64,000 bases of DNA, taken from Rhizobium sp. Q54. Its GTDB lineage: Bacteria; Pseudomonadota; Alphaproteobacteria; Rhizobiales; Beijerinckiaceae. The stretch covers positions 62,001-126,000 of the forward strand of contig CAMCUC010000001.1 of assembly GCA_945878875.1 (NCBI GenBank). The letters are read 5' to 3'. The position numbers and the translations under genes are program-made. Shown one piece after another: positions 1-64,000 of this stretch; position 1 is the stretch's first letter; the number at the start of each line of letters is the position of its first letter. The notes under the pieces were generated by a model. The model ran no database searches. It was not told the DNA's origin and saw only the letters and a list, made by a program, of their open reading frames with translations.

Positions 1-2580
1 CTCCACCGCCTCCAGAGATATATCGAGATTGGCGGCCAGCTCCCGGCCCGGCGCCGCGCCCATGGGCGTGCGTTCAAGGATCGAGGTTGCATAGAGCCGG
101 GCGGCGTTGAGCGGTTGCAGAATGTCGTGACTGGCGGCGGCCAGAAAGCGGGTCTTCGACAAGTCCGCATCTTCGGCGATGGCTTTGGCTTTCGCCAGCT
201 CGCCGTTCAGGCGCACCAGTTCGTCGGTGCGTTCGCGCACGCGCTGCTCCAGCGTCTCGTTGGTCGCCTCCAGCGCCTCTTCCGCCTCCACCGTTTGCGT
301 CACGTCCGTATAGGTGGTGACGAGCCCGCCGTCAGGCATTGGCGCCGAGCGGATTTCAATCACCGTGCCGGTGGTGAGACGAAGCCTTGAGGGCGCGGTT
401 TCGTGCACCAGCAATTCCATGCGCGTGAGCACTTGCAGGTTGAGGTTGCCGGGGCCGTACATGCCGCGATCCGCATTAAAACGCAGCAATTCCTCAAGTT
501 CGAGACCGACCCGCAACGTCTCGGCGGGCAGCTCGAACAGATCGCGAAATTCGCGGTTCCAGCACATCAAGCGCAGATCGCGATCAAACACGGTGATGCC
601 CTGGCGGGCGAAATCGAGCGCATGCTGCAACAAATCGCGATTGTGCTGCAACGTTGCGGACGCCTCGTCGATAAGTTTGAGCGCCGCCTCGCGCGACAGA
701 TTGCGCCGGCGTAGCAGCAACGACAGCACAAGACGCGACGACGAGGCGCCGATGGCCGACGCCAGCAAATGCTCGGCAAAGCGCAACAGATGAACGTCGG
801 CCTCATGCGCTGGCGACAGCGAGGCGCCGCGCGCTTTCAGGAAGCTCTCGAATGAGCGGCGCGTGTGCTCGGCGCCAAGATAGCGGCCAATCGTGCCCTC
901 AAGTTCGCTCAAAGTCACCGTGGCGCCGCCAGCGCGCAACGTCTGGCCGATGAGGCCGGGCTCGGCGCCAACGAACACATTGGCCTGCAGGCGCTCGATG
1001 GGATTGGCGGAGCGCGTGAGCGAGAAGCCGACGAAGGCCAGCACATTGACGCTGAGGCTGAAGAAAACGCCGTGAACCAATTGCGCAAGATCGACGCCAA
1101 ACAAGGCGGTCGGCTTCAACGCCGCCAGACCCAGCGGCCCGTTGGCGACGATGCTGGCGATGGCGGGCGATTCAAGCGCCAATGACGGCAACAGCAGCGT
1201 GTAAGCCCAGACCAGCAGCCCGGCGATGAGACCAGCCATGGCCCCGCGCGCATTGGCGCGCCGCCACCAGAGCCCGCCGAAAAAAGCCGGCGCCACCTGC
1301 GCCACAGCCGCAAACGACAACAGGCCGATAGAGGCCAGTTCGGATTCGCCGGCGTGAAGAAAATAGACATAGGCCAGAGTCAGAATGACGACGATGGCGA
1401 AACGGCGGATAAAGAGAATCTGCGACGCCGGATCGCCCGCCTCGAACTGCTGCTGCATGCGCCGCCCGCGAAGCAGCAGCGGCATGACCAGATGGTTTGA
1501 GGCCATGATAGACAGCGCCACGCACGCCACGATCACCATGGCGGTAGCCGCCGAAAGGCCGCCGATCATCGTCAGCACCGCCATCCACGGCGCATTCGCC
1601 TGCAACGGCAAAGCCAGCACCGTCATGTCGCGGTCTATCGCACCGTCGGGAAACGTGAGACGCCCGGCGATGGCCAACGGAATGACGAACAGATTGATCG
1701 CGATCAGATAGAGCGGGAATAGCCACGCCGCCGTTTTAATGTCGGCCTCGTTGCGATTTTCGACCACCATGACGTGGAACTGGCGCGGCAACAAAATGAT
1801 TGCACAGGCGGCGAGCAATGTGGTCGCCACCCAGGTCTCGGGCTCTGGCTGGCGCGCAAGCATCGCGCGAAGAGCTGGATCGGCGGCAACGCGCGCGGTT
1901 AGATCGGCGAGGCCGTCAAACATCCACCACGTCACGAACACGCCGCAGGCGATGAAGGCGATCAGCTTCACGAGCGATTCCATCGCCACCGCCAGCACGA
2001 GGCCGTCCTGATGTTCGGTGGCGTCGATGTTGCGGGTGCCGAACGCCATCGCAAAACACGCCAGCAGCGCGGCCACGATCGCCGATAGAGGCCCGTTCTC
2101 GGAGGAGACGGCCACCGCATGGCCAGCCTCCATCGAATCGAGCACAATAGCGAGCGATGTCGAGATCGCCTTCAATTGCAGCGCTATGTAGGGGATAATT
2201 CCAAGCACGCAGATCAACGCGACGAGCGCGGCCACCTGCTCGGACTTGCCAAACCGGGCGGCCACAAAATCGGCCACCGACGTGATGTTCTGCCCCTTGG
2301 CGATGCGCGCGATGCGCAAGATCAGCGGAAAACCAAGCGCCACCACGAGAATGGGGCCGATATAGATCGGCAGGAAATCCAGCCCGCGCGAGGACGCCAG
2401 CCCCACCGAGCCAAAGAACGTCCACGAGGTGCAATAGACTGCCAGCGTCAGCGCATAAATGAGCGGACGGGCGCGCGATTGCATGAAGCGGCGGCCGGAC
2501 GTGTCGCCGTAATGGGCAACGGCGAACAGCCCGCATAAATAAACCAGCGCAATGAGTATCGCGACGCCGCCGAAATTCAT
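1..2580 (-). CDS. Sodium:solute symporter-type membrane domain fused to sensor histidine kinase (partial, runs off left edge)
   Basis: Minus-strand start ATG at 2578-2580 gives MNFGGVAILIALVYLCGLFAVAHYGDT..., a multi-TM SSS-like N-terminus; left end encodes a HisKA H-box FLAAASHDILQPLNAARLY. Not in the ORF track because it is open at the edge; the frame was not traced base by base across the whole span. Confidence 0.8.
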   Translation of the reverse strand, partial: MNFGGVAILIALVYLCGLFAVAHYGDTSGRRFMQSRARPLIYALTLAVYCTSWTFFGSVGLASSRGLDFLPIYIGPILVVALGFPLILRIARIAKGQNITSVADFVAARFGKSEQVAALVALICVLGIIPYIALQLKAISTSLAIVLDSMEAGHAVAVSSENGPLSAIVAALLACFAMAFGTRNIDATEHQDGLVLAVAMESLVKLIAFIACGVFVTWWMFDGLADLTARVAADPALRAMLARQPEPETWVATTLLAACAIILLPRQFHVMVVENRNEADIKTAAWLFPLYLIAINLFVIPLAIAGRLTFPDGAIDRDMTVLALPLQANAPWMAVLTMIGGLSAATAMVIVACVALSIMASNHLVMPLLLRGRRMQQQFEAGDPASQILFIRRFAIVVILTLAYVYFLHAGESELASIGLLSFAAVAQVAPAFFGGLWWRRANARGAMAGLIAGLLVWAYTLLLPSLALESPAIASIVANGPLGLAALKPTALFGVDLAQLVHGVFFSLSVNVLAFVGFSLTRSANPIERLQANVFVGAEPGLIGQTLRAGGATVTLSELEGTIGRYLGAEHTRRSFESFLKARGASLSPAHEADVHLLRFAEHLLASAIGASSSRLVLSLLLRRRNLSREAALKLIDEASATLQHNRDLLQHALDFARQGITVFDRDLRLMCWNREFRDLFELPAETLRVGLELEELLRFNADRGMYGPGNLNLQVLTRMELLVHETAPSRLRLTTGTVIEIRSAPMPDGGLVTTYTDVTQTVEAEEALEATNETLEQRVRERTDELVRLNGELAKAKAIAEDADLSKTRFLAAASHDILQPLNAARLYATSILERTPMGAAPGRELAANLDISLEAVE

Positions 2581-2742
2581 GTCGTCTTTCTCCGCAGCGG
2601 AACGCTAGCATGAACAAGGCCCAGCGTCAGCGGCGACTATTTTCATGCGTGTTTACAAATATATACGATAGGCGCAAAACATGAGCCTGAGTTTGGCGGG
2701 CTGGCGCTCAAGCTGCTCGCACGACCACGGGGAACCATTGTA

Positions 2743-3168
2743 ATGTTAAATGAATTCAAAGCTTTCGCATTGCGCGGCAATGTCGTTGACCTCGCCATTG
2801 GCGTCATCATCGGCGCGGCCTTTGGCAAGATCATCGAATCGCTGGTGGCCGACGTCATCATGCCGATCGTCGGCGCGATCACTGGCGGTCTCGATTTTTC
2901 CAATTACTACACAGGACTGTCGAGTGCGGTAACGGCAAGCTCGTTGATTGAAGCCAAAAAACAGGGAGCGGTTCTGGCGTGGGGTAATTTCCTGACCGTC
3001 AGCGTCAATTTCATGATTATCGCCTTCATTCTTTTTCTTGTGGTGCGCGCGCTGAACACCTTGAAGAAGAATGAAGAGGCTGGAGTCTCCCCGGCCGCCG
3101 CTCCCGCTCCGCTGCGCTCGGAAGTTCTTTTGGAAGAGATCCGCGATCTGCTCTCGCGCAAGAGCTGA
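2743..3168 (+). CDS. mscL: Large-conductance mechanosensitive channel MscL
   Basis: [49 protein letters not shown]: hallmark MscL N-terminus. Confidence 0.97.
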
Positions 3169-3180
3169 GAAGCCAGAGTT

Positions 3181-3216
3181 TTGCAATCGCGGCGCAAACG
3201 CGGGCCGCGATTGCAA
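3181..3216 (+). terminator. Stem-loop downstream of mscL
   Basis: Perfect 13-bp inverted repeat TTGCAATCGCGGC / GCCGCGATTGCAA just after the mscL stop. Confidence 0.6.
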
Positions 3217-3293
3217 TTTATGATCTCAGACGGCAAGTAGGGCGCGAGCTGTTCACGCAAGCATCCGCCAACGCTTATGAAAAACCCTGAGCC

Positions 3294-4379
3294 ATGACCA
3301 CGATCTCAACCGAGGCTTTCCGCAAGCCGCCGCTCACCCGGCAATTGACGACGGTGGCAATGGGCGCCTGCGGCTCGGCTTTGTTCTTGTGGCTTGGCGT
3401 GCCCGGCGGCGGCATTTCGGGCGCGATGCTCGCCGTCACGTTGATGACGGTGTTTGGGCTTGCCGCGCGCATCGAGGGGCCGCTGCGCACCATCGCCATG
3501 GTGGCTTCCGGCGTGACGCTGGGCACCGCCGTGACGCCCGCGACGCTGGCGGGAATCGCCACCTATCCCGGCTCGCTGGCGATCATGACCGTCGGCGTCG
3601 TGGTCACCACAATCGCGGGCACTGCGTTTTTATGCGTGTTCGCAGGCTGGAGCCGAGCCACGGCGCTGCTGGCCACGAGCCCCGGCGCATTCTCCTATAT
3701 CGTCTCGGTGGCGCCGCGCGTGAAGGGCGACGTGCCGCGCATCGTCGTGGTGCAGATGTTCCGCGTGCTGATTTTAATGGCGGTCCTGCCGATGCTCGTC
3801 GTCGAGACGGCCAGCCTCACAGGAGGCGTGGCGGCGCCCCAGGGCCCGCTCCCTGCGCTTGATCCGCTCTGGCTTGTGGGCGTGATGCTTGTCGCCGGGG
3901 CTGCAGGCGGCTTTTTGTTTGAGCGCATGAAGATCGCCGGCGGCATCTTCTTCGGCGCCATGCTCGTATCGGCTACGTTTCACGGAACGGGATTGGCGCC
4001 CGGACGCCTGCCTTCCGAGCTGACTTTCGTCGGCCAATGCCTGATCGGGACATGGACCGGCTCGCGCTTTGTGGGCTTTGACTGGCGCCGTCTGCCCGGC
4101 CTTTTGGGCGTGGCGAGCGCCTCCATCGCCATCAGCATCGCCACATCGGCTTTGTTCGCGTGGTTCGCCTCAGCCTTGCTCGGCCTGTCGTTTGGCGGCG
4201 CGATGATCGCGTTTGCGCCCGGCGCGCTGGAGGCGATGACGATGCTCGCCTTCGCGATCGGATTTGATCCGCTCTACGTTGGCGTTCATCATCTGGCGCG
4301 CTTCATGTTGCTGAACATGACCATGCCGCTGGTGGTGCGCTATTGGCTGGAGCCGCAGATCAACAAGCAGCAACCTTAA
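3294..4379 (+). CDS. AbrB-family membrane protein (PF05145-like, often mis-named ammonia monooxygenase)
   Basis: Repeated hydrophobic modules with GGGISGAMLAVTL and AGGIFFGAMLVSA; typical AbrB duplication. Confidence 0.75.
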   Translation: MTTISTEAFRKPPLTRQLTTVAMGACGSALFLWLGVPGGGISGAMLAVTLMTVFGLAARIEGPLRTIAMVASGVTLGTAVTPATLAGIATYPGSLAIMTVGVVVTTIAGTAFLCVFAGWSRATALLATSPGAFSYIVSVAPRVKGDVPRIVVVQMFRVLILMAVLPMLVVETASLTGGVAAPQGPLPALDPLWLVGVMLVAGAAGGFLFERMKIAGGIFFGAMLVSATFHGTGLAPGRLPSELTFVGQCLIGTWTGSRFVGFDWRRLPGLLGVASASIAISIATSALFAWFASALLGLSFGGAMIAFAPGALEAMTMLAFAIGFDPLYVGVHHLARFMLLNMTMPLVVRYWLEPQINKQQP

Positions 4380-5581
4380 ACAGCATCGGCCGCGGCCTTC
4401 AAATCCTCCAGCAGATCCTCGATATCCTCAAGGCCGACCGAGAGGCGCAGCATGCCCTCCCCGATGCCCATATCCTCGCGCGTGGCGCGTGGAATGCGCT
4501 GATGCGTGGTGGTGGCGGGATGGGTGAGGATGCTTTTTGAATCGCCCAGGTTGTTGGACAATTTCACCACCTCAAGCGCATTGCCAAAGCGGAAGGCGCC
4601 ATCCTTGCCGCCGACCACATCCAGCACCACGACCGTGCCGCCCGCGCTCATCTGCTTGCGCGCCAGCTCGTGCTGGGGATGGTCCTTACGCCAGGGATAA
4701 AGCACGCGCTCAACGCTTTTTTGCTCGGCCAGGAAATCGGCCACCCGTTCGGCGTTGCGCACCTGCTGCATGACGCGCAGCGGCAGCGTCTCCAGCGATT
4801 TCAGCATCACCCACGCATTGAACGGCGACATCGCCGGGCCGGTCTGGCGCAGGAAATTGTGGATGTTTTTCATAATGAACTCTTCCGAGCCCAAAATGCA
4901 GCCGCCCAGCACCCGGCCCTGCCCGTCCACATGTTTGGTGGCCGAATAGACCACGCAATCGGCGCCCAATTTCAGCGGGCTTTGCAACAGGGGCGTGGCG
5001 AACACGTTATCGACGACGAGCGTGCCGCCAACGCTGTGCGCGATCTCGGCCACCGCCTGAATGTCGATGATTTCAAGCTGCGGATTGGTCGGGCTCTCCA
5101 GAAAGAAAACCTTCGTGTTCGGTCGGATCGCGCCGCGCCATTGGGCCAGATCGCTGCCGTCCACCAGCGTCGAGGCGATGCCGTAGCAGGGCAGCAGGTC
5201 TTCCACGATAAAACGGCACGAGCCAAACAGCGCCTTGGCCGCCACCACATGATCGCCCGCCCTCAGCTGGCCCAGCATAGAGGCGGTGACGGCGGCCATG
5301 CCGGTCGCCGTGGCGCGGGCGGCCTCCGCCCCTTCCAGCAAAGCCATGCGCTCTTCAAACATCGCCACAGTCGGGTTGCCGAAGCGCGAGTACTGAAAGC
5401 CCGGCGAGGCGCCGGTGAAGCGCGCCTCGGCCTGCTCCATGCTCTCGTAGGCGAACCCTTGCGTGAGGAAGAGCGCCTCGGACATCTCGCCAAATTGCGA
5501 GCGCATCGTGCCGCCATGCACCAGACGGGTCGCGGCGCGCAATTCGCGCATGGACTTCCGGGGGGGCTTCTTGTCGGTCAT
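4376..5581 (-). CDS. metZ: O-succinylhomoserine sulfhydrylase
   Basis: PLP Cys/Met metabolism family; QYSRFGNPTVAMFEERMALLEGAEAARATATGMAAV and SATKHVDGQGRVLGG. Confidence 0.92.
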   Translation of the reverse strand: MTDKKPPRKSMRELRAATRLVHGGTMRSQFGEMSEALFLTQGFAYESMEQAEARFTGASPGFQYSRFGNPTVAMFEERMALLEGAEAARATATGMAAVTASMLGQLRAGDHVVAAKALFGSCRFIVEDLLPCYGIASTLVDGSDLAQWRGAIRPNTKVFFLESPTNPQLEIIDIQAVAEIAHSVGGTLVVDNVFATPLLQSPLKLGADCVVYSATKHVDGQGRVLGGCILGSEEFIMKNIHNFLRQTGPAMSPFNAWVMLKSLETLPLRVMQQVRNAERVADFLAEQKSVERVLYPWRKDHPQHELARKQMSAGGTVVVLDVVGGKDGAFRFGNALEVVKLSNNLGDSKSILTHPATTTHQRIPRATREDMGIGEGMLRLSVGLEDIEDLLEDLKAAADAV

Positions 5582-5718
5582 GCTGTCCTCGAAAATCGAG
5601 CGTCAATCAGCCGCCATTTAGTCCCGACGCACCCCTGCGGGCAAGCGGACTTGGCTTATACAGGGGAAATAGCGCCGACGACCTTGGCCAAGGCGTCCAT
5701 ATTGGCTAGTCATTTGCG

Positions 5719-6807
5719 ATGACATCTTCGCCCGGCATCCTCCCCGCCCACACCATCGAAGCGCTTGCGCAAAGCGGCGCGATCACGCTCGCCTCCCCTT
5801 TTGTCGTGGGACAGGTGCAGCCCGCCAGCCTTGACCTGCGGCTGGGCAAGCGCGCCTGGCGGATGCGGGCGAGCTTCTTGCCCGGTCCCGACCGGCCCGT
5901 CTCCGCCTGCATCGAGCGCTTGTCGCTGCACGAGATCGACCTTGAGCGCGGCGCGGTTCTGGAGACCGATTGCGTCTATGTCGCCGAGCTGATGGAGGGG
6001 CTGGCGCTGCCCCCCGACATCGCCGCCGCCGCAAACCCCAAAAGCTCGACGGGTCGCATCGACGTGTTCACCCGCGTGATCGCCGATCATGCGCGCGCGT
6101 TTGACATGATTCCCGCCGGCTATCACGGCCCGCTCTACGCCGAGATTTCGCCGCGCACCTTCCCGGTGCTGGCGCGCAGCGGCTCGCGCCTGTCGCAGGT
6201 ACGCTTCCGCCATGGCCACGCGCGGCTGGACGATGCCGGGCATCGGGCTTTGCATGCGCGCGAAAAGCTCGTCACTTCGTCCGAGCCCTCAATCTCGGAC
6301 GGCGTGGCCGTCTCCGTCGATCTGGCAGGCTTTGATTCGTCGGGCCTCATCGGCTATCGCGCCAAGCGCCACACCGGCCTGATCGACGTCGATAAAGTGG
6401 CCGCGCACGATCTGCTCGATTTCTGGGAGCCGATCCACGACCGGGGCCGCCGCGATCTGATTCTTGATCCCGGCGAGTTCTACATTCTCGCGTCCAAGGA
6501 AGCCGTGCGCGTGCCGCCGGACCATGCCGCCGAGATGACGCCGTTCGATCCATTGGTGGGCGAGTTCCGCGTGCATTACGCTGGTTTCTTCGATCCGGGC
6601 TTCGGCGCGGCGGAAGCTGGCGGCGCCGGCGCCCGCGCCGTGCTGGAAGTACGCTCGCACGACGTGCCCTTCATTCTGGAAGACGGCCAGATCGTCGGCC
6701 GCCTCGTCTACGAGCGCATGGCGGAAGCGCCCCGCGCGCTTTATGGCGCCGGCCTTGGCTCAAATTATCAGGCGCAGGGGCTGAAGCTGTCGAAGCATTT
6801 CAGATAA
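5719..6807 (+). CDS. dcd: 2'-deoxycytidine 5'-triphosphate deaminase (long form)
   Basis: QPASLDLRLGKRAWRMRASFLPG, NPKSSTGRIDVFTRVIAD, GPLYAEISPRTFPVLARSGSRLSQVRF: dCTP deaminase motifs in a ~362-aa form. Confidence 0.88.
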   Translation: MTSSPGILPAHTIEALAQSGAITLASPFVVGQVQPASLDLRLGKRAWRMRASFLPGPDRPVSACIERLSLHEIDLERGAVLETDCVYVAELMEGLALPPDIAAAANPKSSTGRIDVFTRVIADHARAFDMIPAGYHGPLYAEISPRTFPVLARSGSRLSQVRFRHGHARLDDAGHRALHAREKLVTSSEPSISDGVAVSVDLAGFDSSGLIGYRAKRHTGLIDVDKVAAHDLLDFWEPIHDRGRRDLILDPGEFYILASKEAVRVPPDHAAEMTPFDPLVGEFRVHYAGFFDPGFGAAEAGGAGARAVLEVRSHDVPFILEDGQIVGRLVYERMAEAPRALYGAGLGSNYQAQGLKLSKHFR

Positions 6808-6874
6808 AGGCCCGAAGCTGTTCGCTCCAGGCTGCTTGCCCGAAGCGGGCGCGGCAGCTATGTTGCCGCGTATT

Positions 6875-6948
6875 GCGGGTGTAGTTCAATGGTAGAACGG
6901 CAGCTTCCCAAGCTGCATACGAGGGTTCGATTCCCTTCACCCGCTCCA
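6875..6948 (+). tRNA. tRNA-Gly (anticodon CCC), CCA encoded
   Basis: GCGGGTG acceptor pairs with CACCCGC; GTTC..GAAC D stem; GCAGC-TTCCCAA-GCTGC anticodon arm; GAGGG-TTCGATT-CCCTT T arm; encoded CCA. Confidence 0.96.
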
Positions 6949-6964
6949 TATTTTTCGAACTGGT

Positions 6965-7663
6965 TTGCCACAAGGTTGTCTTGTGCACACACTCCCCCGC
7001 CTCGTGCTCTTCACGCTCGCAAGTTTGACGCTTGTCGTTTCCGGCCGCGCCGAAGAGATAGTGGCCTTTGGCGAACGCTACGCGCTCTATAATGGCCCCG
7101 CCAAACGCGCATCATTTGGGCTGATTTTGCTGCCCGGCGGCGAAGGCGATATTGGGATATCTCAATCAGGCGAGATCGTCCGGCAGGGCAATTGGATCGT
7201 GCGCACGCGCGCCGCTTACGCAAAGTCGGGCATAGCTTCCCTGCTGCTCGACGATGGAATTGAGCTGGCGGACGCATTCGCTTTTCTGCGCCAGCGCACG
7301 GATAAAGTTGTCGTCGTTGCGCAAAGTCGCGGCTCGCTGAAAATTCCCCGCGCGCTGGCTTACAAGCCCGACGCTGTCGTCTTCACGTCATCCATGCTTG
7401 GCGCCGTGCAAAAGCGGCTTGATGCGCCGGACGCCTTGCCGCGCACGCTCGTTGTGCATCACCGGAACGATTTTTGCCCCGTCACCCATGCCTCGGACGT
7501 GGCGGGCTTTGCGCAATGGGCGGGCGTGCGCGTGCAGGTGCAATGGATCGACGGCGGATCAGAACCAAAGGGGCGCCTCTGCGGGGCCAACCATTATCAC
7601 GGCTTCATTGGCCGCGAGAGCGAGGTTGTCGCCGCCATCGCGCGGTTTGTGAAGGGGCGCTAG
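6965..7663 (+). CDS. Secreted alpha/beta-hydrolase-like protein
   Basis: N-terminal signal-like segment; GLILLPGGEGD and VVVVAQSRGSLKIPRAL nucleophile-elbow-like motif. Confidence 0.6.
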   Translation: MPQGCLVHTLPRLVLFTLASLTLVVSGRAEEIVAFGERYALYNGPAKRASFGLILLPGGEGDIGISQSGEIVRQGNWIVRTRAAYAKSGIASLLLDDGIELADAFAFLRQRTDKVVVVAQSRGSLKIPRALAYKPDAVVFTSSMLGAVQKRLDAPDALPRTLVVHHRNDFCPVTHASDVAGFAQWAGVRVQVQWIDGGSEPKGRLCGANHYHGFIGRESEVVAAIARFVKGR

Positions 7664-7672
7664 GCCGCGCGA

Positions 7673-8176
7673 TCAGCGCAACAGCGCCAGCGCTTCCATC
7701 ATGCCCCACACCAGCAGCCCGCACAGCGGCGGCAGGATGAGGGAAGAGCCCAGCCGAATAGCCACGAAGCGATACCCCATCAGCGGCGCCTCATAAATCA
7801 TGACGCGGTGGAACGCGAACACCGACCATGCGGTCAGAAACGCCACCACCTGCGGAAAGCCAGCGCCGGACGCCAGCAGCACGACGACGATGGGGAACGA
7901 CACGATGGGACCGGCGGGCGTGAAGCCGCCAAAGACAGTGGCCAGCAGAATGCCGCGCATGCCGCTCTCATAGCCAATCGCGTGGCCAATCACGTCGGCG
8001 GGCGCGATCTTTGAGATAAACCCTGCGGCCATAAAGGCGAAGGCGATGCGCGGCAGCACTTCGACAAAACGCAAAATGGCATTGCGAAAGGCGCCGCGCA
8101 GCAGCGTTGGCGAACGCCGCCAGGCGATGATCGCCAGCACCAGCGCCATCGAACCCATAATGAGAATCGCAGTCAT
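7673..8176 (-). CDS. Permease-like membrane protein (half of a PF03773/ArsP_1-like fold)
   Basis: Multi-TM; FGGFTPAGPIVSFPIVVVLLASGAGFPQVVAFLTAWSVF parallels FMGFGAVTPGGPMISFP-type loop of the adjacent ORF; 4-nt overlap with it. Confidence 0.55.
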   Translation of the reverse strand: MTAILIMGSMALVLAIIAWRRSPTLLRGAFRNAILRFVEVLPRIAFAFMAAGFISKIAPADVIGHAIGYESGMRGILLATVFGGFTPAGPIVSFPIVVVLLASGAGFPQVVAFLTAWSVFAFHRVMIYEAPLMGYRFVAIRLGSSLILPPLCGLLVWGMMEALALLR

Positions 8177-8799
8177 GATTTGGCCTGCGGGTCTTTCGTG
8201 TTGTCTTCCTCTTTTGCTTCGGCCAGCGCGATGAGGCGCTTTTCTTCCTCGTTGCGCGGCAGATAATCAGCTACCAATGCGGCCACAAACGGCAATGGCA
8301 GCGACCCGATGAAACGCATCAAAGTATATTCAACGCCCAGGAGCGGGATTTCCCAGATCAGAATGCGCTGGAAGCCAAGCGTTTCCCAAGACGTCAGATA
8401 AGCGATCACGGTGCTGCGCGATGCGCCAGCCTTCGACAGGGACGAGACGAGCGGGAACGAAATCATCGGCCCGCCGGGCGTCACAGCGCCGATGCCCGTC
8501 GCCAGAGCCACGCCTTTGAAGCCCGCCTTCTCGCCCAGCCATTTGGCGATGAACGCGCGCGGCACAAGCGCGGTGACGAGCGCGGCCACAAAGAACGCGA
8601 TCGCCATTTTCGGCGCCAGATCGAGAAACATGAACACGTCTTTATAGAGGCTGTCGGCCACCGCATCGGCGCCCGCGATCCACCAGCACAGCAGGCCCGA
8701 AACGACGGCGAGGCCCGCCAATACGAGAACGGACGTGTCGAAGAGCGCAGCGCGCAGATCGAGGCGATCTCGCCGGAAGCTCTTCGTTTCAACCGTCAT
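8173..8799 (-). CDS. Permease-like membrane protein (other half)
   Basis: Multi-TM; GIGAVTPGGPMISFPLVSSLSKAGASRSTVIAYLTSWETLGFQRILIWEIPLLG. Confidence 0.55.
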   Translation of the reverse strand: MTVETKSFRRDRLDLRAALFDTSVLVLAGLAVVSGLLCWWIAGADAVADSLYKDVFMFLDLAPKMAIAFFVAALVTALVPRAFIAKWLGEKAGFKGVALATGIGAVTPGGPMISFPLVSSLSKAGASRSTVIAYLTSWETLGFQRILIWEIPLLGVEYTLMRFIGSLPLPFVAALVADYLPRNEEEKRLIALAEAKEEDNTKDPQAKS

Positions 8800-8824
8800 T
8801 CGTTCTCCAGTTTTGGTTTGAACA

Positions 8825-9340
8825 TCACGCGCGCAGCGCAGTCAGCATGGCGCTGATGTAATCGGCGCCGCTGGCGATGACGAGCATACGAGCAAACGGG
8901 CGCAGATGGGTCATGGAGTCCGAAATCTGCGCATCGGTCGTCTCCGGCCCAGGCACCACAAGCGCCACAAGCGATTTGTTGTGCAAGGCGCAGGCGTCGG
9001 CGATCAGCGACACGGCGCGCGCACCCTCGCCCGCGCTGGTGACGACGACCACGAAATCGCTGCTGGCGACTTCCTCCACAAGATCGTTGGCGGCGCCGGC
9101 CAGATCCTTCAGCCATGCCTTCAGGCCCTCGCCCGTCGTTCCCGGCGCACTGTCCGTGGAAAACGAGAGCGATGTGAAAAACTTCGCGCCGTTCCAAGGT
9201 TCGCGCGACACTTCATCGACGAGGCTGGCGCTCAACGCGTCAAGCGCGACGACCTTTACGTCGCGGCGCTTTGAATTGGGATATTGCACCCGATAGCTGG
9301 ATTCGCGGGCGGTGGTGACGCGGGCGGTTTCGCTTTGCAT
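8825..9340 (-). CDS. Hypothetical protein, Rossmann-like, 171 aa
   Basis: Intact ORF between oxygenase and permease genes on the same strand; alternating beta/alpha pattern SSDFVVVVTSAGEGARAVSLIADACALHNKSLVALVVPG. Confidence 0.65.
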   Translation of the reverse strand: MQSETARVTTARESSYRVQYPNSKRRDVKVVALDALSASLVDEVSREPWNGAKFFTSLSFSTDSAPGTTGEGLKAWLKDLAGAANDLVEEVASSDFVVVVTSAGEGARAVSLIADACALHNKSLVALVVPGPETTDAQISDSMTHLRPFARMLVIASGADYISAMLTALRA

Positions 9341-9367
9341 CTCAAATCTCCGAAAACCAGCTTGCGA

Positions 9368-9395
9368 GAAAATCGGCGGGCGCGAACGCCCGCCG
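9368..9395 (-). terminator. Stem-loop downstream of the Rieske oxygenase gene
   Basis: CGGCGGGCG-CGAA-CGCCCGCCG perfect 9-bp stem; T-rich run follows on the minus strand. Confidence 0.65.
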
Positions 9396-9409
9396 TTTAT
9401 TCAGGAGCG

Positions 9410-10696
9410 TTAGACCGAAGTCTGGCGGACGCCCTTTTTGGCGATGAGCGCTTCCTTGGCGCCCTCGGTGTAGCTGGCGGCGCGCGGCAGCAGCAGCGCG
9501 GCCTGGCGCACCTTGTGGTGCTCCGGGTTCACGCCGGGCGGGATCACACCCTTCTCGACCAGCGCCTTGGCGGCGCGCATCAGGCGGTGACGCGCCATGA
9601 TGATGCCGTTGTCGGTGCCGACAAGATTTTCCTTCGTGCGGTCGCAGATCGGACCCATGCTTTCCTGAAGCGAAGCGTCCTGCATGCCAATGCCTTCGAT
9701 GCCGCTGAAGGTACGCCCGGCCTTCTGGGCCTCGCGGTTCATCAGGTAATCGTTGTCCTTGTTGGCGAGCGGACGATAGGTGCCGGGCACGTATTTCACG
9801 TGAATGCCCTTGCCGTCCTTCATGGCGGCGACTTCGCCGTCGGTCAGCGGACGGGTGGGGTGGTAGTCATAGCTCCACGCCCAGCAGCTCTCGTCGTCGA
9901 TCGGAACCCAGAAATGGCCGTGCATCGGATGGTCGCCGCGCGGGGGAACGCCTGTGTAGCAGGGCATGACCCACGGCGTGATGCGCCAGTAATACTGCTC
10001 GTCCTCGGCGTTGCGACGCGCGCCAATCAAAAGGCCGCCGTCGCTCTCGGCGATTTCGAACACCGGCGACAGATCGCCAAGGTTGTACTTGTTGCCGGCT
10101 GCGCCCTTGAACAGCGGATCGTTGGCAAGATCGCCGCGATGCAGGAACGACACATGGCTCGAATCGATGCCGCCTTCCATCGCCTGCAACCAGTTGGATT
10201 CCTGAATGCGCTTGCTGGAGAACGTCTGGTTCAGCGGAACGGTGCAGAACTCGAACTCGGGTTCGGGGGGCTGCTTTTCCGGCGGACCCATATAGGTCCA
10301 GAGTACGCCGCCCTTCTCGATCAGCGGATAGGCCTTGAGCTTTACCTTCTTGGCGTAGCCTGATTCTGCGGGCTCGGAGGGCACGTCGACGCACTGGCCG
10401 TTCACGTCGAACTTCCAGCCGTGATAGGGGCAGCGCAGGCCGCATTCCTCGTTGCGGGCAAACCACAGCGACACGCCGCGATGGGCGCAGAATTCGTCGA
10501 TCAGGCCAAGGCGGCCTTCCGAATCGCGGAACGCCAGCAGGCGCTCGCCCAAAAGCTTCACGCGCACAGGCGCACAATCGGGCTCGGGCAGCTCTTCGCT
10601 GAGCAGCGCCGGCATCCAATAGCAACGAAACAAGTCGCCCATCGGCGTGCCCGGACCCGTCTGGGTCAGGTATTCGTTCTGTTCTTTTTTCAACAT
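9410..10696 (-). CDS. Aromatic ring-hydroxylating Rieske oxygenase, phthalate 4,5-dioxygenase-like alpha subunit
   Basis: MLKKEQNEYLTQTGPGTPMGDLFRCYWMPALL; Rieske CAHRG...CPYHGW; mononuclear iron motif region GGIDSSHVSFLH. Start placed at 10696 rather than the longer ORF start. Confidence 0.9.
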   Translation of the reverse strand: MLKKEQNEYLTQTGPGTPMGDLFRCYWMPALLSEELPEPDCAPVRVKLLGERLLAFRDSEGRLGLIDEFCAHRGVSLWFARNEECGLRCPYHGWKFDVNGQCVDVPSEPAESGYAKKVKLKAYPLIEKGGVLWTYMGPPEKQPPEPEFEFCTVPLNQTFSSKRIQESNWLQAMEGGIDSSHVSFLHRGDLANDPLFKGAAGNKYNLGDLSPVFEIAESDGGLLIGARRNAEDEQYYWRITPWVMPCYTGVPPRGDHPMHGHFWVPIDDESCWAWSYDYHPTRPLTDGEVAAMKDGKGIHVKYVPGTYRPLANKDNDYLMNREAQKAGRTFSGIEGIGMQDASLQESMGPICDRTKENLVGTDNGIIMARHRLMRAAKALVEKGVIPPGVNPEHHKVRQAALLLPRAASYTEGAKEALIAKKGVRQTSV

Positions 10697-10812
10697 GGCT
10701 TTCGCTCCCTGAAACTCAGCCCAAAACCTTTGCAGCAGACCCCTGAAGATACCGCGCCGGAGCGCGTTGACCAGCGAGCCGGGGCTTGCTAAATCACCTT
10801 CGGGTTCCTGCA

Positions 10813-10831
10813 TGCGGAACGGCGTTCCGCA
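10813..10831. promoter_or_regulatory. Candidate operator palindrome in the divergent oxygenase/ferredoxin intergenic region
   Basis: TGCGGAAC-GGC-GTTCCGCA, perfect 8-bp arms, 3-bp spacer, between divergent starts at 10696(-) and 10895(+). Confidence 0.5.
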
Positions 10832-10894
10832 GTCGCTGGATCAGGATTTATAGCGCTCCGGCTGGGGCGTCAACGACAAGGACGCAAGAAGACC

Positions 10895-11200
10895 ATGTCC
10901 AAGATTGAACTGTGCAAGACCGGCGACGTCGATGAGGGCGCAGCCATCAAGGTTGAAACGGGCGATCTGAGCCTGGCGGTGTTCAACCTGAACGGCGCTT
11001 TCTATGTTCTGGACGACACCTGTTCGCATGGCCCGGGATCGCTTTCGGAAGGCCCGATCCACGGCGACGTGATCGAGTGCGATTTTCACAACGGCTCGTT
11101 CAACATCAAGACCGGCGAAGTCGTCGATCCGCCGTGCATGATTCCGCAAAAGACCTACAAGGTGATCGTCGAGAACGACACCGTGTTTATCGAAGAGTGA
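10895..11200 (+). CDS. Rieske [2Fe-2S] ferredoxin of a non-heme iron oxygenase
   Basis: DDTCSHGPGSLSEGPIHGDVIECDFHNGSFNIKTGEV: CxH...CxxH Rieske ligands. Confidence 0.92.
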   Translation: MSKIELCKTGDVDEGAAIKVETGDLSLAVFNLNGAFYVLDDTCSHGPGSLSEGPIHGDVIECDFHNGSFNIKTGEVVDPPCMIPQKTYKVIVENDTVFIEE

Positions 11201-11202
11201 AC

Positions 11203-12066
11203 ATGAGCGCGGCGCGCGAATCAGGACAAGAGCTTGCAACAGCGGAAACCGCTGGTGCGCAGGCTCCTCTTGACCCCGTGCGCGCCGAAAGAAACGGCCC
11301 GCAACGGCTCTCGTCCGTAGCCACAGCGGTGCGCCTGCTGAAAACCTTCAGCGAGGGCGAGGCGGAGATCGGCGTCACCACTTTGTCCAAGCGCCTTGGC
11401 GTGGCCAAAAGCACGGTCTACCGTCTTGCCTCGACTTTGGTCGCCGAGGGCATGCTTGAGCAGAACCGCGAGAACGACAAATACCGGCTCGGGCTGGCGC
11501 TGTTTGGGCTTGGCGCTCTGGTGCGCCAGCGCATGAACGTCTCGACGGAGGCGCGCCCGCACATCTTCGCGCTGCGCGAGGCCACCAACGAGACCGTGCA
11601 TCTGGCCGTGCCCGAGGGCGCGCAGATCATTTATGTCTATGATCTGGAAAGCACGCAGGCGATCCGCCAGCGCGCCAACCTTGGCGAGCGTAAACCAGCC
11701 TTTTGTTCTGCCGAGGGGCGCGCGATGCTGGCCTTCGCCGATTCTCAAACGGTGGACCTCGTCATCGCCGCCGGGCTGGTGGCGCGCACGCCGCGCACGG
11801 ACGTTAATCCCCGCAATCTTGTCCGCGCGCTTGAGCAAGTGCGCGCGCAAGGGTATGCGATGGAGGATGAGCAAAGCGAGATGGGCATGCGCTCGCTGGC
11901 GGCGCCGATTCGCGATTCTGAAGGTCGCGTCGTCGCGGCCGTGGGCATCGCCGGCCCGATGCAGCGCCTGAGCGACGAGGCCATTGCGCGCTTTGCGCCT
12001 CTGGTCGTCAACACGGCCAACGTCATTTCCGCCCGTCTGGGATTTCGATCCCCGGCGGCTTTCTAA
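11203..12066 (+). CDS. IclR-family transcriptional regulator
   Basis: RLSSVATAVRLLKTFSEGEAEIGVTTLSKRLGVAKSTVYRLASTLVAEGMLEQ wHTH and IclR effector domain. Confidence 0.93.
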   Translation: MSAARESGQELATAETAGAQAPLDPVRAERNGPQRLSSVATAVRLLKTFSEGEAEIGVTTLSKRLGVAKSTVYRLASTLVAEGMLEQNRENDKYRLGLALFGLGALVRQRMNVSTEARPHIFALREATNETVHLAVPEGAQIIYVYDLESTQAIRQRANLGERKPAFCSAEGRAMLAFADSQTVDLVIAAGLVARTPRTDVNPRNLVRALEQVRAQGYAMEDEQSEMGMRSLAAPIRDSEGRVVAAVGIAGPMQRLSDEAIARFAPLVVNTANVISARLGFRSPAAF

Positions 12067-12099
12067 ACCCTGCGGGCACACAAGCGAGCGTTACGCGAC

Positions 12100-13110
12100 A
12101 TGGCAAAGATCACTATCATCAAGTCCGACATCGTCTACGATTGCGTTTCTGACACGATTACGCGCGCAGCGACGCGTGCGGGACTGGGCTTTCCCTATGA
12201 ATGCAACGTCGGCGAATGCGGCAATTGCCGCTTTGAGCTGATTGAGGGCGAAGTCTCGTACCTGCGTGAAAATCCGCCCGCGATTACCGAGCGCGACGCC
12301 GAGCGCAAACGATATCTGGGCTGCCAGGCCGTGCCGCATGGCGATTGCACGATCAAAGTGCCGCTGCGCGATCATTACAAGAGCAAGCACCTGCCGAAAA
12401 AGACACGCGGGGTGCTGACGGAAGCCATCGACATTACGCACGACATTCGCGAGTTCCGCTTCAAGCTGTCCGAGCCCGCGAAGTTTCTGGCCGGTCAATA
12501 CGGCCTCATCTCCGCGCCTGGCGTTGAAGGCGCGCGCGCCTATTCCATGAGCAACACGGGCGAGACCGGCGAGGAATGGCATTTCCAGATTCGCCGCGTG
12601 CCCAACGGCCGCGCCACCGGCTCGCTGTTTGACGGCATGAAGATCGGCGACAGCCTCGATCTCGACGGCCCCTATGGCATGGCCTATCTGCGCGAGGACG
12701 CCCCGCGCGACATCCTGTGCCTTGGCGGCGGCTCGGGCCTCTCGCCCATGGTGTCGATCTCGCGCGCAGCCGCCCACAGCGCTGCGCTTGCCGGCCAAAA
12801 TATCTATTTCGTTTATGGCGGGCGCACGCCGCGCGACATTTGCGGCGAGGAATTTCTGCGCGAACTGCCCGGCTTTGGCGAGCGCATCCATTACACGCCG
12901 GTGATCTCGATGGTGGACGATCCCACGTCAGCGGGATGGACCGGCAAGACCGGCTTTGTGCATGACGTGGCCGAAGAAATGTTCGGCGAAAAGCTCGCCA
13001 ATTTTGAAGTGTACTTTGCCGGCCCGCCGCTGATGGCTCAATCGGTGACGAAAATGCTCATCAAGGCGAAAGTGCCCGGCTCGCAGATGCATTTCGACCA
13101 GTTCTATTGA
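12100..13110 (+). CDS. Oxygenase reductase: N-terminal plant-type 2Fe-2S plus FAD/NAD(P) domain
   Basis: GFPYECNVGECGNCRFELIEGE...RYLGCQA 2Fe-2S motif; ARAYSMSNT flavin and LCLGGGSGLSPMVSI NAD-binding motifs. Confidence 0.92.
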   Translation: MAKITIIKSDIVYDCVSDTITRAATRAGLGFPYECNVGECGNCRFELIEGEVSYLRENPPAITERDAERKRYLGCQAVPHGDCTIKVPLRDHYKSKHLPKKTRGVLTEAIDITHDIREFRFKLSEPAKFLAGQYGLISAPGVEGARAYSMSNTGETGEEWHFQIRRVPNGRATGSLFDGMKIGDSLDLDGPYGMAYLREDAPRDILCLGGGSGLSPMVSISRAAAHSAALAGQNIYFVYGGRTPRDICGEEFLRELPGFGERIHYTPVISMVDDPTSAGWTGKTGFVHDVAEEMFGEKLANFEVYFAGPPLMAQSVTKMLIKAKVPGSQMHFDQFY

Positions 13111-13172
13111 GAGCAGGCGCTCAAAAGCGCTCTAACGAAACTATCAAAAAAGACGATCAAAAGGAAACGCCC

Positions 13173-14159
13173 ATGTCCAAACTGAATATGACTTTGGCCT
13201 GCTGGAATTATGATCGCACGCGCGCGATTCAGGACGGCTCGGTCAAGCCCGACGGCATCGACATCAATTATCTCGATCTGCCAGTGGAGGAGACCTTCTT
13301 CCGCATGGCCCGCCATCAGGAATTCGACGCGTCAGAAATGTCGCTGTCGTCCTACACCGTGTCGTTGCATCGCGAGAAGCCGCCGTTCATTGCGATCCCG
13401 GTATTTCCCTCGCGCTTCTTTCGCCATTCCTGCATTTATGTGAACGCAAAATCGGGCATTCGCGAACCCAAAGATTTGATAGGCAAGAAGATCGGCGTGC
13501 CCGAATTCCAGATGACGGCGCCGGTGTGGATTCGCGGCATCTTGTCGGATCATTACGGCGTGCCGGTGGACAGCGTTCACTATTACACCGGTGGCGAGGA
13601 AGAGCCGGGCCGCCCGGAGAAGATGAAGCTCGACCTGCCGTCCCACATCAAGGTGACGCCGATTGGGCCTGAGCAGACGCTGGCGCAAATGCTGCGCGAT
13701 GGCGAAATCGACGCCTTCCACACCGCCCGCAAGCCCTCGACCTACGACGGCGTGAACGTGAAGCGGCTGTTTGAAGATTATCGCCCGGTTGAGCTGGATT
13801 ATTACCGCAAGACGAAAATCTTCCCGATGATGCACACGGTCGCGATCCGCCGCGACGTGTACGAAGCCAATCGCTGGGTCGCGCAATCGCTGCTCAAAGC
13901 GTTCGTTGAAGCCAAGCGCCGCACCTATGAAGATTTGAAGGAAACGGCGGCGCTGAAATCCATGGTGCCGTGGCTGGTGGCCGACTTCGAGGAAGCGCAG
14001 CGCGAAATGGGCGCCGATTACTGGTCATACGGGCTTGAGCCCAATTACACCCAGCTTGAGACGTTCCTGCGCTATCATTTCGAGTGCGGACTCTCGAAGC
14101 GGCTCTTGAAGCCAGAAGAGCTGTTTGCGCCCGAGACGCTGGAGTCTTTCAAGATTTGA
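13173..14159 (+). CDS. 4,5-dihydroxyphthalate decarboxylase-like / ABC substrate-binding-fold protein
   Basis: MSKLNMTLACWNYDRTRAIQDGSVKPDGIDINYLDLPVEETFFRMARHQEFDASEMSLSSY; family shared by Pht5 and SBP-fold proteins. Confidence 0.75.
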   Translation: MSKLNMTLACWNYDRTRAIQDGSVKPDGIDINYLDLPVEETFFRMARHQEFDASEMSLSSYTVSLHREKPPFIAIPVFPSRFFRHSCIYVNAKSGIREPKDLIGKKIGVPEFQMTAPVWIRGILSDHYGVPVDSVHYYTGGEEEPGRPEKMKLDLPSHIKVTPIGPEQTLAQMLRDGEIDAFHTARKPSTYDGVNVKRLFEDYRPVELDYYRKTKIFPMMHTVAIRRDVYEANRWVAQSLLKAFVEAKRRTYEDLKETAALKSMVPWLVADFEEAQREMGADYWSYGLEPNYTQLETFLRYHFECGLSKRLLKPEELFAPETLESFKI

Positions 14160-14218
14160 CAGCCACGTCATGGCGGCGACGGCCGCCATCCACGGCAAGC
14201 CGCACGATCGCTGCCTGT

Positions 14219-14250
14219 CATGGGTCCCGGCCTTCGCCGGGATGACGCAG
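14219..14250. repeat. Dispersed palindromic intergenic repeat (VIPAKAG-encoding type)
   Basis: tcatgggtcccggccttcgccgggatgacgc; the antisense ORF reads VIPAKAGTHDRQ, a common signature of this repeat class. Confidence 0.7.
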
Positions 14251-14291
14251 AGCCACACGCGGCAAAGGCCGTCACCTGCCCCTTCCCAATA

Positions 14292-14323
14292 AAAACGCCG
14301 CGGATTTTCATCCGCGGCGTTTT
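14292..14323. terminator. Bidirectional rho-independent terminator between convergent genes
   Basis: AAAACGCCGCGGAT-TTTC-ATCCGCGGCGTTTT, A-tract and T-tract on either side. Confidence 0.85.
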
Positions 14324-14344
14324 GCTTTTCAAAGCTTAAAAAGC

Positions 14345-15463
14345 TCAAGCAACCTTGGGCGGCAGGGTTTCGAGTTCCTGCGCGTAGGCGGCGTCCATTT
14401 GCGGAACAAGGCCCTGCTTGCCGAGTTCTGTCGAGAACAGGTCGCGCACGAGCTTCGTCTCGTCGGCGTAATCGATCTGGTCGCCGCCGATGCGACGGCT
14501 GATCCACGCCTTGGGCACGCCCTGCGCGTTACGGATCGACACGACTTCATGCTTGAACGCCAGATAGCGAGCAGGCGTTGCGCCGGTGTTGAAGTGCTGG
14601 TGGAACCACATGTTCGGCGGCACGATCATGGTGCCCACTTCCCAATCGTAGCGCTTGGGCTCTTCGCCTTCCGCCCACATCAGCGAATAGCCTTCGCCGG
14701 ACAGGATGATGACGTGCGCTCCGGGGCCGTGGCAATGGCCCTTCTTGTAGGTGCCTACCGGGAATTGCGAAATGTGGCTGTTCATCGAGCCCTTCGCCAT
14801 GTTGAAGCGGATGTGACCGCCGCCGGCGCCGCGCTCCTTGGCCGAGATCAGCGGCAGGTTCACCGCGTCCGGCACGAAGTTCGTCTCCAGCAGAAGGCCC
14901 TTCTGCTCGCCCTTGTTGGAGAAGTAATCGGGCTCGCCCGCAAAGCGCGACTTGAAATCGTGCGCGGTGTTGAAGACGAAGCTGGTGTCTTCATACAGGT
15001 TCATCACCGGGGGCGCGTTGGTGACGGACACGAAGCGCGCAGCCTCGGAGCCCGAGCCATTGAAGTGCTGGTGCCAGGCGTTCAGCGGAATGGCGAACAG
15101 CGCGCCGGCTTTCCATTCGAACGTGATCTTCTGGCCCGCGTCGTTCCACACGCTGGTGGAGCCGCGGCCTTCAAGCACGAGAACCATTTCTTCAAAAAGC
15201 TGGCGCCGCGGCTCAAGCTTCTTGCCCGGCGCGATTTCGCACACGTAGCAATCGTTCGAGGTGCGCGAGGCTTCGTGGTTGATGTAGACGCCCTTGCCGC
15301 CGCGACGGGCCCACGGCTTCAACTCAACGGTGCGCAGGTTCTGCACGTAAAGAGCGGGGATGATGTCCAGACCCTCATTGCGCACCCAGCGCAGATAAGG
15401 CGTGTCCTTTTCGGTCGCGAATTTCTTGGCGAGATCGTCCGATACAATTGCGTCCTTGGCCAT
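14345..15463 (-). CDS. Bicupin protein (cupin copy 1)
   Basis: Two cupin-like barrels: LFEEMVLVLEGRGSTSVWND...NAWHQHFN and GHCHGPGAHVIILSGEGYSLMW...NMWFHQHFN. Confidence 0.85.
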   Translation of the reverse strand: MAKDAIVSDDLAKKFATEKDTPYLRWVRNEGLDIIPALYVQNLRTVELKPWARRGGKGVYINHEASRTSNDCYVCEIAPGKKLEPRRQLFEEMVLVLEGRGSTSVWNDAGQKITFEWKAGALFAIPLNAWHQHFNGSGSEAARFVSVTNAPPVMNLYEDTSFVFNTAHDFKSRFAGEPDYFSNKGEQKGLLLETNFVPDAVNLPLISAKERGAGGGHIRFNMAKGSMNSHISQFPVGTYKKGHCHGPGAHVIILSGEGYSLMWAEGEEPKRYDWEVGTMIVPPNMWFHQHFNTGATPARYLAFKHEVVSIRNAQGVPKAWISRRIGGDQIDYADETKLVRDLFSTELGKQGLVPQMDAAYAQELETLPPKVA

Positions 15464-15624
15464 CGTTTTCTCCGGTTGGTTTTTGTTGAGCCGGCCCTTG
15501 GGAGGCCGGCATGATTTCGGGGCGTGGCCCGGGAAGACTCAGGCCCTGCATTTCAGGGCCTGTTCTAAGACCTTTGGCCAGTGTTTCGCAAGCGTTGAGG
15601 CTTAACGCAAAAAGCGCCTGCGGC

Positions 15625-17376
15625 TTATTTGTGCTCGTGCCCGTGCGAATGGCTGTGTCCATGCGCGTGATCGTGAGAATGGCCGTGTGCATGGCCGTGG
15701 CTCGCGCCCTCTTCCTGCTCGCGATGGTGAATAATCTCTTTCGCACGCGGGCCGCGCGGGTCTTCATTGAAGACAAGCGACTTGATCGTGACTGGAACTG
15801 TGAACGAGGGCACGCGCACCTTGCCAAGGTCGATGTAATCAAAGTCCATCAGCATCACGCCGTCGATGACGAGGATCTCGCTGGCGACCCCGCAATCCTC
15901 GCGGATGACTGCTCCAAGCGTCTGCGCCACGTCGCCGTCGAGCATGACGTAAATCGGCTTTCCGGCGGCGATGCGATCAGCCAGCCCCTCGACCACGCCT
16001 TTCGCAAAGCCAAGCACGCGATCATAGGCGGGCGGGCCGCTCCAGCGCAGAGCCAGCGCGATTTCCGACTCTGCGTCCTCGACCTCAAACGCCTTGCGAT
16101 GGCTGCGGATCGCGGCGCCAAGCGCCTTGGCGTCCACCTCATCTCCAGCCTCAAACGGAGGCTGAAGCACTTGCAGGTTACGACGCGGCAACAGCGCGCC
16201 AGGGTTTGAAATATAGCTGGTGTTGCCCGACAGCTGCACGCTGTATTCGGACGCGCCCAACGCCGTGGCGCGGATGCATTCGCGCGCGGGCAGAAGCGCC
16301 CACGGGAAGCGGCCAGCCGCCACTTTGCGAGCAATCGCGGCGCCCAGACGCTTGCCCATGTCGCCAAAATCGCGCGGCTCGCGGTCGTAGACATATTCGG
16401 CGACGCCGCCCGAAAACATCATGCCGCCGAGATCGCCAAAATCCATCAGCGGATCGGTGAGGTAGAGATGCTCGACGTCGTGCGGAATCGGGCGCGTCAC
16501 CAGCGCATTCACCAGCGTTTCGGCCATACCGTCGGCCACCTTGTCGAGATCGGCCTCCGAAACAGAATCGCCAAGGCGCCAGTCAAAACCGGCGCGCCGC
16601 GCATGGGTTCGGCCAGCCGGATCAAGCCGCACGATCTTGCCGCCTTCCGTTACCTGCAGACGCCCGCCAATGTGCACGGCGGCTGTGGCGATGACTTTGC
16701 CGCCCTCGATCAGGCCGAGCTTGGTGGTGCCGCCGCCAATGTCGACGTTGAGCACGCGCCGCCCTGTATCGAGCGAGGCTTGAGCGGCGCCGGAACCGTA
16801 AGCGGCCAGCATGGATTCCATGTGGTGGCCTGCGGTGGCGCAAACGAAATCGCCTCCAGCTTCGGCAACCAGCGCCGAGATGGATTGCGCGTTCTCGCGT
16901 CGCAACGCCTCGCCGGTGAGAATCACGGCGCCGGTGTCCACGTCTTCCTTGTTAAGGCCAGCCTCGCGGTAAGCGTCGGCGATGATGGCGCGCAGCTTCT
17001 CGTCGTCGATCCGCGTTTCGCTGGAATAGGGCGTGAGCGAGACCGGAGACAGATAGAGCTGATCGCGCGAGACGACGTAATAGCGGCTGGTGAGGTCTTC
17101 CGAGAGACGGCGTAGATGGATTTTCGAGAAAATGATCTGCGTGCCCGATGAGCCGATGTCGATGCCAACGCTCTTGAGCGTGACATTATCCTGCTGCCAG
17201 AGCGGATTGTCCTCAATCGGGCCGTCGTACTGAAACTCGTCGTGCTCGTGATCAGCGTCTTCGTCATGCTCGTGAAAAAGCACCTGGCCGGCGTGCTCGG
17301 TCATGGTGTGGGCGGCGACGGCCTTGATGGCGTCCTCGATTTTTGTTCCCGATTTCTTGTCGTTATCGCTGGCCAT
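15625..17376 (-). CDS. EutA-like reactivating-factor family ASKHA ATPase (copy 1) with N- and C-terminal His-rich segments
   Basis: KSVGIDIGSSGTQIIFSKIHLRRL, VLNVDIGGGTTKLGLIEGGKV, MMFSGGVAEYVY; termini HEHDEDADHEHDE and HGHAHGHSHDHAHGHSHSHGHEHK. Confidence 0.85.
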   Translation of the reverse strand: MASDNDKKSGTKIEDAIKAVAAHTMTEHAGQVLFHEHDEDADHEHDEFQYDGPIEDNPLWQQDNVTLKSVGIDIGSSGTQIIFSKIHLRRLSEDLTSRYYVVSRDQLYLSPVSLTPYSSETRIDDEKLRAIIADAYREAGLNKEDVDTGAVILTGEALRRENAQSISALVAEAGGDFVCATAGHHMESMLAAYGSGAAQASLDTGRRVLNVDIGGGTTKLGLIEGGKVIATAAVHIGGRLQVTEGGKIVRLDPAGRTHARRAGFDWRLGDSVSEADLDKVADGMAETLVNALVTRPIPHDVEHLYLTDPLMDFGDLGGMMFSGGVAEYVYDREPRDFGDMGKRLGAAIARKVAAGRFPWALLPARECIRATALGASEYSVQLSGNTSYISNPGALLPRRNLQVLQPPFEAGDEVDAKALGAAIRSHRKAFEVEDAESEIALALRWSGPPAYDRVLGFAKGVVEGLADRIAAGKPIYVMLDGDVAQTLGAVIREDCGVASEILVIDGVMLMDFDYIDLGKVRVPSFTVPVTIKSLVFNEDPRGPRAKEIIHHREQEEGASHGHAHGHSHDHAHGHSHSHGHEHK

Positions 17377-17480
17377 TATTCGCCCTTCTGTCGTTCAAGC
17401 GCTGTCGTCCCGTTGCGTCGGCGTTCCGGCATGTGAATGCGGCGCGACGCTTGGCTTCCACGTCGCCCACCATCCGCGCG

Positions 17481-17542
17481 CTGTCAACTGTTTGGCGCAG
17501 ATTCCTGCTCTCTCAAGTTTTCCTGCGCTCTCAAGTTGACAG
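17481..17542. promoter_or_regulatory. Candidate regulatory repeat cluster in the divergent EutA-1/cupin-2 promoter
   Basis: CTGTCAACT ... AGTTGACAG inverted repeat flanking two tandem 18-mers TTCCTG(C/C)TCTCTCAAGTT / TTCCTGCGCTCTCAAGTT (one mismatch). Confidence 0.45.
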
Positions 17543-17638
17543 GGCACGGCCTTTGGCTGATTTACCAAGGCAAGCGCCGTCTGGCGCCGTAAGGAACACG
17601 CAGGCGTCAAGCCGCGACCGCCCCACATGGAGGATACA

Positions 17639-18868
17639 ATGCCGCACGACGCAAAGGACGGAGTCCACTGGCACGAGCCCGCTGGCACGAAAAAGGCCGG
17701 CTTCGGCGAGTTCAAGAAGCAGCCGACGCCCTATGACGCCTGGATGGAATCGGAAGGCCTGCCGGTTTTCCGCGACATCGGCATCTCCAACGTCGCCAAT
17801 CTGCCGCTCGTTCCGTGGAAGCGCACGGGCGGGCGCGGCCATTTCATCCAGCTCATCGGCACCGAGACCAAATGGGGCTGCTATGTGGTGGAAGTGCCCG
17901 GCGCCGGCGCCCTGCACCCTGAAAAGCACATGTACGAGGAAATCTACCTCGTCGTGGAAGGCCGCGGCACGACGGAAGTCTGGCAGGAAGGCGACACGAA
18001 GAAGCACGTGTTTGAATGGCAGAAGGGCTCGATGTTCTCGATCCCGATGAACGCATGGCACCGCATCGTCAATGCTACGTCAAGCCCAAGCCTGCTGCTG
18101 GCCGGCACGACCGCGCCCAACGTGATGAACATGATCAACAACCCGGAAGCGGTGATGAACAACCCGTTCGTCTTCCGCGACCGCTTCAGCGGCGCCGACG
18201 ATTTCTTCAAGCCCAACGACGAGATCGAGCCCGATCCGGTGCGCGGCCTGGCCATGCGCAAGACGAACTTCATCCCCGACGTCGTCAATTGCGACCTGCC
18301 GCTCGATAACCGCCGTTCGGTCGGCTATCGCCGCGTCGAGCCGTTCATGACCAACAACCAGTTCTATTACTGGGTCGCCCAGCACGAGAACGGCCGCTAT
18401 TCGAAAGCGCATGCGCACACGTCCGCCGCCGTGCTCGTCTGCCTCAAGGGCAAGGGCTACACCTATTCGTGGCCCGAGCATTGTGGCCCGACGCCCTGGA
18501 AAGACGGCTTTGGCGATCAGGTCCGCCGTCTTGATTACGGCCCGTATGGCATCGTCAGCGCAGCCCCCGGCGGCGCCCGCTGGTATCACCAGCACTTCAG
18601 CGTCTCCAACGACGACTTCCGTTTGTCGGCGTGGTTTGGTCCCCACAACCCGGGCCGCGACCCCGGCGCGCCTGGCCAGAAGCACACCGATTACACCGCC
18701 ATCGACCTCGACAAGGGCGGCACCGCCATCCCCTATTGGATGGAAGATCCGTTCCTGCGCGAGGAGTTCGAGGCCACGTTGAAGAAGAACAACGTGCCCT
18801 GCCGCATGGACCCCGCCTGGTACGTGCCGCCGAACGCCAACGACGAAAAGCGCGACACTGTGGTGTGA
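17639..18868 (+). CDS. Bicupin protein (cupin copy 2)
   Basis: Paralog of 14345-15463: YEEIYLVVEGRGTTEVW, NAWHRIVNA, KTNFIPDVVNCDLPL, RWYHQHFS; ATG at 17639 preceded by GGAGG. Confidence 0.85.
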   Translation: MPHDAKDGVHWHEPAGTKKAGFGEFKKQPTPYDAWMESEGLPVFRDIGISNVANLPLVPWKRTGGRGHFIQLIGTETKWGCYVVEVPGAGALHPEKHMYEEIYLVVEGRGTTEVWQEGDTKKHVFEWQKGSMFSIPMNAWHRIVNATSSPSLLLAGTTAPNVMNMINNPEAVMNNPFVFRDRFSGADDFFKPNDEIEPDPVRGLAMRKTNFIPDVVNCDLPLDNRRSVGYRRVEPFMTNNQFYYWVAQHENGRYSKAHAHTSAAVLVCLKGKGYTYSWPEHCGPTPWKDGFGDQVRRLDYGPYGIVSAAPGGARWYHQHFSVSNDDFRLSAWFGPHNPGRDPGAPGQKHTDYTAIDLDKGGTAIPYWMEDPFLREEFEATLKKNNVPCRMDPAWYVPPNANDEKRDTVV

Positions 18869-18874
18869 TGAGTC

Positions 18875-18906
18875 AGCCCCTCTCCGTTCGCGGAGAGGGG
18901 CTTTTT
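18875..18906 (+). terminator. Rho-independent terminator after cupin-2
   Basis: AGCCCCTCTCCG-TTCG-CGGAGAGGGGCTTTTT. Confidence 0.85.
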
Positions 18907-18935
18907 ATTAAATTGCAAAAAACGTCGGGGACGAG

Positions 18936-20456
18936 ATGAACGATTCAGCGGAACAGGGCGGGCGCGTCTTCTTTTCAAACGTGCGGCGCAGCCTTGAAGA
19001 GGAAGACGAGATCAATCTGGTGAGCGTGGGCGTCGATATCGGCTCGTCCACCTCGCACCTCGTCTTCTCGCGCCTGCTGCTGGAGCGCCTCGACAATCGC
19101 TATGTCGTGAGCAAGCGCGAAGTCTTCCATGAATCCGACGTGCTGCTGACGCCCTACGCCGACGACATGAGCATCGACGCCAAAAAGCTCGGCGCCTTCA
19201 TCGACCTGCAATACGAGGCCGCGGGCATCGATCCCGCCTCCATCGACACCGGCGCGCTGATCCTGACCGGGGTCGCCGTGCGCCGCTCCAACGCGCGCGC
19301 CATCGGCGATCTGTTTGCCGCGCAAGCTGGCAAGTTCGTCTCGGTCTCGGCTGGCGACGGCCTTGAGACGACGCTGGCCGCTTTTGGCTCGGGCGCCGCC
19401 GCGCGCTCGATCCGCGACGCCTCGCGCGTTATGAACATCGACATCGGCGGCGGCACGTCCAAGATCGCCGTGTGCGAGCGTGGCGAAGTGGTGGATATGA
19501 CCGCCATCGACATTGGCGCCCGCATCATCTCGTTCGATCACGAAGGGCGCATCACTCGGCTTGAGGAAGCCGGGCGCAGCTTTGCAAAAGAATGCGGAAT
19601 GGATCTGGAGCTGGGCTCGATCATCAGCGAAGACCAACGCGCCGCTATGGTGGAAGCTATGGCGAACCGCCTGTTCGAGACGATCTCACAAAAGACGCTC
19701 GGGCCCCAAACAGCCGGACTGCTGCGGCTGGAGCCGTTGAAGAATGCGCGCAAGCCTGATTCCGTGACCTTCTCGGGCGGCGTGTCGGAATATGTTTACG
19801 GCTTGCAAACAAAGGGGTTTGGCGATCTGGGTCCGCGTCTGGCCAAAGCTATGCGCACGCGGATTGAAACTTGGGGCGCGCCAATCGAGAAGCCCGATCA
19901 GGGCATTCGCGCTACCGTTGTGGGCGCCTCGCAATACACCATTCAGGTCAGCGGCTCGACGGTGTATGTGGCGCCGCTCGATATCCTGCCGCTGCGCAAC
20001 GTCCCGGTGGTGGCGCCCGATCTGCCGCTCTCCGACGAAACGCTGGACGTGGAAGCGATTGCGCAAGCCATCCGCGCGGCGCTGCGCCGTCTTGATTTGC
20101 ATGAGGGCTTGCAGGCCGTGGCACTGTGCTATCGCTGGGGCGGCTCTGCCATGTATCGCCGCCTCGACGATCTGTGCAAAGGCGTCATGCTGGGCCTGTC
20201 TACGCATCTGGCGAACGGCTTCCCGCTCATTCTGGTTGGCGACGGCGATATCGGCGGGCTTGTGGGCATTCATCTGCGCGAGGAAAGCAAGCTCACAAAT
20301 CCTGTCGTCTCGATTGACGGCATCGTGCTGAAGGAGTTCGACTTCATCGACATCGGCGCAATGCTTGAAACATCGGGCGCCGTGCCGGTCGTCATCAAGT
20401 CGCTGGTGTTCCCCACGAGTGCGGCGCTTGGCCGGGTCGAGGCGACGACGATCTAG
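18936..20456 (+). CDS. EutA-like reactivating-factor family ASKHA ATPase (copy 2, no His-rich tails)
   Basis: VSVGVDIGSSTSHLVFSRLLLERL, VMNIDIGGGTSKIAVCERGEV, VTFSGGVSEYVYGLQTKGFGDLG. Confidence 0.87.
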   Translation: MNDSAEQGGRVFFSNVRRSLEEEDEINLVSVGVDIGSSTSHLVFSRLLLERLDNRYVVSKREVFHESDVLLTPYADDMSIDAKKLGAFIDLQYEAAGIDPASIDTGALILTGVAVRRSNARAIGDLFAAQAGKFVSVSAGDGLETTLAAFGSGAAARSIRDASRVMNIDIGGGTSKIAVCERGEVVDMTAIDIGARIISFDHEGRITRLEEAGRSFAKECGMDLELGSIISEDQRAAMVEAMANRLFETISQKTLGPQTAGLLRLEPLKNARKPDSVTFSGGVSEYVYGLQTKGFGDLGPRLAKAMRTRIETWGAPIEKPDQGIRATVVGASQYTIQVSGSTVYVAPLDILPLRNVPVVAPDLPLSDETLDVEAIAQAIRAALRRLDLHEGLQAVALCYRWGGSAMYRRLDDLCKGVMLGLSTHLANGFPLILVGDGDIGGLVGIHLREESKLTNPVVSIDGIVLKEFDFIDIGAMLETSGAVPVVIKSLVFPTSAALGRVEATTI

Positions 20457-20473
20457 CCGACAGGAAATCCTCC

Positions 20474-21445
20474 ATGAGCGCTGACGAGAGCAAGACGCCG
20501 GGCACGAGCCCGCTTTACCCGGCGCTTGAGCCCTTCGCCACCGGCATGCTGGACGTTGGCGACGGTCACCAGATTTATTGGGAGGCGAGCGGCAACCGCC
20601 AAGGGCGCCCCGCTCTCTTCCTGCATGGGGGACCGGGCGGCGGCTGCAATCGCGATCATAGCCGGCTGTTCAATCCGCAGACGTATATGATCGTTCTGTT
20701 CGACCAGCGCGGATGCGGGCGCTCAACGCCCCATTGCGAGCTTCAGGCCAACACCACACAGCATCTGATCGACGACATCGAGCGTCTGCGCGCCATGCTG
20801 CAGGTGCGCGACTGGCTGGTGCTCGGCGGCTCGTGGGGCGCAGCGCTGGCGCTGGCCTATGGACAGGCCCACCCCGGGCGCGTGCGCGGGCTGATCCTGC
20901 GCGGCGTGTTCGCAGCGCGGCGCTGCGAGATTGACTGGCTCTATGCGGAAGGGGGCGCCTCGGCATTGTTTCCCGACGCATGGGAGCGGTTCGCGCACGC
21001 AATTCCCCTTGCCGAGCGCGATGATCTGGTGGCCGCCTATCATCGCCGCCTGATCGGCCCCGACATCGCAGCCCGCATGGAGGCGGCGCGCATATGGTGC
21101 GCATGGGAGGGCGAATTACTGACGCTGCGCCCGCGTTGGCGCCGCAGCGGCTCAGCCAGTCCCGGAGAGATCGCGCTGGCGCGCATCGAGGCGCATTATT
21201 TCGTCAACGACAGCTTTATGGAAGAGGGCCAATTGCTCGCCAATATGGAAGCGATTGCGCACACGCCCGGTATTATCATTCAGGGCCGCTATGATGTGGT
21301 GACGCCTGCACGCACCGCCCACGCTTTGCACAAGCTCTGGCCCCCCTCGCAATTGCGCATCGTGCCGGACGCTGGCCATGCGACCAGCGAGCCCGGCATT
21401 TGCGCCGCGCTTGTGCTGGCGACGGATGAGATGCGCACGGTTTGA
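20474..21445 (+). CDS. pip: Proline iminopeptidase
   Basis: LFLHGGPGGGCNRDHSRLFNPQTYMIVLFDQRGCGRSTPH and GGSWGAALALAYGQAHP. Confidence 0.92.
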   Translation: MSADESKTPGTSPLYPALEPFATGMLDVGDGHQIYWEASGNRQGRPALFLHGGPGGGCNRDHSRLFNPQTYMIVLFDQRGCGRSTPHCELQANTTQHLIDDIERLRAMLQVRDWLVLGGSWGAALALAYGQAHPGRVRGLILRGVFAARRCEIDWLYAEGGASALFPDAWERFAHAIPLAERDDLVAAYHRRLIGPDIAARMEAARIWCAWEGELLTLRPRWRRSGSASPGEIALARIEAHYFVNDSFMEEGQLLANMEAIAHTPGIIIQGRYDVVTPARTAHALHKLWPPSQLRIVPDAGHATSEPGICAALVLATDEMRTV

Positions 21446-21462
21446 TTCTGGCCGATGACGCC

Positions 21463-23550
21463 CTACGCACGCCGCCGTCTGCTCTCCCACAACCAGCCCG
21501 CCAGCACGCTGCCCATCAGCGCGAGCAGGCCCAGAAATCCTGCAGCCAAGGGCGCAACGCCAACGCCCGTCACCACGCTGGCGCCGGTGCGTTTGATCCC
21601 GACATAATCCGACCCGCCATAGGACACGCTGTCGCGCATGGCGACCAGACGCGGCAACGCAATCGCCTCGCCCTCGCCTGCCGATATGCGCCGCACGGTT
21701 CCCCCCGTGGCTTCCGCCAGCGGCCTCAATTGCTCCAGCGTTGAGACGACTTCGCGAAATTCGCGCGGGTTCTCGACGCCCACGTTGACAAGCGCTGTGC
21801 GTTCGCCGTCGCTGATCGTGTAAAGCCCCAATTCCTCGACGCGCAGACTGGCGCGCGAGAGGCCGGGCTCGCCGGGCGCGAGCGCTACGTTTTGTTGCGC
21901 GCCCGAGGGGCTGCGCAGGCTGATCGTCGGCGTCTCAAGTTTCAGGCTCTGGCGCTCAATCGAAATCTCCTGGCCGCGTGCGGTTGCGCGCAAAGCTTCT
22001 TCTTCTAGCTCAGGCTCTTTCATCAGCCAGTGAGCGACGCGGCGCAGCATTTCGAGGTGTGGCCCGCCCCCCTGAAAATTGCGTGCCCACAGCCACATCT
22101 GGTCGGTCAGCATCAGGGTGACGCGGCCCTTCTCCTCGCGCGAAAGCACGATCAGCGGATTGTTGTCCACGCCGCTCATCACAGGATGTCCGCGCGTGAG
22201 TTCAGCGCCGACCTGCCGGAACCATTCGCTCCAGGCGGGCGGTTCCTGATCGGCGCCGGGCAGGCCGCGCGTGACCGGGTGACGCTGGCCGATGTCGCTT
22301 ACTCTGGCGCGAAACGGGCGCTCGATAATGCGCCCGTCGGGACGTGCGGGCGCGATCTTGCCAAGCGGCGAATAGAACAGGCCGTCGGGGCCGGAATAAT
22401 CAGGACCGGCTGCAATCAGCAGCGCGCCGCCTTCGCGCACATAGCGCACGATGTTTTCAAAATAGATCGGCGGCAGAATGGTCTGGTTTGAATAGCGGTC
22501 AAATATAATCAGATCGAATTCGCGGATCTTACGCCCGAACAGATCAGCGGTGGGAAACGCGATCAACGAGAGTTCGCTGATCGGCGTGCCGTCCTGCTTT
22601 TCCGGAGGGCGCAAAATCGTAAAATGCACCAGATCGACGTTGGCGTCGGCTTTGAGCAAATTGCGCCATGTGCGCTCGCCCGAATGAGGCTCGCCGGAAA
22701 CGAGCAGCACTCTCAGCTTGTCGCGGATACCCTCGATTGTGGCCACCGCCTTGTTGTTGATGGGCGTGAGTTCGCCCTCCAGCGCAGGGGTTTCCAGCTC
22801 GATGACGTTTGGCCCGCCATGCTCGATGCGAACCGCCACGCGCACCAGAGCGCCTGAGCGCGTGCGCATGCGCGTCACAGGCGCGCCGTCGCGCCGCACG
22901 ATGAGATCAATGGGCTCGTTGCGCTCTGCCGTGTCATGCACCCGCACCACAATCGTCTGATCCTTGCCCACGAGTCCGAAACGCGGTGCCTCGATCAGCT
23001 CGATGCGCCGGTCGCGTTCGCCCGTGCGCCCGGTGATGAACGCATGCACGGGCGCCTTGAATCCAAGCTCCGCAACGCGCGCAGGCACATCATGAACCAC
23101 GCCGTCAGTAAGGAGAATGGCGCCGCCGACGCGCTCCGGCGGCACGTCGGCCAGCGCATTGGCGAGCGCGCCAAACAGGCGCGTGCCGTCGGCCTGCGCA
23201 TCGTTGGCGCCCGCCTCGACAATGCGCGTTTCAATATCGCCCAGCGCGCCAAGGGCTTTTTCAACCTGCGCGCGGGCGCCGTCAGTCTGCGCGCCGCGCT
23301 CGCCAATCGTCTGGCTGCCGCTGCGGTCAAGGACGATGGCCACCACGTCCTTCAGCGGCTGGCGGTCTTCGCGCACCAACGCAGGGTCTGCGAGCGCGAA
23401 CAAGATCAGCGCCAGCCCGAGAGCGCGCAGCCATGCGCCGCGCGCGCGCGTCCAAAAGCTCAGCGCCACAACGATAAAAGCGCCAATGGCCAGCAGGATC
23501 AGCAACGGAATCGGCAGCAGCGGCGAGAGCGCGATGTTGAACTGGGTCAT
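21463..23550 (-). CDS. Membrane protein with VWA-like segment and glutamine-amidotransferase-like region
   Basis: Two N-terminal TM helices, VVAIVLDRSGSQTIGER, AILLTDGVVHD; stop/start adjacency with the DUF4159-type gene. Confidence 0.75.
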   Translation of the reverse strand: MTQFNIALSPLLPIPLLILLAIGAFIVVALSFWTRARGAWLRALGLALILFALADPALVREDRQPLKDVVAIVLDRSGSQTIGERGAQTDGARAQVEKALGALGDIETRIVEAGANDAQADGTRLFGALANALADVPPERVGGAILLTDGVVHDVPARVAELGFKAPVHAFITGRTGERDRRIELIEAPRFGLVGKDQTIVVRVHDTAERNEPIDLIVRRDGAPVTRMRTRSGALVRVAVRIEHGGPNVIELETPALEGELTPINNKAVATIEGIRDKLRVLLVSGEPHSGERTWRNLLKADANVDLVHFTILRPPEKQDGTPISELSLIAFPTADLFGRKIREFDLIIFDRYSNQTILPPIYFENIVRYVREGGALLIAAGPDYSGPDGLFYSPLGKIAPARPDGRIIERPFRARVSDIGQRHPVTRGLPGADQEPPAWSEWFRQVGAELTRGHPVMSGVDNNPLIVLSREEKGRVTLMLTDQMWLWARNFQGGGPHLEMLRRVAHWLMKEPELEEEALRATARGQEISIERQSLKLETPTISLRSPSGAQQNVALAPGEPGLSRASLRVEELGLYTISDGERTALVNVGVENPREFREVVSTLEQLRPLAEATGGTVRRISAGEGEAIALPRLVAMRDSVSYGGSDYVGIKRTGASVVTGVGVAPLAAGFLGLLALMGSVLAGWLWESRRRRA

Positions 23551-26364
23551 CTACAGCCCCAGCCGTTCGAGAAGATCGCGCACGTGCACCTGATCGGATT
23601 TGTAATTGCCGGTCAGTGTATACATCACAAGATTGACGCCGCCGCGGATCGCCATTTCGCGCTGGCGGTTTGTGCCCGGCGTTAGCGGATAAAGCGGCTG
23701 GCCTGCTTTATCTGCGGCCCATGCCACCGCCAGATCGTTCGACGTGATGACGATGGGCGACACGCTGTCGCTGGCGCGCGCAGGCCTTTGCGCGCGGTCG
23801 TCGCCACCTGGCGGCAGTGCTTCGATCCATGTCTGGCCGACGCTGGTGCGGCCCACAAATGAATCGAGCAGATAAAACGTTTTCGTCACCACATGGTCGC
23901 GCGGCACAGGCTCAAGTTCAGGCACGTCCACGCCCGCCAGCAATTGACGAAGCCAGCGCGTCTCGGGCGTTGGCGGGCCATCGGGGCGTTGGCTCAATGC
24001 GTCGCGCGTATCGAAAACGATGGTGCCGCCTTCCTTCATAAAGGCGCCGATGCGGCTGACAGCATTTGCGGTCGGCTGCGCGCGCTCAGGCACGATGGGC
24101 CAATAGATCAGCGGATAAAAGCTCAGCTCATCACGCGCTGGATCAACGCCCACAGGCTCTCCCGGCGACAAGGCTGTGCGCGCCGAAAGCGCACGCGACA
24201 ATGTGCCAAGGCCCAGACGGGAAGCTTCGTCCACGCGCGCATCCCCCGTCACGACATAGGCGAGGCGCGTGCGCAACGCCGCTTCAAAGGTGCGGCTTGA
24301 AGATGAATCTTGCGCAATCGCAGAACCGGGCGCCAGCGCAAAAGCCGCGCCCGCCAGCCCTAACATTGCAAGGCTCAGCGCGGCGCGTTTGGCGCGCACC
24401 GGAATTTTGAGGCCACCAGACACATAGAGCGAGGCCAGCGCATCGACCAGAAACAGCAGGAACGCCAGCACGATCAGCGCGGGCCGCAGATCAATCGGCG
24501 CGACAGGTTGCAGCGCCTGCGCGTTAAGCCCCATGGCTGCGTAATCGGCTGGGGAGAGATCAGCATCGGCTTTCAGCGTGTTGATGGCGGTCATGGAATC
24601 CATGGGTCCATAAAATCCGGGCGGATGATCTGCATTGGCGGGGCCGTTAAAATCGCGCGCAATCGGCTTGGCGGTGACGGGCGGCGCGCCAAGCGCGCCA
24701 AAGCCGTCGAGAGTGCGCGTCGGTGCCATGGTTTGCGCGCGCACGCTTGCTTCAGCGTTCGACGTGCCGGAGGCATCGCCTGCTGCGCTTTCCGCAGACA
24801 GAGCGACAGTGCGGCGCAGAATGTCCACGAACAGGCCCGAAAGCGGCAGGTTCGACCATGTGGTGTCGGCGGTGACGTGAACGAGCACAATGGCGCCCTT
24901 GGCGCGCTTAGCCGCCGTAATCAATGGCGTGCCGTCGTCGAGCGCGGCCCATGTTTTTGCCGCCAGCCCCGGTTCGGGTTCGGCCAGAACCTGCCGTCCC
25001 ACAGTCACTTCCTCGCGCACGTCGAGCCCGTAATAAGGCGAGCCTGACTCGAACGGCGCGAGCTTGCGCGGATTGTCCCATGACAGCGCGCCGCCCAGCA
25101 CGCGCCCGCCGCGCCGCAGCCGCACCGGCACAAGATCGTCGCTGGATGAGGCGAGACGCGTTCCCGCAAAGCGCAGCAGCACGCCGCCGTCTTCAACAAA
25201 GCGCGTCAGCCGTTCCTTCGCTGGTCCCGCCACCACGCCAACGTCGGCGAGCACGATCATCGAGGGCTGATCGTCGAGCGCCGCCATGAGCGGATCGCGC
25301 GCCCCGCTTGCATTGCGCGGCTCGCGCACGTCGGCGAACGGCGACAAAGCACGCGTCAGATAATACGTGGGCGAGAGCAGGGGCTGCGCAAGATCGGCCG
25401 GCACGCCAGACACAATCGCGACGCGCCGCCGCTTCCAGCGTGAATCAAGCAGTCCCACTGCGCCCGCCGTGCGCTCCTGATCGATCTCGATTCGCGCAAT
25501 TTCGTTGCGCAGTTCGGTCGGCAGGTCAAAGCGCGCTGTTGTGGTGCGCTCGGTCCCGAACGCAAAACGCGCCTCGCCAATCGACAGGCCTTTGAGATCG
25601 TAAGCGCGCACGATCCCCTCGTTGCGCGCGAGCGAATCCGTGCGCGCCAATTGCGCCTCAAGGCCGGAAGCCGCGTTCTCAAAGGACAAGATAGCCGCTG
25701 GCGTACGGGCGCCGCTGACCACGCGCAGCGATCCAGCTTTGGTGGCTTCTTTCAAGCCGTCCGCAAATGCGCTGGCTTCGCCCATCGCCAGCCCGTCGGC
25801 AATCCACAACACTTCTGCGCCGGGATAAGCGGCGGTGAATTTCTGGATGGGCGCCAGCGCCGCCATGCGGTCTGGATTAAAGGGCGCAGGCTTCAACGCC
25901 CGCAGCCGCTCGACGATGCGTACAGGATCGGCGGTGGTGACGTCGCGCGCGCCTTCCGATGTCGCCAGCACTGCGCCGGGGCGCCCCTGTTTTGCGGCGC
26001 TGGCGATGGCGTCATTGGCGAGCGCGATGCGCTGGTCCCAATCCAGCGCAGAGGCCCAGCCATTGTCGAGCGCCACCAGCAACGGGCCGGAGCCGTTCAC
26101 GCTCTTGGCGGGCGGATTCCAGATCGGCCCCGCCATCGCCAGAATGATCGCAGCCGCCAAAGCCATGCGCAGCAGCAACAACCAGAGCGGCGTGCGCGCA
26201 GGTGTTTGTTCGCGCGGGGCAAGGTCGAGGATTAAACGCAGCGGCGGAAACGCGATCTGGCGCGGACGCGGCGGCGTGACGCGCAGCAGGCGCCACAGAA
26301 CGGGGAGCAGTACAAGCGCGCCCAGAACAAGCGGCGCAGCGAAAGCGAGCGGCAGACCGAGCAT
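23551..26364 (-). CDS. DUF4159-domain membrane protein with BatA-like N-terminus
   Basis: MLGLPLAFAAPLVLGALVLLPVLWRLLRVTPPRPRQIAFPPLRLI; C-terminal RLAYVVTGDARVDEASRLGLGTLSRAL. Confidence 0.82.
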   Translation of the reverse strand: MLGLPLAFAAPLVLGALVLLPVLWRLLRVTPPRPRQIAFPPLRLILDLAPREQTPARTPLWLLLLRMALAAAIILAMAGPIWNPPAKSVNGSGPLLVALDNGWASALDWDQRIALANDAIASAAKQGRPGAVLATSEGARDVTTADPVRIVERLRALKPAPFNPDRMAALAPIQKFTAAYPGAEVLWIADGLAMGEASAFADGLKEATKAGSLRVVSGARTPAAILSFENAASGLEAQLARTDSLARNEGIVRAYDLKGLSIGEARFAFGTERTTTARFDLPTELRNEIARIEIDQERTAGAVGLLDSRWKRRRVAIVSGVPADLAQPLLSPTYYLTRALSPFADVREPRNASGARDPLMAALDDQPSMIVLADVGVVAGPAKERLTRFVEDGGVLLRFAGTRLASSSDDLVPVRLRRGGRVLGGALSWDNPRKLAPFESGSPYYGLDVREEVTVGRQVLAEPEPGLAAKTWAALDDGTPLITAAKRAKGAIVLVHVTADTTWSNLPLSGLFVDILRRTVALSAESAAGDASGTSNAEASVRAQTMAPTRTLDGFGALGAPPVTAKPIARDFNGPANADHPPGFYGPMDSMTAINTLKADADLSPADYAAMGLNAQALQPVAPIDLRPALIVLAFLLFLVDALASLYVSGGLKIPVRAKRAALSLAMLGLAGAAFALAPGSAIAQDSSSSRTFEAALRTRLAYVVTGDARVDEASRLGLGTLSRALSARTALSPGEPVGVDPARDELSFYPLIYWPIVPERAQPTANAVSRIGAFMKEGGTIVFDTRDALSQRPDGPPTPETRWLRQLLAGVDVPELEPVPRDHVVTKTFYLLDSFVGRTSVGQTWIEALPPGGDDRAQRPARASDSVSPIVITSNDLAVAWAADKAGQPLYPLTPGTNRQREMAIRGGVNLVMYTLTGNYKSDQVHVRDLLERLGL

Positions 26365-27290
26365 CAGCGAGCGCCTCCCATTTGCGCGCCTTCAAGGCGC
26401 ATCCGCAAAGCGAGCAAGGCCTCGGACGTTGGCCGGTCGGTGCGATGCAGCGCAAAGCTCCAGCCCCGCGAGGCGCATGTCGCGCGCACCCGGTCACGAT
26501 GGGCGGCAAGGCGCGCGACGTAATCGGCGCGAAACGCGGAGGCCTCGCCAACGCTCAGACGCGAGGCGCTGTCCACGTCGAGGAATTCCGTATGGCCATG
26601 GAAGGGAAACGTTTCTTCAATCGGATCGGCGATCATCACCACATGGCCCAGCGCGCCCCGGCTCGCCATGCCGTGAATCGTGCGCTCGATATCTGCGGGG
26701 TCGCTCAGCAAATCGCCCAGCAGAACCGCCTGCGCGCGAGGCGCCAAAGCATCCGCTGGCGGCAGCTCTTCGGGCGCCGCCTCGCGTCGGCCCTGCTGGA
26801 TCATCGCTTCGGCCAGACGGTCCACAATGTTGCGCGCTGCAACAGGCCGCGTGAGATTTGGCGAGCCCACGCGCTCGCCGCCGCGCACCAATAAATCTGC
26901 AGCGGCCATGCCCAGCACCAAAGCGCGATCAAGCTTGGATTGCAGAGCGAGCGTGGAGACGTAAGCCATCGAGGGCGAGCGATCCATCCATATCCACACA
27001 GTATGCGCGGCCTCCCATTCGCGCTCGCGCACATAAACCCGGTCATCGCGCGCGGAGCGGCGCCAATCGATGCGGCTGGTGGATTCGCCCCATGTGAACG
27101 GGCGAAACTGCCAGAAGGTTTCGCCAACGCCTGCGCGCCTGCGTCCATGCACGCCGTGCATCACGGTGGCCGCCACGTCTTTGGCCTGCACCACAAGGCT
27201 CGGCAGCCTGCGCGCCAGCTCCAACGCGCCATGGCTGTGCAATGCGCCTGTTGCGCGCTCATGTGGCTCAAGCAGACGCGCATCGGCCAT
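26364..27290 (-). CDS. DUF58-domain protein
   Basis: GVGETFWQFRPFTWGESTSRIDWRRSARDDRVYVREREWEAAHTVWIWMDRSPSM. Confidence 0.88.
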   Translation of the reverse strand: MADARLLEPHERATGALHSHGALELARRLPSLVVQAKDVAATVMHGVHGRRRAGVGETFWQFRPFTWGESTSRIDWRRSARDDRVYVREREWEAAHTVWIWMDRSPSMAYVSTLALQSKLDRALVLGMAAADLLVRGGERVGSPNLTRPVAARNIVDRLAEAMIQQGRREAAPEELPPADALAPRAQAVLLGDLLSDPADIERTIHGMASRGALGHVVMIADPIEETFPFHGHTEFLDVDSASRLSVGEASAFRADYVARLAAHRDRVRATCASRGWSFALHRTDRPTSEALLALRMRLEGAQMGGAR

Positions 27291-27294
27291 GGAT

Positions 27295-28305
27295 TCAGCC
27301 CAGCCGCGCGACAAGGCGGGCGACGAGGCCTGCAATGGTTTCGCCTTCCGCGCGCGCCGCAAACGTCAGCGCCATGCGATGTTTGAGCACTGGCAGAGCC
27401 AGCGCCGCCACGTCGTCAAGCGATGGCGACAGGCGCCCGTCGAGCAAGGCGCGCGCTCTGGAGGCCAGCATCAAAGCTTGCGCGGCGCGCGGTCCCGGTC
27501 CCCACACGACATGCTTGGTGATCTCCGCATCGCCCTCGCCGGGGCGCGCCATGCGCACGACGTCGAGAATGGATTCCACAATCCGCTCGCCCACCGGCAG
27601 GCGTCGTACAAGTTGCTGGATGGCGACAAGATCTTCCGCGCTCATGGCCGCTTTCGCCTGCGCCTGATCGCCGCTCGTCGTCTCCAGCAGAATGCGCCGC
27701 TCGGCTGCGCGATCGGGATAGAGCACGTCGATCTGCATGAGAAAGCGATCAAGCTGCGCTTCGGGCAGCGGATAGGTGCCTTCCTGCTCCAGCGGGTTTT
27801 GCGTCGCCAGCACATGGAACGGGCGCGGCAGATCGTGGCGCTCGCCAGCGACCGTCACGTGATATTCCTGCATGGATTGCAGCAGCGCCGATTGCGTGCG
27901 CGGGCTGGCGCGGTTGATCTCGTCCGCCATCAACAATTGCGCGAAGATAGGCCCGCGCACGAAGCGGAACGCGCGGCGCCCGTCGGCGGCCTCTTCCATG
28001 ATCTCGGAGCCCAGAATGTCGGCGGGCATCAGATCGGGCGTGAATTGCACGCGGCGCGCATCGAGGCCCAGCACGGTGCCCAGCGTCTCGACGAGTTTGG
28101 TTTTGGCAAGGCCCGGCACGCCCACCAGCAGGCCGTGACCGCCCGCCAGCAGCGTGACTAGCGTCTCCTCCACCACCTGCTTCTGGCCGAAGATGACCTG
28201 CCCCACGGCGGCGCGTGCGGCGGCGACCTTCTCAAGCGCGCGCTCCGCCTGCTTTGTGGCGTCTTCCTCAAGCTGCGTGTTGGCGAAACCCTGGATAGCG
28301 CTCAT
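27295..28305 (-). CDS. MoxR-family AAA+ ATPase
   Basis: GLLVGVPGLAKTKLVETLG, TPDLMPADILGSEI, LMADEINRASPRTQSALLQSMQE. Confidence 0.93.
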   Translation of the reverse strand: MSAIQGFANTQLEEDATKQAERALEKVAAARAAVGQVIFGQKQVVEETLVTLLAGGHGLLVGVPGLAKTKLVETLGTVLGLDARRVQFTPDLMPADILGSEIMEEAADGRRAFRFVRGPIFAQLLMADEINRASPRTQSALLQSMQEYHVTVAGERHDLPRPFHVLATQNPLEQEGTYPLPEAQLDRFLMQIDVLYPDRAAERRILLETTSGDQAQAKAAMSAEDLVAIQQLVRRLPVGERIVESILDVVRMARPGEGDAEITKHVVWGPGPRAAQALMLASRARALLDGRLSPSLDDVAALALPVLKHRMALTFAARAEGETIAGLVARLVARLG

Positions 28306-28429
28306 TCGGCCTCCTTCGGCGCGCGCCATTTCCGTTTGGCGCCGCGCCCGCTACATTCATCTGCGACAGTTTAGAGGTCGCCGCGCGCTTGTCGATGGAT
28401 GTCGGCGCATCAATTTCTGGTTTGCGAAT

Positions 28430-29005
28430 ATGGCGGATGTAGACAAAGGCGATGCAGCGCAAGCTGTGAAGGGGCTCGGCGAGGTGCAGGCGCGCTTTCC
28501 TGTGCGCGGCCCTGCGCCCGTTCACCTGTGGAATCCACCCTTTTGTGGCGATATCGGCCTGAAAATAGACCGGAATGGGGCCTGGTTCTATCAGGGCAGC
28601 GTGATCGCGCGGCCCGCTTTGGTCAAGTTGTTCGCCTCGATATTGCGCAAGGATACAGACCGCTATGTGCTGGTGACGCCGGTCGAAATGGTGTCGGTGG
28701 AGGTGGAGGACGCGCCGTTTATCGCAGGTGAAATGTGGCTCGAGCAGGGCGAGTCCGGCCCCGTTCTGGCTTTGCGCACCAATGTCGACGACGAGGTGCG
28801 CGTGGGCGCGGACCATCCGCTGCGGTTTGAAGCTGGCCCCGCTGACGGCCTCAAGCCCTATGTGCTGGTGCGCGGCGGGCTGTGGGCGCTTGCGTCGCGG
28901 CCCATTGCGCTGGCGCTGGTCGAGCTGGGGGAGACCCGCGACGGAATGTTTGGAATCGAATCAGGCGGCGCCTTTTTTCCCATCTGCCGGGAGGGCGATC
29001 TTTGA
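28430..29005 (+). CDS. DUF1285-family protein
   Basis: VHLWNPPFCGDIGLKIDRNGAWFYQGSVIARPALVKLFASILRKD; divergent from the MoxR cluster, upstream of nudix and cca. Confidence 0.85.
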   Translation: MADVDKGDAAQAVKGLGEVQARFPVRGPAPVHLWNPPFCGDIGLKIDRNGAWFYQGSVIARPALVKLFASILRKDTDRYVLVTPVEMVSVEVEDAPFIAGEMWLEQGESGPVLALRTNVDDEVRVGADHPLRFEAGPADGLKPYVLVRGGLWALASRPIALALVELGETRDGMFGIESGGAFFPICREGDL

Positions 29006-29667
29006 CCAGCCCGCACCCGTTGTTCTCGGCGCAGGATTTTGCATGGCGCGCCCGCGCCCGCCTGACGCTGGACTTGCCCGCCGACGCCTTCCATCGGCCG
29101 ATGGCGCCCGATCATGCTCATGATGATATTGCGGCTCCGCCTGCGACGATAGCCATTCCCGCCGCCGTGCTGATTGCGCTGGCGCCGCGCGTTGATGGTG
29201 CCCACCTCATCTTCATCCAGCGCTCCAGCGCTTTGCGCGCCCATGCTGGCCAGATCGCATTTCCCGGCGGGCGCATGGACCCCGGCGACGAAGGCCCCAT
29301 CGCAACCGCGCTGCGCGAGGCGCATGAGGAGATCGCGCTGCCCCCGCAAGCCGTGACGCCGCTGGGCTTTCTCGATCCCTACCAGACCGGCTCGGGCTAT
29401 CGCATCGCGCCGCTGGTGGCGCTTGTGGCCCCGCCGTTTGAGCTGGCTTTGTGTGCGCATGAGGTCGCCGATTGTTTTGAGGCGCCGTTGTCGTTTCTAA
29501 TGAACCCGGACAATCACAAGCTCATCAAGCTGGAGCGCGAGGGCCGCTTGCGCAGCTTCTATTCCATGGCCTATCGAGACAATCTGCAAGACAATCAGCA
29601 TGTGCGCAACATCTGGGGCGCAACGGCCGCCATGGTGCGCAATTTGTACGAGAGGCTTTATTTGTGA
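29002..29667 (+). CDS. NUDIX CoA-pyrophosphatase-like hydrolase (TTG start)
   Basis: Nudix box GGRMDPGDEGPIATALREAHEEIAL; HAGQIAFPGG. Confidence 0.87.
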   Translation: MTSPHPLFSAQDFAWRARARLTLDLPADAFHRPMAPDHAHDDIAAPPATIAIPAAVLIALAPRVDGAHLIFIQRSSALRAHAGQIAFPGGRMDPGDEGPIATALREAHEEIALPPQAVTPLGFLDPYQTGSGYRIAPLVALVAPPFELALCAHEVADCFEAPLSFLMNPDNHKLIKLEREGRLRSFYSMAYRDNLQDNQHVRNIWGATAAMVRNLYERLYL

Positions 29668-30935
29668 CAGCGCGCATCATCGACGGACATTTGATCGACG
29701 CTCCCTTCCTTGACGAGCCGCGCTTGCGCCGATTGATGCTGGCGCTCAACGGCGACGGCGAGGAGACGCGCATCGTCGGCGGCGCGGTGCGCAACGCGCT
29801 TTTGGGCGAGCCTGTGCACGAGGTCGATCTGGCCACGACCGCCTTGCCGGAGGTGACAATTGCGCGCGCAAAGGCCGCCGGCTTCAAGCCCATACCTACG
29901 GGCATTGAACATGGCACGATCACCATCGTGGTGGACGGGGTTCCGTTTGAAGCCACCACTTTGCGCGAGGACGTGGAGACGCACGGGCGCCACGCAACGG
30001 TTCGCTTTGGCCGCGATTTTCGTATGGACGCCTTGCGCCGCGACTTCACTATCAACCAGATGTCGGTGGATGCGCACGGGCGCGTGCATGATTACGCTGG
30101 CGGACAGGCCGATGTCGCCGCGCGCCGCGTGCGCTTCATCGGCGATGCAGCCACGCGTATTGCTGAAGATTATCTGCGCATCCTGCGCTTCTTTCGTTTT
30201 CACGCCGCTTATGGGCAGGGCGAGATGGATGCGCACGCATTGCACGCAAGCATTGCGGCGCGCGGGTTTCTCGATGGTCTGTCACGTGAGCGCGTGCGCG
30301 CCGAATTGCTGAAACTGCTGGCCGCGCGCCACGCCCGCCACGTGGTGGAGGCGATGACGCACGCTGGCATTCTTGGCCCCGTGCTTGGCGGCGCGCCCAA
30401 TTCTGATCGCCTTGCGCGGCTGGAAAGCGTTGAAGCGGAATATGATCTTGCGCCCGATCACGTATTGCGCCTCGCCGGGCTGGCCGTCCAAACGCGCGAG
30501 GATGCCGACCGCTTGCGCGAGCGTTTGCGATTGTCGAATGCAGAGCATTTGCGCCTGGCGCACGCGGCAAACGCGCTGGCGCCGCTGCATTGCTGCGAGG
30601 CGCCGCCCGATGCCGCACGCCTGCGCCGCCTGCTCTATGTCCATGGCCGCAAGCCGCTGCTCGACGCGCTCGTTCTGGCCCATGCCGAGAGCCGGGCCGT
30701 GATCGACGATTCACGCTGGTGCGCAGGCTTTGCCTTTGTGCGCGATCATGCCGAATTGAAACTCCCCTTCGCTGGCGCAGATTTAATCGCGCAAGGTTTT
30801 GCGCGCGGCCGAACAATCGGCGCCGCGCTGGCGGAGCTTGAAGCTGCATGGATGGCGGCGGACTTTCCTTCTGACGCCGGGGCGCTGGAAAACATGCTGG
30901 AGCGCGTTACGAAGGGGGCGCGGGGCGCAGATTAA
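29664..30935 (+). CDS. cca: CCA tRNA nucleotidyltransferase / polyA polymerase family
   Basis: TRIVGGAVRNALLGEPVHEVDLATTALPE; RDFTINQMSVDAHGRVHDYAGGQADV; GTG start. Confidence 0.93.
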   Translation: MTARIIDGHLIDAPFLDEPRLRRLMLALNGDGEETRIVGGAVRNALLGEPVHEVDLATTALPEVTIARAKAAGFKPIPTGIEHGTITIVVDGVPFEATTLREDVETHGRHATVRFGRDFRMDALRRDFTINQMSVDAHGRVHDYAGGQADVAARRVRFIGDAATRIAEDYLRILRFFRFHAAYGQGEMDAHALHASIAARGFLDGLSRERVRAELLKLLAARHARHVVEAMTHAGILGPVLGGAPNSDRLARLESVEAEYDLAPDHVLRLAGLAVQTREDADRLRERLRLSNAEHLRLAHAANALAPLHCCEAPPDAARLRRLLYVHGRKPLLDALVLAHAESRAVIDDSRWCAGFAFVRDHAELKLPFAGADLIAQGFARGRTIGAALAELEAAWMAADFPSDAGALENMLERVTKGARGAD

Positions 30936-30960
30936 AAGCAAAGATGAGAATAGCCCACCC

Positions 30961-31488
30961 TCACCCCTTGCGCACAACTCCCGTCACGCCTTCAAACGCG
31001 CCGTCCGCCAGCTCGCACACCAGCACGCGCGCCGGATCGACCGGGCCGGGCATGGCGAGGCGGCCTGCGGGGACGCGCTTGAAGCCGAAGCGGCTGTAAT
31101 AGGGCTCGTCCCCAACCAGCAGCACCAGCTTGCCGCCGGCATTGCGGGCGGCTGCGATGGAGCGCATGGCCAGCGCCTCGCCGATGCCGCGCGAGCGGAA
31201 GGCGGGCTCAACGGTGAGCGGGCCGAGCAGCATCAAATCCGCATCGCCGCATTTGACCCGCGTCATGATGTTGGAGCCCACCAGCAGCGTGCCGACATGC
31301 GCCACGTAAGACATAGCAAAATCAGGCGCTACGCCCTCGCGTAGGCGATAGGCGGTGCGCGCGAAGCGTCCCGGGCCGAAGGCGCGCTCGTCGAGTTTCT
31401 CGATCTGCGGCAGGTCCGAGGCGTGCAGCGGGCGCAGGCCTAAAGCTGGCAAATCGGGCGCGTGGGGCAATTTCTCAAACTCGCTCAT
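30961..31488 (-). CDS. GNAT-family N-acetyltransferase
   Basis: LMLLGPLTVEPAFRSRGIGEALAMRSIAAARNAGGKLVLLVGDEPYYSRFGFKRV. Confidence 0.9.
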   Translation of the reverse strand: MSEFEKLPHAPDLPALGLRPLHASDLPQIEKLDERAFGPGRFARTAYRLREGVAPDFAMSYVAHVGTLLVGSNIMTRVKCGDADLMLLGPLTVEPAFRSRGIGEALAMRSIAAARNAGGKLVLLVGDEPYYSRFGFKRVPAGRLAMPGPVDPARVLVCELADGAFEGVTGVVRKG

Positions 31489-31526
31489 ATTGCTTCACTA
31501 GAGCCAGAAACGCGGCGTTGCAAATC

Positions 31527-31991
31527 TCACCAGAACGCGTCCGTGGGCGCCCCGTCAAGCGCCTCGGCCAACCGGGCCAGCGTGGCGCGCGTAACCCCGT
31601 CGGGCATGGCGTGCCGTGGGAAGAAACCAGCCTCCGCGATCTCATGATCGGGCGCGCGCACGCCCAGCACCTCAAAGTCACGCACCAGATAAACCGCCAC
31701 ATGATCGCGCGGCGAGGCGGAGCGGTTGAAGAACATTCCGTGCAGGATGGCGGGCGCCCGCATCCGGACCGCGCCCTCCTCCTCCACCTCGCGCGCCAGC
31801 GCTTCCAGCATCGATTCGCCCGCCTCAACGCCGCCGCCCGGCAGGTGCCAGCCCGAGACATAGGTGTGGCGCACCAGCAGAATGCGGTTTTCACTATCTG
31901 CGACGATGGCGCGCACCCCCAGCGTCATTGGCCGGGCAAAGCGGAAATAAATATGCATCAGCCGCGCGCTGATCCGCTCAAATCGCATCAA
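31527..31991 (-). CDS. NUDIX-domain hydrolase
   Basis: HLPGGGVEAGESMLEALAREVEEEGAV nudix box. Confidence 0.88.
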   Translation of the reverse strand: MMRFERISARLMHIYFRFARPMTLGVRAIVADSENRILLVRHTYVSGWHLPGGGVEAGESMLEALAREVEEEGAVRMRAPAILHGMFFNRSASPRDHVAVYLVRDFEVLGVRAPDHEIAEAGFFPRHAMPDGVTRATLARLAEALDGAPTDAFW

Positions 31992-32102
31992 AGTGTTTTC
32001 CAGACCTGTTTCATAGCCACCAGACCTGCGCGCGAAACAAGCCCGCCGTCAAACGCGGGCGCTGTAGCTGGACCGCAGGGGTGGAAATTCACGGGCGTTC
32101 GC

Positions 32103-32118
32103 TTTAGAAACGTTCTAA
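32103..32118. promoter_or_regulatory. Irr-box / iron-control-element-like motif upstream of mbfA
   Basis: TTTAGAAACGTTCTAA, 35 bp before the TTG start, resembling the ICE motif TTTAGAA-N3-TTCTAA. Confidence 0.65.
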
Positions 32119-32153
32119 TTGAAACCGCCAGCCAATCCTGCCCGGAGCTTTCC

Positions 32154-33125
32154 TTGAAGACCTTCGCCGAACTCAACGAGCGCGAAATTCTCGCCGTCGC
32201 TATCTCCTCCGAGGAGGAGGATGCGCGGATTTACATGTCGTTCGCCGAAGATCTGGCCGAGCGCTATCCGGCCTCGTCCAAAGTTTTCGAGGAAATGGCT
32301 GACGAGGAAAAGGCGCACCGGCATCAATTGCTCGACATGTACGAGCAGCGCTTTGGGCCAAACTTGCCCCCCATCCGCCGCGAGGACGTGAAGGGGTTTC
32401 TCAAGCGTCGCCCGGTCTGGCTGTCCAAAAATCTGTCGCTCGATACGATCCGCAAGGAAGCGGAAAACATGGAATTTCAGGCGCAGCGCTTCTATCAGCG
32501 CGCCGCCGAGCAGACGCGGGACGTCAACATCCGCAAGCTTCTGGGCGATCTGGCCGAGGTCGAGAAAAGCCACGCGGGCATGGCCGGCAAGCTGGAGCGC
32601 GCGCACCTGACCGAATCAGCGCGCGACGAGGAAAACGCCACGCGCCATCGCATGTTCCTGCTGCAATATGTGCAGCCGGGGCTGGCTGGCCTGATGGACG
32701 GCTCGGTCTCGACGCTGGCGCCGCTGTTTGCCGCTGCTTTCGCCACGCAGAACAATTGGCAGACGTTTCTGGTGGGGTTGGCGGCTTCCATCGGCGCGGG
32801 CATCAGCATGGGGTTTGCAGAGGCCCTGTCGGACGACGGCTCGCTCACCGGGCGCGGCTCGCCATGGCTGCGCGGCGTGATCTCGGGCACGATGACGACG
32901 CTTGGCGGCATATTCCACACCCTGCCCTATCTGGTGCCCGATGCGTGGCCCAACGCGTTCTGGATCGCGACCGGAATCGCGGGCCTGATCGTGGCGATCG
33001 AGCTGTGGATCATCGCATGGATTCGCGCGACTTATATGGACACGCCGTTCCTGCAAGCCGCGTTTCAGGTCGTGGTCGGCGGCGTCATCGTGCTGGCGGC
33101 GGGCATATTGATCGGCGGCGCGTGA
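32154..33125 (+). CDS. mbfA: Membrane-bound ferritin-like / VIT1 fusion protein MbfA
   Basis: Erythrin domain (AISSEEEDARIYMSFAEDLAERYP...EEMADEEKAHRHQLLDMYEQRFG) plus VIT-like membrane region GLAGLMDGSVSTLAPLFAAAFA; TTG start. Confidence 0.88.
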   Translation: MKTFAELNEREILAVAISSEEEDARIYMSFAEDLAERYPASSKVFEEMADEEKAHRHQLLDMYEQRFGPNLPPIRREDVKGFLKRRPVWLSKNLSLDTIRKEAENMEFQAQRFYQRAAEQTRDVNIRKLLGDLAEVEKSHAGMAGKLERAHLTESARDEENATRHRMFLLQYVQPGLAGLMDGSVSTLAPLFAAAFATQNNWQTFLVGLAASIGAGISMGFAEALSDDGSLTGRGSPWLRGVISGTMTTLGGIFHTLPYLVPDAWPNAFWIATGIAGLIVAIELWIIAWIRATYMDTPFLQAAFQVVVGGVIVLAAGILIGGA

Positions 33126-33160
33126 GGCTTGCGGCGTAAAGCCACGGCTTGCGCCGTTCT

Positions 33161-33177
33161 GCGGGCTGGAAGCCCGC
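33161..33177. repeat. GCGGGCTGGAAGCCCGC palindrome (same family as at 60.35-60.5 kb)
   Basis: Reverse complement of GCGGGCTTCCAGCCCGC found at ~60391-60407. Confidence 0.6.
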
Positions 33178-33194
33178 ATTCTTTCAGCACATAG

Positions 33195-35351
33195 CTAGCC
33201 CGCAATCTTCGAGAAATCCGCAACGCTGCGCGTCGCGCTGCGCAGGCCATTCAATAGACGCAGGCGGTTGAGCCTTTTGGCGGGATCGGAATCGTTCACC
33301 GTCACCTTCTCGAAGAAAGCGTCAACCGGCGCACGCAATTGGGCGAGCGCTAACATGGCGCCCGCGAAATCCTCGCGCGCGATTGCTGCGGATGATTGCG
33401 TCGAGGCGCCGAAAAGCGCTGCGGCGAGGGCCTTTTCTTCATCCAACTCAAACAGGGCCGGATCATAGGCGCCGTCGAACGAGGCGCCCTTTTCCTTCTT
33501 CTCCTCCGCCCGCACGATGTTGGCGGCGCGCTTGTAGCCCGCCAGCAAATTCTTGCCGTCGTCGGTGCTCAGGAACGCGCCCAAAGCATCCACCCGGCGC
33601 ACGATCATCAGCAGATCGTCGCTGTTTTCGCCAAGCGCCGCGTCAATGAGATCGTGACGTGCGCCCTTTTCGCGCAGGTAGACTTTGAGGCGCTCGTGGA
33701 TGAAAGCCAGCAAATCATCAGCCAGCGTTTGCGCCTGGATGGCCGGATCAAGTCCGGGGACGGCCATGACGACGAGGTGTTGGCGCATGATTGTTTGCAG
33801 CGGCGCCCGCACCGCATTCTCCAGCACCAGCCGGATAACGCCCAGCGCGGCACGTCGCAGCGCATAAGGGTCTTTGCTCCCCGTCGGCTTCTCGTCAATC
33901 GCCCAAAAACCCACCAGCGTATCGAGCTTGTCGGCCAGAGCGACCGCAATCGACACCGGACCAGCCGGAACAAAGTCGCTCGGCCCCTGCGGTTTGTAAT
34001 GCTCTTCAATCGCGGCGCACACGTCCGCATGTTCGCCCTGCAAGGCCGCATACCGGCGGCCCATCAGGCCTTGCGTCTCGGGGAATTCGCCCACAACTTC
34101 CGTCGGCAAATCGGCCTTGCACAATTGCGCGGCGCGGTCGGCCAGCTCCGGATCGGCGCCCACCAGCGGCGCCAGAGCGCGCGCGAGCGCACGAATACGC
34201 GAGACGCGTTCGCCCTGCGTGCCAAGCTTTTCATGGAACACGATGTTGAGCGCCTGCAATTTTGCAAGCCTCTGGTCGAGCGGCCTGGCGCGGTTCTCGT
34301 CCGTGACGTAATCGGGCAGAGCAGCCTGATCGGTCTTCCAGAAATACAAGGCGTCCGACAGGCGCGCGCGGACCACGCGGGCGTTACCGCCGGCTATCGC
34401 CATTCCGCCGTCGCTGGCTTCAATATTGGAGACGAGCAGGAACTTGTTCGACAAGCGCCCATCCGGATGGCGCAGCACGAAGCATTTTTGGTTGGCGCGA
34501 ATGGTGGCGCGCACCACTTCGGCGGGAATCTCCAGAAAGGCTTCGTCGAACGCGCCCATCAGCACTACGGGCCATTCCACAAGACCCGCCACTTCCTCCA
34601 GCAAGCCTTCGTCCTCCACCAGCTCCAGCCCCTGCGCGAGAGCCAGATCTTTTGCATCGTGCAGGATGATGTCCTTGCGGCGCGCCGCGTCGAGCACGAC
34701 CTTCGCCTTCTCAAGGCTGGCCATATAATCGTCGAGACGGCGCACCTTGATTGGGTCAGGGCTCATGAAGCGATGGCCGCGCGTGACGTCGCCCGCAATG
34801 ATCCCGTCAACCTCAAAGCGCACGATCTCGGGGTCTTCGGTCTCGGGTCCAAAGGTGGCTATGATCGAATGCAGCGGGCGCACCCAGCGCAGCGTATCCG
34901 GCTTTGTGGAGCCCGCGCCCCAGCGCATGGATTTGGGCCAGGGAAAAGTGCGCACAATTTGCGGCAGAACGTCTGCCAGTACGTCAAGCGTGGCGGCGCC
35001 CGCCTTCTCGAGGATGGCGACGTAGAACTCGCCCTTGCCCTTGGGGTCAGTCTCGATCTTGGCCTGATCGAGCGACTCGAGACCAGCAGCGCGCAAAAAT
35101 CCCTGCACGGCGGCCTCGGGCGCGCCGACGCGCGGGCCTTTCTTTTCCTCACGCACGTCCGGTTGGCGGGCGGGCAGGCCTGCGATGTGCAAAGCCAGCC
35201 TGCGCGGCGTGGCGAAGCTCGCGGCGCCCTCATAAACCAGCCCGCGCTCCACCAGCGCATTCGTCACCAGACGCTTCAGGTCTTCGGCCGCCTGCTTTTG
35301 CATGCGGGCGGGGATTTCTTCGCTGAACAATTCCAGGAGCAGATCGGGCAT
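33195..35351 (-). CDS. glyS: Glycine-tRNA ligase beta subunit
   Basis: [48 protein letters not shown]-like segment. Confidence 0.95.
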
Positions 35352-35527
35352 GATGAAGCCAATGCGAGGTTAAGCCGGAGGTTTGCGTTTTTGTTAGTCG
35401 CAACCGGCCCCGATGTCACGGGCCGCGGATGCTTCCCGCCCACGGTTCCTTTCAACGTATGGTGCATGAAAAGTTAAGTTCATGCCCGACTTGCGTTTGA
35501 AAGGTTTGTTTTCCCGCCGAGCGCGCG

Positions 35528-37330
35528 TTAGCTCCCTAGCCCGCCCGTCGTTTTTGGCCGCAGCTTTCTCAACACGCGGTCGCGAAAATTGATGGGCCGC
35601 TCATAGGCGCTGGCGGGGCCGCCTTCCTCGCGGATCAAATGAATCTGGCGATCATGAAACGGCTCAAGCCCCGGCCTGTGGCCAACATGGATCACCATCG
35701 TCTTCGTCATTTCGTCGCGCATGTATTCCATCAGCTTGAACTGGCTCAGCTCGTCCAGCGCAGACGTAGGCTCGTCCAGAATAAGAATATCGGGCGGATT
35801 CAACATGGCGCGCGCGAAGGCCACGCGTTGCTGCTCGCCGCCCGACAGTACGCTGGTCCAATTGTCAGTCTCGTCCAGACGCGGCGCCAAATGCGAAAGA
35901 CCGCAGCGCACCAGCACGTTTTCAAACCTCTCATTGGGCAGGTCAAGCTCCGCATGGGGATAGACAAGCGCGTCGCGCAGCGTGCCCAGCGGAAAGTAGG
36001 GCTTTTGCGGAATGAACGACACAAGCGCCTTTGGCGGTATCAAAATTTCGCCGCCGCCCCATGGCCACAGGCCTGCGATGGCGCGAATGAGCGTACTCTT
36101 GCCGCTGCCAGATTCCCCGCGTACCAGCACTTTCTCGCCCGGCTGGATCACAAGTTCGGCGTCGGCGATCATCAGCTTGCCGTCGTGCTGCGAGATATGC
36201 AGCGCGCACAAATGCACGCAATCGTCCGGGCTGTCCCTGATCTCGATGGTCTCGCTGCGCCCGTGCTTGCCGATGGTCGCGTCAAGCCGGTCGAGCGCGT
36301 CGTTGAGTTCGGCCACGCGCTGGGCGGCGGCGAACCAGTCGGCCAGCCGCATGGAATTGTCGGCGAGCCAGTTCAGCGCCGTCATCACCTGCACGAAGGC
36401 CGCCGCCGACTGCATGAGCGAGCCCAGCGACATCTCCCCGGACAGATATTTGGGCGCGCCCAGCAGCAATGGAATCACCGGCGCCAGCACCATGTTGGAG
36501 CCGATCAGCCACGTCATGCGCCCTTGCTGAACCATCACGCCATACCAGCGCACAACAACGTCGCGCAGCGTCTCGTTGAGGCGTTCGCGCTCGTCCTCGT
36601 CGCCGCCGATCAGCGCAATGGTTTCCGCACTGTCCTTGACGCGGGTCAGCTCGTAGCGCAATTGCGCTTCTCCCGCAGCCTTTTCCTCTACGCGGCGCAC
36701 GAGCGGGGCGCCCAGCAGATACATGGTTCCGCTGGTGAATGCGGAATAGATAATGCAGGCGATGACCAGATAACCGGGCACATAAAAGCCGCCGATTTCA
36801 AGCCCGCCGCCGATGAACCACAACACGCCGATGAACGACACCGCAGCCAGAACCGCGTTGAGCACGCCAAGCGAGAAATCAACCAGCAGCTCAACGCCAA
36901 GCCGCGCATCGTCGGACATGCGCGCCTCAGGATTCTCGGCGTCGCCGCCCACAATGCTGAGTTGATAAAAGCGCCGCTGCGAAAGCCAACGCGCAAACAG
37001 GGATTCGGCCAGCCATTCGCGCCAGCGTATTTGCAGCCGCATCCGCAAATGCAAAAGCCCGGCAGCCATGGCGGCTGACAGGATCGCCAGACCGATAATC
37101 AATCCGACGCTGAACCAGATCGTCGCAAGATCCTTGCGCTCCAGCGCATCGAAGAAGTATTTATGCCAACGGTTCACCGCCAGCGCGGCGCCAAGGTTGG
37201 CGAGCAGAAAGCAAACGACGCCGGCGCTGAGCAACCACGCCCTGCGCCTGGTATCGCCGCGCCAGAAGCCAAGCGAAAACTTGAGAAAGCGCCGCGCGCG
37301 GCCTTTTGCCGGCGGTACAAATCGCGTCAT
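35528..37330 (-). CDS. ABC transporter, fused permease/ATPase (SbmA/BacA-YddA-like)
   Basis: NRWHKYFFDALERKD, LRMRLQIRWREWLAESLFARWLSQRRFYQL; Walker A GESGSGKSTLIRAIAGLWPWG, LSGGEQQRVAFARAML. Confidence 0.9.
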   Translation of the reverse strand: MTRFVPPAKGRARRFLKFSLGFWRGDTRRRAWLLSAGVVCFLLANLGAALAVNRWHKYFFDALERKDLATIWFSVGLIIGLAILSAAMAAGLLHLRMRLQIRWREWLAESLFARWLSQRRFYQLSIVGGDAENPEARMSDDARLGVELLVDFSLGVLNAVLAAVSFIGVLWFIGGGLEIGGFYVPGYLVIACIIYSAFTSGTMYLLGAPLVRRVEEKAAGEAQLRYELTRVKDSAETIALIGGDEDERERLNETLRDVVVRWYGVMVQQGRMTWLIGSNMVLAPVIPLLLGAPKYLSGEMSLGSLMQSAAAFVQVMTALNWLADNSMRLADWFAAAQRVAELNDALDRLDATIGKHGRSETIEIRDSPDDCVHLCALHISQHDGKLMIADAELVIQPGEKVLVRGESGSGKSTLIRAIAGLWPWGGGEILIPPKALVSFIPQKPYFPLGTLRDALVYPHAELDLPNERFENVLVRCGLSHLAPRLDETDNWTSVLSGGEQQRVAFARAMLNPPDILILDEPTSALDELSQFKLMEYMRDEMTKTMVIHVGHRPGLEPFHDRQIHLIREEGGPASAYERPINFRDRVLRKLRPKTTGGLGS

Positions 37331-37553
37331 GGTTTCTCAACGCCTCCCGGGGCTTCGTCGGCTTTGGTGACGGGTCAACTGCTATCGCGACCTTGGCGTT
37401 CCCTTTCGGCCTCTACGAGCTTGGCAAGGGCGCCTTTACGCCGGGCGTGCGGCGCCTTATATGCTCAAGGCGTGCAAAAGAGTGGGACCGGCCAGACGCG
37501 GCCGGTATTTTCAGGCCTCACTTATGCTCATCCTGAGTAAAAAGAGCGGTCGC

Positions 37554-38642
37554 ATGTTTCAAAGCTCTGCAAGCGTTGCGCGCATCAATCCGGCGCCTGT
37601 CGCCCCGCCGCTGTCGGACGCCGCCCGTCGCCTTGGCGTGCTGCCCATGCCCAATCTCGCCTGGACGCCTGAAGTGGAGGCCGCCACCGCGCACCTTTAT
37701 GAAAAGGTGAAGGCGGTGATGCCGCCGGTCGAATGGCCTTTCCATGCGCCTTACGTGAAGGCGATCAACGAGCTCAAGAAAGAGCGTAACGCGGTCATCC
37801 TCGCGCATAATTACCAGACGCCGGAGATTTATAATTGCGTCGCCGACGTGGTTGGAGATTCGCTCCAGCTCGCCAAACTTGCCGGACAATCGAAGGCCGA
37901 GATCATCATTCAGGGCGGCGTGCATTTCATGGCCGAGACATCGAAGCTTCTCAGCCCTGAAAAGATCGTGCTGATTCCTGATTCGCGCGCCGGTTGCTCG
38001 CTGGCCGAATCCATCACCGGCGCCGACGTGCGGGCGTTGCGCGCCAAATATCCCGGCGTGCCGGTCGTCGCCTACGTCAACACGTCGGCGGACGTGAAGG
38101 CAGAAGTCGATATCTGCTGCACGTCGTCGAACGCGCTCAAAGTGGTGGAGAGCCTTGGCTCTGATCGCGTGATCTTTCTTCCCGATAAATATCTGGCCAA
38201 AAACGTGCAGGCGCAAACGAAGGTGCAAATCATCGCATGGGAAGGCGCGTGCGAAGTGCATGAGCGCTTTACGGCGGCTGAAATGCTGCGCTATCGCGCC
38301 GACGATCCGTCCATCACCATCATCGCGCACCCCGAATGCCCGCCCGAAGTGGTGGAGGTGAGCGATTTTGCCGGATCGACGGCGGCGATGATTGATTACG
38401 TGAAAACCAAGAAGCCCAAGCGCGTGTTGCTCGTCACCGAATGCTCGATGGCCGACAATGTGGCGACCGAAACCACGGGCACCGAATTCGTGCGCCCGTG
38501 CAATCTGTGCCCGCACATGAAGCGCATCACGCTGCCGAAGATTCTGGAGAGCCTGATCTATCTGCGCGAGGAAATCATGATTGATCCGGAACTCGCCGTG
38601 CGCGCGCGCCGCTCCGTGCAGGCGATGATTGATCTGGGGTGA
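37554..38642 (+). CDS. nadA: Quinolinate synthase A
   Basis: [51 protein letters not shown]. Confidence 0.95.
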
Positions 38643-38667
38643 TGACAAACTTGCGCCGCTTGCGTGG

Positions 38668-38690
38668 ATGGACGGGTCAAGCCCGTCCAT
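38668..38690. repeat. Dispersed palindromic intergenic repeat (LDPSIHA-encoding type)
   Basis: ATGGACGGG-TCAAG-CCCGTCCAT; antisense ORF reads MDGLDPSIHAS. Confidence 0.65.
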
Positions 38691-38769
38691 GACAGCTTCG
38701 CGTTGCGTACGTTGAATTCGCGGGTTTACGCCCTGCAGAAGGATTGTCGCGCGCAGTCCATGTTGGCGC

Positions 38770-40137
38770 TTAACTCCTCTTGATGGCAAAGCTCGCCACA
38801 TATTCCTCTGGCTTTGCCGGGTCGAACGCCTTGCCCATCACGACGATCTTTTTGGCTGGAGCGGGCGCGGGCAGGCCCGCATCCTTCATCGCCTTTTCGG
38901 CATCCGTGGCGCGGAACACGTCTTTGGCGATTTTGGCGTAATCGACGTCGCCCTTGATCTGGCCCCAGCGTTTCATCTGCGTGAGAATCCACACTGCGAA
39001 ACTCTCATAGGGGAAGGGGTCAAACGTGACGCGATCGGGATCGCGCTTGATGCCGCCAAGCCCGTCGGCGTACACGCCCGTCAGCACCTGTTCGATAACC
39101 GGCAGAGGCGCGTTGAGGTAATTGGGCGGCGAAATGGCTTCCGCGATCTGCTTGCGATTCTCGGCCTTTGAGGCGAAAGCCGCCGCCTCAACAATGGCGC
39201 GCAGCAGCGCCGCATAGGAGTTTGGCGTCTGCTCGATGAAATCGCGGCTGGCGGCGAACGCGCAGCAGGGGTGGCCGTCCCATATTTCCTTTGACAGCAG
39301 ATGAATAAAGCCAACGCCGTCGTAGACCGCGCGCTGCACAATATTGTCGGGCGCAAGGAATCCGTCGATATTGTCGGCGCGCAGATTGGCGACCATTTCC
39401 GGCGGCGGAACAGAGCGCAATTGCACGTCCTTGTCGGGATCGATTCCATTCTCGGCGAGGTAATAGCGCAAGAGATAGGCGTGGTTTGAATATTCAAACG
39501 GTATGCCCAGCTTCATGCCCTTCCAGTTTTTGGGATCGCGATTGTCCTTGTGCTTCATCGACAGGCAAATCGCCTGTCCGTTGAGGTTCTCGATGGCGGC
39601 CACGGCAAACGGCAGCGCAGTCGAGCCGATGCCCATCGAGATCGCCAGCGGCATGGGCGCCAGCATATGCGCGGCGTCAAACTCCTTGTTGATCGTGCGA
39701 TCGCGGACAATCGCCCATCCGGCGGCTTTCACCACTTCCACGTCGATGTTCTGCTTGGCGTAGAAGCCCATCGGCGCGGCCATAATGATGGGCGTGGCGC
39801 AGGTGATGGGAATGAACCCGACCTTCAGGTTCTTTTTTTCCGGGACGCCGCCTTGCGCGAAAACGTCTGTCGCGGTGGCCAGCGGAAACAGCGCAGCGAT
39901 GGCGGCCGCCGCCGTGCTGGCGCCGACCGCTTGCAGAAACGCCCGCCGCTGAAGCGGATTTGGCACGATGGCGCGCAGGATCGCGCGCTCCACATAAGAG
40001 CCGAACATCTTTTCGTCGTCAGCCGCGCTTGCCGTTATCGCGGTAAATGCGCGCTCATGCTCGGCCTGGGACGAATGTGCGCCGCAGGCGCAGCCGGATT
40101 TCAGCATGTAGGGGGAGGGCGATTTCTTGTTCGACAT
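38770..40137 (-). CDS. NrtA/CmpA/SsuA-like ABC substrate-binding protein with Tat-like signal and N-terminal CACG extension
   Basis: LQRRAFLQAVGASTAAAAIAALFP; KVGFIPITCATPIIMAAPMGFYAKQNIDVEVVKAAGWA. Confidence 0.85.
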   Translation of the reverse strand: MSNKKSPSPYMLKSGCACGAHSSQAEHERAFTAITASAADDEKMFGSYVERAILRAIVPNPLQRRAFLQAVGASTAAAAIAALFPLATATDVFAQGGVPEKKNLKVGFIPITCATPIIMAAPMGFYAKQNIDVEVVKAAGWAIVRDRTINKEFDAAHMLAPMPLAISMGIGSTALPFAVAAIENLNGQAICLSMKHKDNRDPKNWKGMKLGIPFEYSNHAYLLRYYLAENGIDPDKDVQLRSVPPPEMVANLRADNIDGFLAPDNIVQRAVYDGVGFIHLLSKEIWDGHPCCAFAASRDFIEQTPNSYAALLRAIVEAAAFASKAENRKQIAEAISPPNYLNAPLPVIEQVLTGVYADGLGGIKRDPDRVTFDPFPYESFAVWILTQMKRWGQIKGDVDYAKIAKDVFRATDAEKAMKDAGLPAPAPAKKIVVMGKAFDPAKPEEYVASFAIKRS

Positions 40138-40179
40138 GCTGTTCTCCTGATGAATGTTGCGCCTGCGCCTCAACGGGTT

Positions 40180-41040
40180 TTAGGCTGCGCTGGCAAACGG
40201 CGAGCCGCTTTCAATCGGCAAGGATGGATCACGGGACCATTCGTTCCATGATCCAAAATACATCCGAACGTCCTTCACCCCTGCGTTCTTCAACGCCAGA
40301 TAAGTGTTGGAAGCGCGCGCGCCCTTGAAGCAATAGAGATAGACCGGCGTGTCCGGCGTGATGCCAACGGTGGCGCATTCAGCGAGAATTTCATCCTTCG
40401 CCTTGAAGCGCGGGCCCTCGCCCGTGGGCTTCATCATGCGATACCATTCGAGCCAGCGCGCGCCGGGAATGCGGCCCTTGCGCGGACAGAATTCCTTGCC
40501 GTAGGGAGACGAGCTGTCGCCGATCCATTCGTCCACGTCGCGCACGTCCAAAATTGCGATCTCCGGCTTGTCGAGCGCGGCCAGCATGTCGGCGGCGTCG
40601 AGCAGCAAAGAATCGCCCACCGGATCAATCGGGAAAATAGCGGCAACGGGCGCCGGGACTTGCGTCGTCACAGGCAGCTCCGCAGCAGTCCAAGAATCGA
40701 ATCCACCGTGCAGCACATGGGCTTTTGGATAACCAAGCACGCCAAGCAGATAATAACCCCGGCAGGATTGACCAAAGCCTGAGTTCATTGATTGCTCGTA
40801 GAACACCGCCGTCTCTTTGCCGGACAGGCCGGCTTTGCCAAAGGAATCTGCAAATTTTGCTTTCAGTTCGGCAATGCCTTCGGGCGTCGATGTTGCCAGA
40901 AACGTGAAGATTTCATGCAGGTTTACGGCGCCGGGAATATGCCCGGCTGCGTAGGCGTCGGGATTGCGCGTGTCGATAATGACGACATCGCTGGCGCTCA
41001 TGGCTTCAAGGTCTTTGGCTGAAATCAAAACTTCGCTCAT
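40180..41040 (-). CDS. Sulfurtransferase (tandem rhodanese)
   Basis: VVIIDTRNPDAYAAGHIPGAVNLHEI; VYLYCFKGARASNTYLALKNAG active-site loop. Confidence 0.9.
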   Translation of the reverse strand: MSEVLISAKDLEAMSASDVVIIDTRNPDAYAAGHIPGAVNLHEIFTFLATSTPEGIAELKAKFADSFGKAGLSGKETAVFYEQSMNSGFGQSCRGYYLLGVLGYPKAHVLHGGFDSWTAAELPVTTQVPAPVAAIFPIDPVGDSLLLDAADMLAALDKPEIAILDVRDVDEWIGDSSSPYGKEFCPRKGRIPGARWLEWYRMMKPTGEGPRFKAKDEILAECATVGITPDTPVYLYCFKGARASNTYLALKNAGVKDVRMYFGSWNEWSRDPSLPIESGSPFASAA

Positions 41041-41081
41041 GCCTGACTCCTCACGTGAAAGACGGGACGTCTTGCGTAAAA

Positions 41082-42197
41082 TCAAGCTGGCTGTGGCGCG
41101 TTCATGTCAGCCAGCATTTTGCGCAATTGCTTGGTGGCGGGCGTTACGATCCCGACGAAATAGGCCTCACGCATGCGCCTTTGTGCGCTATGGCTCTTAT
41201 GATAGCCGCGTGCGCCGGTGTGCAGCATGGCGGCATGTGCGGCGGCCATTGTCAGATCGCCAGCTTCCAAACGCGCTTCAACGACCGCCTGAAAATATTC
41301 GTCGCTCGTATCATAAGGATTGGCGGCGAGGTCGCGCACGCGTGCTTCCAGCGCCTCAAGCTTGGCCATGAAATCTTCCGGCTGCTGGCCGACAAGATAT
41401 TTGTTCACATGACCCAGCGAGCTTTTGGTCTTCTCCATGATGGCGATGCAATCGCGGATCAGGCCAATCGCCATGCCTGATTGTAATAAAATAAAACCGC
41501 CGCGTATTTTCTTCACGAAGGGGAGCGCGGAATGGGCCAGAATCATTTCATCGGAGATAAAAGCGTCCCTGAAATTTACGCCATAGGTTCCGGTTCCGTC
41601 CATGGCGAGAAAAGAATCGCACTCGAGCAGCTCGATGTTTTCATCTGCGCAATCGGCGATGAACATCACTTTGCCGCCGTCCTCGCACTCAAAGATCGTG
41701 CCGAAAATATGCTCAGGTCCGATGTTGGAAACCCACGGCAAGGCGCCGCGCACCCTATAGCCGCCTTCAACCCTTTTGCCTTTCAGCTTCATCTTCTCGA
41801 TGCCGAAGAAGCTTTTCATCGGGTTCGAAAGCCCGGTTCCGCCCAGCATGTCGCCAGCGGCAGCCATATCCAGATATTTATCTTTCAAGGCCTGATTGTC
41901 GGTGTTGGCCAGATACCAGACCAGCGTGCTCTGGCACCATGTCATGAAAGACGTTGAGCCGCAGACTTCTGAGACTTCGCTCATGGCGTCGATGGCGATG
42001 TTGAGATCGACGCCGTCGTCAACTTGCGCATGGGTCGAGAACGCGCCAGCTGTACCAATCGCGCGCAGAAAATCGCCCGGATAGAGCTTGCCGGTGTCGA
42101 TATCGTCGACAAGCTTTGGCAGGTCAGCCTGTACGATGTCGCGCACGTCCGAGACCACGTCGATGCGAAGAGGCGTTTGTGCGAATGCAAGCGACAT
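41082..42197 (-). CDS. Acyl-CoA dehydrogenase-fold flavoprotein (DszC/SfnB-like possible)
   Basis: STSFMTWCQSTLVWYLANTDNQALKDKYLDMAAAGDMLGGTGLSNPMKSFFGIEKMKLKGKRVEGGYRVRG. Confidence 0.8.
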   Translation of the reverse strand: MSLAFAQTPLRIDVVSDVRDIVQADLPKLVDDIDTGKLYPGDFLRAIGTAGAFSTHAQVDDGVDLNIAIDAMSEVSEVCGSTSFMTWCQSTLVWYLANTDNQALKDKYLDMAAAGDMLGGTGLSNPMKSFFGIEKMKLKGKRVEGGYRVRGALPWVSNIGPEHIFGTIFECEDGGKVMFIADCADENIELLECDSFLAMDGTGTYGVNFRDAFISDEMILAHSALPFVKKIRGGFILLQSGMAIGLIRDCIAIMEKTKSSLGHVNKYLVGQQPEDFMAKLEALEARVRDLAANPYDTSDEYFQAVVEARLEAGDLTMAAAHAAMLHTGARGYHKSHSAQRRMREAYFVGIVTPATKQLRKMLADMNAPQPA

Positions 42198-42259
42198 CGG
42201 CAGCTTCTCCAGTTTTTACAGGGAAAAACGCTGACATGTTTGACGCCAGCGTATGTTCG

Positions 42260-42835
42260 CTAAAGGCTTACCTCAAGGTTCACAGGCCGCGTGAACGTGT
42301 TGGCGACGGGCGACCATTTCTTGACGTGCGTGATGAGCGCGTCGATATCTGCTTGCGAAATCCCGTCGCATTCCATCTCGACTTTCACGCGCACGTCCGT
42401 GAAGCCGACGGGCTTCTCGCTCATGTCGCCAGTGCCCCAGACGCCGGTGATGTTGAGATCGCCCTCAAGCTGCAATTCAAGCTTGCGAACAAGCCAGCCG
42501 CGATGTACCGCATTGGCGTGCAGGCCCACAGCCAGACACGAGCCAAGCGCTGCAAGAGAGGCCTCGGAGGGATTTGGCGCGGTGTCGTCTCCCAGCAGCG
42601 CTGGCGGTTCGTCAACGATGTAGGGCGGCAGGCTGCGTATATAATTAGCATGGCGGAAGCGGCCCTCGGCCACGGTCTTGCACTTCAGGGTTTTGATGAC
42701 TTGCGGGTTGGCTTTGCCCGCGGCAATCAGGCCCTCTAGTCCGGCTTTGTCGATGGGCGTCAGGCAATTCGTGGGCGCAGTATTGGGCTCGGGCGCAAGG
42801 CAGCCGGTCAACACGATCTCATCTGAAACGCTCAT
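42260..42835 (-). CDS. OsmC-family protein
   Basis: APNPSEASLAALGSCLAVGLHANAVHRGW; OsmC-type peroxidatic Cys context. Confidence 0.87.
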   Translation of the reverse strand: MSVSDEIVLTGCLAPEPNTAPTNCLTPIDKAGLEGLIAAGKANPQVIKTLKCKTVAEGRFRHANYIRSLPPYIVDEPPALLGDDTAPNPSEASLAALGSCLAVGLHANAVHRGWLVRKLELQLEGDLNITGVWGTGDMSEKPVGFTDVRVKVEMECDGISQADIDALITHVKKWSPVANTFTRPVNLEVSL

Positions 42836-43103
42836 GGGGAAATCCCTCCTCTGGTAAGGCGCATGCTATTGGCGAGGCGGCGCGAGCCGCTTTCGCAGAT
42901 CGTCAAAGCATCCCGCGTGCCAAGCGCTTTTGCTGCGTCAGCGCGTCGCATATTTTTCTGAATTGGCCCGCGTTTGCGCAAAATGGAGGCGCCGCGCGTG
43001 CGACCGCCTGTTGGGCAAGCAGCCCTGCCCGCACAAGAAATCAGCTTGCGTTGCACTTGTCTTGATCGTCTGCCTCGCTAATGTGCGCCTCTTGCGAGGG
43101 CTT

Positions 43104-43868
43104 ATGCATTTCTTTGATTCAAGCGGCGTGCGCATCGCCTATATCGACATGGCGCCGACCACGCAGGACATCGGCGAGCCGATCCTGCTGATCCATGGCT
43201 TTGCGTCCAATCACGCGGTCAATTGGGTCAACACGATGTGGGTGCGCACGCTCAACCATGCGGGCCGCCGCGTGATCGCGCTCGACAACCGCGGCCACGG
43301 CCAGAGCGAGAAGCTTTACGATCCCGCGCTCTACGCCACGTCCCTGATGGCGCGCGACGCGGTGAACCTGCTCGATCATATGAATATCGAGCGCGCCGAC
43401 GTGATGGGCTATTCCATGGGCGCGCGCATCACCGCCTTCATGGCGATTGAACATGGCGCGCGCATCCGCAAAGCCATTCTGGGCGGGCTCGGCGACCGGC
43501 TGGTGAACGGCGCCGCATTGCCCGGCAACATCGCGCAGGCGATGGAAACGGCCTCGCTCGATGAGCTGACCGATCCGATGCAGCGGATGTTTCGCGCGTT
43601 TGCGCAGCAGACGAAAAGCGACTTGCGCGCGCTGGCCGCCTGCATTCGCGGCTCGCGCCAAAGCCTGACAGCCAAAGGCGTGGGCGCAATCACCTGCCCG
43701 GTTCTGGTGGCGGTGGGCACGAACGACGAGGTGTCTGGCGACGGCCCGGCGTTGGCGCGGCTGCTGCCCAAGGGCCGGGCGCTCGACATTCCGGGGCGCG
43801 ACCACAATCTGGCCGTGGGCGACAAGGTCTACAAGCATGGCGTGCTGGAGTTTCTGCAAGAAGTGTAG
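43104..43868 (+). CDS. Alpha/beta-fold hydrolase
   Basis: ILLIHGFASNHAVNW, VIALDNRGHGQSEK, DVMGYSMGARITAFMAIEHGARI. Confidence 0.88.
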   Translation: MHFFDSSGVRIAYIDMAPTTQDIGEPILLIHGFASNHAVNWVNTMWVRTLNHAGRRVIALDNRGHGQSEKLYDPALYATSLMARDAVNLLDHMNIERADVMGYSMGARITAFMAIEHGARIRKAILGGLGDRLVNGAALPGNIAQAMETASLDELTDPMQRMFRAFAQQTKSDLRALAACIRGSRQSLTAKGVGAITCPVLVAVGTNDEVSGDGPALARLLPKGRALDIPGRDHNLAVGDKVYKHGVLEFLQEV

Positions 43869-43945
43869 AAACCCGAGGCGGCGAAGCTGGCCTTGCCGTC
43901 GCCGCCGCTGCGCTCATATAATGGGTGACAGATCAGGAATTCCAC

Positions 43946-44785
43946 ATGCCGTCCAGCCAGTCAGGAAAAGTCGCGGGTAACATCATCGGCCTTCGCGACG
44001 TCGATCCGATGTTTGCGCGCATCCGCGTAGAGGCCGAGGAGATCGTGCGCCGCGAGCCGGAAGTGGCGGGCTTTGTGCTGGGTACGATCCTCAATCATGA
44101 CCGGCTGGAGAGCGCGATCATCCATCGGCTGGCTGACCGGCTCGACCATCAGGAAGTGCCCAGCGATCTGATCCGGCAGACGTTTCTGGACGTGATCTCG
44201 CGCGACGCCTCTATTATCGAGGCGTTCCGGTTCGATATGATGGCGGTGGCCGATCGCGATCCTGCCTGCTCGCGCTTTATCGAGCCGCTGTTGTATTTCA
44301 AGGGCTTTCACGCGCTGCAAACCCATCGCCTGGCCCATGCGCTGTGGAAGGCCGGGCGCAAGGATTTCGCGCTCTACCTGCAAAGCCGCTCGTCGGAAAC
44401 CTTCCAGTGCGACATTCACCCCGCCGCAACTGTTGGCAAGGGCGTGTTTCTCGATCACGCCACCGGGCTGGTGGTGGGCTCGACGGCGGTGATTGAGGAC
44501 GACGTATCAATCCTGCACAGCGTGACGCTGGGCGGCACGGGCAAGGAGCGCGGCGACCGTCACCCCAAAATACGTCGCGGCGTGCTGATCGGCGCCGGCG
44601 CCAAGATCATCGGCAATATCGAGGTCGGCGAATGCGCCCGCGTGGCCGCTGGCTCCGTCGTGCTCTCAGCCGTGGCCCCGCGCACCACGGTGGCTGGCGT
44701 GCCCGCGCGCTGGGTGGGGGAGGCCGGCTGCGCCGAGCCTGCGCGCAGCATGGACCAGATTCTGGCGGACAAGTTCCAAGCGTAG
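43946..44785 (+). CDS. cysE: Serine O-acetyltransferase
   Basis: CDIHPAATVGKGVFLDHATGLVVGSTAVIEDDVSILHSVTLGGTGKERGDRHPKIRRGVLIGAGAKIIGNIEVG. Confidence 0.94.
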   Translation: MPSSQSGKVAGNIIGLRDVDPMFARIRVEAEEIVRREPEVAGFVLGTILNHDRLESAIIHRLADRLDHQEVPSDLIRQTFLDVISRDASIIEAFRFDMMAVADRDPACSRFIEPLLYFKGFHALQTHRLAHALWKAGRKDFALYLQSRSSETFQCDIHPAATVGKGVFLDHATGLVVGSTAVIEDDVSILHSVTLGGTGKERGDRHPKIRRGVLIGAGAKIIGNIEVGECARVAAGSVVLSAVAPRTTVAGVPARWVGEAGCAEPARSMDQILADKFQA

Positions 44786-44812
44786 GCTGGCGTTTCCTCT
44801 TTGCCATGTCGC

Positions 44813-44860
44813 GGCTTGTCTCGCGCCATATCTCGCGCCTCGTCTCGCGCCTTGCCGCCC
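44813..44860. repeat. Degenerate 12-nt tandem repeat (4 units)
   Basis: cggcttgtctcg/cgccatatctcg/cgcctcgtctcg/cgccttgccgcc. Confidence 0.6.
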
Positions 44861-44910
44861 GCACGCTTTTCTGGCACTTCTCCGCCCCGTATTGATCGTG
44901 GAGAAGCGCG

Positions 44911-45306
44911 TTGGACAAGACCGAACTGCAAAAGCTGCAAGCGTTCCTGCGCCATTCCTTTGGCAATCAGGATATTCGCGTCGGGCTTGACCCCAAGAAC
45001 GTCGAACAGGCCGCGGTTCATCTTGGCGAGATCAAGATCGCCAGCATTCTTGTCGATGACGAGGACGGCGACCGCTCGTTCGCGCTTGAGTTGAAGATCC
45101 CCGTCGGGCGCGAAGTGTTGCAGGAATATCTGCGCCGCTTGTTTGAAAACGACGAGATGAAGATCGTCGGCCGGATGAAGAAGACCGATTCGGTTGAGCT
45201 GAACCGGGGCGATGATTTTCTGGGCGTGATTTCAGCCGACGACGCGCGCGGCTCCTCGTTCACGTTGCAGATGGCGATCCTCGACTACGATCTCGACGAT
45301 TTTTAG
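44911..45306 (+). CDS. DUF3126-like protein with internal duplication (TTG start)
   Basis: LQAFLRHSFGNQDIRV...DDEDGDRSFALELKI aligns with LQEYLRRLFENDEMKI...DDARGSSFTLQMAI. Confidence 0.75.
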   Translation: MDKTELQKLQAFLRHSFGNQDIRVGLDPKNVEQAAVHLGEIKIASILVDDEDGDRSFALELKIPVGREVLQEYLRRLFENDEMKIVGRMKKTDSVELNRGDDFLGVISADDARGSSFTLQMAILDYDLDDF

Positions 45307-45316
45307 TCCTCGATGA

Positions 45317-46030
45317 TTAGTCCTGCTTCCTGAGCAAAGCCGTAACAAAGGAGATTGCGGTGGCTGTCGTGCGCTCCCAATCCTCCAGCAGCGATTGGGA
45401 AAAGCGCAGGCGTACGTCCACGCCGCCCACGCGCAAATCGGCCACGCAGGTCTTCAGCATGAGGGCTGGTTTTTCCGCCGGCTGATCTTCGGCTTTCTCA
45501 ACATCGTGCTGAACCTCATGCTCCTGGATGCGCAAACAGCGCGCGGCAAACAGGCCGCCGGCTGGCGGCGTGAAATGCAGATCCTCGTTGCGATAGGGGC
45601 TGGAATCGGCAAAAGCGCGACGCAGCAGGCCAGCGACGGAAGGAAGGGCTTCGGGCTGCAAATGGCGCAGATAGAGGCGGGCGGTGCGCTCGCTTGGCGC
45701 CAGTTTCTCGTCGCGCGCAAGCAGCGTTACGTACAAAATATGCGCGGCGGAATCGGCGTCTCGTAGCCCCAGCGGGCGCAGCGGCCCGGCTGGCTCCATG
45801 ATTTTTGCGTCCAGAGCCAGCGGCAATTCGTCGATGCGCCCGCCCAGACGGTCAGCGCGGCGAACCATGAACGCGCTGTTCACGACCACGCGCGCCTTCC
45901 CAACAAGCACCGCGACCTCGGCATGAGGCGCAGCCTCTTTTGGCGGCGCCAAATAGCGCGAGGCGGCAAAGCCTGCGCCCGCGAGGCAAACGCCGAAAAC
46001 AATAAATCCGCTCCAGCCAAGTCCGCGCAT
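45317..46030 (-). CDS. Hypothetical membrane-anchored protein
   Basis: Single N-terminal TM MRGLGWSGFIVFGVCLAGAGFAASRYL; intact ORF. Confidence 0.65.
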   Translation of the reverse strand: MRGLGWSGFIVFGVCLAGAGFAASRYLAPPKEAAPHAEVAVLVGKARVVVNSAFMVRRADRLGGRIDELPLALDAKIMEPAGPLRPLGLRDADSAAHILYVTLLARDEKLAPSERTARLYLRHLQPEALPSVAGLLRRAFADSSPYRNEDLHFTPPAGGLFAARCLRIQEHEVQHDVEKAEDQPAEKPALMLKTCVADLRVGGVDVRLRFSQSLLEDWERTTATAISFVTALLRKQD

Positions 46031-46142
46031 TGGTCTTTTCTAGACGATTCGCAACTTGCTGTGGAGGTCAAGATATTGCGGGTCGCAGCGCCGCCGATTC
46101 CGTTGCGCGGGCGGTTCCATCTGCCATACTGCTGTCGAGATT

Positions 46143-46332
46143 GGGAGTAGAAGAACCCCTCATCCGTCGCGCGTTGCGCGCCACCTTCTCCCGCAAGGGG
46201 AGAAGGAAGAGCGCTTCAGCAGCGCGCCTCTTTCCTCTTTCTTCCTTCTCCCCTTGCGGGAGAAGGTGGCGCTTGCGTCAGCGAACGACGGATGAGGGGT
46301 ATTCTTTCTTCTACTCCCTACGCCCTACGCCC
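46143..46332. repeat. Mosaic palindromic intergenic element, copy A
   Basis: Outer arms GGGAGTAGAAGAA-CCCCTCATCCGTCG / CGACGGATGAGGGG...TTCTTCTACTCCC; inner arms CCACCTTCTCCCGCAAGGGGAGAAGGAAGA / CTTCCTTCTCCCCTTGCGGGAGAAGGTGG; ends in period-7 CTACGCC units. Confidence 0.88.
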
Positions 46333-46351
46333 CAGTTAAATGAGACAAAGC

Positions 46352-46762
46352 ATGACAAATCCCTTTGCCGCCCGCCCCACCACCAAAAAAGAGCTGGAGG
46401 AAGGCGCGCTGTTTGCGCCCAAATTTGGCGCCGACGGGCTGATCGTCTGCATCGCTTCCCATGCCGCCACCAACGAGATTCTCATGGTGGCGTATATGAA
46501 CGAAGAGGCGCTGGCGCTAACGCTGGAGACGGGGGTCGCGCATTACTGGTCGCGCTCGCGCAATGCGCTCTGGCGCAAGGGCGATACGTCGGGACAGGTG
46601 CAGCGCGTGGTCGAGATGCGCGTCGATTGCGATCAGGATGCGCTGCTGATCAAGGTTGAGCCCGGCGGCGACGGCAAGGCGTGCCACACCGGGCGCGCCT
46701 CGTGCTTTTATCGTCGCGTGGACATGCGCGACGGGCAGGCGCGCCTGTCGCTGATTGCGTAA
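46352..46762 (+). CDS. hisI: Phosphoribosyl-AMP cyclohydrolase
   Basis: [60 protein letters not shown]. Confidence 0.94.
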
Positions 46763-46771
46763 ATAACGCGC

Positions 46772-47203
46772 TCAGGCGGTGGCGATATAGTCGCGCATCG
46801 CCTGTTGCTCCTGCTCCATTTCGGCGAGGCGCTGCTTCACCACGTCGCCGATGGAGACGATGCCCACCAGCACGCCGTTTTCCACCACGGGAAAATGACG
46901 AAAGCGGCCCGCCGTCATTTGCTCCATCAGGGAGTGAACGCTGGCGCTCTGGCTTGTCGTCACCACGGTGCGCGTCATCCAATTTGCAACCTCGTCCTGT
47001 AATGCAGCGGCGCCTTTGGCGTTGAGCAGGCGCACGATGTCGCGTTCGGAGAAAATGCCTGCGACCGCGCCTTCTCCATCAACAATAACAATCGCGCCAA
47101 TCCGCTTGCGCGCCAGAATCTGCGCGGCTTCCGCCACGCTACACTGCGGGTTGATGGTGGCGACGTCGCGGCCCTTGGCCGCCAATATGCGCCCAACCGT
47201 CAT
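46772..47203 (-). CDS. CBS-domain pair protein
   Basis: CSVAEAAQILARKRIGAIVIVDGEGAVAGIFSERDIVR; GRFRHFPVVENGVLVGIVSIGDVV. Confidence 0.92.
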   Translation of the reverse strand: MTVGRILAAKGRDVATINPQCSVAEAAQILARKRIGAIVIVDGEGAVAGIFSERDIVRLLNAKGAAALQDEVANWMTRTVVTTSQSASVHSLMEQMTAGRFRHFPVVENGVLVGIVSIGDVVKQRLAEMEQEQQAMRDYIATA

Positions 47204-47300
47204 GCCGATCTCCCTTGCTGAATTTCCAGTTTCGCCATCAAAACAGGCGAAGCTCACTCATGATGAGCGCAACATGAAAGTCCGACAAGTTGTCTTTTAG

Positions 47301-48131
47301 TCAGGCGGCGCGTGGAGGCTGTGGCCGCCAATACACGCGTGGCGGCGGATCAAAAAAACCAAACAGCAGAAAGCCTGCGATAAATCCGCCCGCATGCGCT
47401 TCCCACGCAACGCCCGCGTCCGATATTCCAAGCGGCACGGCGAACAAGCCAATGAGCAGGTTGATCGCGAACCACAGCGCGCTGAATTGCAGCACGCGCC
47501 GATCGCGCAGCGCCACACGCAGGGGCGCCGCCGGGACGCGCACAGCAAGCTCAGGCGGGAGCGGCTCGTCGAGCGCTTTTCCCAGCGGGGCGCCCGGCTG
47601 AAATATGAACCGCAGCGCAGCCGCCATCATGCCAGACACCGAGGCCGACGCGCCCACGACAGGCGTCAAGTCCAACGGACGCGCGAGATAATGCGCGCCA
47701 GCGCCAGCGGCGGCGGCAACCAGGAAAAACGCCAACGTGCGCATGGTTCCAAAACGCAGCGCCACCGGGGCGCCAAACGCAGCCAGCCACAACACGTTCA
47801 TGCCCAGATGCGTCCAGTCCGCATGCAGGATGGAATAGGTGAACATGCTCCAGCCGTCACCATGGCCGTCGCCCAAAAAGAATTGCGCTGCAAGCACTGC
47901 GTTGCGGCTGCCGGTATTGGCCAGCCGCGTCAATTCGTCGGCTATTCCATCGGGATTGAACGAGAAGGTAAACCGCCCCGGCACGAACGAGAGCGCCTGC
48001 AAAAGCATGGCGTCCGCCTCAGCCGTCAGCCAGATGTCGCGCACAAGATGCACGAGGGCGAGGAAAGCGATCACGAAGACCAGGCTTCCCGGCAGATTGA
48101 ACATCGGCTCACGCGCGCCGCCCGGTCTCAT
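47301..48131 (-). CDS. Rhomboid-family intramembrane serine protease
   Basis: MFTYSILHADWTHLGMNVLWLAAFGAPVALRFG and PVVGASASVSGMMAAALRFIF (GxS motif). Confidence 0.9.
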   Translation of the reverse strand: MRPGGAREPMFNLPGSLVFVIAFLALVHLVRDIWLTAEADAMLLQALSFVPGRFTFSFNPDGIADELTRLANTGSRNAVLAAQFFLGDGHGDGWSMFTYSILHADWTHLGMNVLWLAAFGAPVALRFGTMRTLAFFLVAAAAGAGAHYLARPLDLTPVVGASASVSGMMAAALRFIFQPGAPLGKALDEPLPPELAVRVPAAPLRVALRDRRVLQFSALWFAINLLIGLFAVPLGISDAGVAWEAHAGGFIAGFLLFGFFDPPPRVYWRPQPPRAA

Positions 48132-48321
48132 TCAGCATCCCTCTCTGGGTTGGCGCCCTTCATGGGACTTTGAGGCGCGCCGGGCAAGTAAAACGCAAAA
48201 AAGAAAAACTCCGCCGCCTGTTGGCACGGCGCTGGCTGTCCATTGCTGCGCGGCCAAACGCACGCGGCGGCAGGCGTATCGTTATGGCGCGGTGTGGATC
48301 AATTCGTGACAGGTAGAAAAC

Positions 48322-48972
48322 ATGGAGTCGCAAGATACAGCCTGCCTGCCAACGCCACACCCATGCACGAAAAAGGCCTGCGTGCAGAAGGCTTGTAGGG
48401 AAGATGCCTGCATGCAGCAGGCTTGTATAGAGAATGCCTGCATGCTGCAGGCTTGCAGGATTGAGGACATCATCCAAAGCTGGCGACGTCTGCGCGGCGA
48501 ACGCGCCGTCCCGTGCGTGCGCGACGACGCATTGTCAGCCACCATGATGCTGGCCCCTGATCGCGACAACGTGTTTCGTGTAATGGTTGCAGGCGCCCTT
48601 GCGCAGCGCTGGAGCGGCCTGGCTTTTGGCGCCGCTTTCGTCTCCATCCTCGCACAAGAGCATCGCCGCCAGATGACGCGGCGCCTCGCAGACGCCGCGC
48701 GCCGCCAGACGCCAAGCCTAACGCGGGCGCGTAAAAGCCTGACGCGGGCGCGCAAGTGCGCCGGTTCAGACGTCGAGATCGACATTTTGTTGCTGCCGCT
48801 GCGCAGCGGCAGAACCGGGCGCGCGGGATCTGCGGGGGATGCAATGGTGCTCGTGGGGCTGTCGCCTGTCGCCATGCAGCCGCTTTGTCAAAACCTGACT
48901 GACTGCCGCGACATGGTTCTGGATTGCTCAGGCCCGCTGCCCGGTTTCGCCGCGCCGGTAATTCAGCCTTAA
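48322..48972 (+). CDS. PAS-domain protein (PF07310-like) with N-terminal Cys-containing pentapeptide repeat
   Basis: IEDIIQSWRRLRGERAVPCVRDD...; N-terminus KACVQ KACRE DACMQ QACIE NACML QACRI; followed by a PilZ gene. Confidence 0.55.
   Translation: MESQDTACLPTPHPCTKKACVQKACREDACMQQACIENACMLQACRIEDIIQSWRRLRGERAVPCVRDDALSATMMLAPDRDNVFRVMVAGALAQRWSGLAFGAAFVSILAQEHRRQMTRRLADAARRQTPSLTRARKSLTRARKCAGSDVEIDILLLPLRSGRTGRAGSAGDAMVLVGLSPVAMQPLCQNLTDCRDMVLDCSGPLPGFAAPVIQP
48373..48462 (+). repeat. 15-nt tandem repeat (6 units, alternating as 30-nt) inside a CDS
   Basis: AAGGCCTGCGTGCAG AAGGCTTGTAGGGAA GATGCCTGCATGCAG CAGGCTTGTATAGAG AATGCCTGCATGCTG CAGGCTTGCAGGATT. Confidence 0.88.
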
Positions 48973-49024
48973 CTGACGATTGCTAACATCCATCGCTTCT
49001 GTATGCGTGTGTGGAGTTGGTGCA

Positions 49025-49648
49025 TTGTCGCTAGAATCTGCGATAGCCGTTCTGGGCCCTGCCGCCGGGGCGTGGCGTGAAAAGCGTCGGCACGCACGCA
49101 CGAAGCTTGAATTGCTGGGCCGCTACATGATTGCAGGTCGCGCCGAATATCCGTTCCAGACCATCGACATTTCCGCCGGCGGACTTGCTGTTTTCGCGCC
49201 CGAAAGCGGAGAGATCGGCCAGCGCGTCGTACTCTACCTCGATGAGCTGGGCCGACTTGAAGGCCAGATCGTGCGCCATATCGAGGGCGGGTTCGCCGTG
49301 GAGATCAACGCCACCCCCGCCCGGCGCGACAAGCTGGCGGACCAGATCACCTGGCTGGCCAACCGCACATTGTTCGACACGACCGAAATGCGCCGACATG
49401 ACCGCGTCGTGCCCAATAATCCAGCTTCAAAGATCACGTTCGCCAATGGCCATGAGCTGATGGTCAACGTGCTCGAAGTGTCGTTGTCGGGTGCCACCAT
49501 TGAATGCGAGATTCCGCCGCAGGAGGGCGAACTCGTCGTCGTCGGATCCACCAAAGGCCGCGTGTTGCGGGTGCAGGGCGAATTCTTCGCGATGGAATTC
49601 GTGCGCCTGCTGCCAGCCGCCACCTTCGATGAAGACGTAATCCTATAG
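49025..49648 (+). CDS. PilZ-domain protein, probably two PilZ domains
   Basis: EKRRHARTKLELLGRYMIAGRAEYPFQTIDISAGGLAVFA; second EMRRHDRVVPNNPASKITFANGHELMVNVLEVSLSGATIEC. TTG start assumed. Confidence 0.78.
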   Translation: MSLESAIAVLGPAAGAWREKRRHARTKLELLGRYMIAGRAEYPFQTIDISAGGLAVFAPESGEIGQRVVLYLDELGRLEGQIVRHIEGGFAVEINATPARRDKLADQITWLANRTLFDTTEMRRHDRVVPNNPASKITFANGHELMVNVLEVSLSGATIECEIPPQEGELVVVGSTKGRVLRVQGEFFAMEFVRLLPAATFDEDVIL

Positions 49649-50170
49649 CTGGCGCAAGCCATTGCGGTAGCGCCGTGCATTCTCGACATAATGACCGGCG
49701 CCGCGCCGCATTTTTGCAATCGCCGCGTCGTCCAGCGTGCGCACGACGCGCGCGGGCGATCCCACAATAAGGCTGCCGTCTGGAAAGTCCTTCCCCTCGG
49801 TCACGAGCGCATTGGCGCCCACGAGGCAATTGCGCCCGATGCGCGCGCCGTTGAGGATTGTCGCGCCCATGCCGATCAGGGAGCCCTCGCCAATCGTGCA
49901 GCCATGCAGAATGCAGCCGTGGCCGATGGTGACGTCCTCGCCCACTTCCAGCGGCGAGCCGGGATCGGTGTGCATGATCGTTCCGTCCTGCACGTTGGAG
50001 CGCGCCCCTATCACGATCCAGTCGCGGTCGCCGCGCAACACGCAGCCAAACCAGACGCTGGAGTCCTCGCCCAGCAAAACCTTGCCAATAACGCTGGCGT
50101 CCGGCGCAACAAAGCAGGCCCCGCTGGCGGGCAATTCCGGCGCGATATCGTCGAGAGCATAAAGCGGCAT
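49643..50170 (-). CDS. Gamma-carbonic anhydrase-family hexapeptide-repeat protein
   Basis: APDASVIGKVLLGEDSSVWFGCVLRGDRDWIVIGARSNVQDGTIMHTD...VTIGHGCILHGCTIG. Confidence 0.92.
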   Translation of the reverse strand: MPLYALDDIAPELPASGACFVAPDASVIGKVLLGEDSSVWFGCVLRGDRDWIVIGARSNVQDGTIMHTDPGSPLEVGEDVTIGHGCILHGCTIGEGSLIGMGATILNGARIGRNCLVGANALVTEGKDFPDGSLIVGSPARVVRTLDDAAIAKMRRGAGHYVENARRYRNGLRQL

Positions 50171-50190
50171 GGGGGGATTCCTGTGGAATG

Positions 50191-50307
50191 GCGAGTAGCG
50201 AGCAGGCAGCAGGCAGAAGTACCCCTTATCCATCGCGCTACCTTGCGCGAGCAAGCAACGCATAACGAGTATTATTCTACTCGCTACTGCCTACTGCCTA
50301 CTGCCTA
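50191..50307. repeat. Mosaic intergenic element, copy B (degenerate core)
   Basis: GCGAGTAGCGAGCAGGCAGCAGGCAGAAGTACCCCTTATCC ... TTCTACTCGCTACTGCCTACTGCCTACTGCC; tandem CTACTGC. Confidence 0.75.
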
Positions 50308-50421
50308 AGCGTCAAATATGACCTGTCCAGAAATGAGACGCCAACTTCAGCTGGGCCTTATCCGTCAATTAACCATGATCGCATAATTTGAAGGGAGATT
50401 TTAGTAGCGAAAGTTTCAGAC

Positions 50422-51327
50422 ATGATCTCCAGATATTTTCAGGCTCTTGCCGCCGGAGTTTCGGTTGCCGCAGTCATAGCGCCCTTGAAATCACATGCCG
50501 CCGACGCCGCATTGCCGCGCGTCACGCCTTTGTATCAGCCGCCGCAGCAGCAGCTTCAGCCAGTGCAGCAAGACCCGCGCTGGTGCTATGCGGGCGTGCA
50601 TGGCGGACTCATGCAATTGCGTTACGACGTCAAGACGATCTCCACGCCGTTCGGCCAGGCTAATCCCTATTCGCCCGTAGAGGACGTGAAGGGCACGCAT
50701 TACCTGCCGCTGATAGGCGCGCAGATCGGGTGTAATTACATCCAGAAGAATTTTCTGATCGGGTTTGAGGCCGAGACATGGATCATGCCCCCGACGCCGC
50801 CCGATTGCACCATCGCCTTTGATCCGATCAGAAGCTGCGTCACCATCCGCGAGAAGCCGGCCATCGCAGGCTCGCTGCGCGCGGGCGTCATTCACGGCAA
50901 TTTCCTGTTCTTCGGCAAGGTCGGGCTGGCTTATCTCCACACTGAAGTCGTCACCGATTTTCACCGCACGGTCTCCGTGGCCAATACTCCGACGGTTGGC
51001 GCGCCATGGCAATCGGAAGAGCGTCACATTCGGCGCGGATCGCTTGAGCAATCAGGCGTTTTGCTCGGCATAGGCGCTGAATACATGATCGACGAGACAT
51101 GGTCGGCGAAGGTCGAACTCAACAAGGTTATCACGGCCTCGGATCACAAAAACTTTGATGCAATTCTCGATTCGGGCAGCACAGTCTGCAGCAGCAACGG
51201 TACCGCTCCTGCGTTTCCCTGCAATGCAGATCCTGTCGTTTATCGCAACACGTCTGGCATGATCGCCAAACAGGCAGCGAAGTTTGGTCGCGGTATTTTC
51301 AAGATCGGCGTGAACCGGAGGTTTTGA
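50422..51327 (+). CDS. Outer-membrane beta-barrel (Omp25/31-like) protein 1
   Basis: Signal peptide, CYAGVHGGLMQLRYD, GCNYIQKNFLIGFEAE, terminal KIGVNRRF. Confidence 0.8.
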   Translation: MISRYFQALAAGVSVAAVIAPLKSHAADAALPRVTPLYQPPQQQLQPVQQDPRWCYAGVHGGLMQLRYDVKTISTPFGQANPYSPVEDVKGTHYLPLIGAQIGCNYIQKNFLIGFEAETWIMPPTPPDCTIAFDPIRSCVTIREKPAIAGSLRAGVIHGNFLFFGKVGLAYLHTEVVTDFHRTVSVANTPTVGAPWQSEERHIRRGSLEQSGVLLGIGAEYMIDETWSAKVELNKVITASDHKNFDAILDSGSTVCSSNGTAPAFPCNADPVVYRNTSGMIAKQAAKFGRGIFKIGVNRRF

Positions 51328-51382
51328 GCCTCGATGACCGTTCATTCCTTCACGTCATTCTTGTTTATTGAAAGATTTTCCC

Positions 51383-52414
51383 ATGCGCCCTGATCTTGGA
51401 TTCCTTGGACCGATAGCGCTGTTGAGCTGCCTGATAGCAACTTCAGGCCCGGTCTACGCCAATTCTGCTACAAGCGGAAAACCTGCCCTTCGCGGCTCCG
51501 CTGGCGCCGCCCCCAAGCCTTTGCCCGCACGCAAGGCCGCCTCTGTTGCGCCCGCGCACAGGCTGGCGCCTCTGCCACAGGCTGCGCCGCAATATGTCGC
51601 GCCGCAAGCGTTGGCCGACGCGCATCCTTCGCCCGGCGCCTATGGCGCGCAATTGCATGACACCAACATCAGCCACAAACCCTCCGGCGCTGCATTGTTT
51701 GCTGGCTGTTACGCCGGCGTTCACGGCTCGGGCATGAGAAACGATGTACGCAGCACAGAGCGGTATCCTGATTACGCCGCTGTTCCTCAACAGAAGTTCA
51801 TTATGAACTCGGTGGGCGCGGGCGTGCAATTGGGCTGCAGTTTCGTGCAGCAGGACATGGTGTTCGGCGTTGAGGCGGAGGGCATGTTCCCGATCAGCTC
51901 GCGCGGCGAAGCCAGTTATGTGAACTTCGGAAACACGATGGAGGCCAACCAGCTCCATGCAAAAGAGCAGGCGACTTACGCAGTCGCGCTGCGGGCGGGC
52001 ATTGTTGCAGATCGAACGCTGTATTACGCGAAACTTGGATTTGCGCAGACGTCAATGGAGCTGAACCAAAGATACGAGAAGGGCAGGTTCGTCAATCAGC
52101 GTCAGTTTACCGATTACACGCTTCTGTCCACCAGCGGTGAGTTCTCCAAAATCAGCTATGTGTTCGGCGGTGGCGCCGAATACGCTATCGACGCCAATTG
52201 GTCTGTAAAGGGCGAATACAATCTCATCGTGACGCAAAAAGACGATTTGATCGCTCATCAGGCTGGCGCAGGCTTTACGCGCGATACCACGGGCGCGACA
52301 AGCGATGTCCCCAGCGGCGCCGTGACGGACACCCCCATCACCGGCGCCACACGCGTGAAGTCCGTCAGCAATATGCGCAACGTCTTCAAGATCGGCGTCA
52401 ACCGCCGGTTCTGA
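51383..52414 (+). CDS. Outer-membrane beta-barrel protein 2 (paralog)
   Basis: CYAGVHGSGMRND, GCSFVQQDMVFGVEAEG, YVFGGGAEYAIDANWSVKGEYN, terminal FKIGVNRRF. Confidence 0.8.
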   Translation: MRPDLGFLGPIALLSCLIATSGPVYANSATSGKPALRGSAGAAPKPLPARKAASVAPAHRLAPLPQAAPQYVAPQALADAHPSPGAYGAQLHDTNISHKPSGAALFAGCYAGVHGSGMRNDVRSTERYPDYAAVPQQKFIMNSVGAGVQLGCSFVQQDMVFGVEAEGMFPISSRGEASYVNFGNTMEANQLHAKEQATYAVALRAGIVADRTLYYAKLGFAQTSMELNQRYEKGRFVNQRQFTDYTLLSTSGEFSKISYVFGGGAEYAIDANWSVKGEYNLIVTQKDDLIAHQAGAGFTRDTTGATSDVPSGAVTDTPITGATRVKSVSNMRNVFKIGVNRRF

Positions 52415-52422
52415 TCGGCGGG

Positions 52423-53208
52423 TTATACGTCAAACGCAACGTCGCGCCGGCGGGCCTTCAGGCTTTCGCCGGCGTCGACAATTAAATCCTGCCCCGGCAA
52501 TCCGGGCGCATCCAGCACAAGATCAAATGCGGCCGTCACGTCGGAGAGGTCTATCGCCCGCCCCAGCGGATTGGCCGCGCGCCGCGCTTTATAGGCGGTC
52601 TCATCCAGATCGTCGCTGGTGAGCAACAGCCCCGGCCACAGACCAAACACGCGCACGCCATCCACTTGCGCCGTGCGCCAGGTGCGCGAGGCGCCCCAGA
52701 GCGCGTGCTTGCCGATCGTGTAGCTGTAATAATCAGGATTGGGCGCGCCGAGCTTCTGGTCAAGCACATTCACGATGTCGAGCCGCGCGCCTTTGCGCCC
52801 CGTCGCCATCGCTTCCATAATTGCGAACGGCGCGCGCACATGCACGTTCAGGCTCGCGTCGAGATTTGTGAGACTGGCTGCGCCTGGCAAGTCATGGCCA
52901 AACCATGACGCGTTGTTGACGACGAGATAATGCTGCGCGCCAGTATCCAGCACAGCTTTGGTCATGGCGAAGACAGCGTCGAGATCGGTCAGATCGCAGG
53001 CGATCACGTCGGCCTGCGCGCCCTCCGCCCGCAAGTTTTGCGCGAGCGTCAAAGCTTCATCGCGCGAGCGGTTCACATGCAGGAAAACACGATAGCCCCT
53101 GCGCGCCAGATATGTCGCGATAGCCGCCCCAACGCGGCGCCCCGCGCCAGTGACAAGCGCCGCCCCTGTCACGGCGCGGCGCCCTGAAACCGGATCATCT
53201 GCGAACAA
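52423..53208 (-). CDS. SDR oxidoreductase, FolM/pteridine-reductase-like
   Basis: [44 protein letters not shown]; overlaps folE by 14 nt. Confidence 0.78.
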
Positions 53209-53833
53209 GCGTGAGGAAGCGCACCTGTTCAGCCGGATCGCGGAAGCGGCCCGTGAATCGGGTGGTGACGGTTGAGGCGCCGTTCTTCTGCACGCCGCGT
53301 ATCGACATGCACATGTGCTCGGCCTCGATCATGATCGCGACGCCAAACGGCTGCAGCGATTGCATCATCGCTTCAGCGATCTGCGCCGTCATGGTTTCCT
53401 GCGTTTGCAGGCGACGGCAATAGACCTCAACGAGGCGGGCGAGCTTGGACAGGCCGACGACGCCGCCGTTGGGATAATAGGCAATATGCGCCTTGCCCAA
53501 AAACGGCACCATGTGATGCTCGCAATGAGAGGCGAAATCGATGTCCTTCACCAGAACCAGATCGTCATAGCCCTCGACTTCCTCGAACACGGTTCCAAGG
53601 ATTTCGTCAGCGTCCTGATCGTAGCCGGCAAAGAATTGCTCATAGGCTTTGACGACACGCTTGGGCGTGTCCAGAAGCCCCTCACGGCCCGGATTTTCCC
53701 CGATCCAGCGTAAAAGCGTGCGAACGGCGTCCTCTGCCTCCTCGCGGCTTGGTCTGGTCGCCGGGTTCTCGTCAGCTTTTAATTGAACCGCGCCTGAAGC
53801 GTTTGGGTTCAAGGTCTTAACCACGGCATCCAT
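53195..53833 (-). CDS. folE: GTP cyclohydrolase I
   Basis: [88 protein letters not shown]. Confidence 0.96.
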
Positions 53834-53929
53834 GTGGCGCCCCCTTTTCTGTTATCTCGACATTACGCGGCAATGGCAGCGTTGGACCACAAAAATTTTA
53901 GGCGGGACATTAGCTGTGGTTACGGTTTA

Positions 53930-54101
<172 letters not shown>

Positions 54102-54143
54102 ATCCTATATAATGTTCGCCGTAGCGCGACAAAGAGCAGAGTC

Positions 54144-54584
54144 ATGATCAACGACGTCTACAATACCCGTATTCTGGCGCTGGCCGCCGACATTCCGCTT
54201 TTGCATCGGCTCGGTCAGCCGCAAGCCAGCGCTACCGCCCATTCAAAGCTCTGCGGCTCGACGGTTACGATCGACCTGTCGATGGTGGATGGGCGCGTCA
54301 GCGATTTTGGCCATGACGTGAAAGCCTGCGCTTTGGGGCAGGCCTCGGCGTCAATCATGGCGCGCAATGTCGTTGGCTCCACTCCGGACGAATTGCGGCA
54401 GGTCCGCGAGGCTGTGCGCGCGATGTTGAAGGAGGGCGCCGCTCCTCCTCAAGGCAGGTGGGGGGATGTGGCGGTGCTGGAGCCCGTGCGCGATTACAAG
54501 GCGCGCCATGCTTCCACGCTGTTGCCGTTTGACGCGGTGGTGAAGGCGCTCGACGAGATCGAGGCCCGCGCAGGCGTTGCGTGA
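54144..54584 (+). CDS. Iron-sulfur cluster assembly scaffold (IscU/NifU-N-like)
   Basis: HSKLCGSTVTIDLSMVDGRVSDFGHDVKACALGQASASIMA. Confidence 0.85.
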   Translation: MINDVYNTRILALAADIPLLHRLGQPQASATAHSKLCGSTVTIDLSMVDGRVSDFGHDVKACALGQASASIMARNVVGSTPDELRQVREAVRAMLKEGAAPPQGRWGDVAVLEPVRDYKARHASTLLPFDAVVKALDEIEARAGVA

Positions 54585-54907
54585 AAAGTAGCGTGAACAT
54601 CGTCAGCCGCAGCGCCCGTTTTGGCGCCCATGTGCTGATACGATCCTACCAGCTTACGCTGTCGGCCTTCATGGGTCGCCAGTGCCGCTATCTGCCTTCG
54701 TGCTCGACCTATACGGACGACGCGATTCAAATTCACGGATTGTGGCTGGGCGGCTGGATGGGCTTTGCCCGCATCTGTCGCTGCCGGCCCGGCGCAGCTG
54801 CCGGCTACGATCCCGCGCCCACGCAAACCAGCGCGCCAATGTGGGCGCCCTGGCGAGCCGCCGACTGGCGCGGCCCCAAAATGTGCGAGCCGGTGGAAAA
54901 GGAATAG
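54581..54907 (+). CDS. yidD: Membrane protein insertion efficiency factor YidD
   Basis: LIRSYQLTLSAFMGRQCRYLPSCSTYTDDAIQIHGLWLGGWMGFARICRCRP; GTG start overlapping the previous stop. Confidence 0.9.
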   Translation: MKSSVNIVSRSARFGAHVLIRSYQLTLSAFMGRQCRYLPSCSTYTDDAIQIHGLWLGGWMGFARICRCRPGAAAGYDPAPTQTSAPMWAPWRAADWRGPKMCEPVEKE

Positions 54908-54911
54908 GCCC

Positions 54912-54981
54912 GTGGACCGCGCGCGTCCCCGCGCGCACTTTTGTAGCATCCCAAGATGCGCGCGAGGCCGCGCGCGGTCCA
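54912..54981. repeat. GGACCGCG-type palindromic repeat, copy 1
   Basis: TGGACCGCGCGCGTCCCCGCGCGC...GCGCGCGAGGCCGCGCGCGGTCCA. Confidence 0.75.
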
Positions 54982-55049
54982 GGATTGCGCCTTACCTGCT
55001 CGCTACTCACCCCTTGACCTCTCCCGCGTGTCCCGCCAAACCTCATTCC

Positions 55050-55955
55050 GTGACCAGTTTTCTCCTCGCCCATTTGTCGGACGCCCACATTGGCCCCATC
55101 CCGCAATTTTTGCGGCGGGAGCTTTTGAACAAGCGTTTCACCGGCTACATGAACTGGAAGCGCCGCGCCGGCATTCACAACATGGATGCGCTGGCCGCCA
55201 TCGTCGCCGATATGCTTGCGCAGGCGCCCGATCATATCGCGATGACGGGCGATGTGATGAACATCGGCCTGCCGGGAGAATTTCCCATTGCAAAGGCATG
55301 GCTGGAGACGCTGGGCGATCCGCAACGGGTCAGTTTTACGCCCGGCAATCATGACGCCTATGTGCGCGCCAATCTGCCGTGGATCAACGAGACGTTTGCG
55401 CCATGGTGCTCCAGCGACGGGGAGTCGCATACGCGTTTTCCGTATTTGCGCATACGGGGAGAGGTGGCCCTGATCGGCGTCTCGTCCGGCGTGCCGACGG
55501 CGCCGCTGGTGGCCTCTGGCCGCCTCGGGCTGGAGCAACGCGAGGCGCTGGCCGCCATGCTGGACGAGGCGGGCGCGAAGGGGCTGATGCGGGTGGTGAT
55601 GATCCATCATCCGCCCACCCAAAAAGGCGCAGGCTTTGCGCGCGGGCTGACGGACGCGCGCCAGCTTGAGGCGCTGCTGGCCCATCATGGCGCCGAGCTG
55701 GTGATCCACGGCCATAATCACCGATTGCAGGTAAAGCACATCCCGCGCCCGGGCGGCGCGCCCGCCATTGCCTGCGTCGGCGTGGCGTCAGCCTCCGCCG
55801 TGCCCGGCACGCCGCTGCATCGCGCGGCCTATCATTTGTACAAAATAACAACGATCGAGAACGGCTGGCGCATTGAAGGGCGCGTGCGCGGCATGTCTTT
55901 GGATAATGCGCGCAGCGTGCATCATGTGACCGATCTTGGCGCGATTGCGCTGTAG
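55050..55955 (+). CDS. Metallophosphoesterase
   Basis: LAHLSDAHIGP, MTGDVMN, FTPGNHDAY, VIHGHNHR; GTG start. Confidence 0.92.
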   Translation: MTSFLLAHLSDAHIGPIPQFLRRELLNKRFTGYMNWKRRAGIHNMDALAAIVADMLAQAPDHIAMTGDVMNIGLPGEFPIAKAWLETLGDPQRVSFTPGNHDAYVRANLPWINETFAPWCSSDGESHTRFPYLRIRGEVALIGVSSGVPTAPLVASGRLGLEQREALAAMLDEAGAKGLMRVVMIHHPPTQKGAGFARGLTDARQLEALLAHHGAELVIHGHNHRLQVKHIPRPGGAPAIACVGVASASAVPGTPLHRAAYHLYKITTIENGWRIEGRVRGMSLDNARSVHHVTDLGAIAL

Positions 55956-56630
55956 TTAATCCAGCTGCGCAAAGCGCGTCACCCACCACGCTTCGCTCGC
56001 GCGCCAGGCCAGATAGGCGGCGCCCGCAAGCAGGACGAACAGGGTGATCGAGCCCAGAAGTTCGATAGTGAACAAAAGGCCGGTCGCAAAAGCGCTGCGG
56101 CGTTTTGCGGGGACTTCAGTTTGTGGAAGTGCGGCAGTTTTCGCGGCGGCTTGCTGTGCGACCGGAAATAACTGTGGCGCAGGGATTTCTTTCACCGGCA
56201 GAGGGGTGCGGTCGGCGGCGAGCGCAAGCTGGCGCTCCACCAGTCTGCGCGCGACGTAATCGGTCATGGCTTCGACGATGGGCTCGATGCGTTCGCCCTG
56301 CGCCAATGCTACGCGCCCGTGCCGCGTTTCCTGAATGAAGGAAAAGACCCGGCGATCATGCGCCATTTCAACGAAGGCGATCATGTCGATGAACAGACGC
56401 GGGCGCTCGCCCTGCGTGATCCCGGCGTCGAACAATTGCAGCTCCGCGGGCACCTGTGCGAGGATTGGCTTGAACGCCTCGAACAGCATTTCCAGCCGCG
56501 CGATTTCCGCGCCGCGCAATTCCGCGACAACTTCGGACCGCTCGGCCTGCTCCACGCGGGCGCGACGCACGGCGGCTTTCAGCGCGTCGGGCTCATCCTG
56601 CGTCCGGGCTTCGGGTTTTGTTTGTTCCAA
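55956..56630 (-). CDS. Hypothetical protein with C-terminal TM
   Basis: Intact ORF; hydrophobic FTIELLGSITLFVLLAGAAYLAW near the C-terminus. Confidence 0.7.
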   Translation of the reverse strand: MEQTKPEARTQDEPDALKAAVRRARVEQAERSEVVAELRGAEIARLEMLFEAFKPILAQVPAELQLFDAGITQGERPRLFIDMIAFVEMAHDRRVFSFIQETRHGRVALAQGERIEPIVEAMTDYVARRLVERQLALAADRTPLPVKEIPAPQLFPVAQQAAAKTAALPQTEVPAKRRSAFATGLLFTIELLGSITLFVLLAGAAYLAWRASEAWWVTRFAQLD

Positions 56631-56748
56631 GTCGCCAAGCCTTTATCGTCAACCGGGAATGGTAAACGCAGAGCTGAGTATAGCTTCGGCATTTGAGCGA
56701 GCCGAGTCGAAGCGCGCAATATGGTGAGCGAATATGGCTAAAGAAGCA

Positions 56749-56905
56749 GGGCGGAGCGAATTGCGAGTAGCGAGTAGGTGGTAAAGAACCCCTCATCCGG
56801 CTTTTGCTAACGCAAACGGAGAAGGAAAGGCGCGCGGACAGCGCCCGAACCTTTCTACTGCCTACTGCCTTCTCGCTACTCGCTACTCGCTCCCTTGCTC
56901 CGTCC
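56749..56905. repeat. Mosaic intergenic element, copy D
   Basis: GGGCGGAGCGAATTGCGAGTAGCGAGTAGG..AACCCCTCATCCGG ... CTACTGCCTACTGCC..TCGCTACTCGCTACTCGC...GCTCCGTCCC. Confidence 0.82.
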
Positions 56906-56981
56906 CTCTTGGCGTTCCCGCACAAGCGTGTAGTCTGTGGCACGCAGGCGCCGATACAGGGGCCGCATTCGGGAGGGATTT

Positions 56982-57977
56982 ATGGTTCACGCTTTTATCC
57001 GCACTGTCGGGGCTTTAGGTCTGGCGACAGCTTTTGCAGCCGCGGGCGCAGCCACTTGCGCTTTGGCTCAGGGCGCCGCCGATTATCCCAACAAGCCGGT
57101 GCGCTTCGTCGTGTCGGCTGCTGCTGGCGGGGGCAATGATTTTATTGCGCGCATTGTCGGCGAGCGGTTGCAGAACAAATTCGGGCAGACCTTCATAGTC
57201 GAAAATCGCCCCGGCGCCGGGAATAATCTGGCGGCCGAGTTTGTATTCAGGCAGCCGGCCGACGGCTATACGCTGCTGGTGTCGCCGCCGGCGCCGCTCG
57301 TGGTGAATTCGGCCCTGTTCAAGGACATGCGCTTTGATGCCGATAAACTTGAGCCGGTTTCGATCTCGTCCTACATCCCCAACGTGCTGGTGGTGCGCGG
57401 CAATGCTCCGTGGAAGACTGCGCAGGAGTTTTTCGCCTACGCCAAAGCCAATCCCGGCAAGCTGAATTACGGCTCGCAGGGCAATGGCACCACGGGCCAT
57501 CTCACCGCCGCGCTGATGGAGATGATGCTTGGCGCCAAGCATGCGCATGTACCTTATGGCGGGGCGGCGCCGGCGCTGAACGACCTTGCAGCCGGCCATA
57601 TCGACTTCATGTTCGCCGACATCGGCACCGTGCTTCCGCTGTCGCAGGGCGGGCAGTTACGCTTGCTGGCGGCGACCACCAAAGTTGCGCCGTCGGTCAG
57701 CAAGGGCCTGCCCACGATCGCCGAAGTCGGCTATCCGGAGCTGCTTTCAGACACGTGGACGGCGTTCACCGCGCCACCGGGTACGCCGCTGGCGATTCGC
57801 GAAAAGCTGTCGGCCGCCATACGCGAGGCGATTTTTTCCGATGTGGTGAAAGCGAAGATCGAGCCCGTCGGCGTGGAGCCCTGGGGCCTGAACCCGGCGG
57901 AAATGGCGGCTGTGGTCAAAAGCGAGCGTGAGCGCTGGACCGGCGTAATCCAGAAGGCCAACGTCAGATTGCAATAA
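56982..57977 (+). CDS. Tripartite tricarboxylate transporter (Bug/TctC) substrate-binding protein
   Basis: YPNKPVRFVVSAAAGGGNDFIARIVGERLQNKFGQTFIVENRPGAGNNLAAEFV. Confidence 0.92.
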   Translation: MVHAFIRTVGALGLATAFAAAGAATCALAQGAADYPNKPVRFVVSAAAGGGNDFIARIVGERLQNKFGQTFIVENRPGAGNNLAAEFVFRQPADGYTLLVSPPAPLVVNSALFKDMRFDADKLEPVSISSYIPNVLVVRGNAPWKTAQEFFAYAKANPGKLNYGSQGNGTTGHLTAALMEMMLGAKHAHVPYGGAAPALNDLAAGHIDFMFADIGTVLPLSQGGQLRLLAATTKVAPSVSKGLPTIAEVGYPELLSDTWTAFTAPPGTPLAIREKLSAAIREAIFSDVVKAKIEPVGVEPWGLNPAEMAAVVKSERERWTGVIQKANVRLQ

Positions 57978-58970
57978 TCAATCGCCGATCTCGCCCGGCG
58001 GCACGAATGCGCCATCATCGCGCAACATGCCGCCGCGCGCATCCGGCGCCCGCAACATCTGCGGCGGGGCGCCAAGGCCAAGCCCGCCGAAACCTTGCGG
58101 GCTTCGGCCATAGCCGCCGCCGCTGTTGGTCAAGCTCGCCATCGTCAGCGTGCGTTGTTGCGGCTGCGCCTGCGCCGCCGCCTGAGCCAGCGTTTGCCCA
58201 CCGCGCATTTTGGCGCGCGCAATTTCAAGTTCAGGCTCGATCATCGGCGGGTCGGGCAAATTGTCGCGTCGGGGCGCGGGTTTGATGTCCTTGATGATGG
58301 GGCGGCAATAGCGGCGCGGTCCGGTTGATGTGGCGCCGTGCATGGCCAGATCGACGTGGAAATGATCGTAATGCAGCGCGTTCGAACCCGGCCCCAGCAC
58401 GGTGGTGAAATGTTCGCAGGCGCCCGCATGGGCCTCGCGCAGGAAGGCTTTCTCCTGCTCCTCGCCGCGCGTCCAGCCGCCCGCCACCACGATTTTGCGC
58501 CCGTCAGCCAGATGAAACCCGCCGATGTCGAGCGCATTTCCGAAGGAATGTTCCGAGAGCTTGGCGCCGCGCGCATTGTTGATCGGGCGGCAATTATAAG
58601 AACCCATGGAATCGATCTGCGTCACCGGCTGGCCAAAGCGCGCCAGAGCGGCGGGCTGCACCACGGCCTCCAGCCAGGTCTCCAGCGCCTCGGTGACGGG
58701 GCAGCCGAGCACCGTCTGCGTGTTGAAGGCAACCGTTCCGCCCGTGAGGCCGGTGACCTTGAGCGGTCGCGTGAGGCCGCAAATGCCTGGCCCGCTGATC
58801 TCGCGGGAAGGCTGCACATAGGCGGATGCGCGCACGGCTTTGCGGGCGAGGCATTCCTTCTCCGCAGCGTCGCGCCACGCCGGGCGCTGCTGCCAGCCAA
58901 AGAAGCCACAACCGGGAAGGATCGCAAGAAGGCCGACGATCACGGCAAAGGGCAAAACGCTACGCGCCAT
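57978..58970 (-). CDS. Extensin-like C-terminal domain protein (lipoprotein-like signal)
   Basis: GPGICGLTRPLKVTGL, SYNCRPINNARGAKLSEHSFGNALDIGGF, HYDHFHVDLAMHG. Confidence 0.88.
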   Translation of the reverse strand: MARSVLPFAVIVGLLAILPGCGFFGWQQRPAWRDAAEKECLARKAVRASAYVQPSREISGPGICGLTRPLKVTGLTGGTVAFNTQTVLGCPVTEALETWLEAVVQPAALARFGQPVTQIDSMGSYNCRPINNARGAKLSEHSFGNALDIGGFHLADGRKIVVAGGWTRGEEQEKAFLREAHAGACEHFTTVLGPGSNALHYDHFHVDLAMHGATSTGPRRYCRPIIKDIKPAPRRDNLPDPPMIEPELEIARAKMRGGQTLAQAAAQAQPQQRTLTMASLTNSGGGYGRSPQGFGGLGLGAPPQMLRAPDARGGMLRDDGAFVPPGEIGD

Positions 58971-59056
58971 GCTTTCACCAAGCGCGCAATTGGTTAAGCT
59001 GGCTTGAAGGATGAAGGTTAACGTTTTTATTTTGAACGGCGGCCCAGATCGCTGGC

Positions 59057-59089
59057 AAAAAAAAACGCCCCGTCTTGCGACGGAGCGTT
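59057..59089 (-). terminator. Terminator downstream of the Tim44-domain gene
   Basis: Minus strand AACGCTCCGTC-GCAA-GACGGGGCGTTTTTTTTT. Confidence 0.8.
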
Positions 59090-59111
59090 CCGATGTTTGC
59101 AGGTCTGAAGA

Positions 59112-60206
59112 TCAGACTTGCTGGATCGCCGAGAGAATCCAGCCCTTGGGGCCGACGTCATGGCCGCGCACGAAGGTCCACACTTCCGTGATTTCCTGCG
59201 CATTCACGAGATCGCCTTCGACGACCTTGCCAGCTTTGTCCACAAGCGCGTCGATCATCTCGAAACGCATGGCGACGGTCGCGTATTCGCCGGAATTTTC
59301 AGCCCAGGCTTCCGAAAGGTCGCCCTGCAGCAGCTTCACGTTGCCGCTCTTGGCCTGAAGGCCGCGCGCCTGCTGGTCAGCGATGTCGGATTCGAAATAT
59401 CCGGCCATCTCTTCGGTCGCGATGCGACGCAGGTAAGGAACGTCCTCGTTGGCGTAGGCCTGCTGGATTTCCGCCAGAAGCTTCTCGAACGCCTCAAAGT
59501 CGGCGCCGTCGAGCTTGATCGGGCGGGTCTGCTCGCCAAAGCCGCTCGAGCCCGTGCCAGCCGAAGACGCAGCTGCGCCGCCGAGTCCGCCAAGTCCACC
59601 ACCGAGTCCGCCGAGCATGGAGCGCGGGGCGCTGGTCTGTTCGGGGGCTTGCGGAGCGGAGTTTCCACCGACCGGGGGAATGTCGCTGGTGCGGGCGTAG
59701 GTGCTATCTGCGCCGGCCATGGCGCCAGCCGGCTGCTGGCGACGGCGCCACCAGGCGAGGCCCAGCCAGACAATGCCGCCGATCAGGGCCATCTGCATGA
59801 TAAACCCGAAGATGCCGGCAAGGCCGCTCAGGCCGCTAAACAGGCCCGAGCCCGACAGCAGGCCGAAGATGCCCGCGCCGATGAGGCCGCCCATGATGCC
59901 GCGCGCCAAAGGCGAGCTGAACATGCCGCCAGCCGCCGCCGCAGGAGCGGCTGCCCCGGCTGCCGCAGGACGATTAAGGCCGGTCGCCGGAGCCGCCTGA
60001 TTGGGGCCTGCCGAACGCTGGAAAGACTGGCCGGGCGTGGGCGCAGTGGCGGTGGGCGCAGGAGCGCTCTGTGTCCGGGCGCCGCGATTGCCAGAGCTGG
60101 TGTCCTTGCTGGCGCGCGCCTCCGCAAGAGCGGGCGCAAGCGCAAGAACCAGCGCAGCAGCCACGGCAAATGCGCGACCGCCTGACAGCTTGTTCCGAGT
60201 CTTCAT
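59112..60206 (-). CDS. Tim44-like domain membrane protein
   Basis: Gly/Ala-rich TM region then FEKLLAEIQQAYANEDVPYLRRIATEEMAGYFESDIADQQARG...GWILSAIQQV. Confidence 0.88.
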   Translation of the reverse strand: MKTRNKLSGGRAFAVAAALVLALAPALAEARASKDTSSGNRGARTQSAPAPTATAPTPGQSFQRSAGPNQAAPATGLNRPAAAGAAAPAAAAGGMFSSPLARGIMGGLIGAGIFGLLSGSGLFSGLSGLAGIFGFIMQMALIGGIVWLGLAWWRRRQQPAGAMAGADSTYARTSDIPPVGGNSAPQAPEQTSAPRSMLGGLGGGLGGLGGAAASSAGTGSSGFGEQTRPIKLDGADFEAFEKLLAEIQQAYANEDVPYLRRIATEEMAGYFESDIADQQARGLQAKSGNVKLLQGDLSEAWAENSGEYATVAMRFEMIDALVDKAGKVVEGDLVNAQEITEVWTFVRGHDVGPKGWILSAIQQV

Positions 60207-60344
60207 GAAATCCTCCGTGTGCGGAAGCGTCCATCCCCTTTTGGCGGCGCTTTCATCTACCCGGCAATATCGGGCTTAATTTGCTTGCTCGCAAGCTAGG
60301 GATACTACGGAGGGAAACTGTGAGCGGGCGAAGGTCAGGGTCAA

Positions 60345-60500
60345 GAATGCGGGCAGGAAGCCCGCGGTCCACAGGACGGCTCTCTGGACCGCGGGCTTCC
60401 AGCCCGCATCTTTCTGGCTCCGTCCCCGCGTGCGTTTTTGAGGCGTAAAGAGCGCGCGGGGTCGCGCGCGGTCCAAAGCGGCTCTTTGGACCGCGGGCTC
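60345..60500. repeat. GGACCGCG-type palindromic repeat cluster, copy 2
   Basis: ATGCGGGCAGGAAGCCCGCGGTCC / GGACCGCGGGCTTCCAGCCCGCAT, then GCGCGCGGGGTCGCGCGCGGTCC / GGACCGCGGGCTC. Confidence 0.8.
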
Positions 60501-60501
60501 T

Positions 60502-62423
<1,922 letters not shown>

Positions 62424-62482
62424 TCTTCACCGAATCGCACCTGACGGGGAGAGCTGCGCGAAAGCGCGGCTCTTTTCGTTTA

Positions 62483-62649
62483 GAAGCGCTACTTTGGACC
62501 GCGCGTGATGGCTGAAATTAGATACCGCCATCTCCGCCGTCTCCGCCATCATGGCCGTCCCCGGATATGACGTGTTTGGGATATTGCGGATAAAGGCGCA
62601 CACCCTTTGCAGCGCACAAAGAAAGCGCGCGAGGCCGCGCGCGGTCCAG
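62483..62649. repeat. GGACCGCG-type repeat, copy 3 (with GGC/GAT-type 9-nt tandem in the centre)
   Basis: TTTGGACCGCGCG ... GCGCGCGAGGCCGCGCGCGGTCCAG (24-bp identity with copy 1). Confidence 0.7.
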
Positions 62650-62667
62650 ATGCAGCCTCAAACAACA

Positions 62668-62693
62668 ACGGCCGGGTTTTTTCCCCGGCCGTT
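62668..62693 (-). terminator. Terminator downstream of ligB
   Basis: AACGGCCGGG-TTTTTTC-CCCGGCCGTT stem-loop 30 nt after the ligB stop. Confidence 0.7.
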
Positions 62694-62720
62694 CAAAATT
62701 TGCACCCAAACAAAGCCGCT

Positions 62721-63966
<1,246 letters not shown>

Positions 63967-64000
63967 CGCGCTCCTCCTTCTCGTCTTGTTGATGGCCCAC

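Follow-up and report, generated by a model that had tools for sequence, protein, structure and literature searches.

Paired bicupin and EutA-like ATPase genes beside an aromatic oxygenase locus of Rhizobium sp. Q54, with a putative role in servicing cupin metal centres

Two gene pairs next to an aromatic oxygenase locus

The window, a 64,000-nucleotide stretch of Rhizobium sp. Q54 contig CAMCUC010000001.1, contains two pairs of genes, each consisting of a bicupin and an ATPase that resembles EutA. On the minus strand are bicupin 1 (cupin1; 372 aa; 14345..15463), which has two Pfam Cupin_2 matches, and EutA-like ATPase 1 (EutA1; 583 aa; 15625..17376; Pfam EutA, 8.8e-115). On the plus strand are bicupin 2 (cupin2; 413 aa; 17627..18868; Pfam Cupin_2) and EutA-like ATPase 2 (EutA2; 506 aa; 18936..20456; Pfam EutA, 1.1e-116). 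All four open reading frames are intact and stop-free and occur at the positions given by the sequence-only reading of this DNA, and both cupins pass the Pfam Cupin_2 cut-off. The start of bicupin 2 is at 17627, with an alternative ATG at 17639. By the ORF coordinates, EutA1 and bicupin 2 diverge from an intergenic region at 17377..17626, in which no consensus promoter was found. The order along the window is cupin1(-), EutA1(-), cupin2(+), EutA2(+). This is not the mirror image that had been proposed: reading outward from the centre, the minus strand carries EutA1 followed by cupin1, whereas the plus strand carries cupin2 followed by EutA2. The motifs that had been listed as shared within each protein type are present, except that EutA2 has VGVDIGSS, not VGIDIGSS.

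The paralogues are only 34% (cupins) and 38% (EutAs) identical, which indicates that the duplication is old. A recent duplication is ruled out by these identities, by the existence of two old clades, and by the occurrence of separate pairs elsewhere. Two other genomes (G696 and G599) have two cupin/EutA pairs that are ~20 kb apart. The module is best explained as two old enzyme-plus-helper pairs, each evolving separately. A strong 12-bp hairpin followed by a T-run is located between cupin2 and EutA2 (18875-18902, plus strand) and could conceivably keep EutA2 expression below that of the cupin. The gap between these two genes is only ~34-39 bp in loci L017 and L028, so the hairpin is probably not conserved.

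Pfam matches confirmed that the module adjoins an aromatic oxygenase locus. The Rieske oxygenase gene (9410..10699, minus strand; Pfam Rieske and LigXa_C) encodes a LigXa-like C-terminal domain, and its cluster recurs in 25 of the related loci described below. It is followed on the plus strand by genes for a small Rieske-type ferredoxin (10895..11200), recognised from its sequence and with homologues in related loci, an IclR-type regulator (11203..12066), likewise recognised from sequence and with homologues in 19 loci, a BenC-like oxygenase reductase with Fer2-FAD-NAD architecture (12100..13110; homologues in 10 loci), and a protein with a periplasmic-binding fold (13173..14159; homologues in 25 loci). 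The last of these has no evident signal peptide and may be a cytoplasmic enzyme akin to 4,5-dihydroxyphthalate decarboxylase. On the other side of the Rieske gene, the sequence reveals a 171-aa protein of unknown function (8825..9340, minus strand), relatives of which adjoin Rieske genes in other loci of both Proteobacteria and Actinomycetota. Beyond it, two half-size permease genes (7673-8176 and 8173-8799, minus strand) have profile matches to the ArsP_1 / SO_0444 Cu-Zn efflux relatives.

A EutA branch with cupin neighbours

In the genome of Rhizobium sp. Q54 (2.84 Mb in 91 contigs, 92.8% complete), four sites carry EutA genes, counted as EutA1 to EutA4, and cupin genes adjoin each of them. 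EutA3, on contig C38, comes after two single-domain cupins and before fdhD. The surrounding region (L007:5325-14827) encodes an amidohydrolase, the two single cupins, EutA3 and FdhD, followed by a zinc-type ABC transporter; a COG0523 GTPase bearing a His-rich stretch is also encoded nearby. EutA4 is split across the ends of contigs C75 and C10, with overlapping fragments. It is followed by a bicupin, and its other flank carries a Rieske oxygenase, the reductase of that oxygenase and a P450. Three extra bicupins are found on contigs C5 and C70, with no EutA in the stretch read (L122, 9023-10144, and L123); two of them adjoin tripartite tricarboxylate transporter genes.

In both window proteins the EutA domain spans the full length (profile positions 3-475), and neither reaches the NCBIfam equivalog cut-off for EutA, with best scores of 326 and 329 bits against 598 bits. 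Phylogenetic analysis placed the cupin-linked EutAs in a clade of their own (support 100/97), outside the EutAs linked to eutBC. This clade splits into an EutA1/EutA3 group and an EutA2 group, and the canonical EutAs show long branches. The ATP motifs are kept in altered form, with DIGSS in place of DIGTT and DIGGGT-x-K in place of DIGGGT-x-N. The EutA-like proteins thus resemble EutA (PF06277) in their whole-length domain match, ATP-binding motifs and ASKHA fold, and presumably in a chaperone-like action on a partner enzyme. They differ from it in their separate clade, their changed motifs and, for the EutA1 type, their His-rich tails, and also in their partner genes, which are cupins rather than eutBC.

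Relatives were collected by searching genome contigs with a EutA alignment, which returned at least 516, and the best 80 loci were analysed by detecting their genes with a six-frame stop-to-stop search. The loci were found with cupin-linked seeds, and the counts from them therefore cover this subfamily and not all PF06277 proteins. They span Alpha-, Beta- and Gammaproteobacteria, Actinomycetota and Acidobacteria. Neither eutB nor eutC was found near the EutA-like gene in any of these best 80 of at least 516 relatives (0/80), and eutB was not found anywhere in the genome of Rhizobium sp. Q54, which agrees with the earlier observation that no eutB or eutC accompanies the module. By comparison, all eight control EutAs (L106-L110, L121, L012 and L013) are linked to eutB or eutBC. 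A search of the Rhizobium sp. Q54 genome for diol dehydratase (PF02286) gave no match, but this carries no weight since the control genomes were also silent. At four proteobacterial loci (L111, L112, L113 and L119) eutB occurs without eutA; eutC is present in three of these, the fourth reaches a contig edge, and all EutA proteins of these genomes are on other contigs.

These data bear on the idea that the proteins are canonical EutAs serving a B12-dependent ethanolamine ammonia-lyase or diol dehydratase encoded elsewhere, with the cupins as incidental neighbours. Databases do annotate them as EutA. However, eutB is absent from the Rhizobium sp. Q54 genome and from 39 of the 49 genomes with a EutA-like gene, which refutes the idea for most genomes; in the remaining ten, eutB and EutA are on different contigs, as at L111, L112, L113 and L119. 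Together with the low equivalog scores and the separate clade, this makes such a role extremely improbable. Canonical ethanolamine use by the module is ruled out by the lack of eutB and the separate clade.

The cupin family of the window was found within 8 kb in 61 of the 80 loci and directly adjacent to the EutA-like gene in 40. Of the 43 loci that have 5 kb or more of sequence on either side, 37 contain it. Many of the loci that lack a cupin are short contigs, and in L085 a bicupin lies just beyond 8 kb. The clear exceptions are L033, L035, L036, L045 and L051, where EutA1 stands alone in a long contig; each of these five genomes encodes bicupins elsewhere. Cupin1 is highly conserved, with 72-99% identity across phyla, whereas EutA1 is ~54-68% identical outside close relatives. 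No EutA-cupin fusion proteins were found. One locus of the EutA1 type, with a NicO gene, comes from a MAG titled Bordetella parapertussis (L038); the locus is environmental in character, and the MAG has probably been assigned to the wrong species.

The neighbours can be compared in a larger set of 85 EutA-like genes, each with 2.5 kb of sequence on either side. In this set the pairing is specific to type: EutA1 with cupin1 in 34 cases, EutA2 with cupin2 or cupin4 in 18, EutA1 with other cupins in eight, and EutA3 with cupin3 in one. Where EutA1 stands beside cupin2, the arrangement is the divergent layout of the window. Rieske oxygenase, reductase, IclR and substrate-binding-like proteins recur in cupin-EutA clusters, which would be expected if the EutA-like protein serviced another enzyme of the pathway, such as the Rieske oxygenase or its reductase, and the cupins merely lay nearby. 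Within 2.5 kb, however, a cupin was found for 61 of the 85 genes and a Rieske oxygenase for only 13, and loci such as L011, L115, L130 and L132 have a cupin and a EutA-like gene with no Rieske gene in the stretch read. Service to another pathway enzyme is thus quite unlikely.

We also surveyed an order-wide sample of 348 genomes from 135 genera, with thresholds of E<=1e-60 for the bicupin and E<=1e-40 for EutA. The bicupin was detected in seven genomes and EutA in eight, and all seven bicupin genomes are among the eight; the EutA of the eighth (G187) is linked to eutB. If the two families were independent, the chance of such agreement would be 4e-13 (with the Rhizobium sp. Q54 genome left out), although co-occurrence by itself is no functional test because physical linkage and shared transfer contribute to it. 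A phylum-wide tally of PF06277 over 399 genomes was uninformative, as other actin-fold proteins match at weak E-values. The pairing of EutA-like and bicupin genes is well supported. The sequence-only reading had proposed a repurposed reactivase partnered with a bicupin, an idea that linked eutBC in most homologous loci, or the lack of a shared cupin-EutA neighbourhood elsewhere, would have overturned. Neither is the case, and at the genomic level the proposal is borne out by conservation over several phyla, by the absence of eutBC from all 80 homologous loci and by the co-occurrence across the 348 genomes.

Bicupins, histidine-rich tails and metal-transport genes

Cupin1 has N- and C-terminal cupin domains, each with the motif HQHFN. 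The candidate metal ligands of the C-terminal domain are H243, H245 and H288 (plus H250 and H290); among 70 relatives, H243, H245, H288 and H290 are invariant and H250 is nearly so. The conserved C-domain histidines of cupin2 are H262, H264, H321 and H323. The AF2 model of cupin1 is a confident bicupin (pLDDT 87.6), which Foldseek matches best to MncA, oxalate decarboxylase, plant vicilins and gentisate 1,2-dioxygenase. MncA and oxalate decarboxylase are metal-dependent bicupins and the top matches (E about 1e-17), but they are only 12-16% identical to cupin1, with a TM of about 0.5 over the chain. To our knowledge, neither has a partner ATPase. Cupin1 matched 3bu7 with E=1.6e-14, and its HxH and distal His align with the C-domain of gentisate 1,2-dioxygenase. 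Like gentisate and 5-aminosalicylate 1,2-dioxygenases, it is a bicupin with a C-terminal HxH...H and weak profile similarity. It differs from them in having HQHFN in both domains and a partner ATPase gene, and it falls below the equivalog cut-offs for the named bicupin dioxygenases (37.4 against 650 bits and 18.1 against 442 bits).

The window EutA1 consists of an ASKHA core preceded by an N-terminal D-H-x-H-D segment and followed by a 50-residue C-terminal tail. The last 50 residues contain 14 histidines, compared to 1.7% histidine in the core. In the AF2 model the core is confident, with an ASKHA fold, and the tails (1-50 and 535-583) are disordered. EutA1 proteins as a group share the D-H-x-H-D segment and have a median of 16 C-terminal histidines, with at least six in 56 of 67. 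No His-rich tails were found in EutA2 or canonical EutA proteins, so a tail cannot be a universal means of delivering metal. HypB, UreE and CooJ are His-tailed nickel chaperones, which EutA1 resembles in its flexible His-rich terminal tail; nickel genes are linked at a minority of the loci, as described below. Unlike these chaperones, it is an ASKHA ATPase rather than a SIMIBI GTPase or a UreE fold, and its putative client is a cupin.

Genes for metal transport accompany a subset of the modules. A NicO/HoxN Ni/Co permease was found near EutA or the cupin in 15 of 100 stretches read, often less than 1 kb from EutA and in several different arrangements; NikR was found in six of these stretches and a CobW-type GTPase in nine. 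Searching 49 genomes with the same profile gave nine NicO genes near modules where 0.25 would be expected, an enrichment of ~35-fold among loci that are mostly betaproteobacterial and for that reason not fully independent. NicO is concentrated in Betaproteobacteria and is missing from most loci, including the cluster in the window and the actinobacterial loci examined; one NicO of the Rhizobium sp. Q54 genome is away from this cluster. No NikR operator could be placed upstream of the cupins in a search upstream of cupin and EutA genes. One-mismatch NikR boxes were found only near HoxN/NikR (L010:14607) and near NicO (L093:11830). The ArsP_1-type half-size permease pair of the window (7673-8799) also occurs in L016, L047, L124, L127 and L129, never together with NicO. 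In clusters of this form it is a candidate metal transporter, and our guess would be that it moves the same metal as NicO.

The His-rich tails and the linked Ni/Co-transport and NikR genes could also mean that the EutA-like protein is a metal-responsive sensor or a storage protein with no catalytic tie to the cupin. The lack of tails in the EutA2 type, the conserved ATP motifs and the match of one EutA type to each cupin type speak against this, and we regard it as very unlikely.

A candidate ATP-driven helper of bicupins

Our preferred explanation, to which we assign a probability of roughly 0.6, is that a EutA-type ATPase has been repurposed to load or reactivate the metal centre of the cupin with which it is paired, itself a putative oxygenase. 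We consider it likely that the EutA-like protein acts on the cupin in some way, and somewhat more probable than otherwise that this action takes the form of metal servicing. Each bicupin would depend on a divalent metal and most likely oxygenate an aromatic-acid intermediate, in a pathway that may begin with the adjacent Rieske oxygenase. The EutA-like proteins would be ASKHA ATPases, each dedicated to its own cupin. Canonical EutA strips damaged cofactor from ethanolamine ammonia-lyase at the expense of ATP (PMC5821096), and by analogy the EutA-like protein would bind its cupin and open it with ATP, so that metal could enter, or so that a metal that had become oxidised or blocked by product could be swapped. 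The replacement metal may be carried on the His-rich tails in proteins of the EutA1 type. The contact between the EutA-like protein and the cupin, the ATP-driven servicing of a metal, the oxygenase chemistry and the choice of nickel are all inferred.

The sequence-only reading had suggested an ATP-driven repair of metal or cofactor. Indirect support for such a repair comes from the ASKHA ATP motifs, the His tails and the pattern of invariant histidines in the cupins, as well as from the linked Ni/Co permease, NikR and CobW genes. Nickel is our tentative first guess for the metal, perhaps delivered by the linked NicO/HoxN permease with the NikR and CobW-type proteins; iron, manganese or cobalt are also possible. 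A precedent for a nickel-using cupin oxygenase is the quercetinase QueD, which is described without a EutA-like partner and whose in vitro reconstitution failed with precipitation (PMC4416304).

The extra bicupins without an adjacent EutA in the Rhizobium sp. Q54 genome (L122 and L123) count against metal servicing by a dedicated ATPase, as do the lack of any EutA-cupin fusion, the absence of tails from EutA2 and the absence of NicO from most loci. The same gene pairs might instead encode a single ATP-consuming enzyme, in which the ASKHA subunit phosphorylates the substrate or drives a conformational change in every turnover. Both kinases and the HgdC-type activator belong to the ASKHA proteins, and the activator is also a Foldseek match; the type-specific pairing of EutA and cupin and the intact ATP motifs would fit such an enzyme. 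By far the closest relatives of the EutA-like proteins, however, are not kinases but EutA reactivases (Pfam 8.8e-115). In several clusters cupins outnumber EutAs, and EutA1 is sometimes encoded far from any cupin gene, an arrangement more in keeping with a helper than with a fixed subunit. The His tails would have no role. A single enzyme of this kind is therefore unlikely.

We found nothing relevant in the open-access literature linking EutA or a reactivase with cupins, Rieske oxygenases, nickel or NikR. The apparent novelty is a EutA-family reactivase with a putative new client; were the metal role demonstrated, it would amount to a new class. Beyond the individual pairs, we can only tentatively propose a new class of ATP-driven helpers, in which ASKHA reactivases of EutA stock, each tuned to its bicupin, insert or replace the (nickel) metal of bicupin oxygenases and are widespread in aromatic-degrading bacteria. 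Being small, soluble and available in matched types, the pairs lend themselves to direct tests in vitro.

This overlooked branch of EutA occurs in many soil and freshwater bacteria, together with bicupins in aromatic-breakdown clusters. The clade is labelled "ethanolamine ammonia-lyase reactivating factor" in databases and is probably misnamed, as its partners in these genomes are cupins. If the mechanism holds, cells pay ATP so that a simple cupin metal site stays loaded or functional, and we know of no such ATP-driven upkeep of a metal site in the cupin superfamily. The linked nickel genes would then indicate that aerobic breakdown of aromatics includes new nickel enzymes, and reactivase chaperones would extend from B12 enzymes to mononuclear non-haem metal enzymes.
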